Virus record (IMG/VR): IMGVR_UViG_3300031566_000041
Coordinates: 1-55,442 of that record
Length of the DNA stretch: 55,442 nt
Source: a virus
Direction: 5' to 3' (one strand)
Positions 1 through 55,442 of this stretch are shown here, one piece after another. The translations under genes and the position numbers were made by a program. The notes beneath the pieces are model-generated. The model ran no database searches. It was not told the origin of the DNA and worked only from the letters and a program-made list of their open reading frames with translations. Numbering within the stretch: the first letter of the stretch is position 1; each line of letters begins with the position of its first letter.

Positions 1-428
1 GATCGGATTGGTCAGCCTTTTCGTCAGGCATCAGGAGTTGAACCGATAGAAGAAACCGCCGGATACGGTGAGTACGTCCGGTGGTGTGGGAGGACGGGGG
101 CCGTGAGGCCCCCTCCTACCCGATTTTCTCTGCTTCTTTCGCCGCGTTACGGCGACTTTGACATTACGATCCCCTAACAACCTTTGGACTTGATCCCCCC
201 AGAAAACCCACATTTTAGGCCCCAAACAGCCCTTCTCGCCTCTCTTTCTCTGAAACCTGTGGACTATGCCCAACTCGTCCAGAGGTTTTGGGTTGTGAAA
301 AAACAGGCGCTTACAAGACGCAAAAATTCGAGGTTCCGACACCCGATCCGCAGTGAAATGCGGGTTGACATGTGTTCACACCAGAAATCGCGGAAGGTAA
401 AGGCGGCGCAGAGCGTGCAGGATGGAGA
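1..428. other. Gene-free left margin with a GC-rich hairpin
   Basis: I find no convincing gene here. The only long frame, on the minus strand at 31-342, is low-complexity and basic and has no recognisable domain. An inverted repeat GGGGGCC/GGCCCCC at 96-102 and 107-113 extends outward to about 88-120 with a bulge. It could be a terminator for whatever lies to the left, or a terminator-like boundary of the element, but no clean T-run follows it on either strand. A short palindrome TGTGTTCACA lies at 371-380. The region may contain an attachment site, which I cannot identify. Confidence 0.4.
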
Positions 429-845
429 CTATTTTTCCGGGAAGGCGAATCTCTTCCGCTGTTCTTCCCATAGCAGGGGAATGCCCCGGTGCAGCTTGGC
501 CAGAGATAGGCCCGATGGTTCGTTGCCTCTTACGATGTCCTCGATGATGTCGGGGGCCAGATAGGACAGACGCAGAGTGCGGGCGAGGTAGGACTGATCG
601 AGGCCCAAGCGTTGAGCCAACTCCGAGATTGAAAGGACCGTTCCGGAATCGAGCAGGTCCTTCCAAAGGTGGGCCTTGGCCAGAGCGGTAAGGAGCGATT
701 CCTGCGCGTCCAGACGCTGGGCCGCGCTGGATTTCAACCCTTCTGGCACGATGATCTCCTTGCGGCCGCCGCGCCGCTTGAACTTCATCGGCACGTTGAT
801 GACCAGGCTGTTACCTTCAACTTCCAGCGTGGGCTTCATGTCCAT
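429..845 (-). CDS. Helix-turn-helix accessory protein of the serine-recombinase cassette
   Basis: This small protein of about 138 residues carries a central helix-turn-helix, around the segment SISELAQRLGLDQSYLARTL, in the style of ParB-like or KorB-like DNA-binding proteins. Proteins of this type are commonly encoded directly after large serine recombinases in DUF2924 cassettes. The chosen ATG at 845 has a strong ribosome-binding site, AAGGAGG, 8 bases upstream. An upstream in-frame ATG at 875 has no comparable site. The start lies inside the last codons of the recombinase gene, so the two are probably translationally coupled. A role in modulating recombination or autoregulating the operon is inference from position. 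Confidence 0.7.
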   Translation of the reverse strand: MDMKPTLEVEGNSLVINVPMKFKRRGGRKEIIVPEGLKSSAAQRLDAQESLLTALAKAHLWKDLLDSGTVLSISELAQRLGLDQSYLARTLRLSYLAPDIIEDIVRGNEPSGLSLAKLHRGIPLLWEEQRKRFAFPEK

Positions 846-2277
846 GCTCCAATCCTCCTTCGTGAATTCCCTCATCGTTTTTCATTTCCGCGATCAAGGT
901 CTGGAGGCCGTTGGCTCTGAACTTGATGTTGAGGTCGTCCTGGTAAACGGTGACGCGCTCAATCAGGAGATGCACGAGGCGGGCTTGCTCGGCCGGGAAG
1001 AGTTCGTCCCAAACCTGGTCCAGGTTATCGAAGGCCTCGATTACTTCGCGCTCGGTCAATTTTTCGGATTGGAGGGTTTGCAGTTCCAGATCAGCTTTGC
1101 CGGTCCTCAATCTTTCCATCTCGTCTGCTTCGATTTTTTTGGCGGCCTGGTAAGTTCGTTCGATAAGTTCCGGCGATGTAAAGACCGCCCGCAGTTGTCG
1201 CTTCACCACTTCCTCGATATCGCCCGCGGCCACGGTGCGGACCGGGCAGGTGTCGTAGCCCTTCTTGGTAGCGCCCACGCACACATAGTAACGGTAGACT
1301 TTCTTGCTGGGCTTGCGAGTGAAGGACATGGTCATGGCGTGGTCGCAGTGGCCGCACCGGATGATCCCCTTGAGGAGCGCGGGCGTCTTGGCCTTGGTAT
1401 GAGCGCCCCTCGCTGCGCAGTTCTGCTCCAGGATGCTGTGGGCCTTGCGCCAGAGGTCTCGACTGATGATCGCTTCGTGTTCGCCGGGGTAGTGGTTACC
1501 CTGGTGGACCACTTCTCCGAGGTAGAGATGATTGTGAAGCGTGCGGTAGATGTGGGTCTTGTTCCAGGGGCAGCCTTCGTGCGGATGGCCGGTCATGGTC
1601 ACGTAGGACTTGGTGGTGTGCCCCTGTTTATTCAGTTCCTTGGCGAGCAGAGTGGGCGAGCCGGTTTTTAGGAATAGCTTGAAGATGTAGCGAACCAGTT
1701 CCGCCTCCTTCTCGTTGATCACCAGCTTCTTGCTGGTACGATCCACGTCGTAGCCAAGCACTGGCGGGCCGCCCATGTACTTACCCTTGCGCTTGGACGC
1801 GGCGACCTTATCGCGGATGCGCTCGCCGATGATTTCGCGCTCGAACTGGGCGAAGGAGAGGAGGATGTTGAGGGTGAGCCGGCCCATCGAGGAGGTGGTG
1901 TTGAATTGCTGGGTCACTGAAACAAAGGAAACGCCGTGGCGCTCAAAGGTCTCGATGATCTTGGTAAAGTCCAGAAGCGACCGGCTCAAGCGGTCCACCT
2001 TGTAAACGACCACGCAGTCAATTTTTCCACGTTCAATGTCCTCGAGTAACCTCGCCAGCCCGGGCCGCTCCATGCTGCCGCCGGAGAAGCCGCCGTCATC
2101 GTAATGATCGGGAAGAGCTTTCCATCCCTCGTGGACCTGACTGGCGATGAAGGCCTCGGCGGCCTCGCGCTGAGAGTCGAGGCTGTTGAATTCCTGATCG
2201 AGACCTTCCTCGGTGGACTTGCGGGTGTAGATGGCGCAACGAATGAGCTTGACGGGTTGAGAATTCGATTTGTTCAT
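817..2277 (-). CDS. Large serine recombinase (site-specific integrase/resolvase family)
   Basis: The 486-residue protein has the resolvase catalytic domain at the N-terminus. The nucleophile is probably Ser21 in YTRKS, and further active-site arginines lie in the YKVDRLSRS segment. A recombinase domain spans roughly 165-280, followed by a zinc beta-ribbon starting with Cys308-x2-Cys311 and a later pair of cysteines. A charged C-terminal tail completes the usual length for large serine integrases (450-600 residues). The start codon overlaps the stop of the upstream DUF2924 gene in an ATGA junction. Large serine recombinases integrate and excise phages or cassettes without host factors. As the element also has a tyrosine integrase, which one mobilises the whole prophage is unclear. 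Confidence 0.93.
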   Translation of the reverse strand: MNKSNSQPVKLIRCAIYTRKSTEEGLDQEFNSLDSQREAAEAFIASQVHEGWKALPDHYDDGGFSGGSMERPGLARLLEDIERGKIDCVVVYKVDRLSRSLLDFTKIIETFERHGVSFVSVTQQFNTTSSMGRLTLNILLSFAQFEREIIGERIRDKVAASKRKGKYMGGPPVLGYDVDRTSKKLVINEKEAELVRYIFKLFLKTGSPTLLAKELNKQGHTTKSYVTMTGHPHEGCPWNKTHIYRTLHNHLYLGEVVHQGNHYPGEHEAIISRDLWRKAHSILEQNCAARGAHTKAKTPALLKGIIRCGHCDHAMTMSFTRKPSKKVYRYYVCVGATKKGYDTCPVRTVAAGDIEEVVKRQLRAVFTSPELIERTYQAAKKIEADEMERLRTGKADLELQTLQSEKLTEREVIEAFDNLDQVWDELFPAEQARLVHLLIERVTVYQDDLNIKFRANGLQTLIAEMKNDEGIHEGGLEHGHEAHAGS

Positions 2278-2747
2278 TGAGCATCATTCTCCTTTTTATT
2301 CTGGGAGGAGCGCAGACCGAAGAACGCGGGTCCGTTCCAGTGGGTGCCGGTGATGGCCTTGGTGATCGCGGTCAAGGACCGGTACTTGCGGCCCGCATAC
2401 TCGAAGCCGCCTGCGACCACGGTCACTTCGTAGCGGTTACCCTGCCACTCGCGGATGAGCCGCGTGCCGATGATAGGCATATCGCGGTTCGCCTGCGGCC
2501 GCTTCTGGCCAACGCCTCCCCATTCATCGAAGCCATCCTGCTCGATGACCTCGCGCATCCTCTCTTTGGCCGTTTCGGAAAGACCTCCATAGGCCAACTC
2601 CTGGATGCGGTGGGCGAGCCGCTTCACCATGAACTTCTTGTTGTAGGCGGGCGGCTCGGTCCCCACAAGGTTTCTCCACATCTCCTGAAGCTCCTTGAAG
2701 CTCAGGCGCGGCAGTTGCGCCACTTGTTTCAATACCGAGTTATTCAA
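2274..2747 (-). CDS. DUF2924 family protein of the recombinase cassette
   Basis: This 157-residue protein has the features of the DUF2924 family: an N-terminal helical segment containing LSFKELQEMWRNLVG, then a C-terminal beta-rich part containing ITKAITGTHWNGPAFFGL. Members typically sit immediately upstream of a large serine recombinase, as here, with ATGA overlaps on both sides. The molecular role is unknown. The C-terminal part resembles small DNA-associated domains, so a recombination directionality or accessory DNA-binding role is plausible but unproven. Confidence 0.85.
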   Translation of the reverse strand: MNNSVLKQVAQLPRLSFKELQEMWRNLVGTEPPAYNKKFMVKRLAHRIQELAYGGLSETAKERMREVIEQDGFDEWGGVGQKRPQANRDMPIIGTRLIREWQGNRYEVTVVAGGFEYAGRKYRSLTAITKAITGTHWNGPAFFGLRSSQNKKENDAQ

Positions 2748-2953
2748 AGCCTCTCTCCTTTCGGTTCGGGTTCGTGACCATGAACGCTCGCTTCTGGAGA
2801 ACTATCAAGGCCCGCCTCTCTTATTTTTCGCATGTGCGCCATCTTTCCTACATGCCGCATCCTGCGGCGCATGATGCCGGCCGCCAGAATCTCCGCCGCC
2901 TCGGAAAGCCGCTCTTGGGAGTCCATTTCATTAGGATCAAGGGGGTTGGTCAT
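2744..2953 (-). CDS. Small conserved protein, first gene of the serine-recombinase operon
   Basis: This 69-residue charged protein contains the stretch ERLSEAAEILAAGIMRRRMR. Short proteins with a similar E-L-A-E-I-L-A-x-G-x-x-R pattern often head DUF2924/recombinase operons. The ATG at 2953 has AAGGAG 5 bases upstream, and the 3' end overlaps the DUF2924 start by ATGA. It is the first gene after the conserved phage-type promoter at about 3011-3053. No enzymatic motif is visible, and its function is not known. Confidence 0.7.
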   Translation of the reverse strand: MTNPLDPNEMDSQERLSEAAEILAAGIMRRRMRHVGKMAHMRKIREAGLDSSPEASVHGHEPEPKGERL

Positions 2954-3010
2954 TCCGTCTCCTTTTCAGCCTTTCGCCGCCGCCTTTGGCCGCGCTATCG
3001 TTAAGTTCGA

Positions 3011-3053
3011 CAGGGGATATATACCAGCGGAAAGTCAAAAGTGTCGGAAAAAA
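3011..3053 (-). promoter_or_regulatory. Conserved phage promoter element, copy A (drives the serine-recombinase operon)
   Basis: Read on the minus strand, a T-run leads into CCGACA (3047-3042), then an 18-bp spacer ending in CGCTGG, then TATATA (3023-3018) and TCCCC. The same arrangement occurs five more times in the window. It lies about 60 bp ahead of the first operon gene. The spacing is that of a sigma70-type promoter, but the conservation of the spacer suggests a dedicated factor or an overlapping operator. Confidence 0.75.
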
Positions 3054-3164
3054 CTTTGGGCTGGAGCAGTTTTTTCGTAGGCAAGGACAGAGGTCGTATT
3101 TGTCTCGGCCACTATACTTTCTCCGCCCGATTTGATATATAGAGCCTAGAAACCACACGAGTCG

Positions 3165-3178
3165 CCTGTTCAAACAGG
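3165..3178. promoter_or_regulatory. Short palindrome upstream of the two-gene cargo module
   Basis: CCTGTTCAAACAGG is a perfect 14-bp palindrome lying about 40 bp before the start of the first cargo gene, in an otherwise AT-rich divergent region (3054-3218). It could be an operator for a repressor of the module. It has half-sites CTGT/ACAG like a LexA box, but the spacing is 4 rather than 8, so I do not call it a LexA site. A -10-like TATATA lies upstream at about 3135-3140 without a convincing -35. Confidence 0.3.
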
Positions 3179-3218
3179 GGCCGGGACTTGATTAGAAAGG
3201 GATTGTTACGAGAATCCA

Positions 3219-4004
3219 ATGGGACACATCAGGCTAGGGAACCTTCCTCGCACTCGGAAATGGCAACAGGTCGTTGCCCTTATAGAGGGCGGAGCGGGAA
3301 CAACCCAGATTGCTAACGCAACCATTACGGCAGCGGAGCAAGGGTTGAACTTAGCGGCCGAAGACAAGGGCCTGGTCGAAACCATCTGGCTTCTTACGCA
3401 ATTGCCCTTGGCCGCAAAGAGCAACAACTTTGCCGATGCTCTTCGAAATGCAGGTCTAGATGTTTCCGATTCTCCAACCCTGCTGGAGGTAGTCGGCGCG
3501 TTCTCTGATGCAGTCGACCACCGGCTGGCCAACAATGGCGGACGGACGGATCTGGGTGAGATGGCCCAGATGGCTGCGTCCGAAACGATGACGCAGTTGA
3601 TCGGGAGCCGGACACAGAATCTTTTCGGCACAACCCCAGACGACGTCAAGAGCGCCTTCTCCACCCTTGCCACAAACAAGCAGTTCAGCATCTTTGCCAG
3701 GGATTTTTTCGCCCGCCTGACAGACAAGTGTCTTGATTATTTTGTCAGCAGAGCCGTTGCTCACAATGTGGGGGAGGGCCGACGTTTTCGGACACTGGCC
3801 CAGCAGGGTGAATTCACCAAGGCTCTCGGGACCCATAGTTATGAGGCCTCGAGAATCGTCGAGGAGTTTTCCGGGGGCTGGTTCTCAAAGACCAACTGGG
3901 AGAATAAAGGCATATCGAGAAAGGATGCCGCCGGTTTCGCGCACGTTGCCATGAAGAAGATCGTGGCGGAACTCAAGGAAGGAGCGCAAACCGATGACAA
4001 ATGA
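3219..4004 (+). CDS. Uncharacterised partner protein (Met-Gly N-terminus) of the QueC-like enzyme
   Basis: This 261-residue, largely helical protein begins MGHIRLGNLPRTRKW. I recognise no enzyme motif or membrane segment. Its 3' end overlaps the next gene by 11 bp, so the two form a tight operon. Known QueC-like defence enzymes (for example QatC with QatB in the Qat system) act with a small partner protein encoded next to them. As I recall it, those enzymes modify the exposed N-terminal glycine of the partner after Met removal. The second residue here is Gly, consistent with such a role, but the sequence does not visibly match QatB. The ribosome-binding site is weak. Base composition is clearly AT-richer than the surrounding phage genes. 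Confidence 0.6.
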   Translation: MGHIRLGNLPRTRKWQQVVALIEGGAGTTQIANATITAAEQGLNLAAEDKGLVETIWLLTQLPLAAKSNNFADALRNAGLDVSDSPTLLEVVGAFSDAVDHRLANNGGRTDLGEMAQMAASETMTQLIGSRTQNLFGTTPDDVKSAFSTLATNKQFSIFARDFFARLTDKCLDYFVSRAVAHNVGEGRRFRTLAQQGEFTKALGTHSYEASRIVEEFSGGWFSKTNWENKGISRKDAAGFAHVAMKKIVAELKEGAQTDDK

Positions 4005-6084
4005 GCGCTCCATCCTCTGCGGTGATGTCACAACCGACTCATTACCATTTGACCGAAAGAAGCCGCTACGTCTACACCTGTGGGAACCCCACGAGAATAT
4101 ATCTCTGTGCATCAATGATATCCACAGCCAGCTTCTCAAGGACATCCCCTCCCAGTTCCACGATCTGGTCGAGATTGCGACATATGTTTATTGCGCAGAC
4201 CAAGCCATCACGAGAGGGGGCGATGGCGTGGATAACTTCGGTGAGAACTGGAGGCGTAGGTTATTTTTCAGAATACCAGTTCGAAATCCGGATTTATGGA
4301 ACTCCTCGCCGCTTAAGGATCAACTGATAGAGACTCTTAGCTTTCTGTCCGAGGATGAATACCATTTCGATTTTATGAAGCTCACGAAGCAACCCCCTAC
4401 TCAGAAACATCTCGAATTAGACGCTGCTCCGCCGGAAGAGGTTGTGTTGTTTTCTGGCGGACTGGATTCTTTAGGCGGAGCTATACAGGAAGCTGTCGTG
4501 AATCAACGTAAGATCGCGTTGGTCACCCACAAGTCGACACAAAAGCTGGCCAAGCGGCATCGAGTGCTGAAGGAACTCCTTGCGAAAAGCGCGTCACATG
4601 CCCCGTTCCATGTCGCGGTCATTATTAACAAGGACAAGTCTTTGGGGCAGGAATATACCCAGCGGAGTCGGTCGTTCCTGTATGCCGCACTTGGATCGAC
4701 GGTAGCCCAAATGTTCGGGCTTTCTCGAATCCGGTTCTACGAGAACGGTGTCGTCAGTTTCAACCTGCCTGTATCAGCGCAGGTCGTAGGCGCAAGAGCT
4801 ACGCGGACTACACATCCCCAGGTCATCAATGGTTTTGCCAAAATCATCTCGACTGTGGCCAGCAAGCCATTCACGATTGAGAACCCATTCCTCTGGAAGA
4901 CCAAGACAGAAGTCGTGAAGGGGATCGTCGATGCTGGTTGCGGGGAGACCATCAAATTCGCCACAAGTTGTACGCACACCTGGGAGATTACCAGACTCCA
5001 CACTCACTGTGGAACCTGCTCCCAGTGCATCGACCGCCGCTTTGCGGTATTGGCCGCCGGCGCTCAGGACCATGATCCGGCGGAAGCCTATGGCGTTGAT
5101 CTCCTGGTTGGCGAAAGGGCCGAGGGCGAATCGAAAACAATGCTGGCAGCCTACGTGGAAACGGCAAACGAGGTTGCGGACATGGCCCCCCTCAAATTCT
5201 TTGGACGGTATGGCGAAGCCGCACGAGTATTGAAACACCTCAATGGTTCAGCGGATTCAACCGCTCTTCAGCTTTTTGAAATGCACCAGCGCCATGCTAA
5301 ATATGTTACGAAGGTCGTTGAGGATGCGATTGCACAAAACAGCGCTGCGATTCGGAAGCGGGAACTGCCTGATAGTTGCCTCCTTCGGTTAGTGTGTGAC
5401 TCTAGTGGAATTGTCGCCGGGCAACCAGCCCCACCTTCATCAGCAATGGTCCCCTCGCCAAGTAATTACATCTGCCGAAAACAGCAATGCTGGGCAATCA
5501 GGTTTGGAGGAAATGAAGAAAAAATATATACACCAGAAATCGGCTTCTATCACTTGCAAATACTTCTTGAGAACCCAGGCACGTCATTTTCTGCATCGGA
5601 ACTCGATGTTGCAGTAAGACGGATGACAAAGAACGAACCTGTCGCCTCGGTATCCGCCACTGAAGATCAACCTGAAGATGGCTTCACGATTTTGGGACAG
5701 TCTGATTCCGGAGCAGTGCTCGATGACAAAGCCATCCAATCATATCGCACAAGGCTGGAAGAACTCGAGGGTGAGCTTAACGAGGCTCGATCCAACAATG
5801 ACCTCTCGAAGATTGAGTCGTTGGAAAACGACAAGGAATGGATCATTTCTGAACTCGGCAAAGCTCATGGGCTCGGAGGAAAGGTTCGGAAACTCGCGGA
5901 TGAACGGGACAAGGTTCGGAAACGTGTAAGCAATGCAATTACTCGTGCCCTAAAGAAAATAGATCAGTATGATAAGCCGCTCTCAGAACACCTAAAAGAA
6001 CCCGTCATAAACTTAGGCCATTCAATAAGTTATGTTCCTCGTGATGGTCTGACCTGGTCAACAACACCTACCTCAAATAACTGA
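3994..6084 (+). CDS. QueC-like PP-loop enzyme with C-terminal sensor/coiled-coil extension (defence candidate)
   Basis: The 696-residue protein has three parts. Residues 1-145 form an N-terminal domain with a conserved YCADQ and WRRRLFF segment. The QueC-like domain follows: its ATP-pyrophosphatase loop SGGLDS is at 154-159, and its zinc site is Cys326, Cys339, Cys342 and Cys345 (C-x12-C-x2-C-x2-C). Residues from about 488 carry a W-x-I-x-F ... IGFYHLQILLENPG module, then a coiled coil (about 575-640) and a terminal VRKRVSNAITRALKKI domain. QueC makes 7-cyano-7-deazaguanine and is about 230 residues. The extra domains and partner gene point instead to a QatC-like defence or protein-modifying enzyme. 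None of the Qat ATPase or TatD nuclease partners is present. The gene is AT-richer than its neighbours. Confidence 0.8.
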   Translation: MTNERSILCGDVTTDSLPFDRKKPLRLHLWEPHENISLCINDIHSQLLKDIPSQFHDLVEIATYVYCADQAITRGGDGVDNFGENWRRRLFFRIPVRNPDLWNSSPLKDQLIETLSFLSEDEYHFDFMKLTKQPPTQKHLELDAAPPEEVVLFSGGLDSLGGAIQEAVVNQRKIALVTHKSTQKLAKRHRVLKELLAKSASHAPFHVAVIINKDKSLGQEYTQRSRSFLYAALGSTVAQMFGLSRIRFYENGVVSFNLPVSAQVVGARATRTTHPQVINGFAKIISTVASKPFTIENPFLWKTKTEVVKGIVDAGCGETIKFATSCTHTWEITRLHTHCGTCSQCIDRRFAVLAAGAQDHDPAEAYGVDLLVGERAEGESKTMLAAYVETANEVADMAPLKFFGRYGEAARVLKHLNGSADSTALQLFEMHQRHAKYVTKVVEDAIAQNSAAIRKRELPDSCLLRLVCDSSGIVAGQPAPPSSAMVPSPSNYICRKQQCWAIRFGGNEEKIYTPEIGFYHLQILLENPGTSFSASELDVAVRRMTKNEPVASVSATEDQPEDGFTILGQSDSGAVLDDKAIQSYRTRLEELEGELNEARSNNDLSKIESLENDKEWIISELGKAHGLGGKVRKLADERDKVRKRVSNAITRALKKIDQYDKPLSEHLKEPVINLGHSISYVPRDGLTWSTTPTSNN

Positions 6085-6093
6085 TCAACTAAA

Positions 6094-6114
6094 ATGCTAC
6101 ACGATTTGTAGCAT
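6094..6114. repeat. Perfect inverted repeat after the cargo module
   Basis: ATGCTAC (6094-6100) and GTAGCAT (6108-6114) form a perfect 7-bp inverted repeat with a 7-base loop, only 10 bases after the stop codon of the QueC-like gene. There is no T-run, so it is not a classical intrinsic terminator. It could stabilise the mRNA 3' end or be a recombination or protein-binding site. Confidence 0.4.
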
Positions 6115-6203
6115 CTGCCACGCCGGATGTAGCGCCTTCCCTCTAAAGGCTGGTCCGGCGACCAATCAATTTTAGCAACAACACCCTCTGGGTGCTGAAG
6201 CAA

Positions 6204-6251
6204 CCCCCGAGAGAGCCTTTCGCCGGGCCAGTCTCTCGGGGGTTTTTCTTT
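6204..6251 (+). terminator. Strong intrinsic terminator between cargo module and phage early genes
   Basis: CCCCCGAGAGA (6204-6214) pairs perfectly with TCTCTCGGGGG (6232-6242), and the stem is followed at once by TTTTTCTTT (6243-6251). This is a textbook rho-independent terminator on the plus strand. It isolates the AT-rich two-gene module from the phage early operon that starts 30 bases later. Confidence 0.9.
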
Positions 6252-6279
6252 GCCCAGGGGACCAGATCGGAGGTGTGAC

Positions 6280-6612
6280 ATGCCAAGTGTCGTGACAAAG
6301 GCGGCCCTGACTCCTGCCAGAAAGCGCCTGGTCGAACTGATGCAGGAGATCAATTTTGGAAGGATCGAAGGACTCGCGGTCCATGACGGCGAGCCGATGT
6401 TCGACCCGCTGCCCAAGGTAGTGAGGAAGATCAAAATCGGCGGAGAGAACGGACCGCTCCGCGATGAGGGCAAGCGGGACTTCGTTCTCAAGGACAAGGT
6501 GAGGGAGTTTTTTGAGCACCTGGCCGGCCTGGGCAACGGAACGATCAGTCGGATCGAGGTCCAGGCTGGCCTTCCCTTCTCATTGGAAATCGAGGAACCA
6601 GCCGACAGGTAG
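6280..6612 (+). CDS. Small conserved phage early protein of unknown function
   Basis: This 110-residue protein contains RLVELMQEINFGRIEGLAV and a later IGGENGPLRDEGKRDFVLKD segment. Small proteins with a similar LMQxxNFGRIE signature occur in bacterial and phage genomes without a known function. The ATG at 6280 follows GGAGG by 6 bases and is preferred over an in-frame ATG at 6250 inside the terminator T-run. It is the first gene after the terminator and lies 160 bp upstream of the sigma-like gene. It has no membrane segment or enzyme motif. Confidence 0.65.
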   Translation: MPSVVTKAALTPARKRLVELMQEINFGRIEGLAVHDGEPMFDPLPKVVRKIKIGGENGPLRDEGKRDFVLKDKVREFFEHLAGLGNGTISRIEVQAGLPFSLEIEEPADR

Positions 6613-6746
6613 TCCTTCGGCTCGGTAAGTAATAACCACCAGACAACAGACTGGCCGCGGAGCGGAGGTCGTTGTGGGTGTCGCCAACCGGCGATCTCGC
6701 AACGCACCGCTCACCGGCCCCGGTAATGGCTGACGCCCACACGAAC

Positions 6747-6768
6747 TCCTCCTCGGCCCCGAGGAGGA
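6747..6768 (+). promoter_or_regulatory. Inverted repeat burying the ribosome-binding site of the sigma-like gene
   Basis: TCCTCCTCGG (6747-6756) is exactly complementary to CCGAGGAGGA (6759-6768). The right arm contains the whole GAGGAGG ribosome-binding site of the gene starting at 6772. If the RNA folds this way, the site is double-stranded and initiation should be low until the hairpin is opened by heat, a protein, or an upstream ribosome. Confidence 0.6.
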
Positions 6769-6771
6769 AAA

Positions 6772-7356
6772 ATGGGCGACAGAAATCTCTATCCCGGAAT
6801 CGAGGAGTACGCGGTGAAATTGATCCAGGTCAAGGCCTGCCAGTTGATTGATCAGCCGGGGTTCTGCCGGGCGGACCGGAAGGACATCGAGCAGGACCTG
6901 ATGCTCGACTTGCTCACGCGCCTGCCCAAGTACGATCCCGACATCGCGGAGCGGACGACCTTCATCAGCCGGATCGTCAACTGCCGGGTCGCATCGCTCA
7001 TTGCCGCGCGCAAGGCCGGCAACCGCGATTGGCGCATGAACGCCTTTTCGCTGAACGCGAACGATCCGGCCTGCGAGGAGCCGACCGAGCGGCAGGAGCG
7101 AATCAGCGAAGGCGAATACCTGATGAGGGTCGGTCTGATCAACCGACCGCCCGAGGATCAGCGCGACCTGGTCATGGACATGGCGCGGGCGTTTGAACTC
7201 CTGCCGGAGAATTTCCGCGACCTGTGCGAGCGGCTCAAGACCCAAACCGTTTCCGAGATTGCCATCGAGCTAGGCATTCCCCGAAGCACGATTTATGAGG
7301 CGATCCAGAAGCTTAGAGAGATATTCGAGGCGGCGGGCCTGAAAAATTATCTCTGA
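6772..7356 (+). CDS. Phage-encoded sigma70-like (ECF-type) transcription factor
   Basis: This 194-residue protein has the two-domain layout of short sigma factors. A region-2-like N-terminal part contains DIEQDLMLDLLTRLPKYDPD and FISRIVNCRVASLIAARKAG. A C-terminal region-4 helix-turn-helix follows at about 160-187, with SEIAIELGIPRSTIYEAIQK. It would bind RNA polymerase core and redirect it to phage promoters. A repeated promoter element of the window starts only 15 bp after its stop codon, and five more copies lie elsewhere, which makes it the natural candidate to recognise them. An alternative is a helix-turn-helix activator without core binding. Its own ribosome-binding site is sequestered in an inverted repeat. 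Confidence 0.75.
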   Translation: MGDRNLYPGIEEYAVKLIQVKACQLIDQPGFCRADRKDIEQDLMLDLLTRLPKYDPDIAERTTFISRIVNCRVASLIAARKAGNRDWRMNAFSLNANDPACEEPTERQERISEGEYLMRVGLINRPPEDQRDLVMDMARAFELLPENFRDLCERLKTQTVSEIAIELGIPRSTIYEAIQKLREIFEAAGLKNYL

Positions 7357-7364
7357 AAGAAGAC

Positions 7365-7407
7365 TTTTTTCCGACACTTTTCGCTTTCCGCCGGTATATA
7401 TCCCGCG
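7365..7407 (+). promoter_or_regulatory. Conserved phage promoter element, copy B (early recombination operon)
   Basis: A T-run leads into CCGACA (7371-7376), then an 18-bp spacer ending in CGCCGG, then TATATA (7395-7400) and TCCCG. It lies 15 bp after the sigma-like gene and about 90 bp before the next gene, which starts the recombination and replication operon. Confidence 0.8.
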
Positions 7408-7458
7408 AGGCGCCTCAAAAAAACCGCTCGCGGCATCGAACCCCGGAGCGAGAACGAC

Positions 7459-7475
7459 CACGGCCTGGGGCCGTG
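7459..7475 (+). promoter_or_regulatory. Leader hairpin ahead of the early operon
   Basis: CACGGCC (7459-7465) and GGCCGTG (7469-7475) form a perfect 7-bp stem with a 3-base loop, directly before the ribosome-binding site AAAGGAGG of the next gene. The site itself stays single-stranded, so the hairpin may protect the 5' end of the transcript or tune initiation. Confidence 0.45.
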
Positions 7476-7489
7476 AAAGGAGGCAGAAA

Positions 7490-7807
7490 TTGAATTCCCA
7501 GGTTTACCGTTACGAGTTTTTACCCGACGTCACGATTAAGGACGTTGAGGATTCCTTGATGTTGTCCGCGCTCGCGGTCGAGTGCATGCATGGCCGTTCG
7601 ATGATCCGGCTGGACGCGAAGTTCCGCCTGGACCTGAAAAAACGCTCGTGCGTGATCGACGCCGGGACCGAGGTCGGCCGCAACATCGCCAAGATCTTCA
7701 CGGGTTTTATCACCCGCCAGTTCGGGGAAGGTGCGTTCAAGGTGGAGAGGACATTTTCGCCGCAGGAAGCAGGGCGCGATCCGCAACCGATGGAGGTCGC
7801 GTCATGA
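7490..7807 (+). CDS. Early phage protein of unknown function
   Basis: This 105-residue protein starts at TTG with a good ribosome-binding site (AAAGGAGG, 6 bases upstream). I recognise no domain. It has a compact alpha/beta composition around FLPDVTIKDVEDSLMLSALA and GRSMIRLDAKFRLDLKK. It is the first gene of the recombination operon and overlaps the nuclease gene by ATGA, so it is co-translated with it. It may be a nuclease or annealing accessory protein, but this is only suggested by position. Confidence 0.6.
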   Translation: MNSQVYRYEFLPDVTIKDVEDSLMLSALAVECMHGRSMIRLDAKFRLDLKKRSCVIDAGTEVGRNIAKIFTGFITRQFGEGAFKVERTFSPQEAGRDPQPMEVAS

Positions 7808-8841
7808 GCGAGCAGATGATCACCACCTATTCGATGTGGTCCATGTTCCGCAACTGCCGGAAGGCCTGCGAGTGGCGCTATCTCAAGGAACTCGTCCCGA
7901 TGGAGAAGGACCACAACTTGAGCTTCGGCTCGATGATCCACGAGTGCCTCGAACTCTGGCACCGGGAGCGGGACCTAGCCAAGGTGCTCGACCACATTGA
8001 CCGCGCATATCCGAACCGGGCGCAGGACGAGAGCGAGCTTGGCGACTGGCACCTGGCCACCGCGATGATAAAGAGCTACGCGGCCCGGTACCGGGAAGAA
8101 GAGTTCGAGGTGGTCGGCCTGGAGCAGCCGTTCGAGGACAAGATCATCAACCCGGCCACGGGCGCGTCGTCGCGGAGTTTCACGCTCGCGGGCAAGGTGG
8201 ACGGCATCGTGCGGAGAGGCAGTGAGCATTTCCTTCTCGAACACAAGACCGCCGCCCAGGTGGATGCCGACTACCTCGAGCGCCTGTGGACCGACTTCCA
8301 GATCGTGCTCTACACCTGGTATGTGGAGCAGGCGCTCGGCATCAAGATCGCGGGCGTCATCTACAACATCCTGGTCAAGGCCCGGCTCCAGCAGGGCAAG
8401 GGCGAGACCGAGACCGAGTTCGAGGCCCGGCGAGCGGAACTGATAGCCAAGTCCAAGACCGGTAAGACGAGCGCCAAGCGCAAGCTCCCGGAGAGCGACG
8501 AGGACTTCCAGGCGCGGCTCTCGGAAAAATACGCGGAGCCGGGCATGTTCCACCGCGAGATGCTCTACGTCTCCCGCGATCAATTCGACACGCTCCGGGC
8601 CGAGTTGTGGGAACTCTCCCAGGCACTCCTTGATGCAAGGCGGCGCGGAGTCTTCTACCAGAACACCGCGTTCTGTTTCCACTACCGCCGCCAGTGCGCC
8701 TACTACCCCCTCTGCCGCTCCAACGGCAGCCCCAACGTCATCGAGAACTTTTATCAGCAAGCGCAGCCGCACGAGGAATTGGCGGCGAAACCCGCCGAGG
8801 CGCGGGACCACGCCGTGGCCGACAGCGCCCCGGCATTCTGA
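7804..8841 (+). CDS. PD-(D/E)XK nuclease with Fe-S cluster cysteines (Cas4/AddB-like)
   Basis: This 345-residue protein of the RecB/Cas4 nuclease superfamily has His46 in GSMIHE and the catalytic Asp133 ... Glu146-x-Lys148 (GKVDGIV and LLEHKT). Cysteines frame the fold: Cys18 and Cys22 near the N-terminus, and Cys291, Cys298 and Cys304 near the C-terminus (FCFHYRRQCAYYPLC). This is the pattern of a 4Fe-4S cluster in AddB and Cas4 nucleases. The expected activity is resection of DNA ends for phage recombination or replication. It is the first of a run of recombination genes (ATPase, DUF669, ERCC4 nuclease, RecD2). A frame extending upstream to 7582 is open, but the ATG at 7804 overlaps the previous stop and gives the conserved N-terminus. 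Confidence 0.88.
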   Translation: MSEQMITTYSMWSMFRNCRKACEWRYLKELVPMEKDHNLSFGSMIHECLELWHRERDLAKVLDHIDRAYPNRAQDESELGDWHLATAMIKSYAARYREEEFEVVGLEQPFEDKIINPATGASSRSFTLAGKVDGIVRRGSEHFLLEHKTAAQVDADYLERLWTDFQIVLYTWYVEQALGIKIAGVIYNILVKARLQQGKGETETEFEARRAELIAKSKTGKTSAKRKLPESDEDFQARLSEKYAEPGMFHREMLYVSRDQFDTLRAELWELSQALLDARRRGVFYQNTAFCFHYRRQCAYYPLCRSNGSPNVIENFYQQAQPHEELAAKPAEARDHAVADSAPAF

Positions 8842-8860
8842 ACGAAAAGGAGAATCGAAA

Positions 8861-9646
8861 ATGCTACCCACTCAAAAGACCTCGCCCAAGCAGGACCTGT
8901 CCAACCTGACGGTCCTCGTCTACGGGCCCAGTAAAATCGGAAAGTCGTCCCTCTGCGCCAAGGCCGACAGCGCTCTCTTCCTGGCCACCGAACCGGGCCT
9001 CAACTCCCTCGAGGTATTCCAGACGCCGGTGAACAGCTGGGAGGACCTGCTCGCGGCCTGCGCCGAGATCGCCGAGGGCAAGCACAACTTCAAGACCATT
9101 GTGCTCGACACCCTGGACAACGCCTACCGCATGTGCTCGGACTACATCTGCAAGAAGTTCAAGATCGAACACGAGTCCGACCTGGGCTACGGCAAGGGCT
9201 ACGCGCTCATCAACAACGAGTTCCTGCGCGTACTGAACAAGCTGGCCTTCCTGCCCTATGGCCTGTTTCTCATCTCGCACTCGCAGGAGAAGGAGATCGA
9301 GACCCGCACGGGCAAGCTCACCCGGATCGTCCCGACCCTGCCCGACAAGGCCCGCAAGCAGGTGCTGGGCATGGTCGACATGATCCTCTTCTGCGACATT
9401 GAGGTGGTGCCCGGCGAGGACGGCAAGCCCACCTACAAGCGCGTCATGCGCACGAAGCCCAGTCCCAACTACGAGGCCGGCGACCGCACCGGACGGATGC
9501 CCGAGGTGATCGACCTCGACTTCGGCAAGTTCCTTGAGGCCTTCAACGGCGCAACATCCGCGCCCAAGCCAAGCACATCGCAGCCCGAGGCCAAGCCCGC
9601 GGCCCCTCAAGCCAAATCGACCACGCCCGCGAACCAAACCAAATAA
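8861..9646 (+). CDS. Sak4-like RecA-fold ATPase (phage recombination ATPase)
   Basis: This 261-residue protein of the AAA/RecA-like family has Walker A in GPSKIGKSS, a Walker B-like IVLDTLDN, and a C-terminal low-complexity tail rich in Ala, Pro, Thr and Lys. Short RecA-fold proteins of this type (Sak4 family) work with single-strand binding proteins in phage single-strand annealing recombination, and the DUF669 protein follows directly. The ATG at 8861 is preceded by AAAAGGAG. An upstream open frame from 8630 overlaps the nuclease gene and is not needed. Confidence 0.82.
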   Translation: MLPTQKTSPKQDLSNLTVLVYGPSKIGKSSLCAKADSALFLATEPGLNSLEVFQTPVNSWEDLLAACAEIAEGKHNFKTIVLDTLDNAYRMCSDYICKKFKIEHESDLGYGKGYALINNEFLRVLNKLAFLPYGLFLISHSQEKEIETRTGKLTRIVPTLPDKARKQVLGMVDMILFCDIEVVPGEDGKPTYKRVMRTKPSPNYEAGDRTGRMPEVIDLDFGKFLEAFNGATSAPKPSTSQPEAKPAAPQAKSTTPANQTK

Positions 9647-9663
9647 TCAAGGAGGACCGAACC

Positions 9664-10152
9664 ATGTCGAACAATGAATTCGAAACCAATCCCGCCGCCG
9701 GTGGAACCGGCGACATCGACCTCTCGCAGTTCAACGATGAGTTTGTCCAGGCGGAGATCGAAGAACGCGAATTCGATCCGGTGCCGGACGGCAAGTACCA
9801 GGTCAACGTCGAGAAGGTGGAACTTACCCGGGCCCAGACCTCGGGCGCGCCGATGCTGAAGTGGACCCTGCGTATCCTTGCCCCCAAATTCGCCGGGCGG
9901 CTGCTCTGGCGCAACAACGTCATCGTCACCAGCGAGAACATCAAGTGGCTCAAGAATGACCTGCACACCTGCGGCCTCACCCTGGAGAAACTCTCGGACC
10001 TTTCCCAAAACCTGGGCAAGTTGCTGGACGTGAAACTCGAGGTGACCAAACGCACCAAGGGCGAGAACGAGAACGTGTACCTCAACAAGCGGATCGTGAT
10101 CGAGGACAGCGGGGACAAGCCGAGTTCGACTCCTTCGGACATCCCGTTCTAA
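9664..10152 (+). CDS. DUF669 family protein, probable single-stranded DNA-binding protein
   Basis: This 162-residue protein has the DUF669 pattern of phage early proteins: an N-terminal FDPVPDGKYQVNVEKVEL strand region, a middle WRNNVIVTSENIKWLKNDL, and a C-terminal SDIPF tip. The acidic tail ending in D-I-P-F matches the partner-binding tip of bacterial SSB, which supports a single-strand-binding role. It sits directly after the Sak4-like ATPase, its usual partner. The ribosome-binding site AAGGAGG lies before the ATG. Confidence 0.82.
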   Translation: MSNNEFETNPAAGGTGDIDLSQFNDEFVQAEIEEREFDPVPDGKYQVNVEKVELTRAQTSGAPMLKWTLRILAPKFAGRLLWRNNVIVTSENIKWLKNDLHTCGLTLEKLSDLSQNLGKLLDVKLEVTKRTKGENENVYLNKRIVIEDSGDKPSSTPSDIPF

Positions 10153-10180
10153 GCGGCTCGCGGCTCAAGAATGGACAGGC

Positions 10181-10663
10181 ATGGACAGGATCACCGTCGT
10201 AATCGACACGCGGGAACAAGAGCCTTACACCTTTGATCCGCAACGTATCACCGCAATCCGCCGAACGCTCCCGGCCGGGGACTACTCGCTCGCGGGTCAC
10301 GAAGGCTCGGTGGCGGTGGAGCGAAAGTCGCTTGCGGACTTCGTCTCCACCGTCATCCGAGGCCGGGAGCGGTTCCACAAGGAGTTGAAGCGCCTCGCGG
10401 AATATGAGGCCTCCTGCATCGTGGTCGAGGCGGACCTGGGCGACATCATCGAGGGCAAGTATGCGAGCGGCGCTCATCCCAACTCGGTCCTTGGCGCGGC
10501 CATGTCCGTCATCGTTGACTTTAAGCTCCCGGTGTTCTTCTGCGGGAGCCGCCAACTCGGTTGCCTTTTCGTCGAGGCTTACCTGCTGCGCGTTTATCAA
10601 AAGGTATCCAAGAATGACAGACAAGAAATCACCAGCCCCGGCGACACTCCGGGGCACGATTGA
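10181..10663 (+). CDS. ERCC4-type structure-specific nuclease
   Basis: This 160-residue single-domain nuclease of the XPF/ERCC4 fold has the signature VIDTREQEPY at the N-terminus and VERKSLADF about 40 residues later, which supply the catalytic acidic residues and lysine. Stand-alone ERCC4 nucleases in phages cut branched DNA and could resolve recombination or replication intermediates. The last 50 bp overlap the start of the helicase gene. There is no helix-hairpin-helix domain, but the helicase encoded next has one. Confidence 0.88.
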   Translation: MDRITVVIDTREQEPYTFDPQRITAIRRTLPAGDYSLAGHEGSVAVERKSLADFVSTVIRGRERFHKELKRLAEYEASCIVVEADLGDIIEGKYASGAHPNSVLGAAMSVIVDFKLPVFFCGSRQLGCLFVEAYLLRVYQKVSKNDRQEITSPGDTPGHD

Positions 10664-12824
10664 AAAGGTCTTCTTTGCCGGGGGAAAGTTCTCGGCGGGG
10701 AGGCTCAAGACAGACGCGGGCGAGGACATCCAGTTCGCGGGCAACCTGTTCGCGCAGGAAAACGATTCGGTCGTGCTCAATGGCCGCTGGATCATGCACC
10801 CCAAGTACGGCAGGCAGTTCGAAGTCCAGAGCATGGAATACAACCTTGACCTTGACGCTACGGGCCTGGCCAACTACCTCGCCAACAACCCGCACGTCAA
10901 GGGCATCGGGCCGGCCAAGGCGAAGCTCATCGTCGAGCGGTTCGGTAATGACTTCGACCGCGCCCTCGCCGAGGATGCAGAAGCAATCGCCAAGACCGCC
11001 AAGGTCTCGGTGGACAAGATTGTTCAACTGCGGGACGAGTGGGACCGGACCCGCCTAGTCAACAAGGCGCTCACCTGGCTCGCGAGCTTTGATCTCACTC
11101 ACCACCAGGTGACGACCCTGGTCGAGAAGTTCGGCAACAACGTCCTGGGCGTGCTCAAGGCTGATCCCTACCTGATCATCCGCGAGGTCTCCGGCTTCGG
11201 CTTCAAGAAAGTGGACAAGGTCGCCCGCAAGATGGGCACGCCCAAGGACCACTGCCCCCGCATTCGGGCCGGGATCATTCATTGCCTTGACGAGGCCTTG
11301 GACCAGGGCGATTGCTGGGTCGAGTATGAGGACCTCCTGGACCGCGCCAACCTGCTCCTGGTGATGGACACCCTCGACAGCCGCGAGCGGATCGAGACGG
11401 AGTTGGACGCGCTGATCGATTCCAAGCAGCTGTCATGCTCATCGCATGGAGGCCGGTTCATTGTGGCCCGGCCCGATATCCTGGCGATGGAGACGGACCT
11501 GGCGGAATTCCTGCGCCGGGGCGACTTGGCCAACCCGAATTTCGATAAGCGAGATGATGTCTCCGAACTCGTGGACCGCGCGGCCCCCAGCCTCAATGAT
11601 GGACAGCGAGGAGCGGTGACCTTGGCCCTGTCTCACTCGATCACTCTCATCTCCGGCGGCGCGGGCAGCGGCAAGACCTACACGGTCTCCGCGATCACCA
11701 GCATCTATGAGGAGCAGGGTTTGAGTGTCATCCTGGCCGCGCCCACCGGCAAGGCCGCCAAGAGGCTCGAACAGGTGGTAGGGCATGCGGCGAGCACCAT
11801 CCATCGTCTGCTCGGATTCAACGGCAAGACCTATGCTCGCGGTCCGGACGATCCCCTTGACGCCGATGTGATCATCATTGATGAGGTCTCGATGGTGGAC
11901 GTCCCCCTGGCCTGGCGCTTGTTCCGAACGATTGACTTGAGCCGGACCGCCGTGGTGTTGGTGGGAGACCATAACCAACTGCCGCCGGTTGGCCCGGGCA
12001 ACATGCTGCGCGACCTGATCCAGACCCGGGCCGTGCCTTCCGTGGTGCTCGATAAGGTCGTCCGCCAGGCGGGGGTGCTGAAGGAGAACTGCATCGCGAT
12101 CTTGAACGGGGAAGTTCGCAAGACCGCCGAGGAGAAAAAGGTCAAGCGGCAGGGATGGTATCTCCTTGATCAGTTCACGGACCAGCACGAAGCGCAACAA
12201 GCCCTCCTGGAGATGTTCAAGCACAGGATCGAAGATGGCCTGGGCTTCAATCTCATGAGCGACGTCCAGGTCTTGACGCCCACGCACAAGGGCCCGCTCG
12301 GCACGGTCGAGTTGAACATCAAGCTCCAGAAGCTCCTCCAGCGCAAGCTTTGGGGAGTCCACGTGCCGGATACGCCCTCTGGCCGTCGGCCCAAGTTTCA
12401 CCCATTCGACAAGGTGATCCAGACCCGCAATAACTACGACCTGGGCGTCATGAACGGCGCGGTGGGCATGGTGATTGATGTGGACCGCAAGGGATCGCTC
12501 AACATTGACTTCGACGGCATGCCGGTAACGGTCGAGGCCTCCAACCTGCAGGACGTGCAGCTGGCCTATGCGCTCACCATCCACAAGACCCAGGGATCGG
12601 AGTTCCCCTGCGCCATTGTCATTGTCCACAAGTCCCACGCCTTCATGCACCACCGCAATCTCTTTTACACCGGCGTCACCCGGGCCAGGGAAACCGCCAT
12701 CATCATCGGGGACCATTGGGGGATCAAGAACTGCGTCAAGAAGCGCCACCTGGACGAGCGCAAGACCTTCTTGTCCATTCATCTGGCCGAGCCGGTTTCG
12801 CAAAGCAATGAAGCTCGACCGTAA
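10614..12824 (+). CDS. recD2: RecD2-like superfamily 1B DNA helicase
   Basis: The product of about 736 residues begins MTDKKSPAPATLRG. An N-terminal OB-like region is followed by a helix-hairpin-helix (HVKGIGPAKAKLIVERFG), Walker A GGAGSGKT at 348-355, Walker B with Asp423-Glu424 (IIIDEVSMVD), and the C-terminal motif YALTIHKTQGSEF. This is the domain order and length of RecD2 helicases, 5'-3' translocases in replication and repair. In a phage it probably unwinds DNA for the recombination module or as replicative helicase. A longer open frame back to 10404 overlaps the ERCC4 gene and lacks family similarity, so the ATG at 10614 is preferred. Confidence 0.9.
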   Translation: MTDKKSPAPATLRGTIEKVFFAGGKFSAGRLKTDAGEDIQFAGNLFAQENDSVVLNGRWIMHPKYGRQFEVQSMEYNLDLDATGLANYLANNPHVKGIGPAKAKLIVERFGNDFDRALAEDAEAIAKTAKVSVDKIVQLRDEWDRTRLVNKALTWLASFDLTHHQVTTLVEKFGNNVLGVLKADPYLIIREVSGFGFKKVDKVARKMGTPKDHCPRIRAGIIHCLDEALDQGDCWVEYEDLLDRANLLLVMDTLDSRERIETELDALIDSKQLSCSSHGGRFIVARPDILAMETDLAEFLRRGDLANPNFDKRDDVSELVDRAAPSLNDGQRGAVTLALSHSITLISGGAGSGKTYTVSAITSIYEEQGLSVILAAPTGKAAKRLEQVVGHAASTIHRLLGFNGKTYARGPDDPLDADVIIIDEVSMVDVPLAWRLFRTIDLSRTAVVLVGDHNQLPPVGPGNMLRDLIQTRAVPSVVLDKVVRQAGVLKENCIAILNGEVRKTAEEKKVKRQGWYLLDQFTDQHEAQQALLEMFKHRIEDGLGFNLMSDVQVLTPTHKGPLGTVELNIKLQKLLQRKLWGVHVPDTPSGRRPKFHPFDKVIQTRNNYDLGVMNGAVGMVIDVDRKGSLNIDFDGMPVTVEASNLQDVQLAYALTIHKTQGSEFPCAIVIVHKSHAFMHHRNLFYTGVTRARETAIIIGDHWGIKNCVKKRHLDERKTFLSIHLAEPVSQSNEARP

Positions 12825-12835
12825 ACGGGAGCTAT

Positions 12836-15800
12836 ATGGCGGCCTCGCTCGCAAACGTCAGGGAGTATTACCGGCTCATCACCGAGATTGACATCGGCCA
12901 GGCAGCCCGCGACCTCCTTGCCGGCCGCATCACCCAGGAGTCCGGGCATCTGCTCCAATGCGACTGCCCCAACCATAAAAGCCAGTCACACCGCTCGCTT
13001 CACATCATGCTTGATAAGCAGGGCTGGTACTGCTTCGGGTGCGGCGCGGGCGGGGATGTGCTCCAGCTGGTCGAGTTCGTTCAAGCCGGGAAGGTGACCG
13101 CCGGACAATCCGGAACCATGCCGGACAGTCACCGAAACGCCCGGGACTACCTCGCTGAAAAAGCCGGACTGCCGCCATTGTCCGAATACGGCCTCTCCCC
13201 CGAACACCTGAAGGAAACCGAGGCCGCGCGCCTGCTGGAAGTCCGGGTGCAGGAAGCCTTGACCGCGCTCGCGGGGTTCTATCACGAACGCCTCAAGGAC
13301 TCTCCCAAGGTCCTGGAGTGGTTCCACGCGCATTATGGGATTTCCGATGAGACCATCGATAAGCTGCTGATCGGCTATGCCTCGAACTCCCCGAGCAAGA
13401 GTCCGAGCGGAGAAGAGCGTCCGGGCCTGCTCAAAGCCCTGACCAGCCCTCCCCATAATTTCAGCCTCCGGGAACTGGCCGCGAGCGGGGCCTTCCGACC
13501 GACCAGCCAGGACGGTCTGCTTCCATTCTTCGAAGCCAGGATCGTGTTCCCCTACTGGAGCCGGGGCCGTGTGGTCTTCATGATCGGCCGCAAGACCCCG
13601 TGGACCCCGGACAAGCCCTGGGAGCAGGGCAAGTACAAGAAGCTCCCGGTTAACAACGAAGGCTCCAACAAGCACATCGCGGCCTGCGTCAACAACAGCT
13701 TCCTGTTCAACGAGGACTGCCTGCTGGCCCGGCCTGACCGGGTGATCATCACGGAAGGAGTGACCGACTGCATCTCGCTGATGGAGCAGGGCTTCCCGGC
13801 GGTCTCGCCGGTCACGGTGAGAATCCGCCAGGCGGACTGGGACCGGCTCATCCCCAAGTTGCGCGGGGTAAAGACCATCTATATCTGCCAGGATAACGAG
13901 GTCTCGCAGGCGGGCTTGCACGGGGCCATGAAGACCGCAAGCATCCTGGCCGAACACAATATCGAGACCAGACTCGTGGTCCTGCCCCTCACCGAAAAGC
14001 AGGAACAGGCCCGTGGCCAACTCCAGCAAGTTTTCAACGTCACCGCGAACGTCGGCCCGGGCGAACTGAAAAAGCTCCTGGCCGGGCGGTCGGACGAGGA
14101 GATCAAGCAGGCCGAGCAGTTGCTCGCGCAGGCCAAAATTGATGTCAACGACTATTTCGTCTCCGGCCATACGGGGGCGGACTTCGAGGTTCTCCTGGGC
14201 CAGGCCCAGACGCCCCTGGAGTTTGGGATCGCCAATCTGCCAACCGATCTCCCCGAGCAGGAGCGCAACCGGCTCCTCGAACCGATTCTCCTTGAGGTTG
14301 CCCATCTGGTCCCGCTCGAACAAAATCGCCACTTGAAAATTCTCCAGGAGAAGTTCGGCAAGGAGAACCTGTCTCTCACCACTCTACGTGATCAGGTCAA
14401 AGCCGCGCAAAAGGAAAGCGCGGCCCGGTCTCGCGGGAGAAGGCGGTCGGAAAAATACACGTCCAACGCCCCGCCCGGATCGTGCCGCGCCCGGATCGAG
14501 CAGGCCATGATCGAGGCCGACGAGGCCTCGGGCGGGCCGGACTACGCCAAAATCGCCGAGGCTTCCTTCGAGTGGTTCTCTGCCAACGGCGCTCGGTTTT
14601 TCTACACGCCCCGGGGCGAGCCGTTCATGTTCTTCGAGGACCGGCTCCTGTGGATGGACAGCTTCGACCGGGGCCGCAAGCGCAGTTACTATTCGACCAT
14701 GTACAAGCACACTGGGGTCGTCCAGACCACCAATGGCGGCCGCACCTTCTACGAGGTCCTGTCCAACCTGGCGATGGACCGGGGCGAAATGCGGGAGGAC
14801 TTCATGTGGCTGCACACCGACGTGGGCCGCTATACCCTTTACTTCAACCTCAACAACTCCGATCACGAGATCGCCAAGATCACGCCCGACGGCATCGAGA
14901 TCATGAAGAACGGCGGCAACGCGGACAAAATCATCCTCCAACCCTCCAACAAGATGAGGCCCCTCAAATTCCAGCCGGGCGCGGACATCGAAGAGGCCGA
15001 CCGCCTGCTCCTGGACCTCATCGTCTCCAACCTGCCCTGCGCCCAGGGCGACCGCTTCCTCATCCTCTTGTGGCTCTCGTGCTTCCTGCTCATCGACTTC
15101 GTGGGGACCCGGCCCATGACCCGCTTCGAGGGCAGTTCGCAGTCCGGCAAGACCACGGCCAGCAAGCTCATCTCCGCCCTGCTCTATGGCGAGACCGAAC
15201 AGAAGACCAGCACCATCGCCGCCAACTACACCGACGGCTCGCGGAACCCCTGCATCTTCCTGGACAACATCGAGGTCGCCCAACTGACCGATGAACTCAC
15301 CACCTTCCTGCTCACCAGCATCACCGGGATCGCCAAGGAAAAACGCCGGGGCGGGACCGACACCGAGACGGTCATCGAGCGGACCAAGTGCCTGCTCAAC
15401 ACCACCGGCATTGAGCCGCTGGGCGGAGAGTTGGCCGAAATCCTCTCCCGCACCTTCATCATCCGCTTCGACATCAATGAGCAAGCCAGCGACTGCTTCC
15501 TCGAGGCCAAGGTCCTGGACGCCATCAAGCAGCGCCGGGATTTCATCCTCTCCGCGCTCATGAAACGCACCAGCCACGTCCTGGCCCTGCTCCGGGACGG
15601 CGCGCAGGAGAAGGTCATGCGGCTGTTGCACCAGACCCTGGGGCACCACAACAAGCGCCGCTGCAACGACTACCTGAGCCTCATGTACCTCATGATGATC
15701 GTGGGCGAGTCCCCGGAGGAAATCACCACGGCCCTGGAGACCCTGAACCCGCAGTTCGTCGAGCGCATCGCCTCCATCAACAGTGTGAGCCTGGAGACGG

Positions 15801-16171
15801 CCCGCGAGTCCAATCCCATCGCCACGGCCCTGGCAACCTTGTTCAAGGCCTATCGCCACGCCCTCGAGGCCGACCAGGAGAGCACGGCTACTAACGTGGT
15901 CAAGTCCAACAAGGCCGCCTTCATGGAACGCTACCAGTTGGATTTTCAGGACGAGGATACCATCAAGGGTGCTCTGGCCCGCGATATCTTCATCGCCCTC
16001 CGCAGGCTCGCCAAGGACTTCAGCCTCTCCTTTAATATGAAGTCCGTACAGCAGTTCGCCCAGCGCTTCTCGAACGACCTGGCGGTCATCAAGCAGGCTG
16101 GCTTCGACATCAATCTGAACCAAGGCCACGCTCGAACCACCACCTACAACATCACCTGTCTTCCCCGGTAA
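12836..16171 (+). CDS. Primase-ATPase fusion (DnaG-like zinc finger and Toprim with C-terminal P-loop domain)
   Basis: This 1111-residue protein has a CHC2 zinc finger at the N-terminus (Cys42 and/or Cys44, His47, Cys66-x2-Cys69) and a long middle part with a Toprim-like core (Glu307 in ITEGVTD). A C-terminal ATPase carries a P-loop, GSSQSGKTT, at 766-774, followed by a Walker B-like FLDNIE. It would make primers and may load or act as a helicase or origin ATPase. The iteron-rich candidate origin begins 30 bp after its stop, as expected for a replication initiator locus. The ATPase half looks closer to phage and plasmid D5/DnaB-like ATPases than to RecA-type DnaB, but I cannot decide between them. 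Confidence 0.83.
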   Translation: MAASLANVREYYRLITEIDIGQAARDLLAGRITQESGHLLQCDCPNHKSQSHRSLHIMLDKQGWYCFGCGAGGDVLQLVEFVQAGKVTAGQSGTMPDSHRNARDYLAEKAGLPPLSEYGLSPEHLKETEAARLLEVRVQEALTALAGFYHERLKDSPKVLEWFHAHYGISDETIDKLLIGYASNSPSKSPSGEERPGLLKALTSPPHNFSLRELAASGAFRPTSQDGLLPFFEARIVFPYWSRGRVVFMIGRKTPWTPDKPWEQGKYKKLPVNNEGSNKHIAACVNNSFLFNEDCLLARPDRVIITEGVTDCISLMEQGFPAVSPVTVRIRQADWDRLIPKLRGVKTIYICQDNEVSQAGLHGAMKTASILAEHNIETRLVVLPLTEKQEQARGQLQQVFNVTANVGPGELKKLLAGRSDEEIKQAEQLLAQAKIDVNDYFVSGHTGADFEVLLGQAQTPLEFGIANLPTDLPEQERNRLLEPILLEVAHLVPLEQNRHLKILQEKFGKENLSLTTLRDQVKAAQKESAARSRGRRRSEKYTSNAPPGSCRARIEQAMIEADEASGGPDYAKIAEASFEWFSANGARFFYTPRGEPFMFFEDRLLWMDSFDRGRKRSYYSTMYKHTGVVQTTNGGRTFYEVLSNLAMDRGEMREDFMWLHTDVGRYTLYFNLNNSDHEIAKITPDGIEIMKNGGNADKIILQPSNKMRPLKFQPGADIEEADRLLLDLIVSNLPCAQGDRFLILLWLSCFLLIDFVGTRPMTRFEGSSQSGKTTASKLISALLYGETEQKTSTIAANYTDGSRNPCIFLDNIEVAQLTDELTTFLLTSITGIAKEKRRGGTDTETVIERTKCLLNTTGIEPLGGELAEILSRTFIIRFDINEQASDCFLEAKVLDAIKQRRDFILSALMKRTSHVLALLRDGAQEKVMRLLHQTLGHHNKRRCNDYLSLMYLMMIVGESPEEITTALETLNPQFVERIASINSVSLETARESNPIATALATLFKAYRHALEADQESTATNVVKSNKAAFMERYQLDFQDEDTIKGALARDIFIALRRLAKDFSLSFNMKSVQQFAQRFSNDLAVIKQAGFDINLNQGHARTTTYNITCLPR

Positions 16172-16201
16172 CCGGCTTCTTTTTTTCCATTCAGCCCATT
16201 G

Positions 16202-16519
16202 GGTGAAAGGGTACCCTTTCACCACGGCGAACCTTTCACCATGAAAATAGTTTGATAATCCATATAGTTATCCTGCGTGGTGAAAGGGTGAAAGGTTCCC
16301 AGAGGTCTCTCTCTATATTTGAAGAAAAAAATAAGGGTGGGGGTCCTCGTCAAGGGGATGGTAGCCTTTATTTTTTGCTCATTAATAGACATATCCTTCC
16401 CTACCTTTCACCCTTTCACCATATTTTATTAATTATTTATTGAAATTGAATGGTTATGTATGGTGAAAGGTCCTGGTGAAAGGTTGTTTTGCCCCTTCCG
16501 AACCTTTCACCCTTTCACC
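16202..16519. repeat. Iteron array GGTGAAAGG, eleven copies, candidate phage replication origin
   Basis: The motif GGTGAAAGG occurs eleven times in 318 bp. There is a perfect 22-bp palindrome at 16202-16223 and a minus copy at 16231-16240. Tandem pairs follow at 16279-16296 (plus), 16403-16420 (minus), 16462-16484 (plus, 3-bp wider spacing) and 16502-16519 (minus). The three tight pairs are the same 18-mer. Strand order is + - - ++ -- ++ --. Iteron clusters next to a primase gene typically bind an initiator. An operator array is the alternative. Confidence 0.75.
16421..16461. other. AT-rich segment inside the iteron array (possible DNA-unwinding element)
   Basis: About 40 bp of almost pure A and T (ATATTTTATTAATTATTTAT and onward) lies between two iteron pairs, in a GC-rich genome. 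Origins usually place the melting site beside iterons. The 16172-16615 interval holds no gene. It contains only the iterons, this segment, and promoter copy C. Confidence 0.55.
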
Positions 16520-16539
16520 ACTTCCCAACTTTTTTTAGA

Positions 16540-16582
16540 AAATTTCCGACACTTTCGCCTCTCCGCCGGTATGTAATCCGGG
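16540..16582 (+). promoter_or_regulatory. Conserved phage promoter element, copy C (post-origin operon)
   Basis: CCGACA (16546-16551), an 18-bp spacer ending in CGCCGG, then TATGTAAT (16570-16577). The -10 block differs from TATATAT in copies A, B, E and F but equals copy D. It lies 40 bp before the next gene and directly after the iterons, so initiator binding could influence it. Confidence 0.75.
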
Positions 16583-16615
16583 TAAACCGAGATTTCATTC
16601 CGGGAGCGAGAAGCA

Positions 16616-17434
16616 ATGAGCCTCTTAAAAATCATGCAGGAACATGCAGACGGGGAAACCGCCGTCAAGGAACCTGCGGGCAAAATCAAGGACGCGAACC
16701 ACGAGGGGTCCGGCCAGGCAAACCCGCCGATCCAGCAACCCGCCCTTTACGTTTCCCCTACGCTCAAGACCTGGGAGACCGACAAGCCGCAACTCTACGC
16801 CCGCGACGTCACCTACGATGACCTCTGCTACCGCCGCCTCGATCCCGAATACTATGCCTGGCTCCGCTCCAAGATCATGCTGGCCAAAAGAGCATGCGAG
16901 TCCGGGCGACTTGCCAAGGCCGCCTATGACGAACTGCGCGGCAAGTTCATGCCCATTCACGAGTGGGCGATGAAAAATTTCGGCGACGGCCAGGTACAAG
17001 AGGCCATCAACCAACTGGATGCCCAGGCCTACGCCCCGCCAATCCCCTGGAAGGCCGGAGACCTGGACAGGCATGCAGCAACAGCGGACAAGGTCGTACC
17101 GAAACCCGAACACCTCTTTCCTCCCAACGGAGAATTCAGATTCGTCCATCCCGTCTCCCCCGAGTCTGTGGCCAAGGTCGATGCCATCAAGGACCAAGCT
17201 CTATCCCTCGACTGGACCGAGACCTCCCTCTACCAGAACCGCGGGCAATTCAAATTCCCCTGCGGCGAGGACTATGGCCTGGTTTGCTTCCTGGAAGGCG
17301 ACAGGCTCATCGGCGAGGTCACCCGCCAGTCCATCGAGATCATCCATCCAGGTCCCCGCGAGAGCCGACTGCGCTTCTATAACTCGCACGTTGACCAGCC
17401 CTGGATCAAGCGGTCGGGAAAGGAGGCCCCATGA
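16616..17434 (+). CDS. Phage protein of unknown function after the origin
   Basis: This 272-residue protein starts at the ATG of MSLLKIMQEHADGE with CGGGAG upstream. No known domain is evident. A Pro-rich linker (about 30-50) is followed by a helical part with YDDLCYRRLDPEYYAWLRSK and a C-terminal beta-rich half containing EDYGLVCFLEGDRLIGEV. It overlaps the next gene by 4 bp in an ATGA-type junction, so both are co-expressed from promoter copy C. The context (between origin and terminase) fits a replication or regulatory accessory protein, but nothing in the sequence proves this. Confidence 0.55.
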   Translation: MSLLKIMQEHADGETAVKEPAGKIKDANHEGSGQANPPIQQPALYVSPTLKTWETDKPQLYARDVTYDDLCYRRLDPEYYAWLRSKIMLAKRACESGRLAKAAYDELRGKFMPIHEWAMKNFGDGQVQEAINQLDAQAYAPPIPWKAGDLDRHAATADKVVPKPEHLFPPNGEFRFVHPVSPESVAKVDAIKDQALSLDWTETSLYQNRGQFKFPCGEDYGLVCFLEGDRLIGEVTRQSIEIIHPGPRESRLRFYNSHVDQPWIKRSGKEAP

Positions 17435-17808
17435 AAAAACGCTATGCCTGCGCCCACGCCGTGCTGCCGGCCGACCTGGTCGAGGCGGTGCAAGCCCACT
17501 TCACCGGGCTGCTCTGGGTGCCGAGCAGCAAGCTGTTCTATGACGAGCGCAAGAAGCTCGTGCTGGCGCTCAAGGAGGAAGGCGTGCCCATCAAGGAGAT
17601 TGCGCGGCTGGCCGGAATCTCACCCCGCCGGGTCCACCAGATCATAAAAAATGAGCGGCCTGACAAAATAATTTCCGGCACTTTTGACGATTCGCCGGTA
17701 TGTAATCAGGTGGAAGGCGTCTCCGACAAGGGGAGTGAAATCCAGCTTAATTTGCTTCCCGCGCCGGAGTCGGATGCATCGGTGCAGAATTCACACGACG
17801 ATGACTGA
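17431..17808 (+). CDS. Helix-turn-helix regulator (Mor or sigma-region-4-like) with internal promoter
   Basis: This 125-residue protein has a helix-turn-helix at about 50-75 (GVPIKEIARLAGISPRRVHQ), preceded by a GLLWVPSS segment and an acidic C-terminus. The arrangement resembles small phage activators of the Mor/C type, but I am not certain of the family. Its 3' third carries a copy of the conserved phage promoter element (17669-17711) embedded in codons after the helix-turn-helix, and it overlaps the next gene by 8 bp. The regulator could therefore control, or be controlled through, its own downstream region. Confidence 0.6.
   Translation: MKKRYACAHAVLPADLVEAVQAHFTGLLWVPSSKLFYDERKKLVLALKEEGVPIKEIARLAGISPRRVHQIIKNERPDKIISGTFDDSPVCNQVEGVSDKGSEIQLNLLPAPESDASVQNSHDDD
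17669..17711 (+). promoter_or_regulatory. Conserved phage promoter element, copy D (inside a coding sequence)
   Basis: CCGGCA (17675-17680, one change from the consensus), an 18-bp spacer ending in CGCCGG, then TATGTAAT (17699-17706). It lies within the helix-turn-helix gene and about 95 bp before the small-terminase candidate. The weak match in the -35 block and its intragenic position suggest a minor or tuned promoter. Confidence 0.65.
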
Positions 17809-18325
17809 CCAAGACCAGAACACTCCCGACGCGGGCCGGGAGATTTGCAAGAGCGACGCCCAGGAGTTGGACAAGTGGGTCCGCAACGAGAAGGTGCGCG
17901 AGAAGGGCCGTGGCGCGCCCGAGGGAAACTTGCGCGGCATGGAGCATGGCATCTATGCCAGCCGCTTCCTGGCCGAGGACGAGAAGAAGATCTTCGACTC
18001 GATCATTGCGCAGCTTTACAAGGACTTTGTGTTCAACAAGAGTTCGGACTTCATGCAGGTGGAGCTGGTCGCGGTTTACTTCATCAAGCTGAGCCGGGCG
18101 CAGGAGGAGGGCAACTGGGATGCGGCCGAGCGCCTGGACCGGATGATCCGCTGCCACTTGAAGGACCTGAAGACCACCAAGATCACCCGCGAGGGAGAGC
18201 TTCCGAACAAGCGGAGCGCGACCCCGGCGCAGTGGGCCTCCGCCCTGGTCAAGAAGCTGGCGGACGAGAAAAACCCCGAGGCAAAACCAGCCCGCGGGCG
18301 AAAACGCAAAAAAGATGGCGCATAA
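17801..18325 (+). CDS. terS: Putative terminase small subunit
   Basis: This protein of about 174 residues carries the GAPEGNLRGMEHGIYASRF segment, which is close to the G-A-P-x-G-N-x-N-x-x-K-H-G signature of many phage small terminase proteins. A helical middle and a strongly basic C-terminus (PARGRKRKKDGA) follow. The small subunit binds phage DNA at the packaging start and delivers it to the large subunit, which is encoded at 20399 after the integrase block. The ATG at 17801 overlaps the previous gene. An open frame from 17684 lies within the previous gene and is not used. Assignment rests on motif and position rather than full-length similarity. Confidence 0.6.
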   Translation: MTDQDQNTPDAGREICKSDAQELDKWVRNEKVREKGRGAPEGNLRGMEHGIYASRFLAEDEKKIFDSIIAQLYKDFVFNKSSDFMQVELVAVYFIKLSRAQEEGNWDAAERLDRMIRCHLKDLKTTKITREGELPNKRSATPAQWASALVKKLADEKNPEAKPARGRKRKKDGA

Positions 18326-18341
18326 CCCCGGAGAGCGAAAA

Positions 18342-18401
18342 ATGAAGAGCCGCTTGTTTCAAAGAGTTGCGGAGCAGCGAGAGGGCAAGAAGGGCGCATA
18401 A
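18342..18401 (+). CDS. Possible 19-residue micro-ORF
   Basis: ATG at 18342 follows GGAGAGCGAAAA and encodes MKSRLFQRVAEQREGKKGA before a TAA. The ribosome-binding site is acceptable and the peptide is basic and helical, but such a short frame could be chance. It sits in the 150-bp gap between the small-terminase candidate and the next gene. Confidence 0.25.
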   Translation: MKSRLFQRVAEQREGKKGA

Positions 18402-18412
18402 GACGTGTTCTC

Positions 18413-18439
18413 TGAAATCCGAGTCAACAGAAATTTCAC
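18413..18439. promoter_or_regulatory. Imperfect inverted repeat TGAAAT ... ATTTCA
   Basis: TGAAATCCGAGTCAAC is followed by AGAAATTTCACTG, giving half-sites TGAAAT and ATTTCA separated by 14 bases. Related half-sites (GTGAAAT, ATTTCAC, GAAATCCG) recur at 44359-44397 in another intergenic region, so this may be an operator for the same regulator. Confidence 0.3.
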
Positions 18440-18476
18440 TGTTTAGGGTCCGCCAACAATGGGACAAGGAAACTTG

Positions 18477-18746
18477 ATGGATAAGACGCGAGCGACAATG
18501 GCCGGGCCGGGACTCCGCGATGACTGGCTGGAGTTCGTCTCCCTGGTTGAACACCGCCTGGAGCAGGGCGCGGTCGAGTATGGCGACTCGACCATGCGCC
18601 GGCCCGCGCTCGAAGTCCTGGACGAGGTGGAGCAGGAGCTACTGGACGTTATGGGCTGGTCGTTCTTCGCCTGGCTGCGGATAAGGCGGCTCAAAGAAAA
18701 GGTGAAAAAAGCGTTGACGGAAATTTCACAAGGGGACGGCGAGTGA
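18477..18746 (+). CDS. Small phage protein, possibly MazG-like or dNTP-related
   Basis: The protein of about 89 residues starts at the second in-frame ATG (18477), which has AAGGAA 5-7 bases upstream. An ATG at 18459 is also open. The core EYGDSTMRRPALEVLDEVEQ and ELLDVMGWSFFAWLRIRRL resembles short phage proteins related to MazG-type pyrophosphohydrolases, in which acidic residues in E-x-x-E and E-L-x-D positions bind magnesium. The match is partial and the protein is short. It is separated by only 11 bp from the end of the convergent integrase gene. Confidence 0.5.
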   Translation: MDKTRATMAGPGLRDDWLEFVSLVEHRLEQGAVEYGDSTMRRPALEVLDEVEQELLDVMGWSFFAWLRIRRLKEKVKKALTEISQGDGE

Positions 18747-18757
18747 AGGCGCGGCGC

Positions 18758-19705
18758 TCACAGGCGCTCGATGGCCTCTTCCAGGACGCCGTCCACGAGG
18801 TGGGTATAGACCTGGGTGGTGGAAAGGTCGCGGTGGCCGAGCGCACGCTGGACCACCAGGATGTCGCCGGTCTTGCTGTAGAGGTGGGTAGCGAAGGTGT
18901 GGCGCAGGGCGTGGGGGCCGATGTGCTTGGCGATCCCGGCGGCTTCGAGCCAGTGTTCGAGCCTGCGGGCGACCTGGCGTGGGCCCAGGCGGGTCTCGCG
19001 GTTGGAGAGGAACAGCGCGGAGCACTCTCCGTTCCCAACGCGGCGGCGCTCGGCGAGATACGAACGGAGCAATGAGCGGAGGTCGGTCTTGAGGAACTTC
19101 AGTTGCGGGACATTGCCCTTGGCGTGGCGGACGCGGAGATGCTTGGCGTCCAGGTCCACGTCATCGAGGTCGAGGTCCACAAGCTCCTGGAGCCGGATGC
19201 CGGTGCCCAGGAATAGCTCGATGATGAGCCGGTCCCTGGTCGCCATTGCCGATGCCTGGCCCCGGAGTTCCTTGAGTAGCCGCTTCTTTTCGGCCTCGGT
19301 GAGGAACACCGGGGGCGTGCGCGGGAGCCGGCGCAGGGTGACCGAGCGGGCCGCGTTCTCCGGGGTCAGGCCGGTGTCCTTGGCCCAGGCGAAGAACGAG
19401 CGGAGCGCGGCCTTGAAGCGGTGCAGGGACGCGGGCGAGCGCGGCTCCCCTTGCGATGTGCGGGCGATATCGGGCGAGGTCAGGGCCTCGTCCAGCATTC
19501 CCGGCGTGATTCGGTCCAGCGAAAGGCCCGGGTGCCTTTCGGTCAGCACCCGGGCCAGGGTCATGAGGTCGCGCTGGTATGCGCTGATGGTGTTCGGGGA
19601 GCGGCCTTGGGCTTCAAGCCTCTGGCTGAAGGCGAGCACCGCCTGCTCAATAGGTTCAGGACTGGGCAGTAGCCTTATCGGACTTGCGTTTCTTTGCGGG
19701 GTCAT
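18758..19705 (-). CDS. int: Tyrosine recombinase (phage integrase, XerC/D-like)
   Basis: This 315-residue protein has an N-terminal core-binding domain (about 18-110) and a catalytic domain with the full set of residues: Arg171 (GIRLQEL), Lys196 by position, His265-x2-Arg268 (HALRHTFAT), His291 (LGH) and the nucleophile Tyr300 (VYTHL). The length and sequence are XerC/D-like. It is the likely integrase or dimer-resolving recombinase. The ATG at 19705 has a strong AAGGAGG site, yet it overlaps the upstream gene by 50 bp. It is encoded opposite to the structural genes, together with two small proteins, and no phage-type promoter element is seen upstream. Confidence 0.93.
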   Translation of the reverse strand: MTPQRNASPIRLLPSPEPIEQAVLAFSQRLEAQGRSPNTISAYQRDLMTLARVLTERHPGLSLDRITPGMLDEALTSPDIARTSQGEPRSPASLHRFKAALRSFFAWAKDTGLTPENAARSVTLRRLPRTPPVFLTEAEKKRLLKELRGQASAMATRDRLIIELFLGTGIRLQELVDLDLDDVDLDAKHLRVRHAKGNVPQLKFLKTDLRSLLRSYLAERRRVGNGECSALFLSNRETRLGPRQVARRLEHWLEAAGIAKHIGPHALRHTFATHLYSKTGDILVVQRALGHRDLSTTQVYTHLVDGVLEEAIERL

Positions 19706-20057
19706 CCTGCTCCTCCTTTACGGCGTCCCGGCCCATGGGCGTGTCCTTGGGAAGCGGGAGCTTATCAATCCTTTTGGTCTCCTTGGCCCAGACCAGGAAC
19801 ATGCGCATCACGCGCATGGTCTTGTCCACCGTGGGCTTGGCGCGGGGCTTGCCGTCCGGGAGTTTGAGCAGGTCGTCGGACTTGAAGAACTTGCCCACAT
19901 GCTGGGGCAGGATGGTGTTGAGCTTCCGGTCCGCGCCGAAGTGGGCCTCGATCTGTTCGAAATCCTTGCCGTAAGTGTAAATCGTCCGTTCCTTCTTCCC
20001 CTGGGTCTTGAGGTGCGCGAGGTAAGTTTGCGCGGCCTCATGCAGTGTCTCGGTCAT
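19656..20057 (-). CDS. Stand-alone recombinase core-binding-domain protein
   Basis: This 133-residue protein resembles only the N-terminal SAM-like core-binding domain of tyrosine recombinases (TYLAHLKTQGKKERTIYTYG, then a MRMFLVWAKET helix). It has no catalytic domain and ends in a charged tail. It directly precedes the complete integrase and overlaps it by 50 bp. Proteins of this size and pattern occur next to integrases in some bacterial genomes. It could be an accessory DNA-binding or directionality factor that competes for core sites. It does not look like a broken integrase, because the frame is intact and ends cleanly. Confidence 0.7.
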   Translation of the reverse strand: MTETLHEAAQTYLAHLKTQGKKERTIYTYGKDFEQIEAHFGADRKLNTILPQHVGKFFKSDDLLKLPDGKPRAKPTVDKTMRVMRMFLVWAKETKRIDKLPLPKDTPMGRDAVKEEQDDPAKKRKSDKATAQS

Positions 20058-20072
20058 AGTCGGTCTCCTTTC

Positions 20073-20261
20073 TTAGTTTGGGTTCGCGGTGTGTTCGCAC
20101 CGCAGCCTTGCGGCGGTCCGAACCCGGACCTGTCGCCGCGTTTCCTTGTTCACGCCCGTCCATCCGCCGTTCGGATGCTCGGCTTCGAGCCGCACCGGGA
20201 CGAGCTTGCCGGACACCTTGACCAGGTAGGTCCGGCCAACCTCGACGTCCTTTCTTTTCAT
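20073..20261 (-). CDS. Small conserved beta-rich protein upstream of the integrase
   Basis: This 62-residue protein contains KDVEVGRTYLVKVSGKLVPV and a basic VRVRTAARLRC tail. It looks like a small SH3-like or KOW-like beta-barrel with nucleic-acid-binding character. Similar tiny proteins (G-x-T-Y-x-x-K-V-S-G-K-L-V-P-V-R) accompany integrases and mobile elements in diverse bacteria. A strong AAGGAGG site precedes the ATG. It may be an excisionase-like factor, but this is inference from position only. Confidence 0.6.
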   Translation of the reverse strand: MKRKDVEVGRTYLVKVSGKLVPVRLEAEHPNGGWTGVNKETRRQVRVRTAARLRCEHTANPN

Positions 20262-20318
20262 GTCTGCCTCCTTTCCGTGGGGTCAATCCCGCGCCGTCCG
20301 ATTATGTCGGCGCATACA

Positions 20319-20348
20319 CATACACGCTTCTATTCAGCCGGAAGTCAA
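20319..20348 (-). promoter_or_regulatory. Weak sigma70-like promoter candidate for the integrase operon
   Basis: On the minus strand TTGACT (20348-20343) is followed after 18 bases by TGTATG (20324-20319). It is about 60 bp upstream of the 62-residue protein gene and differs from the repeated phage element, suggesting that the integrase is under host control. The -10 match is poor. Confidence 0.3.
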
Positions 20349-20398
20349 GGCATTTCTGATAGTATTTTCGAGGGCCGGAATACTGGGGAGATGGGGTC

Positions 20399-21925
20399 AT
20401 GGCGGGCCTAAAACCCAGGGACCGCCGTCTGGCGGAAACGCTGATGAACCCGGTCCTGTGGGGCCAGGCTTACCTCAAGAACCGAGACGAGACGCCCCGG
20501 AGCTACTGGCCGCACCAGGCCGAGGACCTGCTCTGCGAGGTCAGGAACATCATCCACCTGGATGGCCGGGACGCGGGCAAGAGCGTGAACATCACCACCG
20601 ACGCGCTCCACTTCGCCTTCATCACCACCGGCGGCCAGGGCCTGATCGCCGCGCCTCACCAGGGCCATCTCGATACCCTGATCGAGGAGATCGAGTTCCA
20701 ACTGGAATCCAACCCGGACCTGATGGACAGCATCGCCATCAGCAAGTACGGCAAGCCCAAGATTCACCGCAAGCCCTACTTCCGGCTGGAGTTCGCCAAC
20801 GGCTCGATCCTTTACTTCCGACCGGCGGGGGCTTACGGCGACTCGTTCCGCTCGCTGCACGTGGACCGGGTCTGGGTTGACGAGGGCGCGTGGCTCTCCG
20901 AGAAAGCGTGGAAGGCCCTGCGCCAGTGCCTCAAGGCCAACGGCAAGCTGCGGATTTACTCGACTCCCAACGGTCTGCGCAACACCACCTATTACCGCCT
21001 CACATCCTCGGACCAGTTCAAGGTCTTCCGCTGGCCCTCGTGGTTGAATCCGGCTTGGAGCGAAGAGCGCGAGTCGGAGCTAATCGAATTCTATGGAGGC
21101 AAGGACACCGCGGGCTGGCAGCATGAGGTCGCGGGTGAACACGGCAAGCCCTCCTACGGCGCGTTCAACATCGAGTACCTGACCCTGTGCCGGCAGGAGC
21201 TATTGGAATACCAGAAGGTGGTGATTACTGGCGACGAGCTAAAGAACTGCGAGACCGAGGATGACTCCTGCGACCGGCTGGAGATGCTCCTCAATCTCAT
21301 GCCGCAGACCGGCACGTTCTGGATCGGCGGCGACCTGGGCTATACCAACGACCCCACCGAGCTCGTGGTCTTCCGGGAGAGCGAAGCCGGCGAGCGGTCG
21401 GTGCTGAAGCTCATTCTGCGCGTCCACATGGAGCACGTGACCTATCCTCACATCGCCCAGGCCATTGCTCTGCTCGAACGATACTTCTCGCCGGTCGGGA
21501 TCGGCGTGGACAACGGCGGCAACGGCCTGGCTGTGGTCCAGGAGCTATTGACGCTCGACAAGTACAAGCCGCTCCAGTTGGAGGGACGGTTGGCCGGGTA
21601 TGACTTCGGCGGAATGACGACCCTGGCGGTGCGGGACGGCCATGAGGTCAAGAAGCGGACCAAGGAGCTGATGACGAGCCTCATCAACGGCGCGCTCCAG
21701 AGGAAGCAACTCATCTTCCCAGCCGATGATATGGAGATCGAGGACCAGTTCACCACGCACACCTACACACTGCGGGACGGCAAGGTGATCTACGGGAAGG
21801 GCAACGACCACATCGTTGACGCGGTGCGTTGCGCCATACTCGCCCGCGAGCAGGGCAACTTGAACGGGGCCGGCCAGGAGACGGTCCACTTGGTGCCGCT
21901 GATGACGGAGCCGGTGTTTATTTAG
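20399..21925 (+). CDS. terL: Terminase large subunit
   Basis: This 508-residue protein has Walker A in HLDGRDAGKS near residue 58, Walker B VWVDEG and a coupling YSTPNG segment. The C-terminal RNase-H-like nuclease carries acidic motifs GGDLGYTNDP, GVDNGG and HIVDAVRCA. It is the ATP-driven motor that packages DNA and cuts the concatemer, docking on the portal encoded next. The ATG at 20399 follows GGGGAGATGGGG. The small-terminase candidate is separated from it by the divergent integrase operon, which is unusual and may reflect insertion of the integrase block. Confidence 0.93.
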   Translation: MAGLKPRDRRLAETLMNPVLWGQAYLKNRDETPRSYWPHQAEDLLCEVRNIIHLDGRDAGKSVNITTDALHFAFITTGGQGLIAAPHQGHLDTLIEEIEFQLESNPDLMDSIAISKYGKPKIHRKPYFRLEFANGSILYFRPAGAYGDSFRSLHVDRVWVDEGAWLSEKAWKALRQCLKANGKLRIYSTPNGLRNTTYYRLTSSDQFKVFRWPSWLNPAWSEERESELIEFYGGKDTAGWQHEVAGEHGKPSYGAFNIEYLTLCRQELLEYQKVVITGDELKNCETEDDSCDRLEMLLNLMPQTGTFWIGGDLGYTNDPTELVVFRESEAGERSVLKLILRVHMEHVTYPHIAQAIALLERYFSPVGIGVDNGGNGLAVVQELLTLDKYKPLQLEGRLAGYDFGGMTTLAVRDGHEVKKRTKELMTSLINGALQRKQLIFPADDMEIEDQFTTHTYTLRDGKVIYGKGNDHIVDAVRCAILAREQGNLNGAGQETVHLVPLMTEPVFI

Positions 21926-21948
21926 CGTTTGGCCCAAGGGCTGCCAGT

Positions 21949-22004
21949 TAGCCTGGCCTTGGCTACATACCCCTAAAGGCGATCTCATCTCGCGCCGTGG
22001 CGCG
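21949..22004 (+). other. Two short stem-loops between terminase and portal genes
   Basis: TAGCC (21949-21953) pairs with GGCTA (21961-21965), and CGCGCC (21991-21996) pairs with GGCGCG (21999-22004). Neither is followed by a T-run. They may act as RNA-stability or processing elements in the 117-bp leader before the GTG start of the portal gene. Confidence 0.25.
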
Positions 22005-22042
22005 AATGTGGCGCTCACAGGGCTAAAACAAGCGAGGTTGCA

Positions 22043-23539
22043 GTGGAAGGGAAAGGACAAATCACGAACGAAGACCTCCTGGCGCAGGGGGTGATTATCG
22101 CGCCGCTGGCATCGGCTGCGGCCCTGGACCCGGCGGTGTTCGCCAAGGTCTCGGCGAACGAGGCCATTCCCGTGACCTGGGAAGACCGGGCGCGGAGGGC
22201 CTGGGAGTATTACGTTGAGGAGCCGCTGGTCAAAAACTGCGTGAACTCCTGGCGAACCTTCGCCGTGGGCGACGAGATTAAAGTCGCCAGCGATGACGCG
22301 GGCGTGAAGGAGGCCGCCAGCGAACTGGCTTACAAGATTAGCGTCTCGGCCTTCGTGAAGGCCATGATCCTGCAACTGCTGGTCAAGGGCGACGCCATCG
22401 GGTTCAAGGGCTACACCAAGGACGGCAAGGACATCGAGGAGGTCGTGTGCGTGAACCCGATCTCGGTCAAGGTCCGGTACGAGAACGGCGAACTGGTCGA
22501 GGCCAAGCAATACCCCGAGGACGCGCCGAGCGCGGGAGACGCCCTGAATCTGCCGGTCAAACAGGTGCTCCACCTCAAATGGGACGCCCCGCCCTTCTCG
22601 CCGCGCGGCAACTCACTGGTGCTCCCCGCGTTCCAGTCCATCGAACTCCTGCGCGACTATCGCCGGGCCGAACAAGCCATTGCCAAGCGCTGGGCCACTC
22701 CCTTCCGGCTGCTCAAGGTCGGCGGCGCTTATGGCCAGAAAATGGTCATGCCCGACCAGACCATGCTGGAGCAGGTCCGGGATATGGTGAACAAGATGGA
22801 CCTGAAGAGCGGGCTGGTGGTCCCATTCTACGTCACGGTCGAGACCCACGGGACCGAAGGCCAAGTCCTCAACGTCGAGGACAAGGTCAAGGAGGTCAAG
22901 GAAGACATCATGGTCGCGCTCGGGCTGTCGCGCACGCTCATCACGGGCGACGGCCCCAACTTCGCCACGGCCTCGGTGAGCCTGCAGAAGATGCTGGTCA
23001 TGATCCGGGAGATCAAGCAGGCCGCCCGCGACATCCTGGCCTGGGTCTTTGACGACTGGATGGAACTCAAGGGGCATAAGGACAAGACCCTCCAGTTTCT
23101 GTTCAACGATCTTGACCCCAGCGACGCGGTGGACGTGAAGCGCCTGCTCATCGAACTCTATGACCGCAAGCTCATCAGCCGGGCGAGCCTGCAGCTGAAG
23201 ATGGACCTCGACCCGGACATCGAGGCGGCCAATAGGGAGAGCGAGAAGAAGTCGGTGGACCTGCTGGATGAGAAGCAGATCAAGCCCATCGTGGACATGG
23301 TCATGGCCGGGATCATGGGCGTGGAGGTCGCGCAGAAGATGCTCGGCCTGGACCCGGCGGCGAACAAGGCGAGCGCATCGGTGGAGGCCGACTATGCCCG
23401 GGCAATCGGTGACGAGGTCTGCGACTCGTGCGCTCACTTCGACGAGGAGAAGAACCATTGCCGGGCGCGGAAATCCGAGACAACTTTTTCTTCACCAGCC
23501 TGCCGCTTCTTCGACGCCCGCATTGCCCCGGCAAGCTGA
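22043..23539 (+). CDS. Portal protein with an extra C-terminal cysteine cluster
   Basis: The 498-residue portal-like protein starts at GTG with GAGGT upstream. The order WEDRARRAWEYYVEEPLVKN, LLVKGDAIGFKGY, VLHLKWD and ITGDGPNFATASVSLQKM is typical of portal proteins, and a MuF-type minor head gene follows, the usual neighbour. Portals form the twelve-fold ring at the capsid vertex through which DNA enters. The last 40 residues carry Cys460-x2-Cys463-x9-Cys473-x13-Cys487 (CDSCAHF ... ACRFFDA), a metal- or Fe-S-binding pattern not part of standard portals. Confidence 0.88.
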   Translation: MEGKGQITNEDLLAQGVIIAPLASAAALDPAVFAKVSANEAIPVTWEDRARRAWEYYVEEPLVKNCVNSWRTFAVGDEIKVASDDAGVKEAASELAYKISVSAFVKAMILQLLVKGDAIGFKGYTKDGKDIEEVVCVNPISVKVRYENGELVEAKQYPEDAPSAGDALNLPVKQVLHLKWDAPPFSPRGNSLVLPAFQSIELLRDYRRAEQAIAKRWATPFRLLKVGGAYGQKMVMPDQTMLEQVRDMVNKMDLKSGLVVPFYVTVETHGTEGQVLNVEDKVKEVKEDIMVALGLSRTLITGDGPNFATASVSLQKMLVMIREIKQAARDILAWVFDDWMELKGHKDKTLQFLFNDLDPSDAVDVKRLLIELYDRKLISRASLQLKMDLDPDIEAANRESEKKSVDLLDEKQIKPIVDMVMAGIMGVEVAQKMLGLDPAANKASASVEADYARAIGDEVCDSCAHFDEEKNHCRARKSETTFSSPACRFFDARIAPAS

Positions 23540-23551
23540 TCGGAGTCGTCC

Positions 23552-26500
23552 GTGCTGTCCGCCCTCGCCATTAAGACACCCCTGACCCAGGCCGAGGCCA
23601 TCCGCCAGGCCACGGCGCGGAGCGTCAAAGCCAGGAACCTATACACCGAGCAGGTGGCGAGCGATCTCTCCGGCATCCTGGCCGACGCCGAGGACGAGGT
23701 CCGCAAGGTCATCCTGCATTACAAGACCCTTGGTTCGCTCCCGGACAACAAGCTCGCGGCGGTCCAGGGCTTGAAGAAGCTTGAAGCCGACCTCCAGCAG
23801 ATCACCAGCACGCTCCGCAAGGAGCAGACGCTCCGGTTCAAGAAGGCGACGAAGGCTTCCTTCCGCCAGGGCATCTATCGCGGTATTGACGAGTTCGCTT
23901 CGGCCCAGCTGCCCTTTTACCGCGACCTCAAGCCCGAGGGCATTGATAAGCTCTCCACCAAGGTCTTTACGCTGGTGGACACCGACGCGCTCGACTTCAT
24001 GGCCAACTACAACCTGGTCCTGGCCGGCGACGTGAACCGCGAGTTGGCGGACGGGATCAAGCGCGTGGTCTTCTCCGGGGTCGCCACGGGCAAGGGCGTG
24101 GAGGACATTGTCCGCGACCTGGGCCACGTGGTGAAAGACCCGGAGTCCTTCCGGCACGCGGGATCGAAGGTGTTCAGCAAGGCCCAGTACCGGATGGAAC
24201 TCATCGCCCGCACCGAGGTGCTCCGCGCCCACAACCAGGGCCGGATCAAGTTCCACAAACACGTGGGCGTGAAGAAGCTCGAATGGATGACAATGGACGA
24301 TGAGCGGGTGTGTCCGGTGTGCGGCCCGCTCGACGGCAAGGTCTTTTTGATTGACCGCTTCCCCCAGCAGCCCGCGCACCCCAACTGCCGGTGCACCAAC
24401 ATCGTGGCCTGGCCCATCAACATCTGCGGGAGCGAACTCATCGCCGTGGCCGCGGACGAACCAGCCGCGTGCATCATCCCGCCCGAGGGAATCGAGGGCC
24501 AGGCGCTCGCCAAGGCCCGCGAGGACTCCAAGCTCAAGGCCGCGTTCGAGAAAGGCGAGATCGGCGACCTCCAAGCCCTCACCGCCAAGCAACTCCAGAC
24601 TCTGGCCAAGCAGAACGGTGTGTCCATCGCCCGCACCAAGGCCGACTTCATCAAGCTCTTGGATCAGGCCGAGCCGGGCATTGAACACGGGGACCTCTCC
24701 GGCCAGGCGCTCCAGGCCAAGATCAAGGAATACAAGATCGGCCTGCTGCGCACCAAGGAGGACCTGGTCAAGCTCCTGGCCGAGAAGCAGGCCGCGCTCA
24801 AGCAGGCCCAGCAGATAACCGACCAGCTGAAGAAGGTTCCCGCGCCAGGCGGTCTCCAGGGTCTCTCGGTGAACGACCTCAAGGACATCGCCAAGGACAA
24901 GGGCGTTTCGCTCAACATGACCAAGCAGGACGTGATCGAACTCCTGGACGAGATCGAGCCGGGCGTGGACCACTCCGGCCTCCAGGGACAAGACCTCATC
25001 GCCGCCAAAGAGAAGCATTCCATCGGCCCGCTCAAAAACAAGCAGCAACTAGTCAAAGCCATCGAGAAGTCCGCCGGCCAGGACCTGGCCGAGAAGACCA
25101 AGCAGGAAGCGCTCGACTCGGCGCAGAAGGAAAAGGTCAAGAAGGCCAAGGAGACCATCGAGCAGGCGGCCTCCAAGGTGATCGTGCCCAAGTCGCCCGC
25201 TGGCTATAACGATTTCCTCGCGGCGGCCAAGGAAGCCGAATCCGCGCTCGCCCAGGGTGCGGGCTTGCCGCAGGAGATGCTGGAGTCCAACGCCAAGGAG
25301 CTCGCGCTCAAGAAGAAGCTCTTCCAGGACCAGGTCGCGGCCATGAAATCGGGCGACCTCAAGACCCTGGCCAAGGACACCAAGCTCAAGCACTGGCAGT
25401 GGGCGAACAAGGACGAGATGGTCACGCTGTTCACCGAGACCGACCCGGCCAAGGTGGAGGCGGCCAAGGCCAGCATCGAAGCCAAGCACGGGGCCTGGGC
25501 CGAGAAGCACGGCGGCAAGAAAGCTCCGACCGCGCCCAGTCCGCCAGTTAAAACTCGTCCAGCGCCTGCGCCTTCTCCTCCCGAGCCGTCCCCACCAGAG
25601 CCGCCGGTCTTCACCAAGAAGGGATCGGAGTTCGAGGACGCGGACCAGGCTTGGGAGAAAAAGGGCAAGCCCGGCAACTTCAAGCCCGCAGGCAAGGCCG
25701 AGGTCGGCGGCGCGCACACCAAGGAGTTCTGGGTAGACGAGAGCGGGGCCAAGTGGCTGTTCAAGCCGATTGAAAAATCCGGCGACGAGTTCATCGCCCA
25801 GGGCGAGGAGGCGGCCTACCAGATCGGGCGGCTGATTGACCCGGACGCCGTCGAAGTGCGGACCATCAACTTGAACGGCAAGCTCGGCTCGATCCAGAAG
25901 TGGCATACCGATCTTCAGGCCAAGGGCGATTTCTCGGACGTGGACCCGACCCAGCTGACGACCACCGAACTGGAACAGATTCAACGCGAGCACGTGGTGG
26001 ACTGGCTCGTCTCCAACCATGATGGCCACTCGAAGCAGTTCCTGCGGGCGCGGAGCGGCAAGGTCTACGGCATTGACAAGGGGCAACTCTTCAAGCACCT
26101 GGGGGAGGACAAGCTCTCCATTGACTACCACCCTAACGGCAAGTTCGGCGAGCAGGAGCCTTACTACAACACGGTCTTCCGCGCGGTCAAGCAGGGCAAG
26201 GTCAAGGCCGATCCCTCGGTCACGCTCCGCTACATCCGTGAGGTCGAAAAGATTGCAGACGATGACTACCTGGCGCTACTCAAGCCCTATGCCGATGGCC
26301 GCTTCGGTAAAAACGAGGCCAAGAAAAAAGCTTTCCTCGATCTGGCGCTGGAGCGCAAGCGCAACCTGCGCCGGGATTTTGAGGGGTTCTATGCCGACGT
26401 GCTGGGCAAGAAGGGCTTTCGCTTCGAGGACGCGGCTGCGGCCCTCCCCAAGAAAGGCCGCCTCGGTCCAGCCGAGGAAAAGCTCATCGAGGAAGTGAGG

Positions 26501-28138
26501 AAGCTTGGCTGGCAGGGCAAGGTCCTGCCCTTTGACGAGGATGACATCGAGGACCAGAACGCGCTCATCTTCGTGGAGACGGCCAAGGGCAAAGAGCGGA
26601 CGGTCATCAAAATGAAGGTCCGGCCCGAGGCCGACGCGAAAATCCTGGAGGCGCTTAAAAAAGCCGGGATTGATCCCGCCTCGGCCAAGGTGGGCGACAC
26701 TCTGTCCGAGGACCAGTTCGCGGACGACATCCTGGCTGCGGCCAAGACCATCAACCACCACAAGGACGACAAGAAGTACAACCAGGACAAGTTGAAAAAG
26801 GCCAAGGGGCACGAGAAGGCTCTCCAGAAGTTGGCCAAGTCCAGCGACCCGGACGTGCAGGGCATGGCCAACGAGTACCTGGCTTGGCTCGCCAGGATCG
26901 AGGAGGCGGAAAGCGCGAAGAAGCCGATCAAGGACATGTTCGGGGCTTACACGAAGAAGCACGCATCCCCTCGCCCGGAGAAGTCTAAGGACGTGGGCTT
27001 CAAGGTTACCCGCTCGAAGGTGCTGCACGAGAAACGCGAACTGAAGAATGGCGACCTGGTCGTGGTGAAGGAAGACGCAGATAACTCGGCCATGTTCAAG
27101 GGCCACAGTTTAAAGGCAGGAGAGCAATTCGAGGTGGAATTCGGTGATGGTGTAAGGGCCGTGTACCGCCCCTGGTCGGAGAAGAATCTCTATGCCCAGC
27201 GCGGCGAGTTCGAGATGGTGCTGCCGGATAAACCGGACGCCAAGAGCATCGAGCGGGCAATGGGGCACATGGAAACCCTGGGCCTCAAGTCCACCGCCGC
27301 GACTGCCGAGGACTCGGAACTGCTCTACCTCCATAAGCAAGCTTACCTCTCCAAGGCGGAAAAAGAGTCCGCCTACAAGAAGATGATCGCGGACCTTGAC
27401 CGGCGCTCGGCCAGCAAGGAGGTCCGCGTCCGGGAGATGCGGGCCTTCTGGGAGAAGCGGCTGGGCGCAAAGGACCTGACCCGTATGCCGGGCTACGATC
27501 CCATTGGCGAGTATCAGCTGGCGTTCAAGCAACCGGGCCAGGGCGCGGGCTATCGGCATCAGTACCGGTTCGACCTCTCGGACGAGGACCTGGAGAAGGA
27601 GATGAAGGGCTACGCGCTCCATCACCACCTCACCAACGGTGAGAGCGTGTCCTCGTTCATTGAAAAGGTGGTCGAGCAAAACGGCGCGGCGGTGAGCACC
27701 ATCGAGAAGCTGCGGGCCGGGGTCCCGGTGGGCGGCATGTCGCCGGAGGAGGACATGAAAACCGGCGGCGCGAGCTACTTCTTCACGCGAATCAAGAAGG
27801 TCCCGGACAAAGGCCCGGACGAGACCGGGCTGTACTTCAAGAAGCGGCTCCTGCGCCGAATGGACGCTATCAGCTACGACCACGACGCTTATGGCAAGGT
27901 GGTGGACGATTACGTGACGCAGCATCGCGGCAGCACGCCCGAGGACTGGAAGAAATTCGCTCGCAAGAGTGGAAACGAGACCATCTTCAAATACTCGGTG
28001 ACAGTACTGGACAACATCGAGGTCATCGTGGCCGGAAGCCAGAACGAGCGGAAGAAGATCTTGGAGTCCTTCCGCAAGAAGGGCATCGTGAAACTTCCCG
28101 ACGGCCGCAAGGTCGAGGACATTGTGATTGCGAGGTGA
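23552..28138 (+). CDS. Giant MuF-type minor head protein with HeH repeats, kinase-like domain and C-terminal domain (polyvalent or toxin-like)
   Basis: The 1528-residue protein starts at GTG (CGGAG 8 bases upstream). Residues about 130-290 are the Mu F/SPP1 gp7 minor-head domain (LIARTEVLRAHNQGR, CPVCGPLDGK, HPNCRC). Five helix-extension-helix or SAP-like repeats follow (about 337-630), each pairing LKxLAK-type helices with a TKxxxIKLL helix. After a Pro-rich linker (660-687) comes a kinase-like domain with Lys738 (WLFKP), an H-D-x-H-x-K loop at 823-828 (SNHDGHSKQFL) and Asp842 (GIDKG), in the style of HipA or PI-kinase-like folds. The C-terminal 170 residues (GMSPEEDMKTGGASYFFTR onward) form an unassigned domain. 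Known MuF proteins are about 300-500 residues. Multi-domain versions are called polyvalent or polymorphic-toxin MuF proteins. Confidence 0.85.
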   Translation: MLSALAIKTPLTQAEAIRQATARSVKARNLYTEQVASDLSGILADAEDEVRKVILHYKTLGSLPDNKLAAVQGLKKLEADLQQITSTLRKEQTLRFKKATKASFRQGIYRGIDEFASAQLPFYRDLKPEGIDKLSTKVFTLVDTDALDFMANYNLVLAGDVNRELADGIKRVVFSGVATGKGVEDIVRDLGHVVKDPESFRHAGSKVFSKAQYRMELIARTEVLRAHNQGRIKFHKHVGVKKLEWMTMDDERVCPVCGPLDGKVFLIDRFPQQPAHPNCRCTNIVAWPINICGSELIAVAADEPAACIIPPEGIEGQALAKAREDSKLKAAFEKGEIGDLQALTAKQLQTLAKQNGVSIARTKADFIKLLDQAEPGIEHGDLSGQALQAKIKEYKIGLLRTKEDLVKLLAEKQAALKQAQQITDQLKKVPAPGGLQGLSVNDLKDIAKDKGVSLNMTKQDVIELLDEIEPGVDHSGLQGQDLIAAKEKHSIGPLKNKQQLVKAIEKSAGQDLAEKTKQEALDSAQKEKVKKAKETIEQAASKVIVPKSPAGYNDFLAAAKEAESALAQGAGLPQEMLESNAKELALKKKLFQDQVAAMKSGDLKTLAKDTKLKHWQWANKDEMVTLFTETDPAKVEAAKASIEAKHGAWAEKHGGKKAPTAPSPPVKTRPAPAPSPPEPSPPEPPVFTKKGSEFEDADQAWEKKGKPGNFKPAGKAEVGGAHTKEFWVDESGAKWLFKPIEKSGDEFIAQGEEAAYQIGRLIDPDAVEVRTINLNGKLGSIQKWHTDLQAKGDFSDVDPTQLTTTELEQIQREHVVDWLVSNHDGHSKQFLRARSGKVYGIDKGQLFKHLGEDKLSIDYHPNGKFGEQEPYYNTVFRAVKQGKVKADPSVTLRYIREVEKIADDDYLALLKPYADGRFGKNEAKKKAFLDLALERKRNLRRDFEGFYADVLGKKGFRFEDAAAALPKKGRLGPAEEKLIEEVRKLGWQGKVLPFDEDDIEDQNALIFVETAKGKERTVIKMKVRPEADAKILEALKKAGIDPASAKVGDTLSEDQFADDILAAAKTINHHKDDKKYNQDKLKKAKGHEKALQKLAKSSDPDVQGMANEYLAWLARIEEAESAKKPIKDMFGAYTKKHASPRPEKSKDVGFKVTRSKVLHEKRELKNGDLVVVKEDADNSAMFKGHSLKAGEQFEVEFGDGVRAVYRPWSEKNLYAQRGEFEMVLPDKPDAKSIERAMGHMETLGLKSTAATAEDSELLYLHKQAYLSKAEKESAYKKMIADLDRRSASKEVRVREMRAFWEKRLGAKDLTRMPGYDPIGEYQLAFKQPGQGAGYRHQYRFDLSDEDLEKEMKGYALHHHLTNGESVSSFIEKVVEQNGAAVSTIEKLRAGVPVGGMSPEEDMKTGGASYFFTRIKKVPDKGPDETGLYFKKRLLRRMDAISYDHDAYGKVVDDYVTQHRGSTPEDWKKFARKSGNETIFKYSVTVLDNIEVIVAGSQNERKKILESFRKKGIVKLPDGRKVEDIVIAR

Positions 28139-28140
28139 GC

Positions 28141-28611
28141 ATGAAGGAGTTCATCGAAAAGGAGAAGGAGCGGCTGCAGGCGCTGTTCTCGGAGTTCAAC
28201 CGGCAAGGCTCGTGGATCGAGATGAGGGAGCGTGGCGAGAAGCCGATCCGCCTGGGCCTGGTGGACAGCTACACGGTCACCCGAGTGGCCCCGCAGTTCA
28301 ACGCTGCGGGCGAGATGACCCATGCGGACTTCTGGCTCCTGTTCAAGATGGCGGGCTACGACCAGGGCTTCCAGTTCTCGCACACCATCAAGGTTTGCCG
28401 GTGGGAGCAGGACGACACCTATCTCATTGACCTCGACGATGACCGGGAACGGCGCTTCCACGCGGAGTTGATCATGGAGGTGTCGGAGCCGGGGATGGTT
28501 GAGGATTGGAAGGCCTGGCAAAAATACAAGGCCGAGAACCGCGAGCGTTTCGACATCGCGGACCAGGACATTCTGGCCGAACACATCCGGATCGCGGAGG
28601 AGTGGGAATGA
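28141..28611 (+). CDS. Unknown protein encoded directly after the MuF giant (immunity candidate)
   Basis: The product of about 156 residues (or 158 from an overlapping GTG at 28135) has no recognised domain. It is acidic and mixed alpha/beta (LVDSYTVTRVAPQFNAAGEM, DTYLIDLDDDRERRFHAELI). The start overlaps or abuts the stop of the MuF gene, so it is translationally coupled, as immunity genes are to polymorphic toxins. It could equally be a head accessory protein. It overlaps the next gene by ATGA. Confidence 0.6.
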   Translation: MKEFIEKEKERLQALFSEFNRQGSWIEMRERGEKPIRLGLVDSYTVTRVAPQFNAAGEMTHADFWLLFKMAGYDQGFQFSHTIKVCRWEQDDTYLIDLDDDRERRFHAELIMEVSEPGMVEDWKAWQKYKAENRERFDIADQDILAEHIRIAEEWE

Positions 28612-28943
28612 AGCTCCGCTACATGATTGAGTACGCGCTCCGCGACCGTCTCCGCAATCCCCATTACGAACCCATCGGCGTCTGGGTCCAGGGGCCCGGT
28701 CCCGGCCTCGACCTCGTGATCGAATACCTCCCCGGCAACCCCGAGGCCCAGGAAGAGGCCGAGTGGATCATCAACCGGCTGGTGGAGAACGGGATCAAGA
28801 ACTTACCGGACGATTTCCTCGAGTACCATCGGACAACGCTCTCTCCCTATCGCGGGATGGGGGGGAGCGAAATTGAGGTTGACGAATTTCCCTCCTCGGA
28901 GGCCTGCGCCAAAGTTATCATCGCCAAGTTCACCGCTTCATAA
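28608..28943 (+). CDS. Unknown small protein following the MuF giant
   Basis: This 111-residue protein begins MKLRYMIEYALRDRLRN and contains EEAEWIINRLVENGIKNL. No domain is recognised. It is the last gene before promoter copy E and belongs to the MuF operon by a 4-bp overlap. As a second small acidic protein after a candidate toxin it may be part of an immunity or accessory pair, but this is positional inference. Confidence 0.55.
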   Translation: MKLRYMIEYALRDRLRNPHYEPIGVWVQGPGPGLDLVIEYLPGNPEAQEEAEWIINRLVENGIKNLPDDFLEYHRTTLSPYRGMGGSEIEVDEFPSSEACAKVIIAKFTAS

Positions 28944-28954
28944 TTTTTTTCAAC

Positions 28955-28997
28955 TTTTTTCCGACACTTTTCACTTTCCGCCGGTATATATCCCGCA
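28955..28997 (+). promoter_or_regulatory. Conserved phage promoter element, copy E (protease/capsid operon)
   Basis: CAACTTTTTT leads into CCGACA (28961-28966), then an 18-bp spacer ending in CGCCGG, TATATA (28985-28990) and TCCCG. It is almost base-for-base identical to copy B. The next gene starts about 75 bp downstream. Confidence 0.8.
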
Positions 28998-29066
28998 GGA
29001 GCTTGTCATGGGCCCGGGCGATGGACTTGGCCCGCGTCCGAGACCAAGGCTCCCGCGAGGATGTGA

Positions 29067-32000
29067 ATGGAGCTTTTTGCTACTGATTACGAACGGTTGG
29101 CGTTTCTGCTGGAGACCGACGCGGCCTTGGAGTTGGACTTCGAGGCGCTGGAGGCTTATGCGCGTGAAGAAAGTCAACCCGAACTTCCCCCGGATAAGCG
29201 CCCCAAGTACATCACCAACTACATCGGCTCGAAGCAGAAGCTGGTGGACTGGATTTGGAAGCATACCCCGGAGGGCGTGGAGTCGGCGCTGGACGCCTTC
29301 TCCGGCTCGGCGGTCGTGGCCTACATGTACAAGACCAAGGGCCTCAAGGTCATGGCCAACGACCGGCTGCGCTATTGCTACCACGCGGCGCGGGCGATCA
29401 TCGAGAACGACAAGGTCCGGCTCTCGGACGACGAGCTTACGGCGCTGCTTGCGGACAACCCCAAGGCCGGGACGTTCGTCCGGGACAATTTCAAGGGCAT
29501 ATTCTTCGCCAAGGGCGTCCACGGCCTGATTGATAACATCAGGGCCAACGCGGACAAGCTCGATGGCTTCAAGAAGGACATCGCGCTCTTCGCTCTGGGC
29601 AAGACCTGCATGTCGGGCAAGGGCGGATTCGGGCATTTCTCGTCGTCCACGCGCTACGGCAAGCGCGAGGATACGCCCGAGGAGTTCAAGGAGCGGTTCA
29701 GCAAGAACGTGGCGCGGATTAACGCGCTGGTGTTCGACAACGGTGAGGAGTGCAAGGCGTTTCGGAAGGACGTGAACGAACTCCTGCCGAGCATCAAAGG
29801 CGACCTAGTTTACTTCGACCCGCCTTACGCGACCGAATTCTCCACCACCAACTATGAGAAATCCTACCACTTTGTCGAGGGCCTGATGAACTATTGGGAG
29901 GGCCTCACCCTGGTCAAGGACTCGAAGACCAAGCATTACGAGACCGACCACAAGACGGTGACCAAGGCCAACGCCAATGAGTTCTTCGAGACCTTCCTGG
30001 GCAACGCGAAGCACATCCCGCACTGGTTGATCTCTTACCGGGATCACGCCTACCCGAACGAGCATGACATGAAGAAGATTATCGGCTCGCTCGGCCGCGA
30101 GTCGGCCATGCGTTCGCACGACCACCATTACTCGATCACCTCGCAGCACGGTGACGCCTCGCACGCCAAGGAGCGGCTGTTCATCTGCAAGCGGGGCAAG
30201 GAAGAACAGAAGGCCGCGGCCTCGCTGGAGGCTTATGCAGAGGACGAGTTGCAGACCCAGGCAATCTGGGACGAGACCCCGAATGAAATCCGCTTCCGCG
30301 TGCGTGACCCGGAGGAGTTCGAGAAGGGCAGCTTCCGGCGGAAGGGGCTGGAGGGGGTCGAGGGCGTCGCCATCATCATGGGCCGGCTCAAGAAAGAACA
30401 CGTCCAGGAGGGGCACGACCCCAAGGCGATGGTCCTTCAGGCCTACCGCTTCGCCAAGAAGACCGAGGACAACCCGAACGGCTGGACCCTGGACAAGGCC
30501 AAGGAGTGGGTGAAGAAGCACGAGTCGGAGAGCGCAGCGGAGGCGGCCCTACGGATCGAGGACAACATGCAGGCCCTGGCCGACGCGCCGCTGGGTGAAG
30601 CTCTCGATCTGCTCACCTGCCAGGCAGGGCAAAACGATCCGGTCCGGGTCACCGGGTACATGGGTAGCAAGTACCTGATGATGGGCTGGATTGAGCGGCA
30701 CGTGCCCAAGGGCGCGAAGACCATCCTGGACGCCTTTTCCGGCGGTGCGAACGTGGCCTATAACTTCAAGCGCAAGGGCTACAAGGTCATGGCCAACGAC
30801 CTGCTCCGGTATCCTTATCACCTGGCCCGCGCGGTGGTCGAGAACTCGCACGACAAGCTCAGCGATGAGGACATCGAGATGCTGCTCGCTCCCAACCCGG
30901 GGGCGGGCACGTTCATCCTGGACCACTTCCACGGCTACTACTACACCAAGCCCATTCTGCAATGGCTTGACCAGGTGTGGTCGAACATCCAGAAGCTCTC
31001 GGGCTACAAGAAGGACTTGGCGCTCGCCGCGTTGGGCACCGCAGTCAAGGCCAAGAGCGCGTTCGGCCAGTTCTCGCGCTCGAAGATGACGAAGCGGGCC
31101 GGCCACGAAGTGCACCAGCCCACAGACGTGGACGAGACACAGGCCAGCGCAAGCCTTAAGGAATCGCAGCTGGTCAACCTGCCGCTCTCTCGGCTGGTTG
31201 AATCCTTCAAGCGCTCGATCAAGCAACTCAACAACCTGGTGTTTGACAACGGCCAGGAGTGCAAGGCCTTCAATTTGAACGCGGTGGAAGCGATCCGGCG
31301 CTTCAGCGCGGACGCGCTTTACCTCGACCCGCCTTACGTCACCGAGTTCGGCATCAACGACTACGAAGACTCGCTCCACTTCGTGGAAGGGTTGATGACC
31401 CGCTGGGCCGACAAAAAGCTCAACGCCAACCCCCGGCGCAACTACCCGTCCCGCACCCGTTTTAATAAGGAATCAATCCGCAAGCTGATGGAGACGATGG
31501 CGGCGGACGCCCGGGGCAAGTACGGCACGGTGCTGCTCTCCTACCGGGACCGGGCCTTCCCCCGCGAGAACGAGATCAAGGAAATCCTCGGCGACCACTT
31601 CGGCCAGGTCCAGGTGAGCGGCATGGACGTGGTCTACACCATTGCCAAGAACATTGGGCGGGAAGGCCAGTATGCGAAGGAGCTTCTGTTCGTGGCCTCG
31701 AAGGCGAGAAGCGCGGCCCGGTCCAAGGGGTCGCTATCGGCGGCCGCGTGCCACACCTCGGTCCCGGTGGATATCCAGGTCAATGCATCAGAGGGCATGT
31801 TCACCGAGGCGCTCGATCTTTCCAAGCAGGCCGGAGACCCGCAGTTCACCTTCATTCTCTGCCGGGTCGGGACCAACAAGAACGGGGACCATTTCACTGC
31901 CGAGGAACTGGCCGCACGGTACATGACGGCGGTTAACAAGAAGATTGACCTCAAGCACTCGCAGGACTTCACCGACATCGTGGGCGGGATCGTGGCCGCC

Positions 32001-32969
32001 GATTACCTGGAGGACGAGAACGGCGGCCGGGTGGAGTGCGTGGGCGAGCTTTACGCCACGGACAGCCAGAACGCGCAGCTGGCTTACAAGCTGATGAAGC
32101 GCGGGATCATCACCCAGGTTTCGATGGAGTGCGATTACGATGAAGGCGAGTGCTCGATCTGCGGGAAAAAGGTGAAGAACAAGAGCGACTACTGCGTTCA
32201 CCTGCGCAAGTACAAGGGCGGCTCATTCCAGGGCAAGCCGGTGTTCGAGATTCTACGTGGAGTCACCTTCACCGGCCTCGGGCTTTTAGACCGCAAGGGT
32301 GCGGACGAGAACGCGAGGATAACCCAGGTTGCGGCGGTTGCTGAAACGGAAATTTCAAACCAGGACAAAGGAGGTCCACACATGGACGAGAACGAGAAGC
32401 AGGAAGAGAGGGCGGCCGAAGCCGCCAAGAAGAAAAAGGACGACGGCGAGGCCGGCGCTCCGGCGGACGACAAGACCCGGATCAAGGAGTTGGAGAAGGA
32501 GAACGCGGACCTGAAGAAACAGGTCTCCACCCTCCAGAAGCGGGTCGAGGAATTGGAGGCCGAGCAGCAGGCCGCGTCCAACCGCTCGCGGGCGCAAAAG
32601 CTCCTGCGCAAGATCGAGAAGCAGGGCATGGCGTTCGAGACGGACGAGGACCGCGAGGCCGAGTTCAAGCGGCTGGCCTTGATGTCGGACGAGGCGTTTG
32701 CCGCGACCGAGGCGGCCTACGAGCGGATGATCAAGGCCAGGTCCGAAGGCGTGAAGAAGGAGGACAAGGCCGAGCCTCCCCCGAAGAAGGAGCAGTCCAA
32801 AGCGGACAAGGCGGACGAGGAACCGGCCATGCGCAGCGACGCCGGGGTGCGGCCCAAGGACGTGGACGACCACAAGGCGACCCTGGAAGACAAGCTGAAG
32901 GCCGGGTTCATGGTCGCCTATCGGCACAGGGTAGCCACGGCAACCGGCGAGCGGGCCGAGGCCAATTAA
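29067..32969 (+). CDS. Fusion of two D12-class adenine methyltransferases with capsid maturation protease and scaffold
   Basis: This is a 1300-residue protein. Residues about 47-375 and 530-890 are two D12-class (Dam-like) N6-adenine methyltransferases, each with an AdoMet-binding DAFSGSAV or DAFSGGAN motif and catalytic DPPY (251-254 and 754-757). Between them lies a phage-type linker (FRVRDPEEFEKGSF ... AKEWVKKH). Residues about 915-1090 are a prohead protease with likely His964 (DLKHSQD), Ser1019 (ITQVSMEC) and a Cys1029-x2-Cys1032 zinc knuckle (CSICGKKVKNKSDYC). The rest is a charged coiled-coil scaffold with its own internal start. Prohead proteases normally stand alone or are fused only to scaffold. 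The methyltransferase load is exceptional. Confidence 0.88.
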   Translation: MELFATDYERLAFLLETDAALELDFEALEAYAREESQPELPPDKRPKYITNYIGSKQKLVDWIWKHTPEGVESALDAFSGSAVVAYMYKTKGLKVMANDRLRYCYHAARAIIENDKVRLSDDELTALLADNPKAGTFVRDNFKGIFFAKGVHGLIDNIRANADKLDGFKKDIALFALGKTCMSGKGGFGHFSSSTRYGKREDTPEEFKERFSKNVARINALVFDNGEECKAFRKDVNELLPSIKGDLVYFDPPYATEFSTTNYEKSYHFVEGLMNYWEGLTLVKDSKTKHYETDHKTVTKANANEFFETFLGNAKHIPHWLISYRDHAYPNEHDMKKIIGSLGRESAMRSHDHHYSITSQHGDASHAKERLFICKRGKEEQKAAASLEAYAEDELQTQAIWDETPNEIRFRVRDPEEFEKGSFRRKGLEGVEGVAIIMGRLKKEHVQEGHDPKAMVLQAYRFAKKTEDNPNGWTLDKAKEWVKKHESESAAEAALRIEDNMQALADAPLGEALDLLTCQAGQNDPVRVTGYMGSKYLMMGWIERHVPKGAKTILDAFSGGANVAYNFKRKGYKVMANDLLRYPYHLARAVVENSHDKLSDEDIEMLLAPNPGAGTFILDHFHGYYYTKPILQWLDQVWSNIQKLSGYKKDLALAALGTAVKAKSAFGQFSRSKMTKRAGHEVHQPTDVDETQASASLKESQLVNLPLSRLVESFKRSIKQLNNLVFDNGQECKAFNLNAVEAIRRFSADALYLDPPYVTEFGINDYEDSLHFVEGLMTRWADKKLNANPRRNYPSRTRFNKESIRKLMETMAADARGKYGTVLLSYRDRAFPRENEIKEILGDHFGQVQVSGMDVVYTIAKNIGREGQYAKELLFVASKARSAARSKGSLSAAACHTSVPVDIQVNASEGMFTEALDLSKQAGDPQFTFILCRVGTNKNGDHFTAEELAARYMTAVNKKIDLKHSQDFTDIVGGIVAADYLEDENGGRVECVGELYATDSQNAQLAYKLMKRGIITQVSMECDYDEGECSICGKKVKNKSDYCVHLRKYKGGSFQGKPVFEILRGVTFTGLGLLDRKGADENARITQVAAVAETEISNQDKGGPHMDENEKQEERAAEAAKKKKDDGEAGAPADDKTRIKELEKENADLKKQVSTLQKRVEELEAEQQAASNRSRAQKLLRKIEKQGMAFETDEDREAEFKRLALMSDEAFAATEAAYERMIKARSEGVKKEDKAEPPPKKEQSKADKADEEPAMRSDAGVRPKDVDDHKATLEDKLKAGFMVAYRHRVATATGERAEAN
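32382..32969 (+). CDS. Nested in-frame scaffolding protein (internal start)
   Basis: An internal in-frame ATG at 32382 (codon 1106 of the fusion) is preceded by a near-perfect ribosome-binding site, AAAGGAGGT, 7 bases upstream. The 195-residue product begins MDENEKQEERAAEAAKKKKD. It contains a heptad coiled coil (IKELEKENADLKKQVSTLQK) and a charged tail. This is the arrangement of lambda C and Nu3, in which scaffold is made in excess from inside the protease gene. Confidence 0.75.
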   Translation: MDENEKQEERAAEAAKKKKDDGEAGAPADDKTRIKELEKENADLKKQVSTLQKRVEELEAEQQAASNRSRAQKLLRKIEKQGMAFETDEDREAEFKRLALMSDEAFAATEAAYERMIKARSEGVKKEDKAEPPPKKEQSKADKADEEPAMRSDAGVRPKDVDDHKATLEDKLKAGFMVAYRHRVATATGERAEAN

Positions 32970-32984
32970 GGAAGGAGGAGCGCA

Positions 32985-33347
32985 ATGAGTTTCATCAATC
33001 CCAATCATCGGGGCCTCGCCTACGGCGACGGCTACATGCAGGGCGCGGGAAGCAAGGGCAAGGTGGTGAAGATCGCGGGCAGCGATTTGTTCGCGGTGAA
33101 CACCGACCCGACCGTGAAGTCCTTCGGGATACTCATCAAGGACTACAAGGACGGCGAGATGCCGGGCATCTACTGCATGGGCGGAGTTTACGAGACCGAC
33201 GTGTTCGAGGGGACCATCGTCCCCGGCAATGACCTCAAGGTGTCGGCCAACGGCAAGCTCATCGCGGGCGTGCTCGCTGGCGAGGAGGTCATCGCCCGGG
33301 CCATCGCTCTCTCGGGCGGCGTGCTCAAGTTCAAGCTGCTGATCTAA
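32985..33347 (+). CDS. Putative capsid decoration (head stabilising) protein
   Basis: This is a 120-residue Gly-rich beta protein (GLAYGDGYMQGAGSKGKVVK, LKVSANGKLIAGVLAGEEVI) located between the scaffold/protease gene and the major capsid gene. That is the usual slot for decoration proteins such as lambda gpD or DUF2190-type cement proteins. No membrane segment is present. A strong GGAGGAG site precedes the ATG. Confidence 0.65.
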   Translation: MSFINPNHRGLAYGDGYMQGAGSKGKVVKIAGSDLFAVNTDPTVKSFGILIKDYKDGEMPGIYCMGGVYETDVFEGTIVPGNDLKVSANGKLIAGVLAGEEVIARAIALSGGVLKFKLLI

Positions 33348-33360
33348 GGAGGAAGCGAAT

Positions 33361-34224
33361 ATGGAGATGAATCAAATGAACGTGCACAGCCAGGAGTACA
33401 TGCAGAGCATGGCCCGGCTCATGAGCGAGGCGCTGGAGTCGCCGGAGGGACTGCATGCGCTGGCCGCCGCCATCGCCGCGCCCATCGAGCAGGAGATCAA
33501 GCGCAAGGAGATTTCCTCGCTCCTGCTCACGAGCCACACCCTGCCCAAGGGCGAGCGGCCGATCTACCAGAAGAAGCCGCGCGTGAAGGCCTACTGGATC
33601 AGCAAGGAGGGCGAGGCTCAAGAGAGCGAACTCGGCCAAGACGAGATCGAGTTCCCCACGCACCGCATCCACTCCGCGCCGATGGTCGACATCGCGGTCT
33701 TGAAGAACGGCAACATCGGGACGCTCACCGACATGCAGACCGCTGCCGCCGACGAGATCAGGAAGGAGATCGACAAGCGCACCCTCACCGTGATCACGGC
33801 GTCTGTCCCGGCGGAGAACACGGTCGAGGTCACGGGCGACACGCTCACCGAGGAGGCGCTCAACGAGGCCGTCTCGATCATCGAGGACCTGGAGCTTTCG
33901 GTGAAGTACATCGTGATGCGGGGCCGGCGCTTCAACGACATGCGCGGCTGGGACTTGGACCCGCAGACCAAGCTCGAACTGCGCGCCAAGGGCGTGATCA
34001 AGAACTACGGCACCGGCGGCATCTTGCTCACCGCGTCCGCGCCGCTGAACGAAATCCTGATCATCCCGGACGAGGAGATCGGCAAGCTGCCGGTGCGCGA
34101 GACGCTCAAGACCGAGTCCATCGAGCAGAAGACGAAGTTCAAGACCGGCTGGCTGATTTGGTCGGAGCAGGGCCAGGGCATCACCCGGCCGGAAATCCTG
34201 GCCAAGATCAAGCTGCTCGGATAA
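33361..34224 (+). CDS. Major capsid protein
   Basis: This 287-residue protein is in the capsid position directly after the decoration candidate. A helical N-terminal arm (about 1-60) is followed by the HK97-like P-domain and A-domain features (SIIEDLELSVKYIVMRGRRF, LIWSEQGQGITRPEILAKI). It would assemble the capsid shell after scaffold removal by the upstream protease. The assignment relies on gene order, length and compositional pattern. Confidence 0.78.
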   Translation: MEMNQMNVHSQEYMQSMARLMSEALESPEGLHALAAAIAAPIEQEIKRKEISSLLLTSHTLPKGERPIYQKKPRVKAYWISKEGEAQESELGQDEIEFPTHRIHSAPMVDIAVLKNGNIGTLTDMQTAAADEIRKEIDKRTLTVITASVPAENTVEVTGDTLTEEALNEAVSIIEDLELSVKYIVMRGRRFNDMRGWDLDPQTKLELRAKGVIKNYGTGGILLTASAPLNEILIIPDEEIGKLPVRETLKTESIEQKTKFKTGWLIWSEQGQGITRPEILAKIKLLG

Positions 34225-34236
34225 GGAGGGCGGACG

Positions 34237-34620
34237 ATGACTTACAAGGTAAAGAACGTCCGTCCGGGCATCCTGGTCGTGCCGGACGCGGGCCTGCGCC
34301 TGGCTCCGGGCGCGGTGGTCGAGGTGAAGGCGCTCACGCCCCAGCTGGACAAGGCCCTGAAGAAGGGCTGGCTGGTCAATACCGAGGCCGGGACCAACAT
34401 GCCGCTATTCGATGAGCCGGAACCGCGAGAAACCGTCGGGGAAGATACCGGCCAAGAAGAAGTCGACATAACGAAGCTCTCGGCTACCGAGGCGATCACC
34501 AAGGTGAGCGAGGAGGATAACGCGGACAAGCTGAAGGCGCTCATGTCCACCGAGAAGCGCCGCACGGTGCTCGACGCGCTCAAGAAGCGGCTGACGGAGG
34601 TCGAGGGTGGCTCTGGCTGA
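34237..34620 (+). CDS. Head protein of unknown function
   Basis: This 127-residue protein has a small beta domain at the N-terminus (GILVVPDAGLRLAPGAVVEV, resembling a short head-joining or cement fold) and an acidic helical C-terminus. It overlaps the next gene by 14 bp. Located between capsid and head-tail connector genes, it is probably a neck or capsid accessory protein. Confidence 0.55.
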   Translation: MTYKVKNVRPGILVVPDAGLRLAPGAVVEVKALTPQLDKALKKGWLVNTEAGTNMPLFDEPEPRETVGEDTGQEEVDITKLSATEAITKVSEEDNADKLKALMSTEKRRTVLDALKKRLTEVEGGSG

Positions 34621-35071
34621 TCTCATCGCCGCGCTCCGCGTGGACCTCTCCGACCCCAACTCCGAGTTGTTCAGCAACGAGGTCCTGGGCCGGTGCGTCC
34701 TGAAGGGAGTGTACCAGGTCGCCCGCGACCTGGAGGTCTCGCTCGTCATCAACAACGGCGAGATCTCCCCGGAGCCGCAGGGCGAGGCCCTGGAGATGCT
34801 CCTGATCCTCGGGCAAATCAATGCCTGCCAGGTCATGCGAGCCGCGACCGCCAACGCCTTCTCGTTCTCCAGTGGCGACAAACGGGTGGACAAGACCAAG
34901 CAGCCGGAGCACTGGGCCACGCTCGAGGCCGACTTGAAGGCCCTGTACAAGCAACGCTTGGGCGAAATCAAGCCAGGCGCGACGACCAGCCCCGAGGACT
35001 ACATCATCACTCCGAGCGGACTCTCACCGCTAATCTTCGAGCAAGGGAAGCGACATGAACCTCCTGTCTGA
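34607..35071 (+). CDS. Head-tail connector (adaptor) protein
   Basis: This 154-residue protein starts at GTG inside the previous gene. It is mainly helical (ALADLIAALRVDLSDPNSEL, GQINACQVMRAATANAFS), like gp6/gp15-type adaptor proteins that attach to the portal. Its position directly after the capsid cluster supports this. The 3' end overlaps the next start by 17 bp. Confidence 0.65.
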   Translation: MALADLIAALRVDLSDPNSELFSNEVLGRCVLKGVYQVARDLEVSLVINNGEISPEPQGEALEMLLILGQINACQVMRAATANAFSFSSGDKRVDKTKQPEHWATLEADLKALYKQRLGEIKPGATTSPEDYIITPSGLSPLIFEQGKRHEPPV

Positions 35072-35417
35072 CCGCGAAAAATCATTGGTCGCCGAGGACG
35101 TGCGGGACTTGATCCTGGCCTCGGACCAGGAGGCCACGCAACTGTGCGCCGTGCCGGGCGAGCGGCTCTATGGTTCGGACGATGTCTCCTATGAGGCGGT
35201 TCGGACATTCCCTCTGGAGTTTATCGAGACGCCGCCCGAGGACCTGGCCCAGAAGATCGACGCCAGCGCGTGCGTCCTGCCTGACCTGGACATCAAGGCC
35301 GAGGACCGGATCAATGTCGGCGACGACAAGTTCCGGGTCCAGGCTGTCCAGGAAGAGCGCTGTTTCGGAGTGGTCACCCACAAGGTGATCAAACTGGTGA
35401 GGCTTCATGGGCGCTAA
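35055..35417 (+). CDS. Head closure / neck protein
   Basis: This 120-residue beta-rich protein contains IDASACVLPDLDIKAEDRIN and DDKFRVQAVQEERCFGVVTH. Small proteins of this size and order lie between the adaptor and the HK97 gp10-like protein in many contractile and siphophage neck modules. They plug the filled head. Overlaps on both sides indicate a polycistronic neck operon. Confidence 0.65.
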   Translation: MNLLSDREKSLVAEDVRDLILASDQEATQLCAVPGERLYGSDDVSYEAVRTFPLEFIETPPEDLAQKIDASACVLPDLDIKAEDRINVGDDKFRVQAVQEERCFGVVTHKVIKLVRLHGR

Positions 35418-35892
35418 GCAATTCGGCAATTGGGACAAGGCCAAGGCGAAGCTGGCCAACAACCCCGGCGCTCGCCTGGCCAATGCCATCCGCGCGGCCA
35501 CGATCAAGAACGCGATCTTTCTAGTGCGCGAGATCAAGCGCGGCATCAAGAGCCAGGCCCCCGGCGGCAAGCCCTTCGTGGAACTGGCCGCGAGCACCAT
35601 CCTGAAGAAGGGATCGAGCAAGGCCCTGATCGACACCGGCTTCCTGGTGAACTCGATCACCCAGCGGATCATGGCGGACCGGGCATTCGTGGGTCTGCTC
35701 AAGGGCACGGTGAACAAGGACGGCGAGGACATGGTGAACATCGGCGCGGTCATGGAATACGGGGCCACGATCAATCACCCCAACGGCGCGGTGATCGTGA
35801 TCCCGCCCCGGCCATTCCTGCATCCGGTGATGGAGAAATACCAGGACCAGGTGATCGAGAACTACCGGCAGGCGATCCGGTCAGTCCTGTAG
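35407..35892 (+). CDS. HK97 gp10-like (virion morphogenesis) neck or tail-joining protein
   Basis: This 161-residue protein has the family pattern RAATIKNAIFLVREIKRGIK then a LIDTGFLVNSITQRI beta-hairpin and a conserved Y/E-Gly-Ala-x-I-x-H-P-N-Gly motif (MEYGATINHPNGA), ending in RPFLHPVMEK. Proteins of this family sit between head and tail and are often called phage virion morphogenesis proteins. Confidence 0.8.
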   Translation: MGAKQFGNWDKAKAKLANNPGARLANAIRAATIKNAIFLVREIKRGIKSQAPGGKPFVELAASTILKKGSSKALIDTGFLVNSITQRIMADRAFVGLLKGTVNKDGEDMVNIGAVMEYGATINHPNGAVIVIPPRPFLHPVMEKYQDQVIENYRQAIRSVL

Positions 35893-35900
35893 AGGAAAAA

Positions 35901-36449
35901 ATGGACACGGTTCGGACAGTGATTGAAAGTTTCATCCGCCTGGTCAAGGCGGAGATACACTCGGACGCGGTGCTGGTGGCCTCGGACGATGTGTTCGTAG
36001 TTCCCAATGTGCCGAGTGTGGTGCTGCAGGGCCCGACCCTGGTGGAGGACGGCGACCGCCGGTCGCAGGTGAAGTTGATAGAGAAGGACGTCCCGCAACT
36101 TTCTTACGAGGAGTGCAAGTCGCCGAGGCTTTACCACCTGGACTTTGACGTGATCGTGACCACGGGCAACGAGGCGGCGCTGCTGGACTTGCAGGAGAAG
36201 GTTGCCCGCTTCTACCAGCTGCACCCGATCTTGGCGGTCGCGGATCGCGGATCGTTGAACGTAACCGAGTTGGTCCCCCTGGGCGGCCTCAACCGAGTAA
36301 ACCTCTCCAACCTCCGGCAGAGTTCGGGCCGATGCCGGATCGAGGATTGCCCGATCTACGACGGCCTGGTGAGGAATGGCAAGCTCGTCCGGGACGTGAC
36401 CTTCCAGTTCCGCGACGGCGTGATCGAGGAAATCACCTACACCCCATAA
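35901..36449 (+). CDS. Tail terminator / completion protein (gp37/Gifsy-like)
   Basis: The product of about 182 residues starts at ATG 35901 with AGAGG upstream. It combines a helical N-terminus (MDTVRTVIESFIRLVKAE) with a beta-rich C-terminus. In contractile phages a protein of this size lies just before the tail sheath and caps the finished tail. An open frame back to 35430 overlaps the previous gene and is ignored. Confidence 0.65.
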   Translation: MDTVRTVIESFIRLVKAEIHSDAVLVASDDVFVVPNVPSVVLQGPTLVEDGDRRSQVKLIEKDVPQLSYEECKSPRLYHLDFDVIVTTGNEAALLDLQEKVARFYQLHPILAVADRGSLNVTELVPLGGLNRVNLSNLRQSSGRCRIEDCPIYDGLVRNGKLVRDVTFQFRDGVIEEITYTP

Positions 36450-36466
36450 CAAGAGGAGGAGCATAC

Positions 36467-36742
36467 ATGATCGAAATCAAGAACCTGATGTTTCAGCCGC
36501 TCACCTTCCACCTGGCGGGGAGCGGCCAGAGCCTGTATCTCAATCCCCGCGAGCGGCGGGCGATCAGCGAGGAAAAAATCTCCCCGGAGATAAAGATGGC
36601 GGAGAAGCGGGGATTTGTTTCCTTCGCCGACATTGGAGACCCGACCGAGGACACGCCCCCGGCAAGCGCTCCGGCGGTTGAACCATCGCCCCCGGAAGCG
36701 GAGTCTCCCGCCAAAACCGCCCCGCGCCGGAAAAGGAGGTAA
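36467..36742 (+). CDS. Short protein upstream of the sheath
   Basis: This 91-residue protein begins MIEIKNLMFQPLTFHLAG and ends in a Pro/Ala-rich, then Lys/Arg-rich tail. A short beta domain (HLAGSGQSLYLNPRERRAIS) precedes the tail. A strong AGAGGAGGAGC site precedes the ATG at 36467. It is probably a neck-tail joiner. The function is not recognised. Confidence 0.6.
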   Translation: MIEIKNLMFQPLTFHLAGSGQSLYLNPRERRAISEEKISPEIKMAEKRGFVSFADIGDPTEDTPPASAPAVEPSPPEAESPAKTAPRRKRR

Positions 36743-36745
36743 ATC

Positions 36746-38605
36746 ATGGGCAGCTATCTTTCGCCAGGCATCTATACCCGCGAGATCGATTTCAGCTATT
36801 ACGTGAAGCAGATTTCGACCTCGTCCTGCGGCATGATCGGAGTGGCCGAACGCGGTCCGATCAACAAGGCGGTCCTCGTCACCAGCTGGGAGCAGTTCGT
36901 TCGCAAGTTCGGCTCGTACTACAAGTACGGCTACCTGGGTTATGCGGCCCGGGCGTTCTTCGACAACGGCGGTCAGGTGCTCTACGTAAACCGGATCGCC
37001 CACCTCACCGATCCCACGGACCGAAACAGCCTCACCGCTAAGAAGGCCAACGTCACGCTCAAGAACCCGTTGGGAGCGGCGGCCACTCTGGTCACCGGCA
37101 CACCGGGCCTTGACGAGATTCACTGGCAAGCCAAAACGCCGGGCGCGGCCGGCAACGATATCAGGATCGAGTTGGCGACCTGGCCCGTGCCCAATCCCAC
37201 GTGCTACATCGTGGTTTATGATCGATCCATCAACGTCCAGTTAGCCACCGATGAATCCGGGGCTTCGATCACCACCGCCGACCAGGTCGTCGCCGCCATT
37301 GCCAACAGCCCCGAGGCCTCGGCGCTGGTGGAGGCTACCACCACCGAGCGGGGCCTGGTGCCTCCCGCGCCCTCGGCCAACTTTACCGGCGGCGTGGACG
37401 GCGTGGACCGGCTGCGGATTGACGCGATTGACGAGGGAACCTGGGGCCAGAACATCGCGGTCGTGATTGAGCCGGGCACGCTCGATCCAGACAATAACTT
37501 CAACCTGGTGGTCCGCTACAAGAACCAGGTGGTCGAGGTGTACAAGGACCTCTCGATGGATGAGAGCGCCGCGAACCACGTCGAGTTGATGATCAATCAG
37601 CGGTCGGATTTCATCACCGTGGCGGACTTGAACCAGGACTCGGGGTCGGCAGCGGACCGCCCAACGGTGGGGCAGTTCTCGCTCCAAGGCGGGGACGATG
37701 GACTTGCCTGTATCGGCGATGTTGACTGCACCGGCGATCCATCCCAGCACACCGGCTTCTATGCCTTTGACGAGATCGACGCCTTGAACATCCTGATGGT
37801 CCCTGGCGTCACCACCGCGACCGTCATCAATGGCGGCATCACCTACGCCGAGAACCGCAAAGACCTGATCTACCTCGCGGATGCGCCCATTCTCCTGGAG
37901 CCGCTCGAAGCGGTGGACTTCCGCAAGGGCCAGGGCATGTACAACCATGCCGCGTTCAACTCGTCCTATGCCGCGCTCTACTACCCCTGGCTCGAGATCA
38001 TGGACCCCATGACCGGCAAGAAAATGCTCGTGCCGCCCACGGGCGCGGTCGCGGGATGTTACGCCCGCAACGACGAGAAGACCTACGTCTGGTATGCGCC
38101 CGCGGGCATTGACCGGGGCCGTGTGTTCAACACTCTGTCTGTGGCCTACAAGACCAGCCGGGGCGAACGGGACGTGCTCTACCCCGAGGGCGTGAACGTG
38201 ATCGCGGTCTTCCCGGATAGCGGGATCAATATCTGGGGCCAGAAGACCCTGCAGAGCCAGCCCTCGGCTCTGGACCGGGTTAACGTCCGCCGGCTCATGC
38301 TCTACATGGAGGAGGCCATCGCTGAGTCCGCCCGGTTCGTGGTGTTCGAGCCGAACAACCCGCAGACCTGGCGGGCGCTCATTCGGCTGATCAATCCCTT
38401 CCTGCAGGACATCAAGGACAAGGGCGGCCTGTACGACTTCGCGGTCCAGTGCGACGAGGAGACCAACACCCCGGCGGTGATTGACCGAAACGAAATGGTG
38501 GCGCGGATTTTCGTCAAGCCCACCAAGACGGCGGAGTTCATCGAGTTGAACTTCGTGCTCACCACCACTGGGGCCGACTTCAAGGAAATCTTCACCACCG
38601 CCTAA
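36746..38605 (+). CDS. Contractile tail sheath protein
   Basis: This 619-residue protein begins with the classic sheath start SPGIYTREIDFSYYV and GMIGVAERGPINKA. It also contains FLQDIKDKGGLYDFAVQCDE and a C-terminal EFIELNFVLTTTGADFKEIF. Sheath proteins contract during infection and drive the tube through the envelope. The length (about 400-650) fits, and the tube gene follows immediately. This establishes a myovirus-type virion. Confidence 0.95.
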   Translation: MGSYLSPGIYTREIDFSYYVKQISTSSCGMIGVAERGPINKAVLVTSWEQFVRKFGSYYKYGYLGYAARAFFDNGGQVLYVNRIAHLTDPTDRNSLTAKKANVTLKNPLGAAATLVTGTPGLDEIHWQAKTPGAAGNDIRIELATWPVPNPTCYIVVYDRSINVQLATDESGASITTADQVVAAIANSPEASALVEATTTERGLVPPAPSANFTGGVDGVDRLRIDAIDEGTWGQNIAVVIEPGTLDPDNNFNLVVRYKNQVVEVYKDLSMDESAANHVELMINQRSDFITVADLNQDSGSAADRPTVGQFSLQGGDDGLACIGDVDCTGDPSQHTGFYAFDEIDALNILMVPGVTTATVINGGITYAENRKDLIYLADAPILLEPLEAVDFRKGQGMYNHAAFNSSYAALYYPWLEIMDPMTGKKMLVPPTGAVAGCYARNDEKTYVWYAPAGIDRGRVFNTLSVAYKTSRGERDVLYPEGVNVIAVFPDSGINIWGQKTLQSQPSALDRVNVRRLMLYMEEAIAESARFVVFEPNNPQTWRALIRLINPFLQDIKDKGGLYDFAVQCDEETNTPAVIDRNEMVARIFVKPTKTAEFIELNFVLTTTGADFKEIFTTA

Positions 38606-38618
38606 GGAGGTTTGCAAA

Positions 38619-39080
38619 ATGCGTAGCGGAAACATGCCGAAGAGCCTTTACCAGAACTGGCAGTTCGCCATCGAGGTAAACGGTTTTGACGTGGCTCTGT
38701 TCAAGAAGGGCCAGGAGCCGAAGACCGAGTTCGAGGAGGTGACGTTCGCGCCGGGCGGCTCGATGTTCGACCAGAAGGTCGCGGGCCGGGTCAAGTTCGA
38801 GGACATCACCCTGGAGAAGGGCATTCTCCAGGACGGCTCGGACGAGTCGGCGCGGGACTGGATTAAAAAGCAGGTGGACGTGAACGCGGTGACCGGCGGC
38901 CTGCCCGCGGACTACATGCGCGATATCGACATCGTGCGCTACGACCGCACCGGCGATGAGACCCGGCGATGGACGCTCCACGGCGCGTGGGTCAAGGTGC
39001 TGGAGTACGACGAACTCGAAGGGGCCAACACCGAGAACACTATCGAGAAGCTCACCATCTGCTTCCAATACTGGACCTGA
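38619..39080 (+). CDS. Tail tube protein
   Basis: This 153-residue protein is in the canonical place right after the sheath. It contains FAIEVNGFDVALFKKGQE, VTFAPGGSMFDQKVAGRVK and TIEKLTICFQYWT, consistent with the gp19/phage tail tube family that stacks as hexamers inside the sheath. The strong GGAGG site precedes an ATG at 38619. Confidence 0.9.
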   Translation: MRSGNMPKSLYQNWQFAIEVNGFDVALFKKGQEPKTEFEEVTFAPGGSMFDQKVAGRVKFEDITLEKGILQDGSDESARDWIKKQVDVNAVTGGLPADYMRDIDIVRYDRTGDETRRWTLHGAWVKVLEYDELEGANTENTIEKLTICFQYWT

Positions 39081-39092
39081 TTGGAGTAAGCC

Positions 39093-39770
39093 ATGCATAC
39101 TTTTCAACTGCCCAGCGGGATCGAGGTCGAACTCCGGGAGATGACCGGGGCCGAGGAAGAACTGCTCACCAACCAGCGGCTCATCCGCACCGGGGACGCG
39201 GTGAACCAGGTGCTCAAGAACTGCGTGCTACGCCTGGGCGAGAACGCCAAGCCGGGCATGAAGGAAATCCTCGATCTCCTCTCCGGCGACCGGCTCTTCA
39301 TCCTGGTGAAGCTCCGGCAGATTTCGCTCGGTGAGGAAGTGGACCTCGAACTGGTCTGTCCGAACACGGCCTGCCGCGAGGCCAACCTCACGAGCGTCAA
39401 CCTCGAAGAGTTGAAGCTCACGCCCTACGGCAAGGACCGTGAGTTCACCTTCAAGCTCCCCGGCTCTAACCGGAAGGTCAAGTTCATGCATCTCGACGGC
39501 AACATGGAGAAACGCTTGGCTTCCCTGAAAGAGCCTTCCATCACCTCGGCCATGTTGATGCGCATCGTGGAGATCGACGGCAAGCCGCCGACGCGGAAGC
39601 TGATGGCCGAGATGTCCTTGCGGGACCGGAGCGCGCTCCGCCAGGAGATGGCGCGAGTGGATGCTGGCATTGACACGGTTGTGGAAGTGGATTGCGAAAG
39701 TTGCGGAGCGCGCATCCGGACCCGCCTGGAGGCCGAACCGGGTTTTTTGTTCCCCGGAGTTCGCTTGTAA
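39093..39770 (+). CDS. Tail assembly chaperone, zero-frame product (zinc-finger type)
   Basis: This 225-residue protein lies between tube and tape measure, where tail assembly chaperones occur. It contains two Cys pairs (CPNTAC and CESCG) that may bind one zinc, and helical segments such as LSGDRLFILVKLRQISLGE. Tail chaperones coat the tape measure during assembly. A run GGGTTTTTTG at 39740-39749 lies near its end and permits a -1 frameshift into a longer product. Confidence 0.75.
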   Translation: MHTFQLPSGIEVELREMTGAEEELLTNQRLIRTGDAVNQVLKNCVLRLGENAKPGMKEILDLLSGDRLFILVKLRQISLGEEVDLELVCPNTACREANLTSVNLEELKLTPYGKDREFTFKLPGSNRKVKFMHLDGNMEKRLASLKEPSITSAMLMRIVEIDGKPPTRKLMAEMSLRDRSALRQEMARVDAGIDTVVEVDCESCGARIRTRLEAEPGFLFPGVRL

Positions 39771-39919
39771 GGGACGCTTTCTTCCTGGCTTACGGCGGAC
39801 TGCACTGGGAATATTCCGAGGTAATGGCGCTGCCGCTTCGGGTCCGCGCGGAATTCGTGGAGGCCCTGGAGCGGCAGCTTGCCTTTGAGAAGGAACAATT
39901 GGAGCGCGGACGGAAATGA
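39093..39919 (+). CDS. Tail assembly chaperone, -1 frameshift product (G-T-like fusion)
   Basis: A -1 slip at about 39749 (slippery heptamer T-TTT-TTG or G-GGT-TTT in the zero frame) joins the upstream gene to the overlapping -1 frame. The fused tail continues with VPRSSLVRDAFFLAYGGLHW and EYSEVMALPLRV up to the stop at 39917-39919, giving about 275 residues. Phages typically make a minority of such G-T-type chaperone, and the tape measure start (ATG 39916) overlaps its stop in an ATGA junction. The extension resembles the T-domain of known chaperones. Confidence 0.75.
39740..39749 (+). promoter_or_regulatory. Programmed -1 ribosomal frameshift slippery site
   Basis: GGGTTTTTTG in the zero frame reads as CCG GGT TTT TTG. 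It contains two overlapping canonical heptamers, G-GGT-TTT and T-TTT-TTG. The -1 frame is open through this site and continues to 39919. I see no obvious strong stimulatory structure downstream. Confidence 0.7.
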
Positions 39920-42900
39920 ACGGCGATCTCGGTCTTGGTCTCATCGTCTCGATGAAGGACGCGTTCTCCCAGAACGCGGCCCGCATCCAGTCGTCCATGA
40001 TGTCCCTGGACGGGACCGTGGCGGCTTCAAGCGAGCGCATGACCAAGAACCTCGACCGCATCCAGAAAGGCACCATGATGATCGGGGCCGGACTCGCGCT
40101 TATGGCCATGCCCGCAGCCCTCATTGCTTCCACCGCCGCCACACAAAAGGCCCTGGGCGAGATGGCCTCCCTCGGAACCAAAGACCTCCGCGCTCTCGAA
40201 GACGCGGCCGAGAGCTTCACCAACACCTGGGCCGGGAGCAGCAAGGCGGAATTCATTGGCGCGGCCTATGACGTCAAATCCGCGCTCGCCAACCTGAGCG
40301 ACGAGGCGGTGGGGACCTTCTCCGCGATGGCCGCGCTTACCGCCAAGGCAACCAAGGCCAGTATCCAGGAGATGGTAGGCACCTTCACCACCGGCTACGG
40401 CATCTTCAAGCCGATCATGGCGGACATGACTGACATGGAATGGGCCAAGGCCTTTTCCGGGGGCATGGCCCAGACCGTGGCCGTGTTCAAGACCACTGGC
40501 GCGGGAATGGCCGAGGCCATCAAGAACATCGGCGCGGTGGCCGCCTCATCCAACATTCCCCTCGCGGAACAGATGGCCATCCTTGGACAGCTGCAGACGA
40601 CCATGCCCGGGTCCGAGGCCGGGACACTCTACAAGGCCTTCATCATGAAGGCGGCCGAGGCCTCGAACGAACTGGGGGTTTCCCTGGTGGACTCCAGCGG
40701 ACGCTTGAAGGGCATCATCCCGATCCTTGAAGAGATCAAAAAGAAATACCCCGACCTCTCCCAGGCTGCGGCCCAAGTCGAAATCAAGAAGGCCTTCGGG
40801 TCGGACGAGGCGGTGAAATTCCTGCTGCAGATGTCCCAGGGCATGGAAGCCCTGGGGGGCAACATCCGCTCCATCGAGCAGGCCATGAAGAGCGGCACCG
40901 CCGTGACCGAGGAAATGGCCCGGGCCATGAACATGGACATCGGCTCGCAGTTCCAACTAGTCAGACAACAGGTGAGCAACCTCTTCGAGATACTCGGGCG
41001 GACGCTTTTGCCCGTCGTCATCCCCGTCATCCAGGGCGTCTCGCAGATGATCCTGTTCTTGCAGAAGCTTGCCAAGTCCATGCCGGGCGTGACCCGCGCG
41101 GTCCTCACCTTCAGCATGGCCCTCGGCGCGGTGCTCGTGGTCGTGGGCGGCGTGATCGCGGCGGTCGGGACCATCGGCGTGGCGCTGCCGGCGATCAAGG
41201 CCGGGATCGTGGCAATGGGAGCTTCTTTGTCCGGCGTCGGGGCCGCGATTGCCACTTACTTCCTGCCGGTCGTGGCCGTGATCGGCGGAGTGATCCTCGC
41301 GGTCTATCTCCTGAAGCGGGCCTGGGAGACGAACTTCGCGGGCATCCGGGACACAGTCATGGGCGCTTGGAACAAGGTGCAGCTGGTCTTCCAGGGGATC
41401 AGGACACTTATATCTTCGCTCAAGGACGGGACCGGGCAAATGTCGGCGGACCTGGCGCAGAAGCTCGAGGCCGCGGGCCTCATGGGACTCGTGACCACAG
41501 TGTTCAGGATTTACTACCGGGTGCGCCAGTTTCTGGCCGGACTCCACCAGGCATTCGCGCATGCCTTCGAGCGGATCGGGGCCATCCTCGGACCGGCAGT
41601 GCGCTCGCTGCTGCAAGCCTACGGCGCATTATATAAAGCGATCTTCTCGGTGATCGGGATCTTCGGCATGGCCGCGACCTCGGCGGACGCCTCGACCTAC
41701 AAGAAGCTGGGCCAGGCGCTCGGCACGGTGATCGGCGTAATTGCCCAGGTCGGGGCCTTCATTGTGAAGTGCGTTATCAACCAATTGGTGTTCGTCATCA
41801 AGGTGGTGACGGCAGTGGTGCGCGCCGTGGTCTGGATGGCCACGACCATCATCGGCGCTTTCATCGCGGCGGCCCAGTTCGTCTTCAAATTCTTCCTGCC
41901 GCTTCGCCTGCTGGTCCAGGCCTTACAGCTGGCGGCGCGGGCGGCCTACATCGTGTGGCAGGTACTCTCGGGCGACATCTCGGTGCTGGAGGGCCTCAAG
42001 TCCTTCGCCGGCGCGGTGTTCGACTATCTGGCCACGCCGTTCTTCTGGGTCCGCGACATCATCGTGGCGGTGTGGGAGTCCATCAAAGGACTGTTCCTCA
42101 CGGTGGGGACCTTCTTCAAGGAAGCGGCTGGAACCATCGCCTCGGCGTTCATGAACCTGCCGCTCGTGCGGATGCTGGCCGACGTGATCGGGACCGCTCG
42201 CAGCTTTTTCGCGGGTGATGTCACTTTCCTCGAGGCGGGCAAGCGCATGATGTTCGCTCTGGGCAAGGGGATTCTCGCGGCGGCGACTTATCCCTTCACC
42301 ATGCTCAAGAACGCGATCGGCTACTTGCGAAGGCTTCTGCCCTTCTCTGACGCGGAGACCGGCCCGCTTTCTACCCTCACCGCCTCGGGCGCGGCCCTTT
42401 TGAAGACGTTTTCTCTGGGAATGATGGGGACTGTGTTCTTGCCAGCCAAGGTGCTGGGTCTCGCGCTCAAGGGAGTGCTCGCTGGCGCTGTATTCATCCG
42501 GGACCGGCTCAAGACGCTGGGAAGCGGGATCATATCCTCGATCACTCAACCTTTCAGCAAGGGGACGGAACTCGCCTCGACCGTCTGGCAGAAGATCAAA
42601 GGCCCTGGCGCTGGAATTATTGAGGCGCTTGCGGCTCCATTTCAAACGCTGGGCAACACGGTGAACACGCTATGGCAAGGCGTGAGCAACGCAGCCGCAA
42701 ACTTCTGGACCGGTTTGAGGGACCTCGCCGGGTCCGCCTGGTCGCAGATAAGCTCTCCGTTTTCGATGATCGCGGACACCGCGACCGCCGCCTGGAGTAG
42801 AATCACCAACGGAGCATCTTCAGCTTGGGGAAGACTCAAATCAATGGCGGCCACTGCAAGCAGTTGGATCAGGGCCCCGTTCGAGGGAGTCGCTTCAATC

Positions 42901-43590
42901 GCTTCCACGACTTGGGAAAAGATCAAGGCCGGAATTACAGACTGGGGCAAGTCCGGTATTGAAATGACGAGGCGGGGTATTGCCGCTGGCGGAGAAAGCA
43001 TCGGCGAGCGGGTTTCCGTTCCCTTCAAAACAGCGAGAGCCGCAGAGTTACCCAAGTTGCCCAAACCTGAAATCCCGATCAAGCCGAGTTTCAGCTTGCC
43101 CAAGGTCCAAGAAGTCATCAAGGCTTTGGGAAGCGGAATCAACACAGCCGTCCAACTTCCGGTCAAAGTAATCGAACGAGCTACCGAGGTCGTCGGCAGC
43201 CCGATGAAAAACCTGGCCGCGCCCGCGCTCCTGGCCGGGACCTTGGTTCTGACCCCAGTGCTCTCCGGCGCGATCCCGGAGATCGGCGGTCCCGCGCCGG
43301 TTATCGCCGGTCGCCGGGAAGCGATTGAACCCTTGAGACCGACCGAGCGGCAATCGCAACTCCTTGCCGAGACTCGCGGCGCTCTCACTTCAGGTCCACG
43401 CGAAGGAGCGTCTGGCGCTCCGCCGGAGAACCTCGCCTCGATCCTGGAGGCAATCCTCGCCAAGCTGGACGCGGTCTCCGACCGGCCGATTGACCTGCGG
43501 GTGACGACCACGCTTGACGGCCGCCAGATCGCCCAGGCCGTGTACAAGGACCTGCGCGAGCGCAAGGTCAAGAACTACGAGACTTCGTGA
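39916..43590 (+). CDS. Tail tape measure protein
   Basis: This 1224-residue protein is the longest helical structural protein in the tail module. It opens with MNGDLGLGLIVSMKDAFSQN, has hydrophobic stretches in its middle (about 390-470 and 560-690) and a repetitive, Ser/Ala-rich C-terminal region. The early part (TGAGMAEAIKNIGAVAASSN) fits the TP901-type tape measure family. With the usual 1.5 angstrom per residue rule, the tail would be roughly 180 nm long, a calculation only. The start overlaps the frameshift product by ATGA. Confidence 0.9.
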   Translation: MNGDLGLGLIVSMKDAFSQNAARIQSSMMSLDGTVAASSERMTKNLDRIQKGTMMIGAGLALMAMPAALIASTAATQKALGEMASLGTKDLRALEDAAESFTNTWAGSSKAEFIGAAYDVKSALANLSDEAVGTFSAMAALTAKATKASIQEMVGTFTTGYGIFKPIMADMTDMEWAKAFSGGMAQTVAVFKTTGAGMAEAIKNIGAVAASSNIPLAEQMAILGQLQTTMPGSEAGTLYKAFIMKAAEASNELGVSLVDSSGRLKGIIPILEEIKKKYPDLSQAAAQVEIKKAFGSDEAVKFLLQMSQGMEALGGNIRSIEQAMKSGTAVTEEMARAMNMDIGSQFQLVRQQVSNLFEILGRTLLPVVIPVIQGVSQMILFLQKLAKSMPGVTRAVLTFSMALGAVLVVVGGVIAAVGTIGVALPAIKAGIVAMGASLSGVGAAIATYFLPVVAVIGGVILAVYLLKRAWETNFAGIRDTVMGAWNKVQLVFQGIRTLISSLKDGTGQMSADLAQKLEAAGLMGLVTTVFRIYYRVRQFLAGLHQAFAHAFERIGAILGPAVRSLLQAYGALYKAIFSVIGIFGMAATSADASTYKKLGQALGTVIGVIAQVGAFIVKCVINQLVFVIKVVTAVVRAVVWMATTIIGAFIAAAQFVFKFFLPLRLLVQALQLAARAAYIVWQVLSGDISVLEGLKSFAGAVFDYLATPFFWVRDIIVAVWESIKGLFLTVGTFFKEAAGTIASAFMNLPLVRMLADVIGTARSFFAGDVTFLEAGKRMMFALGKGILAAATYPFTMLKNAIGYLRRLLPFSDAETGPLSTLTASGAALLKTFSLGMMGTVFLPAKVLGLALKGVLAGAVFIRDRLKTLGSGIISSITQPFSKGTELASTVWQKIKGPGAGIIEALAAPFQTLGNTVNTLWQGVSNAAANFWTGLRDLAGSAWSQISSPFSMIADTATAAWSRITNGASSAWGRLKSMAATASSWIRAPFEGVASIASTTWEKIKAGITDWGKSGIEMTRRGIAAGGESIGERVSVPFKTARAAELPKLPKPEIPIKPSFSLPKVQEVIKALGSGINTAVQLPVKVIERATEVVGSPMKNLAAPALLAGTLVLTPVLSGAIPEIGGPAPVIAGRREAIEPLRPTERQSQLLAETRGALTSGPREGASGAPPENLASILEAILAKLDAVSDRPIDLRVTTTLDGRQIAQAVYKDLRERKVKNYETS

Positions 43591-43597
43591 GGCGCGC

Positions 43598-44068
43598 ATG
43601 GTCACCTATCGCAAGGAAACCACGGCCTACCTGGTGGACGTCGACACCGGCGAGTACCTGGCCTTCCAGTACAACCCCAACGACATCGGGGACGACAAGA
43701 GCACAGCCTACGCCGCAATCAAGATTCCGGGGATGAGTCATCCGCGCTACCAGTACGTGGCCGGCGAGCCACGCAAGCTCACCTTCAAGCTCTCCTTCTT
43801 CAAGCGGGACGTCAAGAAGAACGTGGAGTGGCTCCGTTCGCTCCTCTACCCCGAGCACGCCGGGACCATGCTCAAGAACGCGCCGCACCGGGTGCTGTTC
43901 ATGTTCGGCGATCTCTATCCGGGCGTGCTCTGCATCGTGAGCCAGGTCAAGGCCCGCTACTTCCACATGTTCGACCGGGACAATCTCCTGCCCCAACGCG
44001 CGGAGGTGGACGTAGTCCTGGAGGAATATGTGAGCGAGTCGGTGAACTACTCGGAGGTGCGGCCATGA
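43598..44068 (+). CDS. LysM-associated baseplate/tube-joining protein (CIS tube family)
   Basis: The product of about 156 residues starts at ATG 43598. The N-terminal part contains FQYNPNDIGDDKSTAYAAIK and a Pro-Gly-x-S-x-P-R motif (IPGMSHPRYQYVAGEPRKL), the pattern of short proteins that join the inner tube to the baseplate in phages and contractile injection systems. It overlaps the next gene, a LysM-like protein, by 4 bp. Confidence 0.75.
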   Translation: MVTYRKETTAYLVDVDTGEYLAFQYNPNDIGDDKSTAYAAIKIPGMSHPRYQYVAGEPRKLTFKLSFFKRDVKKNVEWLRSLLYPEHAGTMLKNAPHRVLFMFGDLYPGVLCIVSQVKARYFHMFDRDNLLPQRAEVDVVLEEYVSESVNYSEVRP

Positions 44069-44355
44069 TCGGGCGCAATTCCCGGTACGCCTCGTCCATC
44101 CTCTACCAGGACGGCCCGGAGGAGTTCCTGGGCACGCGGCCCTTGATTGACACCACACCCCGGCCCGACGACCGCTTCCACACCGTGGTCGAGGGCGACC
44201 GCCTGGATGTCCTGGCTCACCACTACTTCGGACGGGCCGACCTGTGGTGGATCATCTGCGATTACAATGACATCTTCTTCCCCTTGGAACTGGAGACTGG
44301 CGCGGTCCTACGGATTCCTTCCCAGGAGCACGTCCAGATGCGAATTCTGGCTTGA
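44065..44355 (+). CDS. LysM-type baseplate protein (gp53/gpX-like)
   Basis: This 96-residue protein contains FHTVVEGDRLDVLAHHYFGR followed by ADLWWIICDYNDIF and a VLRIPS strand, the sequence signature of small LysM-like baseplate proteins (gpX/gp53 type). They anchor the tape measure and tube in the baseplate. It ends just before a regulatory interval that contains promoter copy F. Confidence 0.85.
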   Translation: MIGRNSRYASSILYQDGPEEFLGTRPLIDTTPRPDDRFHTVVEGDRLDVLAHHYFGRADLWWIICDYNDIFFPLELETGAVLRIPSQEHVQMRILA

Positions 44356-44358
44356 TAA

Positions 44359-44397
44359 ATTTCACTCCTTTGTGAAATCCGGGTTAACTCGGATTTC
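44359..44397. promoter_or_regulatory. Two overlapping inverted repeats (possible alternative structures or operator)
   Basis: ATTTCAC (44359-44365) pairs with GTGAAAT (44372-44378). GAAATCCG (44374-44381) pairs with CGGATTTC (44390-44397). They share GAAAT, so only one stem can form at a time in RNA. A GTTAAC palindrome sits in the second loop. They precede promoter copy F by about 45 bp, so they could be an operator or the 3' end of the upstream transcript. Confidence 0.45.
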
Positions 44398-44437
44398 CCC
44401 GCCAGCGGTGTTTGAAAAAAATCGCTCTCCGCCCAAC

Positions 44438-44480
44438 TTTTTTCCGACACTTTTGCCATCTCGCCGGTATATATCCCCAT
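44438..44480 (+). promoter_or_regulatory. Conserved phage promoter element, copy F (baseplate operon)
   Basis: CCCAACTTTTTT leads into CCGACA (44444-44449), then an 18-bp spacer ending in CGCCGG, TATATA (44468-44473) and TCCCC. It lies 42 bp before the baseplate hub gene and is the last copy seen. Confidence 0.8.
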
Positions 44481-44515
44481 GACCTTTTCAAAAGGTCGCG
44501 AGCGGAGCGCCGGAC

Positions 44516-45784
44516 ATGGAACTCGACACCTTCAAACCAACATTTCTGATCCAGATCGAGGGGCAGACCCTCTCGAAGGACATCACACAGGAGATCACCT
44601 CGTTCGTGTTCGAGGACAACGAGGAAGAACTGGACGTGATGGAGCTATCGGTCACAGACCGGAACCTCCAGTTCGTGGATGACCCGCTGTTCCAGGAAGG
44701 CAACGAGATCGTGGCCCGGTTCGGCTACGTGGACAACCTCTCGCCCAAGAAGAAGGCGGTGATCAAGGACATTGATTACGACTTCCCGGAAGACGGCGAC
44801 CCCAGCATCCGCATCAAGGCCTATGACAAGGGCTTCAAGCTCGCGGGCAAGGAGAACCAGAAGGTCTGGCAGAAGCCTCCCCCTGGCATCCTCTACTCGG
44901 AAATCGCGGAGCAGATCGCGGCCGCGAACGGTCTCACGCCGGTGGTCCGCCCCACCAAGGTGAAGCACCTGCGGGTGACCCAGAGCAACATCTCGGACGC
45001 GCAATTCCTGCAGGAGCTTGCGGCCAAGGCCCGCGACAAGGACGGCGAGGGTGTCACCGGCTATGCCTTCTACATCCAGGACGACGAACTTCATTTCCAT
45101 CCCCGCGATTTGGAGCAAGGCCCGGCCCTCACGCTCGAATACTTCACCGACAAGCGAGGCATCCTGCGCTCCTTCCGGCCCTCCTCGCAATCGCAGGGGG
45201 CCAAGGGCGCTGGCACTGAGACCCGGGCCGTGGGCGTGGACCCGCGCAAGAAAGAGCCAGTTGAACACAAGGCCAACAACGAAAACACCCCTGAACGGAC
45301 CTCCTTGGGCAAGCGCACTTACCTGGTGGACGGCAACACCGGCGAGGCCAGTTACAAGGAGGAGGAGACCGGCCGGGTCGTGGCCAGCTTCGACCGCTCC
45401 GAAGGGTTCCACGAGGAGCCGCTCCAGGAGCCGGCCCAGGACCTGGCCGAGGGGAAATTCAAGGAGGCCGAACTCAAGCAGGTTGAAGCCACGGCGGTCA
45501 CCATCGGCGTCCCCTCGCTCCGGGCCAAGCAGAACCTCGAGGTCAAGGGCGTGGGCCGGAAGTTCTCCGGCATTTATTACTGCCAGTCGGCGCGGCACGT
45601 GATCGGCGAGGGCGGCTACAGCTGCGAGTTAAAGCTCAAAAAGAACGCGCTCGGCAAGGGCGCGGGCCAGAAGTCCGACGAGGCCAAAGGGAAGCAGAAC
45701 GATCAGGAAGCCCCGCCCACACCGGAAGAGACGCCGCCGCCGATGGTGACCATCGATGCCAATACGGGCGAACAAACCAGCTGA
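44516..45784 (+). CDS. Baseplate hub protein (phage late control D/gp27-like)
   Basis: This 422-residue protein has a gpD-like core: LSVTDRNLQFVDDPLFQEGNEI, VARFGY and the region YSEIAEQIAAANGLTPVVRP then LRVTQSNISDAQFLQELAAKARD. The C-terminal part contains RAKQNLEVKGVGRKFSGIYYCQS and an acidic Pro-rich tail. Such proteins form the trimeric hub to which the spike attaches. It follows promoter copy F and starts the baseplate and spike operon. Confidence 0.88.
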   Translation: MELDTFKPTFLIQIEGQTLSKDITQEITSFVFEDNEEELDVMELSVTDRNLQFVDDPLFQEGNEIVARFGYVDNLSPKKKAVIKDIDYDFPEDGDPSIRIKAYDKGFKLAGKENQKVWQKPPPGILYSEIAEQIAAANGLTPVVRPTKVKHLRVTQSNISDAQFLQELAAKARDKDGEGVTGYAFYIQDDELHFHPRDLEQGPALTLEYFTDKRGILRSFRPSSQSQGAKGAGTETRAVGVDPRKKEPVEHKANNENTPERTSLGKRTYLVDGNTGEASYKEEETGRVVASFDRSEGFHEEPLQEPAQDLAEGKFKEAELKQVEATAVTIGVPSLRAKQNLEVKGVGRKFSGIYYCQSARHVIGEGGYSCELKLKKNALGKGAGQKSDEAKGKQNDQEAPPTPEETPPPMVTIDANTGEQTS

Positions 45785-45797
45785 AAGGAGGATGGAG

Positions 45798-46229
45798 ATG
45801 GGTGATTTGAGTTTGAATTTTTCGCGCTCGGAGTTCAGGTGCAAGTGCTGCGGGGAAGCCAAGGTAAACGAGAACCTGGTCGCGGCCCTGCAGGAACTCC
45901 GCGACCTGGCGGGGGCCCCGATCACGGTGATCAGCGGGTATCGGTGCCCCAAGCACAACTCGGCGGTCGGCGGCGCGAAGGCGAGCCAGCACATGCAGGG
46001 CAAGGCCGCGGACATCGTGATCAAGGGGAAGACGCCCTTCGAGACGTTCCGGCTGGCGGATCGGATCGAGGCGTTCAAGAACGGCGGCATGGGTTTGTAC
46101 CCGACGCATGGCTTTGTCCATGTGGACGTGCGCGGGCATCGGTCGCGCTGGGCCAAACTGCATGGCCGCGCGGTATCCGTCGCGGAAGCGATGAAGAGTG
46201 AAGGAGGTGAAGGCAATGGGACAGTATGA
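45798..46229 (+). CDS. Peptidase M15 family protein (endolysin-type or tail-associated peptidoglycan hydrolase)
   Basis: This 143-residue protein of the M15 (D-Ala-D-Ala carboxypeptidase-like) family has the zinc ligands His65-x6-Asp72 (SQHMQGKAADI) and His108 (VHVD). A Cys-rich N-terminal segment, FRCKCCGE, is typical of this group (Cys15, Cys17, Cys18). The ATG at 45798 follows AAAGGAGG by 6 bases. It probably cleaves peptidoglycan peptide bonds, as a lysin or baseplate hydrolase. No signal peptide is present. The small membrane protein encoded next may be its holin. Confidence 0.85.
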   Translation: MGDLSLNFSRSEFRCKCCGEAKVNENLVAALQELRDLAGAPITVISGYRCPKHNSAVGGAKASQHMQGKAADIVIKGKTPFETFRLADRIEAFKNGGMGLYPTHGFVHVDVRGHRSRWAKLHGRAVSVAEAMKSEGGEGNGTV

Positions 46230-46530
46230 GTGGATCGTCAAGTTCATCCTGGAGCACGCGGACCTGTTCGGGACCCTGCTGGCCACGATCATCACGATTC
46301 TCAAGCTCACGGCCTGGGGCAAGGGCAAGTCCGACGCCCTGGACACCGTGGTCAACGTGATCGAGCAGCTGGGGGCCAAGGAGGTCAAGGGCGGTGTGGT
46401 CGCGCAGGAAGGCAACCTCACGCCCGAGGCCAAGGACGCCATCCTGCACGCGGTGGCCAAGGCCGATCCCAAGAAAACCCCGGAGACCCTGGCTATCCGG
46501 TTCATCAAGAACATCCTCGGCGTGAAGTGA
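46216..46530 (+). CDS. Small membrane protein, holin candidate
   Basis: The product of about 104 residues starts at ATG 46216 with AAGGAGGTGAAGGCA upstream and overlaps the M15 gene by 14 bp. One hydrophobic segment (LFGTLLATIITILKLTAW, about 19-36) is followed by a charged C-terminal domain. Small membrane proteins directly after a lysin gene are commonly holins. It could also be a phage membrane protein without a lytic role. Confidence 0.6.
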   Translation: MGQYEWIVKFILEHADLFGTLLATIITILKLTAWGKGKSDALDTVVNVIEQLGAKEVKGGVVAQEGNLTPEAKDAILHAVAKADPKKTPETLAIRFIKNILGVK

Positions 46531-46542
46531 GGCCAGGCACCA

Positions 46543-47526
46543 GTGCTTGAAACGCAGGATCGGCAGCACGAGGAGCGGTACAAGAACCGCTGGTTCGGCA
46601 AGTACCGCGCCTTTGTGCGCGACAACAACGACCCCGAACGGCTGGGCCGGGCGCGGCTGGAGATTCCAGCCGTGCTCGGCTCCGGGCCGGAGAACTGGTC
46701 GGAGTGGGCCTGGCCGTGCTTCCCTTACGGCGGCAACCAGGACATGGGCATGTTCTTCGTGCCCGAGGAAGGGGCCTCGGTCTGGGCCGAGTTCGAGGGC
46801 GGCGAGGTGGGCCGTCCGATCTGGATCGGCGTCTGGCTCGCCAAGTCCAATCCCGGTGAGCAACCTGAAGAAGCCAAGCGCCTGTGCAACGAGCCGACCT
46901 GTCTTGACTGCGAGGACAAGCAGGAGCACCAGGCCAAGACCCCGGACGATCTTGAACACAAGAAGTACCACCAGCACCCGCCCTACTACTGCCCGCGGCG
47001 CAAGGTGCTCATGAAGACCGAGACCGGGCACACCATCGTCGTGGACGACCGGGACGAGGAAGAGTTTTTCAAGATCATCGACCGCTCCGGCCAGATCATC
47101 CACTTCGACTGCAAGGTCAAGCGCGACATCCAGAGCGGGAACTCGAAGGCGCGAGCCACGAAGGACGCGGAGCAGGGCGACCAGCTGAACATTGATTCCG
47201 ATATCAAGGAAAAAAAGGCCCGGATCGAGATCACCGACCTGTGCCGGCAGTACGTCCGCTTCGAGGCCTGGAAGGACAAGGAGAAGATTCACATCCAGTC
47301 GTGCGACAAGAACCGGAGCCGCTGGCAGAAGATTCTGCTCGACACCACCAAGGCCAAGGAGAAGGTCTACATCTGGGGCTTGGGCGCGGCGCAGGAGATT
47401 CTGATCGACTCGACTGCCGGCGCGGAAAAAATCCGCCTCACAGACAAGGCGGGGAGCACGATCACGATGGACGGGGTGACGGGCAACATCGTCATCAAGT
47501 CCACCAACAAGGTGCTGATCAATTAG
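46543..47526 (+). CDS. Baseplate spike protein (gpV/gp5-like OB-fold with beta-helix)
   Basis: This 327-residue protein starts at GTG with a weak ribosome-binding site. The N-terminal OB-fold region contains YRAFVRDNNDPERLGRARLE and VWAEFEGGEVGRPIWIGVWL. A Cys-rich insert (CNEPTCLDCEDK) and a repetitive C-terminal beta-helix follow (IRLTDKAGSTITMDGVTG, NIVIKSTNK). It would form the needle on the hub. The PAAR tip gene lies two genes downstream. Confidence 0.85.
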   Translation: MLETQDRQHEERYKNRWFGKYRAFVRDNNDPERLGRARLEIPAVLGSGPENWSEWAWPCFPYGGNQDMGMFFVPEEGASVWAEFEGGEVGRPIWIGVWLAKSNPGEQPEEAKRLCNEPTCLDCEDKQEHQAKTPDDLEHKKYHQHPPYYCPRRKVLMKTETGHTIVVDDRDEEEFFKIIDRSGQIIHFDCKVKRDIQSGNSKARATKDAEQGDQLNIDSDIKEKKARIEITDLCRQYVRFEAWKDKEKIHIQSCDKNRSRWQKILLDTTKAKEKVYIWGLGAAQEILIDSTAGAEKIRLTDKAGSTITMDGVTGNIVIKSTNKVLIN

Positions 47527-47535
47527 GGGGACTGA

Positions 47536-47904
47536 ATGACTGATAACGAGAACAGGGATCAAGTCCTGGAGGAGAGCGAACGGCTCCTGGCCCGGACCTT
47601 CGAGGCCTGGCGTGCTGAGTTCCGCAGCATCCTCGAGGACCACCGCCGCGAGATTCAGGCGCGGCTGGAGAAGATCGAGCGCGAGATCGAGAAGAAGTCC
47701 GACAAGGAAAACGTGGAACTCATGGTGCGCGCGGTCCGCGAGGAACTCTGCCGGCACGCGGAAGACATCAAGAACCTCTACGCCGGGCTGAACCGCAAGA
47801 TGGGCACCGAGACCATGTGGAAGGTGGTGGGCCTGGTGCTCGCTCTTTCGGGCGTGCTTGGCGGCATCGTGGGCTTCCTTGTGCGCCTGTTCATGGGGCA
47901 TTAG
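47536..47904 (+). CDS. Coiled-coil protein with C-terminal transmembrane segment (XhlA-like lysis candidate)
   Basis: This 122-residue protein has an N-terminal charged coiled coil (RLLARTFEAWRAEFRSILED) and a C-terminal hydrophobic helix (about 95-118, VVGLVLALSGVLGGIVGFLV). The layout matches XhlA-type membrane-associated lysis proteins. It sits between spike and PAAR genes, near the M15 peptidase and holin candidate, so it may complete a dispersed lysis set. No signal peptide is seen. Confidence 0.6.
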   Translation: MTDNENRDQVLEESERLLARTFEAWRAEFRSILEDHRREIQARLEKIEREIEKKSDKENVELMVRAVREELCRHAEDIKNLYAGLNRKMGTETMWKVVGLVLALSGVLGGIVGFLVRLFMGH

Positions 47905-48171
47905 ATGGCGAGACCGCAGGCGAGACTCGGGGACATTTCCAACCACGGCGGCGTGATCATCACCGGCGCGATGAGGACCGTGGTGAACGGCAGGCCGGCC
48001 GCGCGGATGGGCGACTTCCATTCATGTCCGCTCCCGTTCCACGGGGTCACTCCCATTGTAACCGGCAGCCCGGACACCTTGACCGAGGGACAACCCAACG
48101 CCCGCATCGGCGACGTGGCCGCGTGCGGCGCGGTGATTGTTACCGGTAGCCCGGACTGCAACGACAACTGA
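47905..48171 (+). CDS. PAAR-domain spike tip protein
   Basis: This 88-residue protein has a repeated PAAR pattern: ARLGDISNHGGVIITGAMRT, GRPAARMGDFHSCPLPFHG and ARIGDVAACGAVIVTGSPDC. PAAR proteins form a sharp metal-bound tip on the gp5/VgrG spike and help pierce the envelope. It starts directly after the stop of the previous gene. Confidence 0.93.
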   Translation: MARPQARLGDISNHGGVIITGAMRTVVNGRPAARMGDFHSCPLPFHGVTPIVTGSPDTLTEGQPNARIGDVAACGAVIVTGSPDCNDN

Positions 48172-48181
48172 GGAACGACTG

Positions 48182-48469
48182 ATGAGCGAGAACGGCAACA
48201 TCTATTGGGACGTTTTCCCCAAGCTGATCCGGGTCTCGATCTCTATGGAGCAGCAGACCATCCCGCTCTCCATCAGAGGCAATGTCTTCGACCCGGTTTA
48301 CGAGTCCTCCAATCCCGAAGTTGCGGAGATTGACGAACTCGGCAACGTCCTGTGCGGCCTCACGCCCGGCGCGGCCATGATCATGGTCTGGTTTTCCGAG
48401 GATCGAGCGAGCGTGCGGCATGTGCAGGTCGAAGTCTACGGCCAGGCCAGTGAAGAGGTCCCCCAATGA
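48182..48469 (+). CDS. Small Ig-like (BIG2-type) virion protein
   Basis: The product of about 95 residues starts at ATG 48182. It has a single Ig-like fold pattern (IPLSIRGNVFDPVYESSNPE, VAEIDELGNVLCGLTPGAAM). The N-terminus YWDVFPKLIRVSI repeats that of the next gene, so the two are duplicated. Ig-like modules decorate tails and mediate weak binding to surface glycans. The 3' end overlaps the next gene by ATGA. Confidence 0.7.
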   Translation: MSENGNIYWDVFPKLIRVSISMEQQTIPLSIRGNVFDPVYESSNPEVAEIDELGNVLCGLTPGAAMIMVWFSEDRASVRHVQVEVYGQASEEVPQ

Positions 48470-49476
48470 GCGATGACCTGATCAACCGGCCCTACTGGGA
48501 CGTTTTTCCCAAGAGCATTCGCGTCTCGCTCACAGAGTACGAGCAGCTGATCCCCTTGTCCGTTCGAGGCAACGCCGAGGCCCCGGTCTTCCAGTCCTCG
48601 AATGCGGACGTGGTGAACGTGGACGAGAACGGGGTCCTTTCCTTCAGCGGCAATGTCGGCAACGCCATGATCATCGTCTGGGACTCGCCCGAGAAGCGGA
48701 GCGTCCGCCACGTGGCGGTCGAGGTCCGCGATGCTTCCTGGTTCGCGGAGCACCCGGACTTCCAGGGAGCCGCCATCATGAATGTTTCGGGCGTAGTGAT
48801 AGACGCCTTGAACACGATGGGCATCCCCAACGTCACCATCCTTTTTCGCCGGAGCGAAACCGGGCCGGTCGTGGCCCAAGCGGTCACCAACTCAGGCGGT
48901 TATTACGGAGTGAACCTGCGGGAAGGCCTCTATTACTACGAGGCCTCGGCGCAGAATTACATCACCGGCACGGGTCTCATCAACGTCACCGATTCGGGGA
49001 CCTCCGGCACGAGCATCGTGCTCTCGCCCGTGCTTGTCGGCAAAGTGGCCAGGATCGTCCTGCAATGGGGAGCGACCCCGTCGGACCTGGACTCGCACCT
49101 TTGGGGACCGCTGCCCAATGGCACGAGGTTTCATGTCTACTACAACAACGATTACCAAGCTGACGCCGCCGAGTTGGACGTGGATGACACCTCGTCTTAC
49201 GGCCCGGAGACCGTCACCATCTTCCGCTTCCTTCCCGGTCCGTTCCGATATTACGTGCACAACTACACTAACCGGAGTTCAAACCCCAGCTGGGCCCTGG
49301 CGCAGTCGGGCGCGACCGTGAGGCTGTTCCTGCAGAGCGGCCAGCAGTACACGTTCAACGTCCCCAACCTGGCCGGCACTGCGTGGTTCGTGTTCGAGAT
49401 AAACGGTGCCACGGGCCAGATCACAACAAAGAACACCATGTTCTATCAGTCTAACCCAACCTCGGTTGGATCGTAG
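48466..49476 (+). CDS. Ig-like virion protein with carboxypeptidase-regulatory-like and YfaP-like domains
   Basis: In this 336-residue protein the N-terminal 80 residues duplicate the previous gene (YWDVFPKSIRVSLTEYEQLI). A carboxypeptidase-regulatory-like sandwich follows (NVSGVVIDALNTMGIPNVTI). The C-terminal part contains VLQWGATPSDLDSHLWGPLP, the signature of YfaP/DUF2135-type beta domains. The sequence suggests an elongated adhesin-like protein of tail tip or baseplate that may bind host glycans or cell-surface proteins. Confidence 0.72.
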   Translation: MSDDLINRPYWDVFPKSIRVSLTEYEQLIPLSVRGNAEAPVFQSSNADVVNVDENGVLSFSGNVGNAMIIVWDSPEKRSVRHVAVEVRDASWFAEHPDFQGAAIMNVSGVVIDALNTMGIPNVTILFRRSETGPVVAQAVTNSGGYYGVNLREGLYYYEASAQNYITGTGLINVTDSGTSGTSIVLSPVLVGKVARIVLQWGATPSDLDSHLWGPLPNGTRFHVYYNNDYQADAAELDVDDTSSYGPETVTIFRFLPGPFRYYVHNYTNRSSNPSWALAQSGATVRLFLQSGQQYTFNVPNLAGTAWFVFEINGATGQITTKNTMFYQSNPTSVGS

Positions 49477-49485
49477 GAGAGCGCC

Positions 49486-50337
49486 ATGCCCGAGGAATAC
49501 GATTCTGCCACAGTCATCGAGGAGACCGACTCCGGCGAGAACCATTACGTCCTCAAGGGCATCGAGGAGAAGCTCGCCGGGATCATGAGCATCCTCCAGG
49601 CCGGGCATGAGGCCTCCGAGTCCATGCGCGAGCAGGCCGAGGAGGTGCTGGAGGCTCATCGGCAGAGCGCCCAGGAGTACCTGGACCACGTGAACAACGA
49701 GCCGGACTTTTATCCGTTCGTGACCATGCCCGCGGGCACCACGGTGCGCGACCTCCCGGACGGCGGGCGGCTCTTCACTTTGACCGACGGCGTGTTCGTG
49801 CGGACCAGTCCGGATGGGACCATCTTCGCGGTGATGGAGGATGGCGAGGCGGTGATCCTCGAACCAGCCCGGGCAGGTAAGGTCACTCTGCCCGATGGCC
49901 GGGAACTCACTCTGGTCCAGGAAGCGGTCATGGCGACCCACGAGGCCGCTGGCATCGAGGGACTGCCGCTCGACATCGAGCCGACCCAGGTCGCGGACGG
50001 ACGTTTTTCGGTGAACCTCCCTGGCAACATGCGTCTCGATGTGTGTCATCGGGAGCACCTGGCCACGGTCATCAATCCTCTGGGCACGGTGGTGGTTCTC
50101 GGCATTGCTCGGATCGAAGGGGTCGGTGAGGAAGTGATCACGCGGATCGTGGCTGGCGGGGCCCGGGGCTTTGCTTCCCAAGAGAGCAACCACCAGGGAA
50201 TTATCGAGGCCAACGGGACCATCCACGTGGCGCTGTCCAATGGACTCGACCTGGTTATTCATTTCCCCGAGGCTGCGGAAGATTCCGGCTCGGAGCCACA
50301 GGACGAGACTAAGAGCATCTGTGAGGAGCGGGTCTGA
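49486..50337 (+). CDS. Baseplate- or tail-associated protein of unknown function
   Basis: This 283-residue protein has a helical N-terminus (about 10-65, coiled-coil-like) and a beta-rich middle and C-terminus (DLPDGGRLFTLTDGVFVRTS). I recognise no named domain. Position between Ig-like proteins and gp25 suggests a structural or assembly protein. It ends at 50337, where its stop overlaps the next ATG by one base. Confidence 0.55.
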   Translation: MPEEYDSATVIEETDSGENHYVLKGIEEKLAGIMSILQAGHEASESMREQAEEVLEAHRQSAQEYLDHVNNEPDFYPFVTMPAGTTVRDLPDGGRLFTLTDGVFVRTSPDGTIFAVMEDGEAVILEPARAGKVTLPDGRELTLVQEAVMATHEAAGIEGLPLDIEPTQVADGRFSVNLPGNMRLDVCHREHLATVINPLGTVVVLGIARIEGVGEEVITRIVAGGARGFASQESNHQGIIEANGTIHVALSNGLDLVIHFPEAAEDSGSEPQDETKSICEERV

Positions 50338-50792
50338 TGGCGCTGGACTTCCTGGGCAAAGGCTTGAAGCACCCGTTCCGATTCAAGCAGCGGAGCGGCG
50401 GCGCGGAGATCTCCGCGACTACCTCCGCCGAGCACGCGCACATCCACGAGAGCATCCTGCAGATTCTCGGCGTGCGCCCGGGCGAGCGGTTCATGCTCCC
50501 GGAGTTCGGCTCCCGGCTCAAGGACCTGGTGTTCGAGCCAAACGACGAGGTGCTGAAAGGCCTGGTCCGGCATTACGTGATTGACGCGATCAAGCGCTGG
50601 GAGAAGCGCGTGGTCATCATCGGGGTTTCCTTTGACGACTCGGACGTGAACAAGGACCGGAACCTGCTCCTAGTGAGCATCAACTACCGGGTGATCCAAA
50701 GCCAGGTGGAAGGGAACCTGGTGTATCCCTTCTACCGCGAGCCGCGCCAGGCCCCGCCCTTGGGCCAAGTCCACGCGGCCATCGGGGGATGA
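50337..50792 (+). CDS. Baseplate wedge protein (gp25/GPW family)
   Basis: This 151-residue protein has the GPW/gp25 pattern: ESILQILGVRPGERFMLPEF and GSRLKDLVFEPNDE, then ISYR-like strand VSINYRVIQSQVEGNLVYPF. The motif R-P-G-E-R-x-x-x-P-E-F-G is diagnostic. It sits before baseplate J in the conserved order. Confidence 0.92.
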   Translation: MALDFLGKGLKHPFRFKQRSGGAEISATTSAEHAHIHESILQILGVRPGERFMLPEFGSRLKDLVFEPNDEVLKGLVRHYVIDAIKRWEKRVVIIGVSFDDSDVNKDRNLLLVSINYRVIQSQVEGNLVYPFYREPRQAPPLGQVHAAIGG

Positions 50793-52204
50793 CAATGGGA
50801 CGGGCATCTCTCGCTTACAGCAACAAGGATTACGAGTCCATCCGGCGCGAGCTCATGGCTCGCATCCCCCAGTTGACCGACCGCTGGACCGACTTCAACG
50901 AGTCCGACCTGGGCGTGGTCCTGCTCGAACTCTTCTGCGGGATCGGCGACATGCTGGCCTACTACCTGGACGCCCAGGCCGCCGAAGCCTTCCTGCCCAC
51001 GGCCCGCCAGCGCCAGAACGTGATCAACCTCTGCAAGCTGATCAGCTACCGCCTGGACACGCCGGTCACGGCCTCGACAACGCTTCGCTTCACCCTGGCC
51101 GCGCCTCTGGCGGCGGACCTCACTATTCCCACCGGGACGTTGTGCCAGGCCAGGCTCGAAGAGGGAGACATTGAGTTCGAGACCGCGTTCGACGCGATCA
51201 TTGCACGAGGCGGGATGACGGTCGAGGTGAGCGCGCTCCAAGGCCGGAGCAAGTCCGAGACCTTCACCGGGACCGGCGAGGCCTGGCAACAGGTAGTCCT
51301 TTCAAGCAAGAACATCGCCCAGGGTTCTATCGCGGTCGGCATTCAGGATGAATCCTGGACCGAGGTCATGCACTTCCAGGAGAGCGGAGCGGACGCGCTG
51401 AATTTCATCTCGGAGACCGACGGCCTGGACGTCACCCGGATTCTGTTCGGCGATGGTCTGCACGGCGCGACCCCATCGGCAGGCGCGGAGATCGCCGCCA
51501 AGTACCTCGAGACCCAAGGGGCCGATGGCAACCTCGGTAAGAACCTGGTCACTGAAGTCCTCACCCCGGTTTACCTGGATGGACGACAAGTGGCCCTGTC
51601 CGTGACCAATCCCGTGGCCTCGACCGGAGGCTCGGACCGGGAGACGCTCGCCCATGCCAGGAAGCAGGCCCCGGCGGAAATCCGCTCGCTCTGGAAGGCG
51701 GTCACCAAGGAGGACTACCAGGCCCTGGCCGAGGGGTTCCCCGGCATTGCCAAGGCCGTAGTGCTCGACACCAACGACTGCGTCAACATCCGCTACTACC
51801 AGGTCAACATGGCCGTGGCCCCGGACGGCGGCGGTCTGCCCACGTCGCTCCTCAAAAGCGAGGTTCTGGCTTACCTCGAATCCCGCAAGGTTATCACTAT
51901 CGAGATCAACCTGTTCGATCCGGTCTACGTGCCGGTCTCGATTAATGCCGAGGTCTATGCCTATGCGGGTGAAGACCTGGAACTTGTGCGCGGCCGCGTG
52001 GAGGACGCTCTATCCGAGCACTTTGCCTTCGACCGCATGGGCTTCGGCCAGGACGTTTATTTCTCGGACCTGGTTGCGGTCATGGACGGCGTGCGCGGCG
52101 TGAGCCACGTGCGCATGTTCTCACCGCTCGACGACGTGCTGATCCGGCTCGGTGAAATCCCGGTCCTTGGCGAGGTCATCCTGGACATGAGGAGGGCCTC
52201 CTGA
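50789..52204 (+). CDS. Baseplate J-like wedge protein (gp6/gpJ family)
   Basis: This 471-residue protein is of the baseplate J family. It contains IPQLTDRWTDFNESDLGVVL, LELFCGIGDMLAYYLDAQAA, and later VAVMDGVRGVSHVRMF. It joins gp25 and tail protein I to form the wedge that controls sheath contraction. The gene order gp25-J-I is the classic myovirus cassette. A start at 50795 is possible, but 50789 is coupled to the gp25 stop. Confidence 0.92.
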   Translation: MTMGRASLAYSNKDYESIRRELMARIPQLTDRWTDFNESDLGVVLLELFCGIGDMLAYYLDAQAAEAFLPTARQRQNVINLCKLISYRLDTPVTASTTLRFTLAAPLAADLTIPTGTLCQARLEEGDIEFETAFDAIIARGGMTVEVSALQGRSKSETFTGTGEAWQQVVLSSKNIAQGSIAVGIQDESWTEVMHFQESGADALNFISETDGLDVTRILFGDGLHGATPSAGAEIAAKYLETQGADGNLGKNLVTEVLTPVYLDGRQVALSVTNPVASTGGSDRETLAHARKQAPAEIRSLWKAVTKEDYQALAEGFPGIAKAVVLDTNDCVNIRYYQVNMAVAPDGGGLPTSLLKSEVLAYLESRKVITIEINLFDPVYVPVSINAEVYAYAGEDLELVRGRVEDALSEHFAFDRMGFGQDVYFSDLVAVMDGVRGVSHVRMFSPLDDVLIRLGEIPVLGEVILDMRRAS

Positions 52205-53775
52205 TGTCCTCCTACTTTGACAAGAAGCTTATCGAGCTATTGCCGCCTTTATACGAGCGCGAGGACGAGAGCGGCGACCTCAAAACCTTCCTCTCCGTGC
52301 CCTCTGTCACATTGGATGAGTTGAAGACCCTCGCTGACCGCTTCCCGGAGATTTTCGACGTGGATAAATGCGGGGAGCGGTTCCTGCCGCTCCTGGCCGA
52401 GATCGTGGGCTGGCGCTTCGATCCCTTGAAGGACGCGGCCGCGCAGCGCCGACAAATCCGGGAGGCCATCGAGTTCTATCGCCGCAAGGGAACCATCCCC
52501 GCGATCCGCCGCTCGCTCACGGACATCGGCTGGCAGGGCGACATCGAGGAGACGTTCCGCAAAGCGCTGCGCTTAAACCGCCGCTCTCTCGTCAACCGGG
52601 CGCGGCTCCCCGGCCTCATCTACAGCCTCGGGGTTTATCGGATAGTGCAAGACAACCTCGTTCAGGAGGTCCGCTCCGCGCTCGTGCCCCATCATCCGGC
52701 CGGAACCAGAGTGTTCTTCCTGCAATGGTTGTACTCGATGCTCTCTTTGGATTCGGACTTCGAGGCGGTGATCAAGCAGTTTGTCCAGCGGGTCTGCCTG
52801 AGCCACCTCCACGACACCTTCGTGGTAAGCCATAACGCGCTGAACACCGATTACCACCTCACCCTCAAGAACAAGACCTGGGCTTGGTGGTGCATCACGG
52901 ATGGCACCACGCTCTTCCAGGACGTGGAGCGGGCGGCGGTGTGCGTCTCTCGCTGGCATGGCCGCACGCCGCGTTTCCGCTTGAACACCGGCAACCTCAA
53001 CCTCGAGCGCCTGCCCAACTTGTGGGTGAGCGAACGGAAGTTCTCCTTCTGCTGCGGGATCGACACCCAGCCAGTAATTTTGCCGGAGCAGGAGTTCATC
53101 CGCTTTGACGGCCAGGAACTGAACCGCGCCCGGCTCAACCGCTCGGCTGTCCCCTGCCGGATCAAGTACCGGCAAAAGGACATGTTCTCCGAGTCCGAGA
53201 TGTCGTTTGCCATGACCCCGGAGAACGCCCGAATACACGGCTATGGCAGCCGCTCCCGACTCTCTCACTGGTTCCGGGTCGGGCATTCCCACATCGGGCA
53301 GGATGACAGGATTTCCGGCGCGGCGGTCGGGCGGCATGCCCTGTTCATCGCGTTTGCGGGCGAACTCTGGTCCGAGGTGCGCGAGGCGCACGACATCGTG
53401 GACCGCTGGCGGGCCCGGCGGCCGGGATTCTCGCTGAACAACAAGGCGCTGAACCTCACCGATCTTACCGACGCCTATGTGACCGAGGCCCGGGCGTCCT
53501 TCGAGTTGGACGTGGACACCGGCTTCCCGCGCCGCAGCCGGATCGAGACCCTGCTCCTCAACCAGCGCCACTTGAACCACACCGGCCTGCGGCTCTCGGT
53601 GGACCGGACCCATCCCTTGCGGCTTGGCTCCATGCCGCTCAACGGCTCGGGCTTCCGCATGTCCAAGCCGAGCTTACGCTGGCGCTATCGCCAGAGGGAT
53701 GACCAGGCCGAGGTTCAGGCCGGGATCGAGGCGGCGGTGAATCGATACGCGGTGACCCAATGGCCCGCGAATTAG
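52204..53775 (+). CDS. Tail protein I-like protein with a long C-terminal extension
   Basis: In this 523-residue protein the N-terminal 170 residues match the P2 gpI/tail protein I pattern (DKKLIELLPPLYEREDES, FLPLLAEIVGWRFDPLKDAA, RRKGTIPAIRRSLTDIGW). The remaining 350 residues form two similar blocks (about 250-330 and 400-480): RWHGRTPRFRLNTGNLNLER versus RWRARRPGFSLNNKALNLTD. The usual gpI is about 180-250 residues. The extension may carry receptor-proximal or fibre-attachment modules. Confidence 0.82.
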   Translation: MSSYFDKKLIELLPPLYEREDESGDLKTFLSVPSVTLDELKTLADRFPEIFDVDKCGERFLPLLAEIVGWRFDPLKDAAAQRRQIREAIEFYRRKGTIPAIRRSLTDIGWQGDIEETFRKALRLNRRSLVNRARLPGLIYSLGVYRIVQDNLVQEVRSALVPHHPAGTRVFFLQWLYSMLSLDSDFEAVIKQFVQRVCLSHLHDTFVVSHNALNTDYHLTLKNKTWAWWCITDGTTLFQDVERAAVCVSRWHGRTPRFRLNTGNLNLERLPNLWVSERKFSFCCGIDTQPVILPEQEFIRFDGQELNRARLNRSAVPCRIKYRQKDMFSESEMSFAMTPENARIHGYGSRSRLSHWFRVGHSHIGQDDRISGAAVGRHALFIAFAGELWSEVREAHDIVDRWRARRPGFSLNNKALNLTDLTDAYVTEARASFELDVDTGFPRRSRIETLLLNQRHLNHTGLRLSVDRTHPLRLGSMPLNGSGFRMSKPSLRWRYRQRDDQAEVQAGIEAAVNRYAVTQWPAN

Positions 53776-53784
53776 GAGGCAGTT

Positions 53785-54378
53785 ATGGCGATCCATCTCT
53801 ATGAAGACAGCGAACTCACCATGCAGGTGTCCGAGGGGGACTTCTCCAATCCGGACGATGACTCTTACAACGGCACCAACGGCGAGACCAAGGATAAGGA
53901 GCTTTTCCTTGCCAACGAGCAGACCACCCTGGTTGCGCTGCTGCCGTCCGGCGCGGTCACGGTCCAACTGGCCGCTCCGCGCTTTGCGAACGATGAACTC
54001 ATCGTGATCGACGGCGAGCAAATGCTGATCGTGAATGGCGGCGGCACGGTACTCCTCTCCGTCCAGCGCGGTTATGGCGGCACCACCCCGGCGGTCCACA
54101 ACGCAGGAGCAGTTGTCTACTCGGGCTACAACTACACCGGACTCATCATCGAGCCGGTTGACGTATCCGGCTCCGACGAATCCGACTGGTACACCCTGGC
54201 CGCGACCCAGGCCGGACTGGATGCGGCTGTTCCCGGCGCGGCGCTCACCATAGGGAACAAGTCATACGAGCAAACCCTTTCCTTCTGGCGGCGCTGCGTG
54301 GTGCCCGCGAGCACGCCCGTTCAGAACAAGACCGACCTCAAGCTCCGGATTACCGGAACCGAAAGCCCCATCGAGTGA
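53785..54378 (+). CDS. Tail-tip associated protein of unknown function
   Basis: This 197-residue beta-rich protein starts after GGAGG. It contains LSVQRGYGGTTPAVHNAGAV, a motif seen in virion proteins, and LPSGAVTVQLAAPRFANDEL. It follows tail protein I, where fibres or fibre adaptors are encoded. Function not established. Confidence 0.6.
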   Translation: MAIHLYEDSELTMQVSEGDFSNPDDDSYNGTNGETKDKELFLANEQTTLVALLPSGAVTVQLAAPRFANDELIVIDGEQMLIVNGGGTVLLSVQRGYGGTTPAVHNAGAVVYSGYNYTGLIIEPVDVSGSDESDWYTLAATQAGLDAAVPGAALTIGNKSYEQTLSFWRRCVVPASTPVQNKTDLKLRITGTESPIE

Positions 54379-54386
54379 GGTGAATC

Positions 54387-55373
54387 ATGGCCTATCAAAG
54401 CACAACCGGTCTCGCCAATAATTCAGCGGATTTCCTGGTCAAGTTGAAGGACTACCTGGTCGGCACGGTCGGCTGGACCTTGCGCGATGACCGGTCCGGC
54501 GACACCGAACCCAGCTATGTCCTTTTCTCCAACGGCGAGAGTGGTTCCGAGGACATCTATCTTCGCTTCCAGAACGACTCCACCGCCGACCGGATCGCCG
54601 TGAAAGCCTACCTGTACTGGAATGACACAACCCACGTAGGCGTGAAGGAAGCATTTAACACCAGCAACACCTACATCAAGACCACAGACGCCGCCTCTTT
54701 CCTCTACTGGATTTACGCGGACAAGGACCACGCCTTCATCGTCACCAAGCTCGTGGCCACTTACTACGCGCATTATTGCGGACTGCCCAAACGGTTCTGG
54801 TCGGGCGCGGTTGCGATTTCGCAGGCCGCGGTCGCCGCCGGCGCGGTCGTGACGATCCTGGTTAACGACGCCTCGATCTTGAAACTCGGCGGCTACTACG
54901 TGATCAAGGACAACGCCAACATCGAGCGCGTGCAGGTTACAGCCATTGACCTTGTCTCGACTCCCAACACCATCACTGTCGTGAACCTGGTTAATGCCTA
55001 TGCATCGGGCGCGAAGATCGGTGAAGACCCTCAGCCGGTCATCATCGGCCACTACCAGTCGCCGGGGACTTTCTATTCGGCAAACAAGTTTGACGGCTGG
55101 GCCAGCGCGACCGGGCAGACCGGCTCCTGCGCGGCCGCAAGCGCCGGCTTCCAGACATCGTGTAACCCCGATGTGAGGCAGGGTCTCATCACCATCTTCC
55201 CCTGGCTCGTGGCCCACACCACCGCGGCCTACAAGGAAGTGCGCGGTGAGTTGATCGAGGTCTATGCCCACGGCGGCGGTGTCATGGACAACGAGGACGT
55301 GCTCGAGTTGGGCGGCGCGACCTATAAGCTCTTCAACCTCTCCGGCTCGGGCTGGATCGCGGTGAAGGAGTAG
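54387..55373 (+). CDS. Tail or fibre-associated structural protein
   Basis: This 328-residue protein begins MAYQSTTGLANNSADFLVKL with LVGTVGWTLRDDRSGDTEPS, a start typical of virion structural proteins that follow tail protein I in contractile phages. A middle part includes YWIYADKDHAFIVTKLVATY, and later AIDLVSTPNTITVVNLVNAY. It has no recognised catalytic motif. It may be a tail fibre or adaptor. Confidence 0.65.
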   Translation: MAYQSTTGLANNSADFLVKLKDYLVGTVGWTLRDDRSGDTEPSYVLFSNGESGSEDIYLRFQNDSTADRIAVKAYLYWNDTTHVGVKEAFNTSNTYIKTTDAASFLYWIYADKDHAFIVTKLVATYYAHYCGLPKRFWSGAVAISQAAVAAGAVVTILVNDASILKLGGYYVIKDNANIERVQVTAIDLVSTPNTITVVNLVNAYASGAKIGEDPQPVIIGHYQSPGTFYSANKFDGWASATGQTGSCAAASAGFQTSCNPDVRQGLITIFPWLVAHTTAAYKEVRGELIEVYAHGGGVMDNEDVLELGGATYKLFNLSGSGWIAVKE

Positions 55374-55375
55374 CC

Positions 55376-55442
55376 GTGGCCACTCGCAAAGGGAACCAAC
55401 AGCTGGTCGCAATCGAGGCGGGGAAGCTGATCCTCACCGGCC
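55376..55442 (+). CDS. Truncated gene at the window edge
   Basis: A GTG at 55376 follows AAGGAG by 6 bases and opens a frame encoding ATRKGNQQLVAIEAGKLILT up to the edge. It is the next gene of the tail-tip operon and is cut by the window, so its product cannot be named. Confidence 0.55.
   Translation, partial: MATRKGNQQLVAIEAGKLILTG

Follow-up and report, generated by a model that had tools for sequence, protein, structure and literature searches.

A QatBC-like gene pair with an exchangeable C-terminal module, a candidate defence family in a phage cargo slot

What is the function of two overlapping genes, one of them coding for a relative of QueC, in the cargo region of a phage? The question is raised by a linear virus record of 55,442 bases, analysed at full length and hereafter called the window. 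Gene B (3219..4004, + strand) codes for a QatB-like partner protein of 261 aa, which opens with the codons ATG GGA (N-terminus MGHIRLGNLPRTRKW), and gene C (3994..6084, + strand) for a QatC-like enzyme with a C-terminal module, 696 aa in total; the two frames overlap by 11 bases (3994-4004). The pair has a G+C content of 0.520, compared with 0.612 in the remaining window, and only 5 of 1052 sliding windows of the same size are lower. On the 3' side of C lies an intrinsic terminator (6202..6247, + strand), with a stem of 13 bp at about 6202-6244 followed by TTTTTCTTT and a z value of -4.25 against shuffles, of which a simple terminator scanner detected the inner part only. The first-pass annotation had described an AT-rich two-gene unit with its own terminator in a phage cargo position, a Met-Gly start on the smaller protein, and a PP-loop and four cysteines in the larger one. 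All of these features were recovered, the residue positions exactly.

The identity of C was established by comparison with QatC models, which gave E values of 1e-49 for the PADLOC QatC model and 5e-29 for the solved QatC 9vlk. The NCBIfam QatC model also matches C (3.4e-58, 197.5 bits), although its curated equivalog cut-off of 280 is not reached. An AlphaFold2 model of C was built from 54 relatives (pLDDT 85; one row from a plasmid record was left out of the structure-model alignments), and its alignment to 9y02_B with VIA-align places a complete QatC core, including the N- and C-terminal extensions, in residues 3-469 (4000..5400, + strand). Against the whole of 9y02_B this part reached a Z of 35.9 over 410 residues, in comparison with 13.7 for Cap9 and 13.4 for QueC.

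The active site leads in the same direction. Of 159 distinct C proteins, 158 keep the PP-loop SGGLDS (C 154-159; 4453..4470, + strand), and the four zinc-site cysteines 326, 339, 342 and 345 (4969..5028, + strand) are kept in every C protein that reaches those columns, with one odd row at 326. Near-invariant across the 159 proteins are D57, D69, R74, W86, R88, SGGxDS, H179, R224, R226, TRTTHP, T303 and the zinc cysteines. The TRTTHP motif (C 270-275; 4801..4818, + strand), numbered here against T278/T280 of QatC, carries QatC-type threonines where QueC and Cap9 have the base-binding Tyr and Asp; the T270 position holds Thr or Ser in 154 of 159 proteins and the T272 position Thr in 150 of 159. 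QueC and Cap9 hold 7-carboxy-7-deazaguanine (CDG) through this Tyr and Asp; their replacement by Thr belongs to the described QatC signature (PMC13329287, PMC13279940), and, read from the sequence, the active-site residues of C are those of this signature.

Protein B was harder to place. Searches of its sequence in PDB, Pfam, PADLOC, NCBIfam and PHROGs returned nothing usable. A structure model built from 104 relatives (pLDDT 87.5) is all helical and aligned to QatB 9y01_A with a Z of 11.0 over 199 of 215 residues, the next unrelated chain scoring 6.3; for a helical protein, a Z of 11 stays under the level that excludes chance arrangements. Profile comparison of B with 12 QatB proteins by hhalign was weak (probability 62%, P 7e-5). 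B is thus predicted to carry the QatB fold, with little likeness in sequence and with the caution that applies to helical folds.

The clearest feature of B is its N-terminus, where the alignments (A1, A5) and the structure model define a conserved motif, MGHxRLGxLPxTRxW, in residues 1-15 (3219..3263, + strand), about 14 residues being predicted as unstructured before the first helix. Of 153 full-length B proteins, 152 have Gly2, 151 His3 and 145 MGH; the viral members of this collection were found partly by a pattern that includes the N-terminus. Gly2 is likewise found in 65/65 chromosomal B proteins, retrieved via a C-terminal pattern, and in 64/64 viral B proteins retrieved through C. The sole exception, L008 (L008:8001-8765), is a natural G2D variant encoded by an orphan gene with no C gene nearby. 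This parallels the engineered QatB G2D mutant, in which defence by qatABCD is lost (PMC13279940).

To follow the pair beyond the window, 85,000 bacterial and archaeal species genomes were scanned once with the B alignment, which yielded 73 loci, and scans of viral contigs added many further B loci. A single-protein scan worked for B and found nothing for C, the sigma-like gene or the DUF2924 gene; alignments were needed for relatives beyond the reach of the single B sequence. By record titles the loci span more than 15 phyla, mostly as metagenome-assembled genomes, with some isolates and many viral contigs. Occurrence is patchy, as B is present in 19 of 296 genomes of one alphaproteobacterial family. 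The first-pass annotation had proposed conserved pairing across genomes as a check and had named queuosine genes beside homologues as a refutation. At the loci collected here the pairing is conserved and such genes are missing: C adjoins B in 147 of the 149 loci where B is complete and the downstream sequence leaves space for C (the exceptions being L069, where C is broken, and L008), and none of 230 loci has a QueC, QueD or QueE homologue or other queuosine gene nearby. The B and C genes overlap in 145 of 153 loci, and the divergence of B follows that of the C core (r=0.92). Neither QatA nor QatD was matched at 1e-5 near any locus except the control L011, in line with the earlier statement that the pair stands without QatA, QatD or a CD-NTase. 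In a tree of the C core, the C proteins form a clade apart from the QatC of qatABCD (SH-aLRT 96).

What sets this family apart is the end of C. The first-pass annotation was right about a QueC-type enzyme and overlooked its most distinctive feature, a separate exchangeable module of about 225 residues past the QatC part. In the window the structure model shows a winged helix followed by a coiled coil (C 489-682; 5458..6039, + strand), with a weak similarity to the OmpR-type DNA-binding domain 3zq7 (Z 6.9). Across the family, the parts after residue 472 fall into several unrelated groups and singletons: the winged helix with coiled coil in 60 members, the window included; a second type, read as winged-helix-like, in 42; a DpnII-MboI-like nuclease in 24 (Pfam 3.5e-9); an OmpR-type winged helix in 6 (Trans_reg_C 1.6e-10); and a TIR domain in 2 (TIR_2 3.7e-15). 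The C-core tree requires the type of module to have changed at least 11 times. Since no profile alignment between the winged-helix types was achieved, no common origin is proposed for them. Members with nuclease or TIR modules are nearly all chromosomal and away from phage genes, and winged-helix members lie mostly near integrases or phage early genes, a pattern to which the sampling of virus collections contributes. The window-type module also ends Streptomyces proteins, including one STAND/TPR protein, which from sequence is consistent with an output domain. A separate observation concerns L231 (L231:4318-6447), a QatC of 709 aa from Bradyrhizobium in which the C-terminal portion looks like a TatD nuclease; it appears to be a QatC-QatD fusion and, if so, a precedent for C-terminal fusion.

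To the left of B, an HTH gene, a serine integrase and a DUF2924 gene (429..2747, - strand) form one border of a cargo slot; the right border (6280..7356, + strand) consists of a conserved small gene at 6280-6612 and a sigma-like gene at 6772-7356, and exonuclease, Sak4, primase, terminase and tail genes follow. The conserved gene immediately right of C was used as anchor, and a DNA pattern, employed because alignment A8 was too variable for scanning, retrieved 28 viral stretches. In sibling phages, the space from integrase to anchor holds either B-C, which is missing from many of them, or different cargo: HerA-NurA, a sigma-54-type AAA gene, LexA-like or HTH regulators, or a pair of genes named here Y1-Y2. 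In one slot context a type IIG restriction-modification pair adjoins B-C. In L002 a ThsB-like TIR gene (L002:1-507; PF08937, 4e-23) lies directly upstream of B and overlaps it, possibly a three-gene version of the system. Judged by the predicted products of its cargo genes, the slot is a defence hotspot in the sibling phages.

Some further observations were made in the slot and in the window. Y1-Y2 is an undescribed two-gene cargo (L251:6234-8433; also in L255, L263, L250, L249 and L266) with no Pfam or PADLOC match where tested, and some Y2 proteins end in modules that also occur on C, those of L250 and L264 being of the window type (E 1e-50 and 1e-43). A phage protein of 1300 aa at 29067-32969 of the window matches DNA methyltransferase families in parts (phrog_27806, phrog_56) and is possibly a polyvalent protein. 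Near the chromosomal loci (alignment A10, L021-L084), a minority of the neighbours match models of DpdE/F, PycTIR-like TIR, DrmD and BrxH; because a background control is absent, these matches are not taken as proof of defence islands. Strong matches to DpdF (up to 4e-204) come from two of these neighbours, and matches to PycTIR-like TIR effectors from two; Dpd is a system that modifies DNA with 7-deazaguanine.

How the pair relates to known systems can now be considered. It has much in common with qatABCD: the order B then C, the QatC fold with both extensions, the helical QatB fold, the N-terminal Met-Gly, the PP-loop, the zinc site, D57, D69/R74/W86/R88 and the TRTTHP signature. It differs in the missing QatA and QatD, in a partner that starts with MGH on a tail of about 14 residues where QatB has MGTS on a disordered tail of 30-90 residues, and in an enzyme that falls under the NCBIfam QatC cut-off, belongs to a separate clade and carries the extra exchangeable module. 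In experiments with Qat, QatB and QatC, its minimal defence unit, protect against lambda on their own, and the catalytic residues of QatC and Gly2 of QatB are required (PMC13279940). Because roughly one in three members of the QatC cluster, and no more, has qatA and qatD alongside (PMC13329287), there is room for a separate QatBC branch, though none is described there. Type IV CBASS, composed of Cap9 and a CD-NTase and marked by a deazaguanine on the N-terminal Gly2, also places a QueC-like enzyme next to a partner with an N-terminal glycine. However, B has the predicted QatB fold and not that of a nucleotidyltransferase, with no CD-NTase match in Pfam, PADLOC or NCBIfam, and C is closer to QatC than to Cap9 both in fold and in its substrate residues. 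With QueC, C shares the PP-loop and zinc-site fold but has large extensions, lacks the CDG-binding residues and has no queuosine genes nearby. CBASS, Avs and retrons combine a conserved core with exchangeable effectors. The B-C family resembles them in its exchangeable nuclease or TIR output, the core in this case being QatBC. On the structure models, then, B-C is a separate QatBC branch, related to Qat. The first-pass view of an undescribed system which is not a known complete one stands in so far as no description of QatBC with fused effectors was found in the literature searched, whose coverage was incomplete so that an earlier description is possible; it needs correction in that the pair is Qat-related, C containing a whole QatC and B the QatB fold.

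Whether C attaches CDG was addressed through 22 carrier genomes, in which the CDG pathway was searched with the clear queC-queD-queE cluster of Ruegeria pomeroyi as positive control. In five of them, Maritimibacter alkaliphilus, Flavimaricola marinus, Sneathiella sp. HT1-7, Aestuariivita boseongensis and Candidatus Rhodobacter lobularis, QueD went unmatched and no canonical QueC passed the cut-off. The QueE model that recognises the Ruegeria protein likewise matched nothing in these five, and another QueE model gave weak radical-SAM matches only. The B and C genes are complete in all five. A sixth carrier, Fluviibacterium, has a weak QueD-like match only. Since five carriers apparently lack the pathway and C lacks the CDG-binding residues, the group attached by C is probably not CDG, and the exact chemistry known from Cap9 is disfavoured. 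For some members at least, the substrate is probably a different one or comes from elsewhere, gaps in the assemblies being a caveat.

Taken as a whole, the analysis favours, with a probability of about 70%, a stand-alone defence system of QatBC type, carried as prophage cargo and equipped with built-in output domains; a defence pair that modifies an N-terminal glycine is the best reading of B-C. In the mechanism proposed here, methionine aminopeptidase would expose Gly2 of B, and B would dock on C, inserting its short N-terminal peptide into the QueC-like active site, a step for which the fold, the co-conservation and the active site argue. C would then use ATP to couple a carboxylate-bearing group, probably other than host-made CDG, to Gly2. 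The complex would sense infection and be switched by the modification, and the output would pass through the C-terminal module: a nuclease or TIR domain in chromosomal members and a DNA-binding winged helix in most phage-borne ones, the window included. The fused module would substitute for separate QatA and QatD proteins. Against this reading stand the weak sequence match of B to QatB and the helical-fold caution on its Z of 11, a tail of B far shorter than that of QatB, a module in the window that is not among the known toxic effectors and, as regards the exact Cap9 chemistry, the five carriers without a CDG pathway. A broader proposal, more tentative and one that we would not yet expect to hold, sees QatBC as the heart of an extensive modular immune family in which a QueC-derived ligase attaches a group other than host 7-deazaguanine to the partner's N-terminal glycine, fused effectors (nuclease, TIR, DNA-binding) read the signal, and prophages favour the DNA-binding ones.

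The prevalence of winged-helix modules in phage and integrase contexts could also be explained if B-C were a prophage regulator, whose winged helix binds phage operators and whose QatBC-like part senses a signal, so controlling lysogeny or superinfection immunity. The slot adjoins an integrase, some sibling phages have LexA-like or HTH regulators there, and a window-type module ends the Streptomyces STAND/TPR protein. However, the same B and C core bears nuclease or TIR modules in bacterial chromosomes, classical defence genes share the slot and many sibling phages do without B-C, which makes a regulator unlikely. Many early phage cargo genes are counter-defence genes, and the pair is phage-borne and placed in the early region; a role in counter-defence, or in countering host functions to the benefit of the phage, perhaps through modification of a host protein, is nevertheless very improbable in view of the chromosomal members without nearby phage genes and of nuclease and TIR modules, which are typical of defence.

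Two readings were rejected. A metabolic role of C, the synthesis of a 7-deazaguanine base destined for phage DNA or tRNA, would agree with the enzyme's match to the QueC family, but it is scarcely credible with Thr in place of the CDG-binding Tyr/Asp, an obligatory B partner and 0/230 loci with QueC, QueD or QueE, and QatC itself fails to restore queuosine (PMC13329287). The presence of QatB and QatC without QatA and QatD might suggest a decayed qatABCD remnant; given a separate clade that is widespread, intact and furnished with extra modules, and with QatA and QatD missing at all loci apart from the control, this has the smallest probability of all the readings considered.

Two questions stand foremost for Qat: which group does QatC add to QatB, and by what route does this stop phages (PMC13279940)? 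For both, the B-C branch would ease testing, as it offers a two-gene unit with built-in, nameable outputs: with TIR and DpnII-like modules, activation could be read as NAD loss or DNA cleavage, and the carriers apparently unable to make CDG narrow the possible substrates. The candidate defence family, widespread and patchy, is named in none of PADLOC, Pfam and NCBIfam.

Two minor observations remain. A tyrosine-recombinase-like ORF (18758-19705, - strand) adjoins the terminase region of the window, in addition to the serine integrase at the left end. In an archaeal record, a Natrinema plasmid, a QatC-like protein (L242:3379-5712) follows two small proteins, the first of which starts with MGSAS; these genes are perhaps another QueC-family pair or trio.

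Follow-up and report, generated by a model that had tools for sequence, protein, structure and literature searches.

The alpha protein of phage P4 unites primase, ATPase and winged-helix domains in one protein and binds iterons (ori1/crr) that are GGTGAAC-like, and the iterons of the phage lambda origin lie inside the O gene. The Rep initiators of SaPIs are described as having a C-terminal domain whose target repeats immediately follow the gene for the protein (PMC7581432, citing Ubeda et al. 2007), and helicase domains of the DUF927 or D5/Primase_Cterm families (PMC7581432). ORF904 of pRN1 is reported to combine primase, helicase and winged-helix domains, and an essential origin follows closely behind its gene (PMC4234260). 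In the Vibrio cholerae PLE, the origin and the initiator DNA-binding domain are reported to have been repeatedly swapped together (PMC7145576, PMC8263062), for which an origin-directed nuclease (Odn) may select (PMC8263062).

The locus described here lies in a 55,442-base virus contig, IMGVR_UViG_3300031566_000041 (the window, i.e. the whole stretch of DNA that was analysed), and consists of a primase-ATPase gene followed by an array of the unit GGTGAAAGG. Like P4 alpha, its protein appears to combine primase, ATPase and winged-helix parts, and the P4 iterons are close to GGTGAAAGG; in contrast, the fold match to P4 is weak and the P4 origin layout is unlike that of the window. Compared with SaPI Rep/ori, it likewise pairs a putative initiator helicase with a cluster of short repeats that follows the gene directly, whereas the presumed initiator carries a fused DnaG-like (Toprim) primase and ~11 sites occur in a largely fixed two-strand order, with many interchangeable units in one family. 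As in pRN1, the candidate origin diverges in sequence while its form is kept, although pRN1 is reported to have a stem-loop origin, an archaeo-eukaryotic primase and no iterons. The PLE RepA_N system resembles the present one in the joint swapping of origin and DNA-binding domain, and differs in its unrelated initiator family, N-terminal binding domain and three semi-palindromic ~30 bp repeats. No description of such arrays for PHROG 47 or VapE-type primases appeared among the openly accessible papers listed by a literature search.

The iteron array of the window and the adjacent primase-ATPase

Eleven exact copies of GGTGAAAGG were identified within 318 bp (16202..16519), with zero further copies in the 55,442 bases; 100 dinucleotide shuffles yielded a mean of 0.54 copies and at most 4. 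The copies start at 16202, 16215, 16232, 16279, 16287, 16404, 16412, 16462, 16475, 16503 and 16511, in the strand order > < < > > < < > > < <. Sites 1-2 form a perfect 22-bp palindrome (16202..16223), followed by a single copy on the minus strand (site 3, 16232..16240), a plus-strand tandem in which one G is common to both units (sites 4-5, 16279..16295), a minus-strand tandem (sites 6-7, 16404..16420), a plus-strand pair with 13 bp spacing (sites 8-9, 16462..16483) and a further minus-strand tandem (sites 10-11, 16503..16519). The 17-bp tandem, composed of two 9-mers with one G in common, thus occurs three times, and identity among the three extends over 19 bp (16278-16296 on the plus strand, 16403-16421 and 16502-16520 on the minus strand). 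The AT-richest 40 bp of the array (88%; 16422..16461) represent a candidate unwinding element. These results bear out the first-pass annotation, which had described an eleven-copy array behind a primase-ATPase gene, with alternating strands around an AT-rich segment, a 22-bp palindrome, a spaced pair and a single copy; its three identical 18-mers of overlapping units slightly understated the extent of identity.

The array is housed in a 444-bp gap between the primase stop at 16171 and the next ATG at 16616, starting 30 bp past the stop and ending 96 bp short of a 272-aa gene (16616..17434, plus strand) that has no family match and whose counterparts follow the array in relatives. A small helix-turn-helix (HTH) protein is encoded nearby (17431-17808), and a large terminase gene is located ~4 kb downstream. 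Elsewhere in the window, a 696-aa protein (3994-6084) shows a partial QueC-like match over residues 276-351. The 444-nt gap folds far better than shuffles (z -7.3), which follows from the inverted unit copies and so does not separate a pRN1-like stem-loop origin from the iteron reading; the stem-loop reading was set aside. The cumulative GC skew of the window reaches its minimum at 17505, 1 kb to the right of the array, a depth equalled in 13 of 2000 block-shuffled sequences. Of 28 relatives, only 15 show a rise in skew over the array; skew therefore fits an origin in the window only and was dropped as family-wide support.

The upstream gene (12836..16171, plus strand) encodes a 1111-aa primase-ATPase matched full-length by the PHROG 47 family model (residues 14-1104, E 2.6e-185), with DnaG Zn-ribbon, DNAG_N and Toprim domains in its N-terminal, DnaG-like half and a Walker-A-like GSSQSGKT at residue 766; a Pfam search of its C-terminal half with an E-value limit of 1 gave no ATPase family. 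An earlier model of residues 401-1111 was poor (mean pLDDT 64.3) and served only to place the tail. AlphaFold2 predicts the last 122 residues (990-1111) as a winged helix (mean pLDDT 90.4, 25 sequences), of which residues 1025-1108 (15908..16159, plus strand) are the proposed iteron-binding domain. This comprises a predicted recognition helix (residues 1071-1080; 16046..16075, plus strand) and a wing hairpin (residues 1090-1108; 16103..16159, plus strand) with strands at residues 1090-1096 and 1102-1108. Weak structural neighbours of the tail include the P4 origin-binding domain, RepE and Orc1/Cdc6; with a best Foldseek E of 0.22 and VIA-align Z of at most 4.6, these matches to the predicted model say only 'winged helix'. 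The match to the P4 origin-binding domain (1KA8) is itself weak (Foldseek E 0.98, VIA-align Z 3.8, 78 residues, 12% identity), too weak for the primase to be assigned to P4 by fold, and that assignment was dropped.

Arrays of other units beside related primases

Relatives confirmed by tblastn comprised 46 and 29 loci in viral contigs, the two sets being largely the same contigs, and 76 loci in bacterial or archaeal genomes, many of them Desulfobacterota-like or from Acidobacteria, going by record names; carriers include Desulfosarcina alkanivorans, Desulfofustis glycolicus and Desulfobulbus rhabdoformis. After 15 incomplete or short matches had been skipped, 97 relative primases were complete and distinct over their last 300 residues. 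The DnaG-like half is common to all, the C-terminal halves differ, and the proteins were grouped into class A (the window type; 48), class B (21), class C (3) and class D (13), with 12 unplaced; the class B ATPase is VapE-like PF05272, a family shown for L029 and L036. A tblastn comparison of the window primase with named phages gave 40 records, all restricted to the primase half and none covering 80%, so that these offer no isolated phage with a studied origin for comparison.

An array, scored wherever a single 7-mer recurs to give five or more copies within 450 bp near the gene end, with the region upstream of the same genes as control, accompanies the primase at 45 of 48 class A loci (upstream 0/42), 21 of 21 in class B (3/15), three of three in class C (0/1) and 13 of 13 in class D (0/9). 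The array may follow the gene at once, lie beyond an inserted gene or fall within the 3' end of the gene itself. Among the unclassed loci, which include archaeal relatives 30-34% identical, at least five copies followed the gene in 4/12 and preceded it in 4/11; nothing is claimed for these loci, as the control is equally frequent. Three class A loci have no array near the primase: L082, discussed below; L058, with a broken reading frame on a contig that ends about 2.9 kb on; and L159, a distant member (42% identical over the C-terminal half) beside whose primase no array could be recognised. The same contig carries six AGGTTGGT-like words some 12 kb beyond this primase, near position 11790 (L168).

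The motif search in related phages suggested by the first-pass annotation showed that GGTGAAAGG itself is missing from most relatives, which instead carry a similar array of another unit. Absence of the array from close relatives, which had been named as refuting evidence, would misfire if judged by this motif, because the arrays of relatives use other units. In class A, these are TGCGAAGG, TGAGAAGG, TGCGGAGG, GTAGAAAGG, GCCGAAAGG, ACCGAAAGG, TGCGGTGG and GGCGGGTG, the class A patterns being xxxGAAAGG, TGxGAAGG, TGCGGAGG, TGCGGTGG and GGCGGGTG; class B uses ACTGGAAC, ACTGGGAC, CGTGGACC or CGTGCACC, and class C TGGGGATCT. A literal search of viral contigs for GGTGAAAGGGTGAAAGG returned six stretches. 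One (L053) is on the same contig as L023, and two (L051 and L055) are arrays of this kind preceding a gene like that at 16616, in records in which the class A primase half was not found. In the 67-kb record of L051, the array, which contains GGTGAAAGG, and the usual downstream gene are flanked on the other side by host-like genes on the opposite strand; this is perhaps an orphan array. L050 was rejected as another array type, rich in GGTGAAAC, and L052 and L054 as apparent chance occurrences.

The strand order and spacing of the sites are largely kept with the eight other class A units. When 27 class A loci were laid out, allowing up to one mismatch per site, the full order was present in the window, L062 and L107, and the others had a few sites missing or added, apart from L082, with no array within reach. 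The site offsets of the window (0, 13, 30, 77, 85, 202, 210, 260, 273, 301, 309) closely resemble those of L059 with TGCGAAGG (0, 12, 32, 78, 86, 209, -, 269, 281, 308, 316) and L062 with GTAGAAAGG (0, 9, 40, 88, 97, 202, 211, 262, 275, 302, 311). One pair is missing in L069, L153 and L078, and the last inverted pair in L116 and L142; arrays of TGCGGTGG and GGCGGGTG have a somewhat different order, common to both.

Class D arrays contain 9-14 copies of, for example, GGGGAAC or TGGGGAC, and in 12 of 13 loci they lie, translated, inside the last ~450 bases of the primase gene (L084, L087, L089, L092, L095, L096, L098, L099, L105, L109, L114 and L119); in L106 the array follows the gene. The overprinted tails are rich in NVP/KVP and GTF-like words and have a recurring DLA-LP motif near the end. 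The class A locus L116 is intermediate between arrays after and inside the gene, as its primase frame, over the last ~90 bases of the gene, continues past the usual end into the array. The iterons of class D, a class known from sequence, resemble those of lambda O in lying inside the gene of the presumed initiator, although lambda O is not of the protein family of the class D primases.

Inserted DNA, often a gene, separates primase stop and array in L006, L007, L009, L011, L013, L019, L021, L026, L056, L070 and L082; by eye, the inserted genes include an ATP-binding protein opening with MIVSFSLENWMSFR and Fic-like and PLD-like proteins, and the position has the appearance of a hotspot at which accessory genes, perhaps for defence, are gained. 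One 83-kb contig (IMGVR_UViG_3300028837_004134) holds two primase-array cassettes, L045 and L046, both with TGCGAAGG.

Covariation of the unit with the winged helix

The relationship between unit and primase tail was assessed for 43 of the 48 class A loci, or 30 after dereplication at 97%. L058, L082 and L159 were left out beforehand (no array had then been seen), as were L108 (other tail and unit) and L116 (frame running into the array). Units were assigned by hand, and 8-mers were aligned to 9-mers with one hand-placed gap, both of which may introduce bias. Across the 30 loci, unit distance correlated with distance in the wing (0.74) and recognition helix (0.70), and less with that in the ATPase (0.39) or primase half (0.18). 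With these two and the downstream gene partialled out, the HTH plus wing retained a partial r of 0.71 with the unit (p 0.0005, where permutation p-values floor at 1/2001 and permutations ignore the tree). Among loci below 90% ATPase identity, the nearest neighbour by HTH plus wing predicted the unit in 19 of 22 cases, compared with 16 for the primase half (a small margin), 14 for the ATPase and 10 for the downstream gene. Unit identity tracks the winged helix rather than the ATPase, the primase half or the next gene.

Within the winged helix, variation in the predicted recognition helix goes with that in the last six unit bases (0.71 given the wing) and variation in the wing with that in the first three (0.61 given the helix), with cross terms of -0.39 and -0.11 across the 30 class A loci; this is a statistical match uncorrected for kinship, and the helix/wing borders, set after the alignment and first model had been viewed, may carry some bias.

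These comparisons bear on the possibility that the array is an operator through which the primase winged helix or the HTH protein (17431-17808) controls the gene at 16616. The array directly precedes that gene, which recurs there in relatives, and the HTH protein is encoded close by, but the downstream gene is a poor guide to the unit, and nothing of its correlation remains given the winged helix (partial r -0.22). Moreover, eleven sites are many for an operator, the array of 12 class D loci falls within the primase coding sequence, at its 3' end, and 16100-16700 holds one promoter-like site (1.0 in shuffles) and no terminator-like site (1.1 in shuffles), which together make such control very unlikely. 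A partition or packaging site placed beside the primase by chance would accord with the large terminase gene downstream and with the fact that iteron arrays also act as centromeres. The unit, however, follows the primase tail once the ATPase, the primase half and the downstream gene have been allowed for, and residues of that tail would be of no concern to a partition or packaging protein; we regard this explanation as highly improbable.

Shared ancestry of a linked block, with another linked protein as the true binder, could also produce a correlation between tail and unit, given that the tail adjoins the array, that one recombination event moves both and that the permutations take no account of phylogeny. 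Against this stand the persistence of the partial correlation, the division between helix and wing, which linkage would not predict, and arrays that still match when 1.3-6 kb from the gene. Units also switch on a near-constant backbone, the nine unit types needing nine changes on the tree of primase half and ATPase, where eight is the minimum. Linkage alone is consequently considered a very unlikely source of the correlation.

Several such exchanges were identified between closely related loci. L070 (GTAGAAAGG) and L069 (GCCGAAAGG) are 99% identical in the ATPase and 98% in the primase half, and the visible winged-helix differences are KRY versus NHR in the wing, together with residues that follow the wing. 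L057 (GGTGAAAGG) and L056 (TGAGAAGG), with 99% and 97%, respectively, have identical recognition helices and different wings. L140 (GCC) and L142 (ACC) share 99% of the ATPase, 98% of the primase half and 49% of the HTH plus wing; the corresponding values for L070 and L061 (TGCGGTGG) are 94%, 98% and 34%. The array of L138 (GTA) has spacers 73-74% identical to those of L069 or L076 (GCC), and the units differ. Stray copies remain in these switched arrays, one GTAGAAAG each in L069 and L076 and one GCCGAAAG in L138; GCAGAAAG is present in the arrays of L153 and L107.

For L082, GGTGAAAGG was named in advance as the unit because its tail resembles that of L081; this was an informal inference on a single case. 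No GGTGAAAGG was found within 5 kb of the primase gene. A search of the genome for the tandem 17-mer and its inverted partner located the sites on a 136,303-bp contig, the primase's own by overlap, at 5.9-6.2 kb past the primase stop. Their order is as expected, and the gene after them resembles the one that normally follows an array; three sites are exact and four have one mismatch.

Proposed origin function and its meaning

We interpret the array as the origin of replication of the phage, recognised by the C-terminal winged-helix domain of the adjacent primase-ATPase, and assign this reading a probability of roughly 0.85 on comparative sequence grounds. It draws on the likeness to the SaPI Rep repeats and the downstream region of pRN1, and the window combines features by which iteron origins are recognised, namely clustered near-identical short repeats, an AT-rich stretch (88% over 40 bp near 16422) and an adjacent gene for a probable cognate initiator that covaries with the repeats. 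As for SaPI Rep, the array is downstream of the gene, and covariation of tail and unit in the compared sequences is strong. The first-pass annotation had favoured an origin whose initiator recognises GGTGAAAGG, with the primase-ATPase or the HTH protein as possible binder; the comparative evidence supports an origin as the best reading and points to the primase-ATPase, via its winged helix, as the likely binder.

The mechanism that we propose starts from what was observed: the array with its layout and position, the linked primase gene, and the statistical correspondence of helix and wing with the parts of the unit. In this mechanism, the winged helix would bind each GGTGAAAGG, the recognition helix reading the GAAAGG half and the β-hairpin wing the first three bases. 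With sites on either strand around the AT-rich stretch, oligomers facing in opposite directions would have their ATPase domains loaded there, and these would melt and unwind the AT-rich DNA. The fused DnaG-like half would then prime new strands, and replication would start at the array.

Two cassettes with different units occur in single genomes, namely in the one chromosome of Desulfosarcina alkanivorans (L059 with TGCGAAGG and L100 with TGCGGTGG) and in Desulfobulbus rhabdoformis (L065 and L069), which would suit the avoidance of cross-firing. We tentatively suggest, at a little under even odds, a recodable lock and key. The winged helix would have a separable two-part code, its recognition helix for the six-base half and its wing for the first three bases, and a change of wing would be accompanied by concerted rewriting of the ~11 two-strand sites, whose arrangement stays almost the same. 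Such switching would enable related prophages that share a cell to fire independently of each other, or would let them evade a nuclease directed at the origin.

The type of mechanism is already known from SaPI Rep and P4 alpha; the new detail lies in an array that switches its unit while conserving its layout, and in the split between helix and wing. Set against SaPI Rep, pRN1 and PLE, the present family is distinguished by its fusion to a DnaG-type primase, its conserved multi-site layout and that same split. An old question about iteron replicons is how an initiator and its dispersed sites change specificity together without a lethal intermediate. Near-isogenic pairs (KRY versus NHR in the wing, GTA versus GCC in the array) and stray copies of other units within arrays make this question testable with short proteins and oligonucleotides. 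The link between tail and unit also offers a route to origins in uncultured phages, in which the primase tail gives a predicted unit and the unit guides the search for the array.

Follow-up and report, generated by a model that had tools for sequence, protein, structure and literature searches.

In phage lambda (C/Nu3) and the herpesviruses (UL26/UL26.5), a protease and a scaffold share one reading frame, with the scaffold behind and also made by itself from a nested start; the scaffold portion common to both products brings the protease into the procapsid. Prohead proteases are normally active only inside the prohead, as established for T4 and HK97. In SPN3US, a C-terminal propeptide has been proposed to direct the protease into the prohead (PMC7411985). 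The DarB protein of phage P1 is located in the head, and a 30-residue N-terminal signal is enough for its packaging (PMC9024508). Here, we analyzed a 55,442-nucleotide stretch of viral DNA (IMG/VR record IMGVR_UViG_3300031566_000041; the window) and describe a gene in which two predicted DNA methyltransferases precede a prohead protease and its scaffold. A search of open-access journal papers found no description of a methyltransferase-protease-scaffold fusion; the nearest known systems are P1 DarB and, for gene layout, lambda C/Nu3.

A single reading frame joins methyltransferases, a protease, and a scaffold

The original prediction described a single frame of 1300 residues, and translation of 29067-32969 bore this out: the frame is uninterrupted and contains no stop (Table 1). 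GC content by codon position is even over the full length, and relatives are 55-74% identical over the whole protein with the frame kept. Together, these findings exclude a frameshift or an assembly join as the origin of the gene. The residues named in the original prediction were placed exactly: DPPY at 251 and 754, DAFSG at 76 and 555, His964 within LKHSQD, and Ser1019 within VSMEC. The anticipated zinc knuckle and scaffold were also found, as a Cys/His knuckle at residues 1029-1045 followed by a coiled-coil region.

PHROG 27806 matches residues 523-1297 and scores 1374 bits for the whole protein. This family is labelled "DNA methyltransferase", yet about half of it is prohead protease and scaffold, and we correct the label here. 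A PDB sequence search with the whole 1300-residue protein as query returned no match. At the N-terminus, the leader motif FATDxxRLxFLLExDAxL is present in most of the relatives listed (individual relatives are given L numbers) and altered in a few (L115, L174), and free-standing methyltransferases align to the fusion only from about residue 37-52 onward. The leader may be a targeting or propeptide segment.

Table 1 Features of the fusion gene and its neighbors in the window.
Feature	Position	Strand	Basis or remark
Terminase large subunit	20399..21925	+	phrog_2, 1.8e-31
Portal protein	22043..23539	+	phrog_2739, 2.1e-59
MuF-type minor head protein, 1528 aa	23552..28138	+	Pfam Phage_Mu_F, 4.8e-17; TIGR01641
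158-aa protein between MuF and fusion	28135..28611	+	No Pfam or PHROG match
Whole fusion: methyltransferase 1, linker domain, methyltransferase 2, prohead protease, scaffold	29067..32969	+	One open frame; architecture repeated in relatives
N-terminal leader before methyltransferase 1 (MELFATDxERLAFLLExDAAL...), residues 1-45	29067..29201	+	Motif conservation
Methyltransferase 1 (MT1), D12-class N6-adenine DNA methyltransferase, residues 46-378	29202..30200	+	Pfam MethyltransfD12; motifs; dN/dS
Linker domain (LK), small domain, residues 399-482	30261..30512	+	Position varies between relatives
Methyltransferase 2 (MT2), paralogue of MT1, residues 523-888	30633..31730	+	DPPY; dN/dS; single clade
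MT2-protease linker, candidate cut region, residues 889-925	31731..31841	+	Mostly disordered in model
Prohead protease domain (His964, Ser1019, zinc knuckle), residues 926-1087	31842..32327	+	Fold; catalytic residues
Shine-Dalgarno AGGAGG within coding frame	32369..32374	+	7 nt before ATG 32382
Nested scaffold frame, 195 aa, residues 1106-1300, coiled coil and C-terminal helix	32382..32969	+	Internal start; model
Small protein, 120 aa	32985..33347	+	No family match; position as in phage G
HK97-fold major capsid protein	33361..34224	+	NF042927, 4.5e-82; phrog_2522

The protease resembles T4 gp21 and herpesvirus assemblins

We compared a model of the protease domain with known structures. It aligned to T4 gp21 with a Z score of 11.4 (rmsd 2.4 Å over 125 residues) and to many herpesvirus proteases (assemblins) with Z scores of 7-10.6, where unrelated entries reach about 6.5 (VIA-align). 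Foldseek with the 421-residue model gave only an E value of 3e-3 to herpesvirus proteases, a relationship that VIA-align made plain, and matched phage G gp19 at 1.1e-17. The catalytic His and Ser (VSM[E/G]C) are invariant in 63/63 sequences, including phage G gp19 and Finch gp17, and several acidic residues are conserved. Among profiles, phrog_18299 ("head maturation protease") matches residues 950-1051, and the match to Pfam Peptidase_S78 lies below threshold (E 0.11). Relatives of the protease annotated as prohead or capsid maturation proteases include Rhodococcus phage E3 gp77 and Gordonia phage Stormageddon gp13. The predicted fold, the catalytic motif, and the gene position between the portal and the major capsid protein support the assignment as a T4 gp21/assemblin-fold prohead protease and bear out the capsid protease originally proposed.

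The linker that precedes the protease is modelled with low confidence, with pLDDT below 50 for model residues 1-27 and 30-38. Cut sites, for which the original prediction had looked to homologues, were not identified when linkers were compared by eye among relatives, and the methyltransferases could therefore be removed or expelled before packaging. EAxDL-like stretches recur before MT2 and before the protease; they have no established significance and we claim no cut site there.

The methyltransferase domains are conserved and arose by duplication

The methyltransferase region has a profile match to Pfam MethyltransfD12 (7.8e-48, in three stretches), an AdoMet motif, and DPPY, as in D12-class enzymes, and Foldseek matched it to E. 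coli Dam (8e-6) and Mcbe1 (1e-6). DPPY is invariant in MT1 (44/44), where motif I and YIGSK are also conserved, and in MT2 (29/29). Median dN/dS was 0.043 for MT1 and 0.061 for MT2, compared to 0.044 for the protease. These data support the view that both domains are real and under selection, and the earlier call of two adenine methyltransferases stands.

MT1 and MT2 are paralogues with 39% identity. In the methyltransferase tree, MT2 sequences form one clade (support 100/99), and MT1 and MT2 together form a larger one (95/100) that lies beside the C-terminal halves of free-standing tandem enzymes; the N-terminal halves are distant. Many relatives have MT1 without MT2. Collectively, these sequence data indicate that MT2 arose from MT1 by duplication within the phage lineage and that the tandem is not obligatory. 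The original description of a divergent tandem is refined accordingly. Parsimony gave 5-6 gains or losses of MT2, only one of them forced, but the protease-only tree has too few columns for a firm count or for the placement of L170.

Searches of Pfam, PHROGs, and phage records with the small domain LK found nothing similar. It appears mobile: L010-L013 lack it, and in L098 and L142 it directly precedes the protease.

The scaffold has a conserved nested start

A Shine-Dalgarno sequence and start codon lie at the protease-scaffold junction, a nested start that is newly found here. The combination occurs at this position in 42/50 non-redundant relatives compared to 44/1963 (2.2%) of other in-frame start-type codons. 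The start is GTG in five cases and TTG in four, and a strong nested Shine-Dalgarno sequence is missing in L038, L120-L122, L169, L175, and others. In the model, the scaffold forms helices at model residues 255-306, 314-325, 329-354, and 394-414, and the C-terminal motif DVDDxxxSLEDxLxxGFMAAYxxR is conserved. We also looked in relatives for a conserved start before the protease and found candidates in 9/43, scattered in position. A separate internal protease start was rejected; it is not conserved, and several candidates look to be simply the KELLF codons with which the methyltransferase ends. Since the scaffold start is conserved and none comparable precedes the protease, the protease is probably made only with a methyltransferase attached, while scaffold is probably also made free.

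The fusion is found in a large group of tailed phages

Homologues, which the original prediction had suggested as a check, carry the same fusion in about 55 non-redundant relatives. These include IMG/VR contigs and prophages of Desulfosarcina, Desulfobulbus, Ectothiorhodospira, Acidobacteriota, and others, and the fusion is present in almost every relative whose N-terminus is complete. Desulfosarcina alkanivorans carries both forms of the fusion, and Desulfobulbus rhabdoformis the single form. The fusion marks a large, previously unrecognized group of tailed phages in which one or two methyltransferases almost always stand before the protease, with the scaffold behind. Relatives keep the gene order portal-MuF-fusion-major capsid protein, and distances for the protease and MT1 co-vary (Mantel r 0.77). 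Judging from its position and by analogy to phage G gp26, the 120-aa product may correspond to a capsid decoration protein. The MuF protein also has weak SAP/Rho_N and HipA-like matches.

A search for alternative cargo in place of the methyltransferase, with the protease as query, yielded one clean case, the Sulfidibacter prophage L170, which has a protease-scaffold without any methyltransferase. Heads may accordingly be able to assemble without the cargo. Three other candidates were set aside: L142 looks rearranged and adjoins a primase-like gene, L155 is a fragment of a contig, and L110 is a decayed copy.

Comparison with known systems

The predicted layout of the gene, a protease and scaffold with an in-frame internal scaffold start, matches lambda gpC/Nu3 and herpesvirus UL26/UL26.5. 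The fusion differs from both in having one or two DNA methyltransferases ahead of the protease, and from lambda C in its protease, which is T4 gp21/assemblin-like where lambda C is of the S49 type. With T4 gp21 and phage G gp19 it shares the fold, the His and Ser, and the gene position, and with gp19 also the zinc-knuckle pattern; however, gp19 stands alone as a protein of 300 aa and carries no methyltransferase. Like the putative cargo here, P1 DarB is a head-borne DNA adenine methyltransferase, thought to protect the DNA it accompanies. DarB, however, is a protein in its own right, of 250 kDa, that also contains a helicase and is packaged by an N-terminal signal of its own, whereas the present enzyme is part of the protease-scaffold, and a Pfam scan of the fusion found no SWI2/SNF2 helicase domain. 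The polyvalent proteins (Iyer et al. 2017) are similarly multidomain phage proteins that join a head component to conflict enzymes, and the MuF neighbor fits. The carriers described there are MuF and portal proteins, along with DarB-type dyads; a protease carrier seems not to be among them, and "prohead protease" occurs only in the reference list.

A model for carriage of methyltransferases into the head

We propose that one or two adenine-DNA methyltransferases were added to the N-terminus of a protease-scaffold gene, which would yield two products: the 195-aa scaffold, made abundantly from the nested start, and the less abundant full-length protein. The latter would co-assemble into the procapsid via the shared C-terminal scaffold, with the methyltransferases inside. 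Once there, the protease would cleave its own linkers as well as the scaffold and so set the methyltransferase free in the head, where it could modify phage DNA on packaging or enter the next cell with the DNA. Genomes would thereby be shielded from restriction, a virion-borne anti-restriction like that of DarB. A real protease, real methyltransferases under selection, and a C-terminal scaffold with its own start make carriage into the forming procapsid very likely, in line with the original prediction. The whole scheme, in which the enzymes enter with the scaffold, are then released by cleavage, and protect genomes as DarB does, is the best reading and one we consider reasonably probable. Its specific extension, that they stay in the capsid and methylate DNA during packaging or ejection, is tentative and on present evidence doubtful.

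Could the fusion instead only couple expression of an ordinary late methyltransferase, which the protease would cut off in the cytoplasm or as assembly begins and which would methylate replicating phage DNA before packaging, like orphan phage Dam? Phage-encoded methyltransferases are common (PMC7824862). The catalytic motifs and purifying selection would look identical, and the disordered linker before the protease could be cleaved early. A separate gene would suffice for this role, yet the fusion has been kept across the group; moreover, the lack of a conserved protease start probably ties all protease to methyltransferase, and prohead protease activity is normally confined to the prohead. 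We regard this explanation as possible but unlikely. In view of the invariant DPPY, the conserved AdoMet motif, and a dN/dS as low as that of the protease, we give little credence to the idea that the folds bind DNA or play a structural role during assembly (for example, by keeping DNA close to the portal) with catalysis incidental, even though they sit within a head-assembly protein and vary in copy number. L170 would, in addition, build its head without them, if the prophage is active.

The tandem could also be viewed as a captured type IIS modification enzyme of the FokI/AlwI type, methylating both strands of one asymmetric site. Such enzymes likewise have two D12-class domains per chain, MT1 and MT2 are related to their C-terminal half, and free-standing tandem relatives adjoin AlwI-family endonucleases on Geobacillus plasmids and a type IIS endonuclease in Erysipelothrix phage phi1605. 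However, the methyltransferase tree, read with some caution because of its long branches, gives MT1 and MT2 a separate duplication origin, and the many relatives with MT1 only also argue against capture. No cognate restriction endonuclease was recognized beside the fusion gene, where the identifiable neighbors are head genes and the 158-aa and 120-aa proteins lack a family match. We therefore place barely any weight on capture and keep it only as an analogy; MT1 and MT2 may, by convergence, act on two sites or two strands.

Returning to carriage into the head, capsid proteases and scaffolds are usually viewed as tools that are used and then discarded, and here the protease itself carries a DNA-modifying enzyme. 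If methylation in the head is true, protection would be per particle, in cis, and independent of modification in the producing cell. The phage group is widespread, in sulfate reducers and many uncultured phyla, and its prophages in culturable Desulfosarcina, Desulfobulbus, and Ectothiorhodospira make the question directly testable. The fusion offers a natural model for cargo loading into capsids, and as a simple way to bring enzymes into virus heads with a single gene it could explain the packaging of anti-restriction enzymes.

Two methyltransferases, a prohead protease and a scaffold in one frame

The original prediction was that two adenine methyltransferases (MTases) and a capsid protease share a single frame and that the MTases would be carried into the phage head. 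The window comprises one entire IMG/VR virus record (55,442 bases). We confirmed the fusion: the frame runs through 1300 residues without interruption, and the predicted landmarks all lie where expected, with DPPY motifs at 251 and 754, DAFSG at 76 and 555, and His964, Ser1019 and a Cys/His knuckle (1029-1045) followed by a coiled-coil tail. Pfam profiles matched MethyltransfD12 (7.8e-48) and, below threshold, Peptidase_S78, while phrog_18299 'head maturation protease' covers residues 950-1051. PHROG 27806, named 'DNA methyltransferase', scores 1374 bits against the full-length protein, aligns to residues 523-1297 and already includes such fusion proteins.

The fusion gene, its parts and other genes in the window
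Feature	Position in window	Strand	Protein	Remarks
Serine recombinase-like gene	817-2277	-
Two adjoining genes	3219-6084		261 aa and 696 aa	Near the serine recombinase-like gene
Terminase, portal				Upstream of fusion
MuF-type head protein	23552-28138		1528 aa	Upstream of fusion; SAP/Rho_N-like and weak HipA_C / SCO1664-family matches
Fusion	29067-32969	+	1300 aa
First MTase (MT1)			residues 46-378
Linker domain	30261-30512		residues 399-482
Second MTase (MT2)			residues 523-888
Nested scaffold frame	32382-32969		195 aa
Small protein in decoration-protein position				Downstream of fusion
HK97-fold major capsid protein				Follows the small protein

In an AlphaFold model of residues 880-1300, confidence was high for the coiled coil as well as for the protease, where block pLDDT was mostly 83-98. 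T4 gp21 headed the VIA-align ranking for this model (5jbl; Z 11.4, 2.4 A across 125 residues). Herpesvirus assemblins came next at Z 7-10.6, and unrelated chains scored below 7; among predicted viral structures the best match was phage G gp19. The His and the Ser of VSM[E/G]C are invariant in 63 sequences, the zinc-knuckle residues show no variation, phage G and Finch included, and remoter relatives are annotated as prohead or capsid maturation proteases. Head-gene order around the fusion is conserved among relatives, and in phage G the stand-alone gp19 sits between portal and decoration/capsid genes. Fold, catalytic residues and place in the gene order identify the protein as a prohead protease.

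Constraint and origin of the methyltransferases

DPPY is unchanged in 44/44 MT1 and 29/29 MT2 sequences, and motif I and the YIGSK-type segment are conserved. Median dN/dS was 0.043 for MT1, 0.061 for MT2, 0.044 for the protease and 0.094 for the scaffold, indicating constraint on both MTases roughly equal to that on the protease. In Foldseek comparisons, the MTase model groups with E. coli Dam and Mcbe1. Among those compared, the closest free-standing relatives are the C-terminal halves of tandem MTases of 606-634 aa, two adjoining AlwI-family endonucleases (Geobacillus plasmids) and one a type IIS endonuclease (Erysipelothrix phage phi1605); a Rhodococcus plasmid encodes a further relative, with a single domain. 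In a maximum-likelihood tree, MT1 and MT2 form one clade (support 95/100), and monophyly of MT2 is also supported (100/99); the type IIS enzymes' N-terminal halves branch far off. Accordingly, MT2 most likely arose by duplication inside the phage lineage, although long branches call for some caution.

A nested start for the scaffold

The protease-scaffold junction in the window, AAAGGAGGTCCACACATG, contains an ATG at 32382 (Met1106). A strong Shine-Dalgarno sequence (AGGAG or GGAGG) ahead of an in-frame ATG, GTG or TTG was present at this junction in 42/50 non-redundant relatives (33 ATG, 5 GTG, 4 TTG), compared with 44/1963 (2.2%) of the other in-frame start-type codons in the same genes; TTG makes up only 10% of Leu codons in fusion genes. 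Because the scan admits any start codon across ~78 codons, or about three per gene, the fair chance level is closer to 7%, and the observed 84% is far higher. In a few divergent members (L036, L167), the scan may have settled on such a chance match. The same scan found no comparable start before the protease (9/43, scattered) or before MT2 (5/23). Lambda C/Nu3 and herpes UL26/UL26.5 have the same nested protease-scaffold layout. Judged from sequence, this pattern implies that free scaffold would also be produced and that the protease would be produced only joined to its MTases.

Distribution and architectures

A whole-protein search yielded 42 viral loci. Searching with the protease domain alone confirmed 101 stretches, and the best 80 loci were retained; run against GTDB genomes, it found 53 loci, some of them in the complete genomes of Desulfosarcina alkanivorans, D. 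widdelii and Sulfidibacter corallicola. Homologues were checked for the same fusion. With close copies removed, 28 were tandem and 19 single-MTase forms; in 8 more, MT2 could be made out but was incomplete or interrupted upstream, 3 had no MTase, and 3 were truncated by a contig end. By domain mapping, tandem forms span ~1160-1370 residues and single forms (MTase, protease, scaffold) mostly ~710-820, reaching ~1020 with extra inserts. The sole clean case without MTase is L170, where the MuF frame stops ~20 bases upstream of a 425-codon protease-scaffold frame; L142 seems rearranged and L155 is a fragment. The fusion was not found among 50,697 phage records; what matched there was either a free-standing protease (phage G, Finch) or an MTase encoded on its own.

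The D. alkanivorans chromosome carries two prophage regions, one with a tandem and one with a single-MTase form. In S. corallicola, one region (L176) has a single-MTase fusion and the other (L170) a bare protease-scaffold, a natural pair for comparison. One 133-kb viral contig holds two whole fusion regions ~88 kb apart (L104, L106), possibly representing two phages or prophages. One locus (L110) is split over several frames with the MT2 motif altered to DPSY and another (L100) has one in-frame stop between its halves; each has the look of a decaying prophage or of a sequence error.

The linker domain, without a match in the databases searched, lies between the MTases here, and in L098 and L142 it immediately precedes the protease. 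At L035, L041 and L174/L175 an extra domain (AYHLPxRK region) is inserted between MTase and protease; its relatives in phage records occur within the head maturation protease of a Thermus phage and within fusions of capsid maturation protease and MuF in Streptomyces phages.

Elsewhere in the window, the 696-aa gene has a QueC-like domain (PADLOC QatC match, 1e-49), with no other Qat genes recognised nearby, and the 261-aa gene lacks any clear match; a possible interpretation is an unlisted defence pair on a temperate phage. The kinase-like part of the MuF protein, in relatives within the same protein or in its own frame (L028, L031, L036) and not detected in L033 or L170, is possibly a second head-borne cargo.

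A proposed route into the head

We infer that the full-length fusion enters the procapsid by co-assembly through the scaffold it has in common with the free form. Similarly, the C-terminal propeptide of the SPN3US protease has been proposed to direct it into the prohead (PMC7411985). A cut in the disordered linker (residues 889-925) would then free the MTase, which would stay inside the head and methylate or protect DNA. What the sequence itself shows is the domains and the selection on them, a scaffold common to both forms, its nested start and the lack of a protease start. The original prediction is strengthened at its core; to it we add the nested start, and we recast the tandem as an internal duplication.

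Phage P1 Dar is a functional precedent for a head-carried MTase: DarB is a head-borne protein for whose packaging the first 30 residues are enough (PMC9024508), the action of Dar is confined to packaged DNA, in cis (PMC12707154), and DarA is cleaved by the P1 prohead protease (PMC12810830). Residues 1-45 of the fusion form a conserved N-terminal leader that, as a guess by analogy, could play a role like the DarB packaging signal. Membership of the DarB family was ruled out because a Pfam scan found no helicase in the fusion. Our literature searches found no description of this fusion; it suits the concept of polyvalent proteins, but the paper describing them uses the term prohead protease nowhere outside its reference list (PMC5512222). 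If the inference holds, the fusion would act like a DarB-type packaged antirestriction enzyme.
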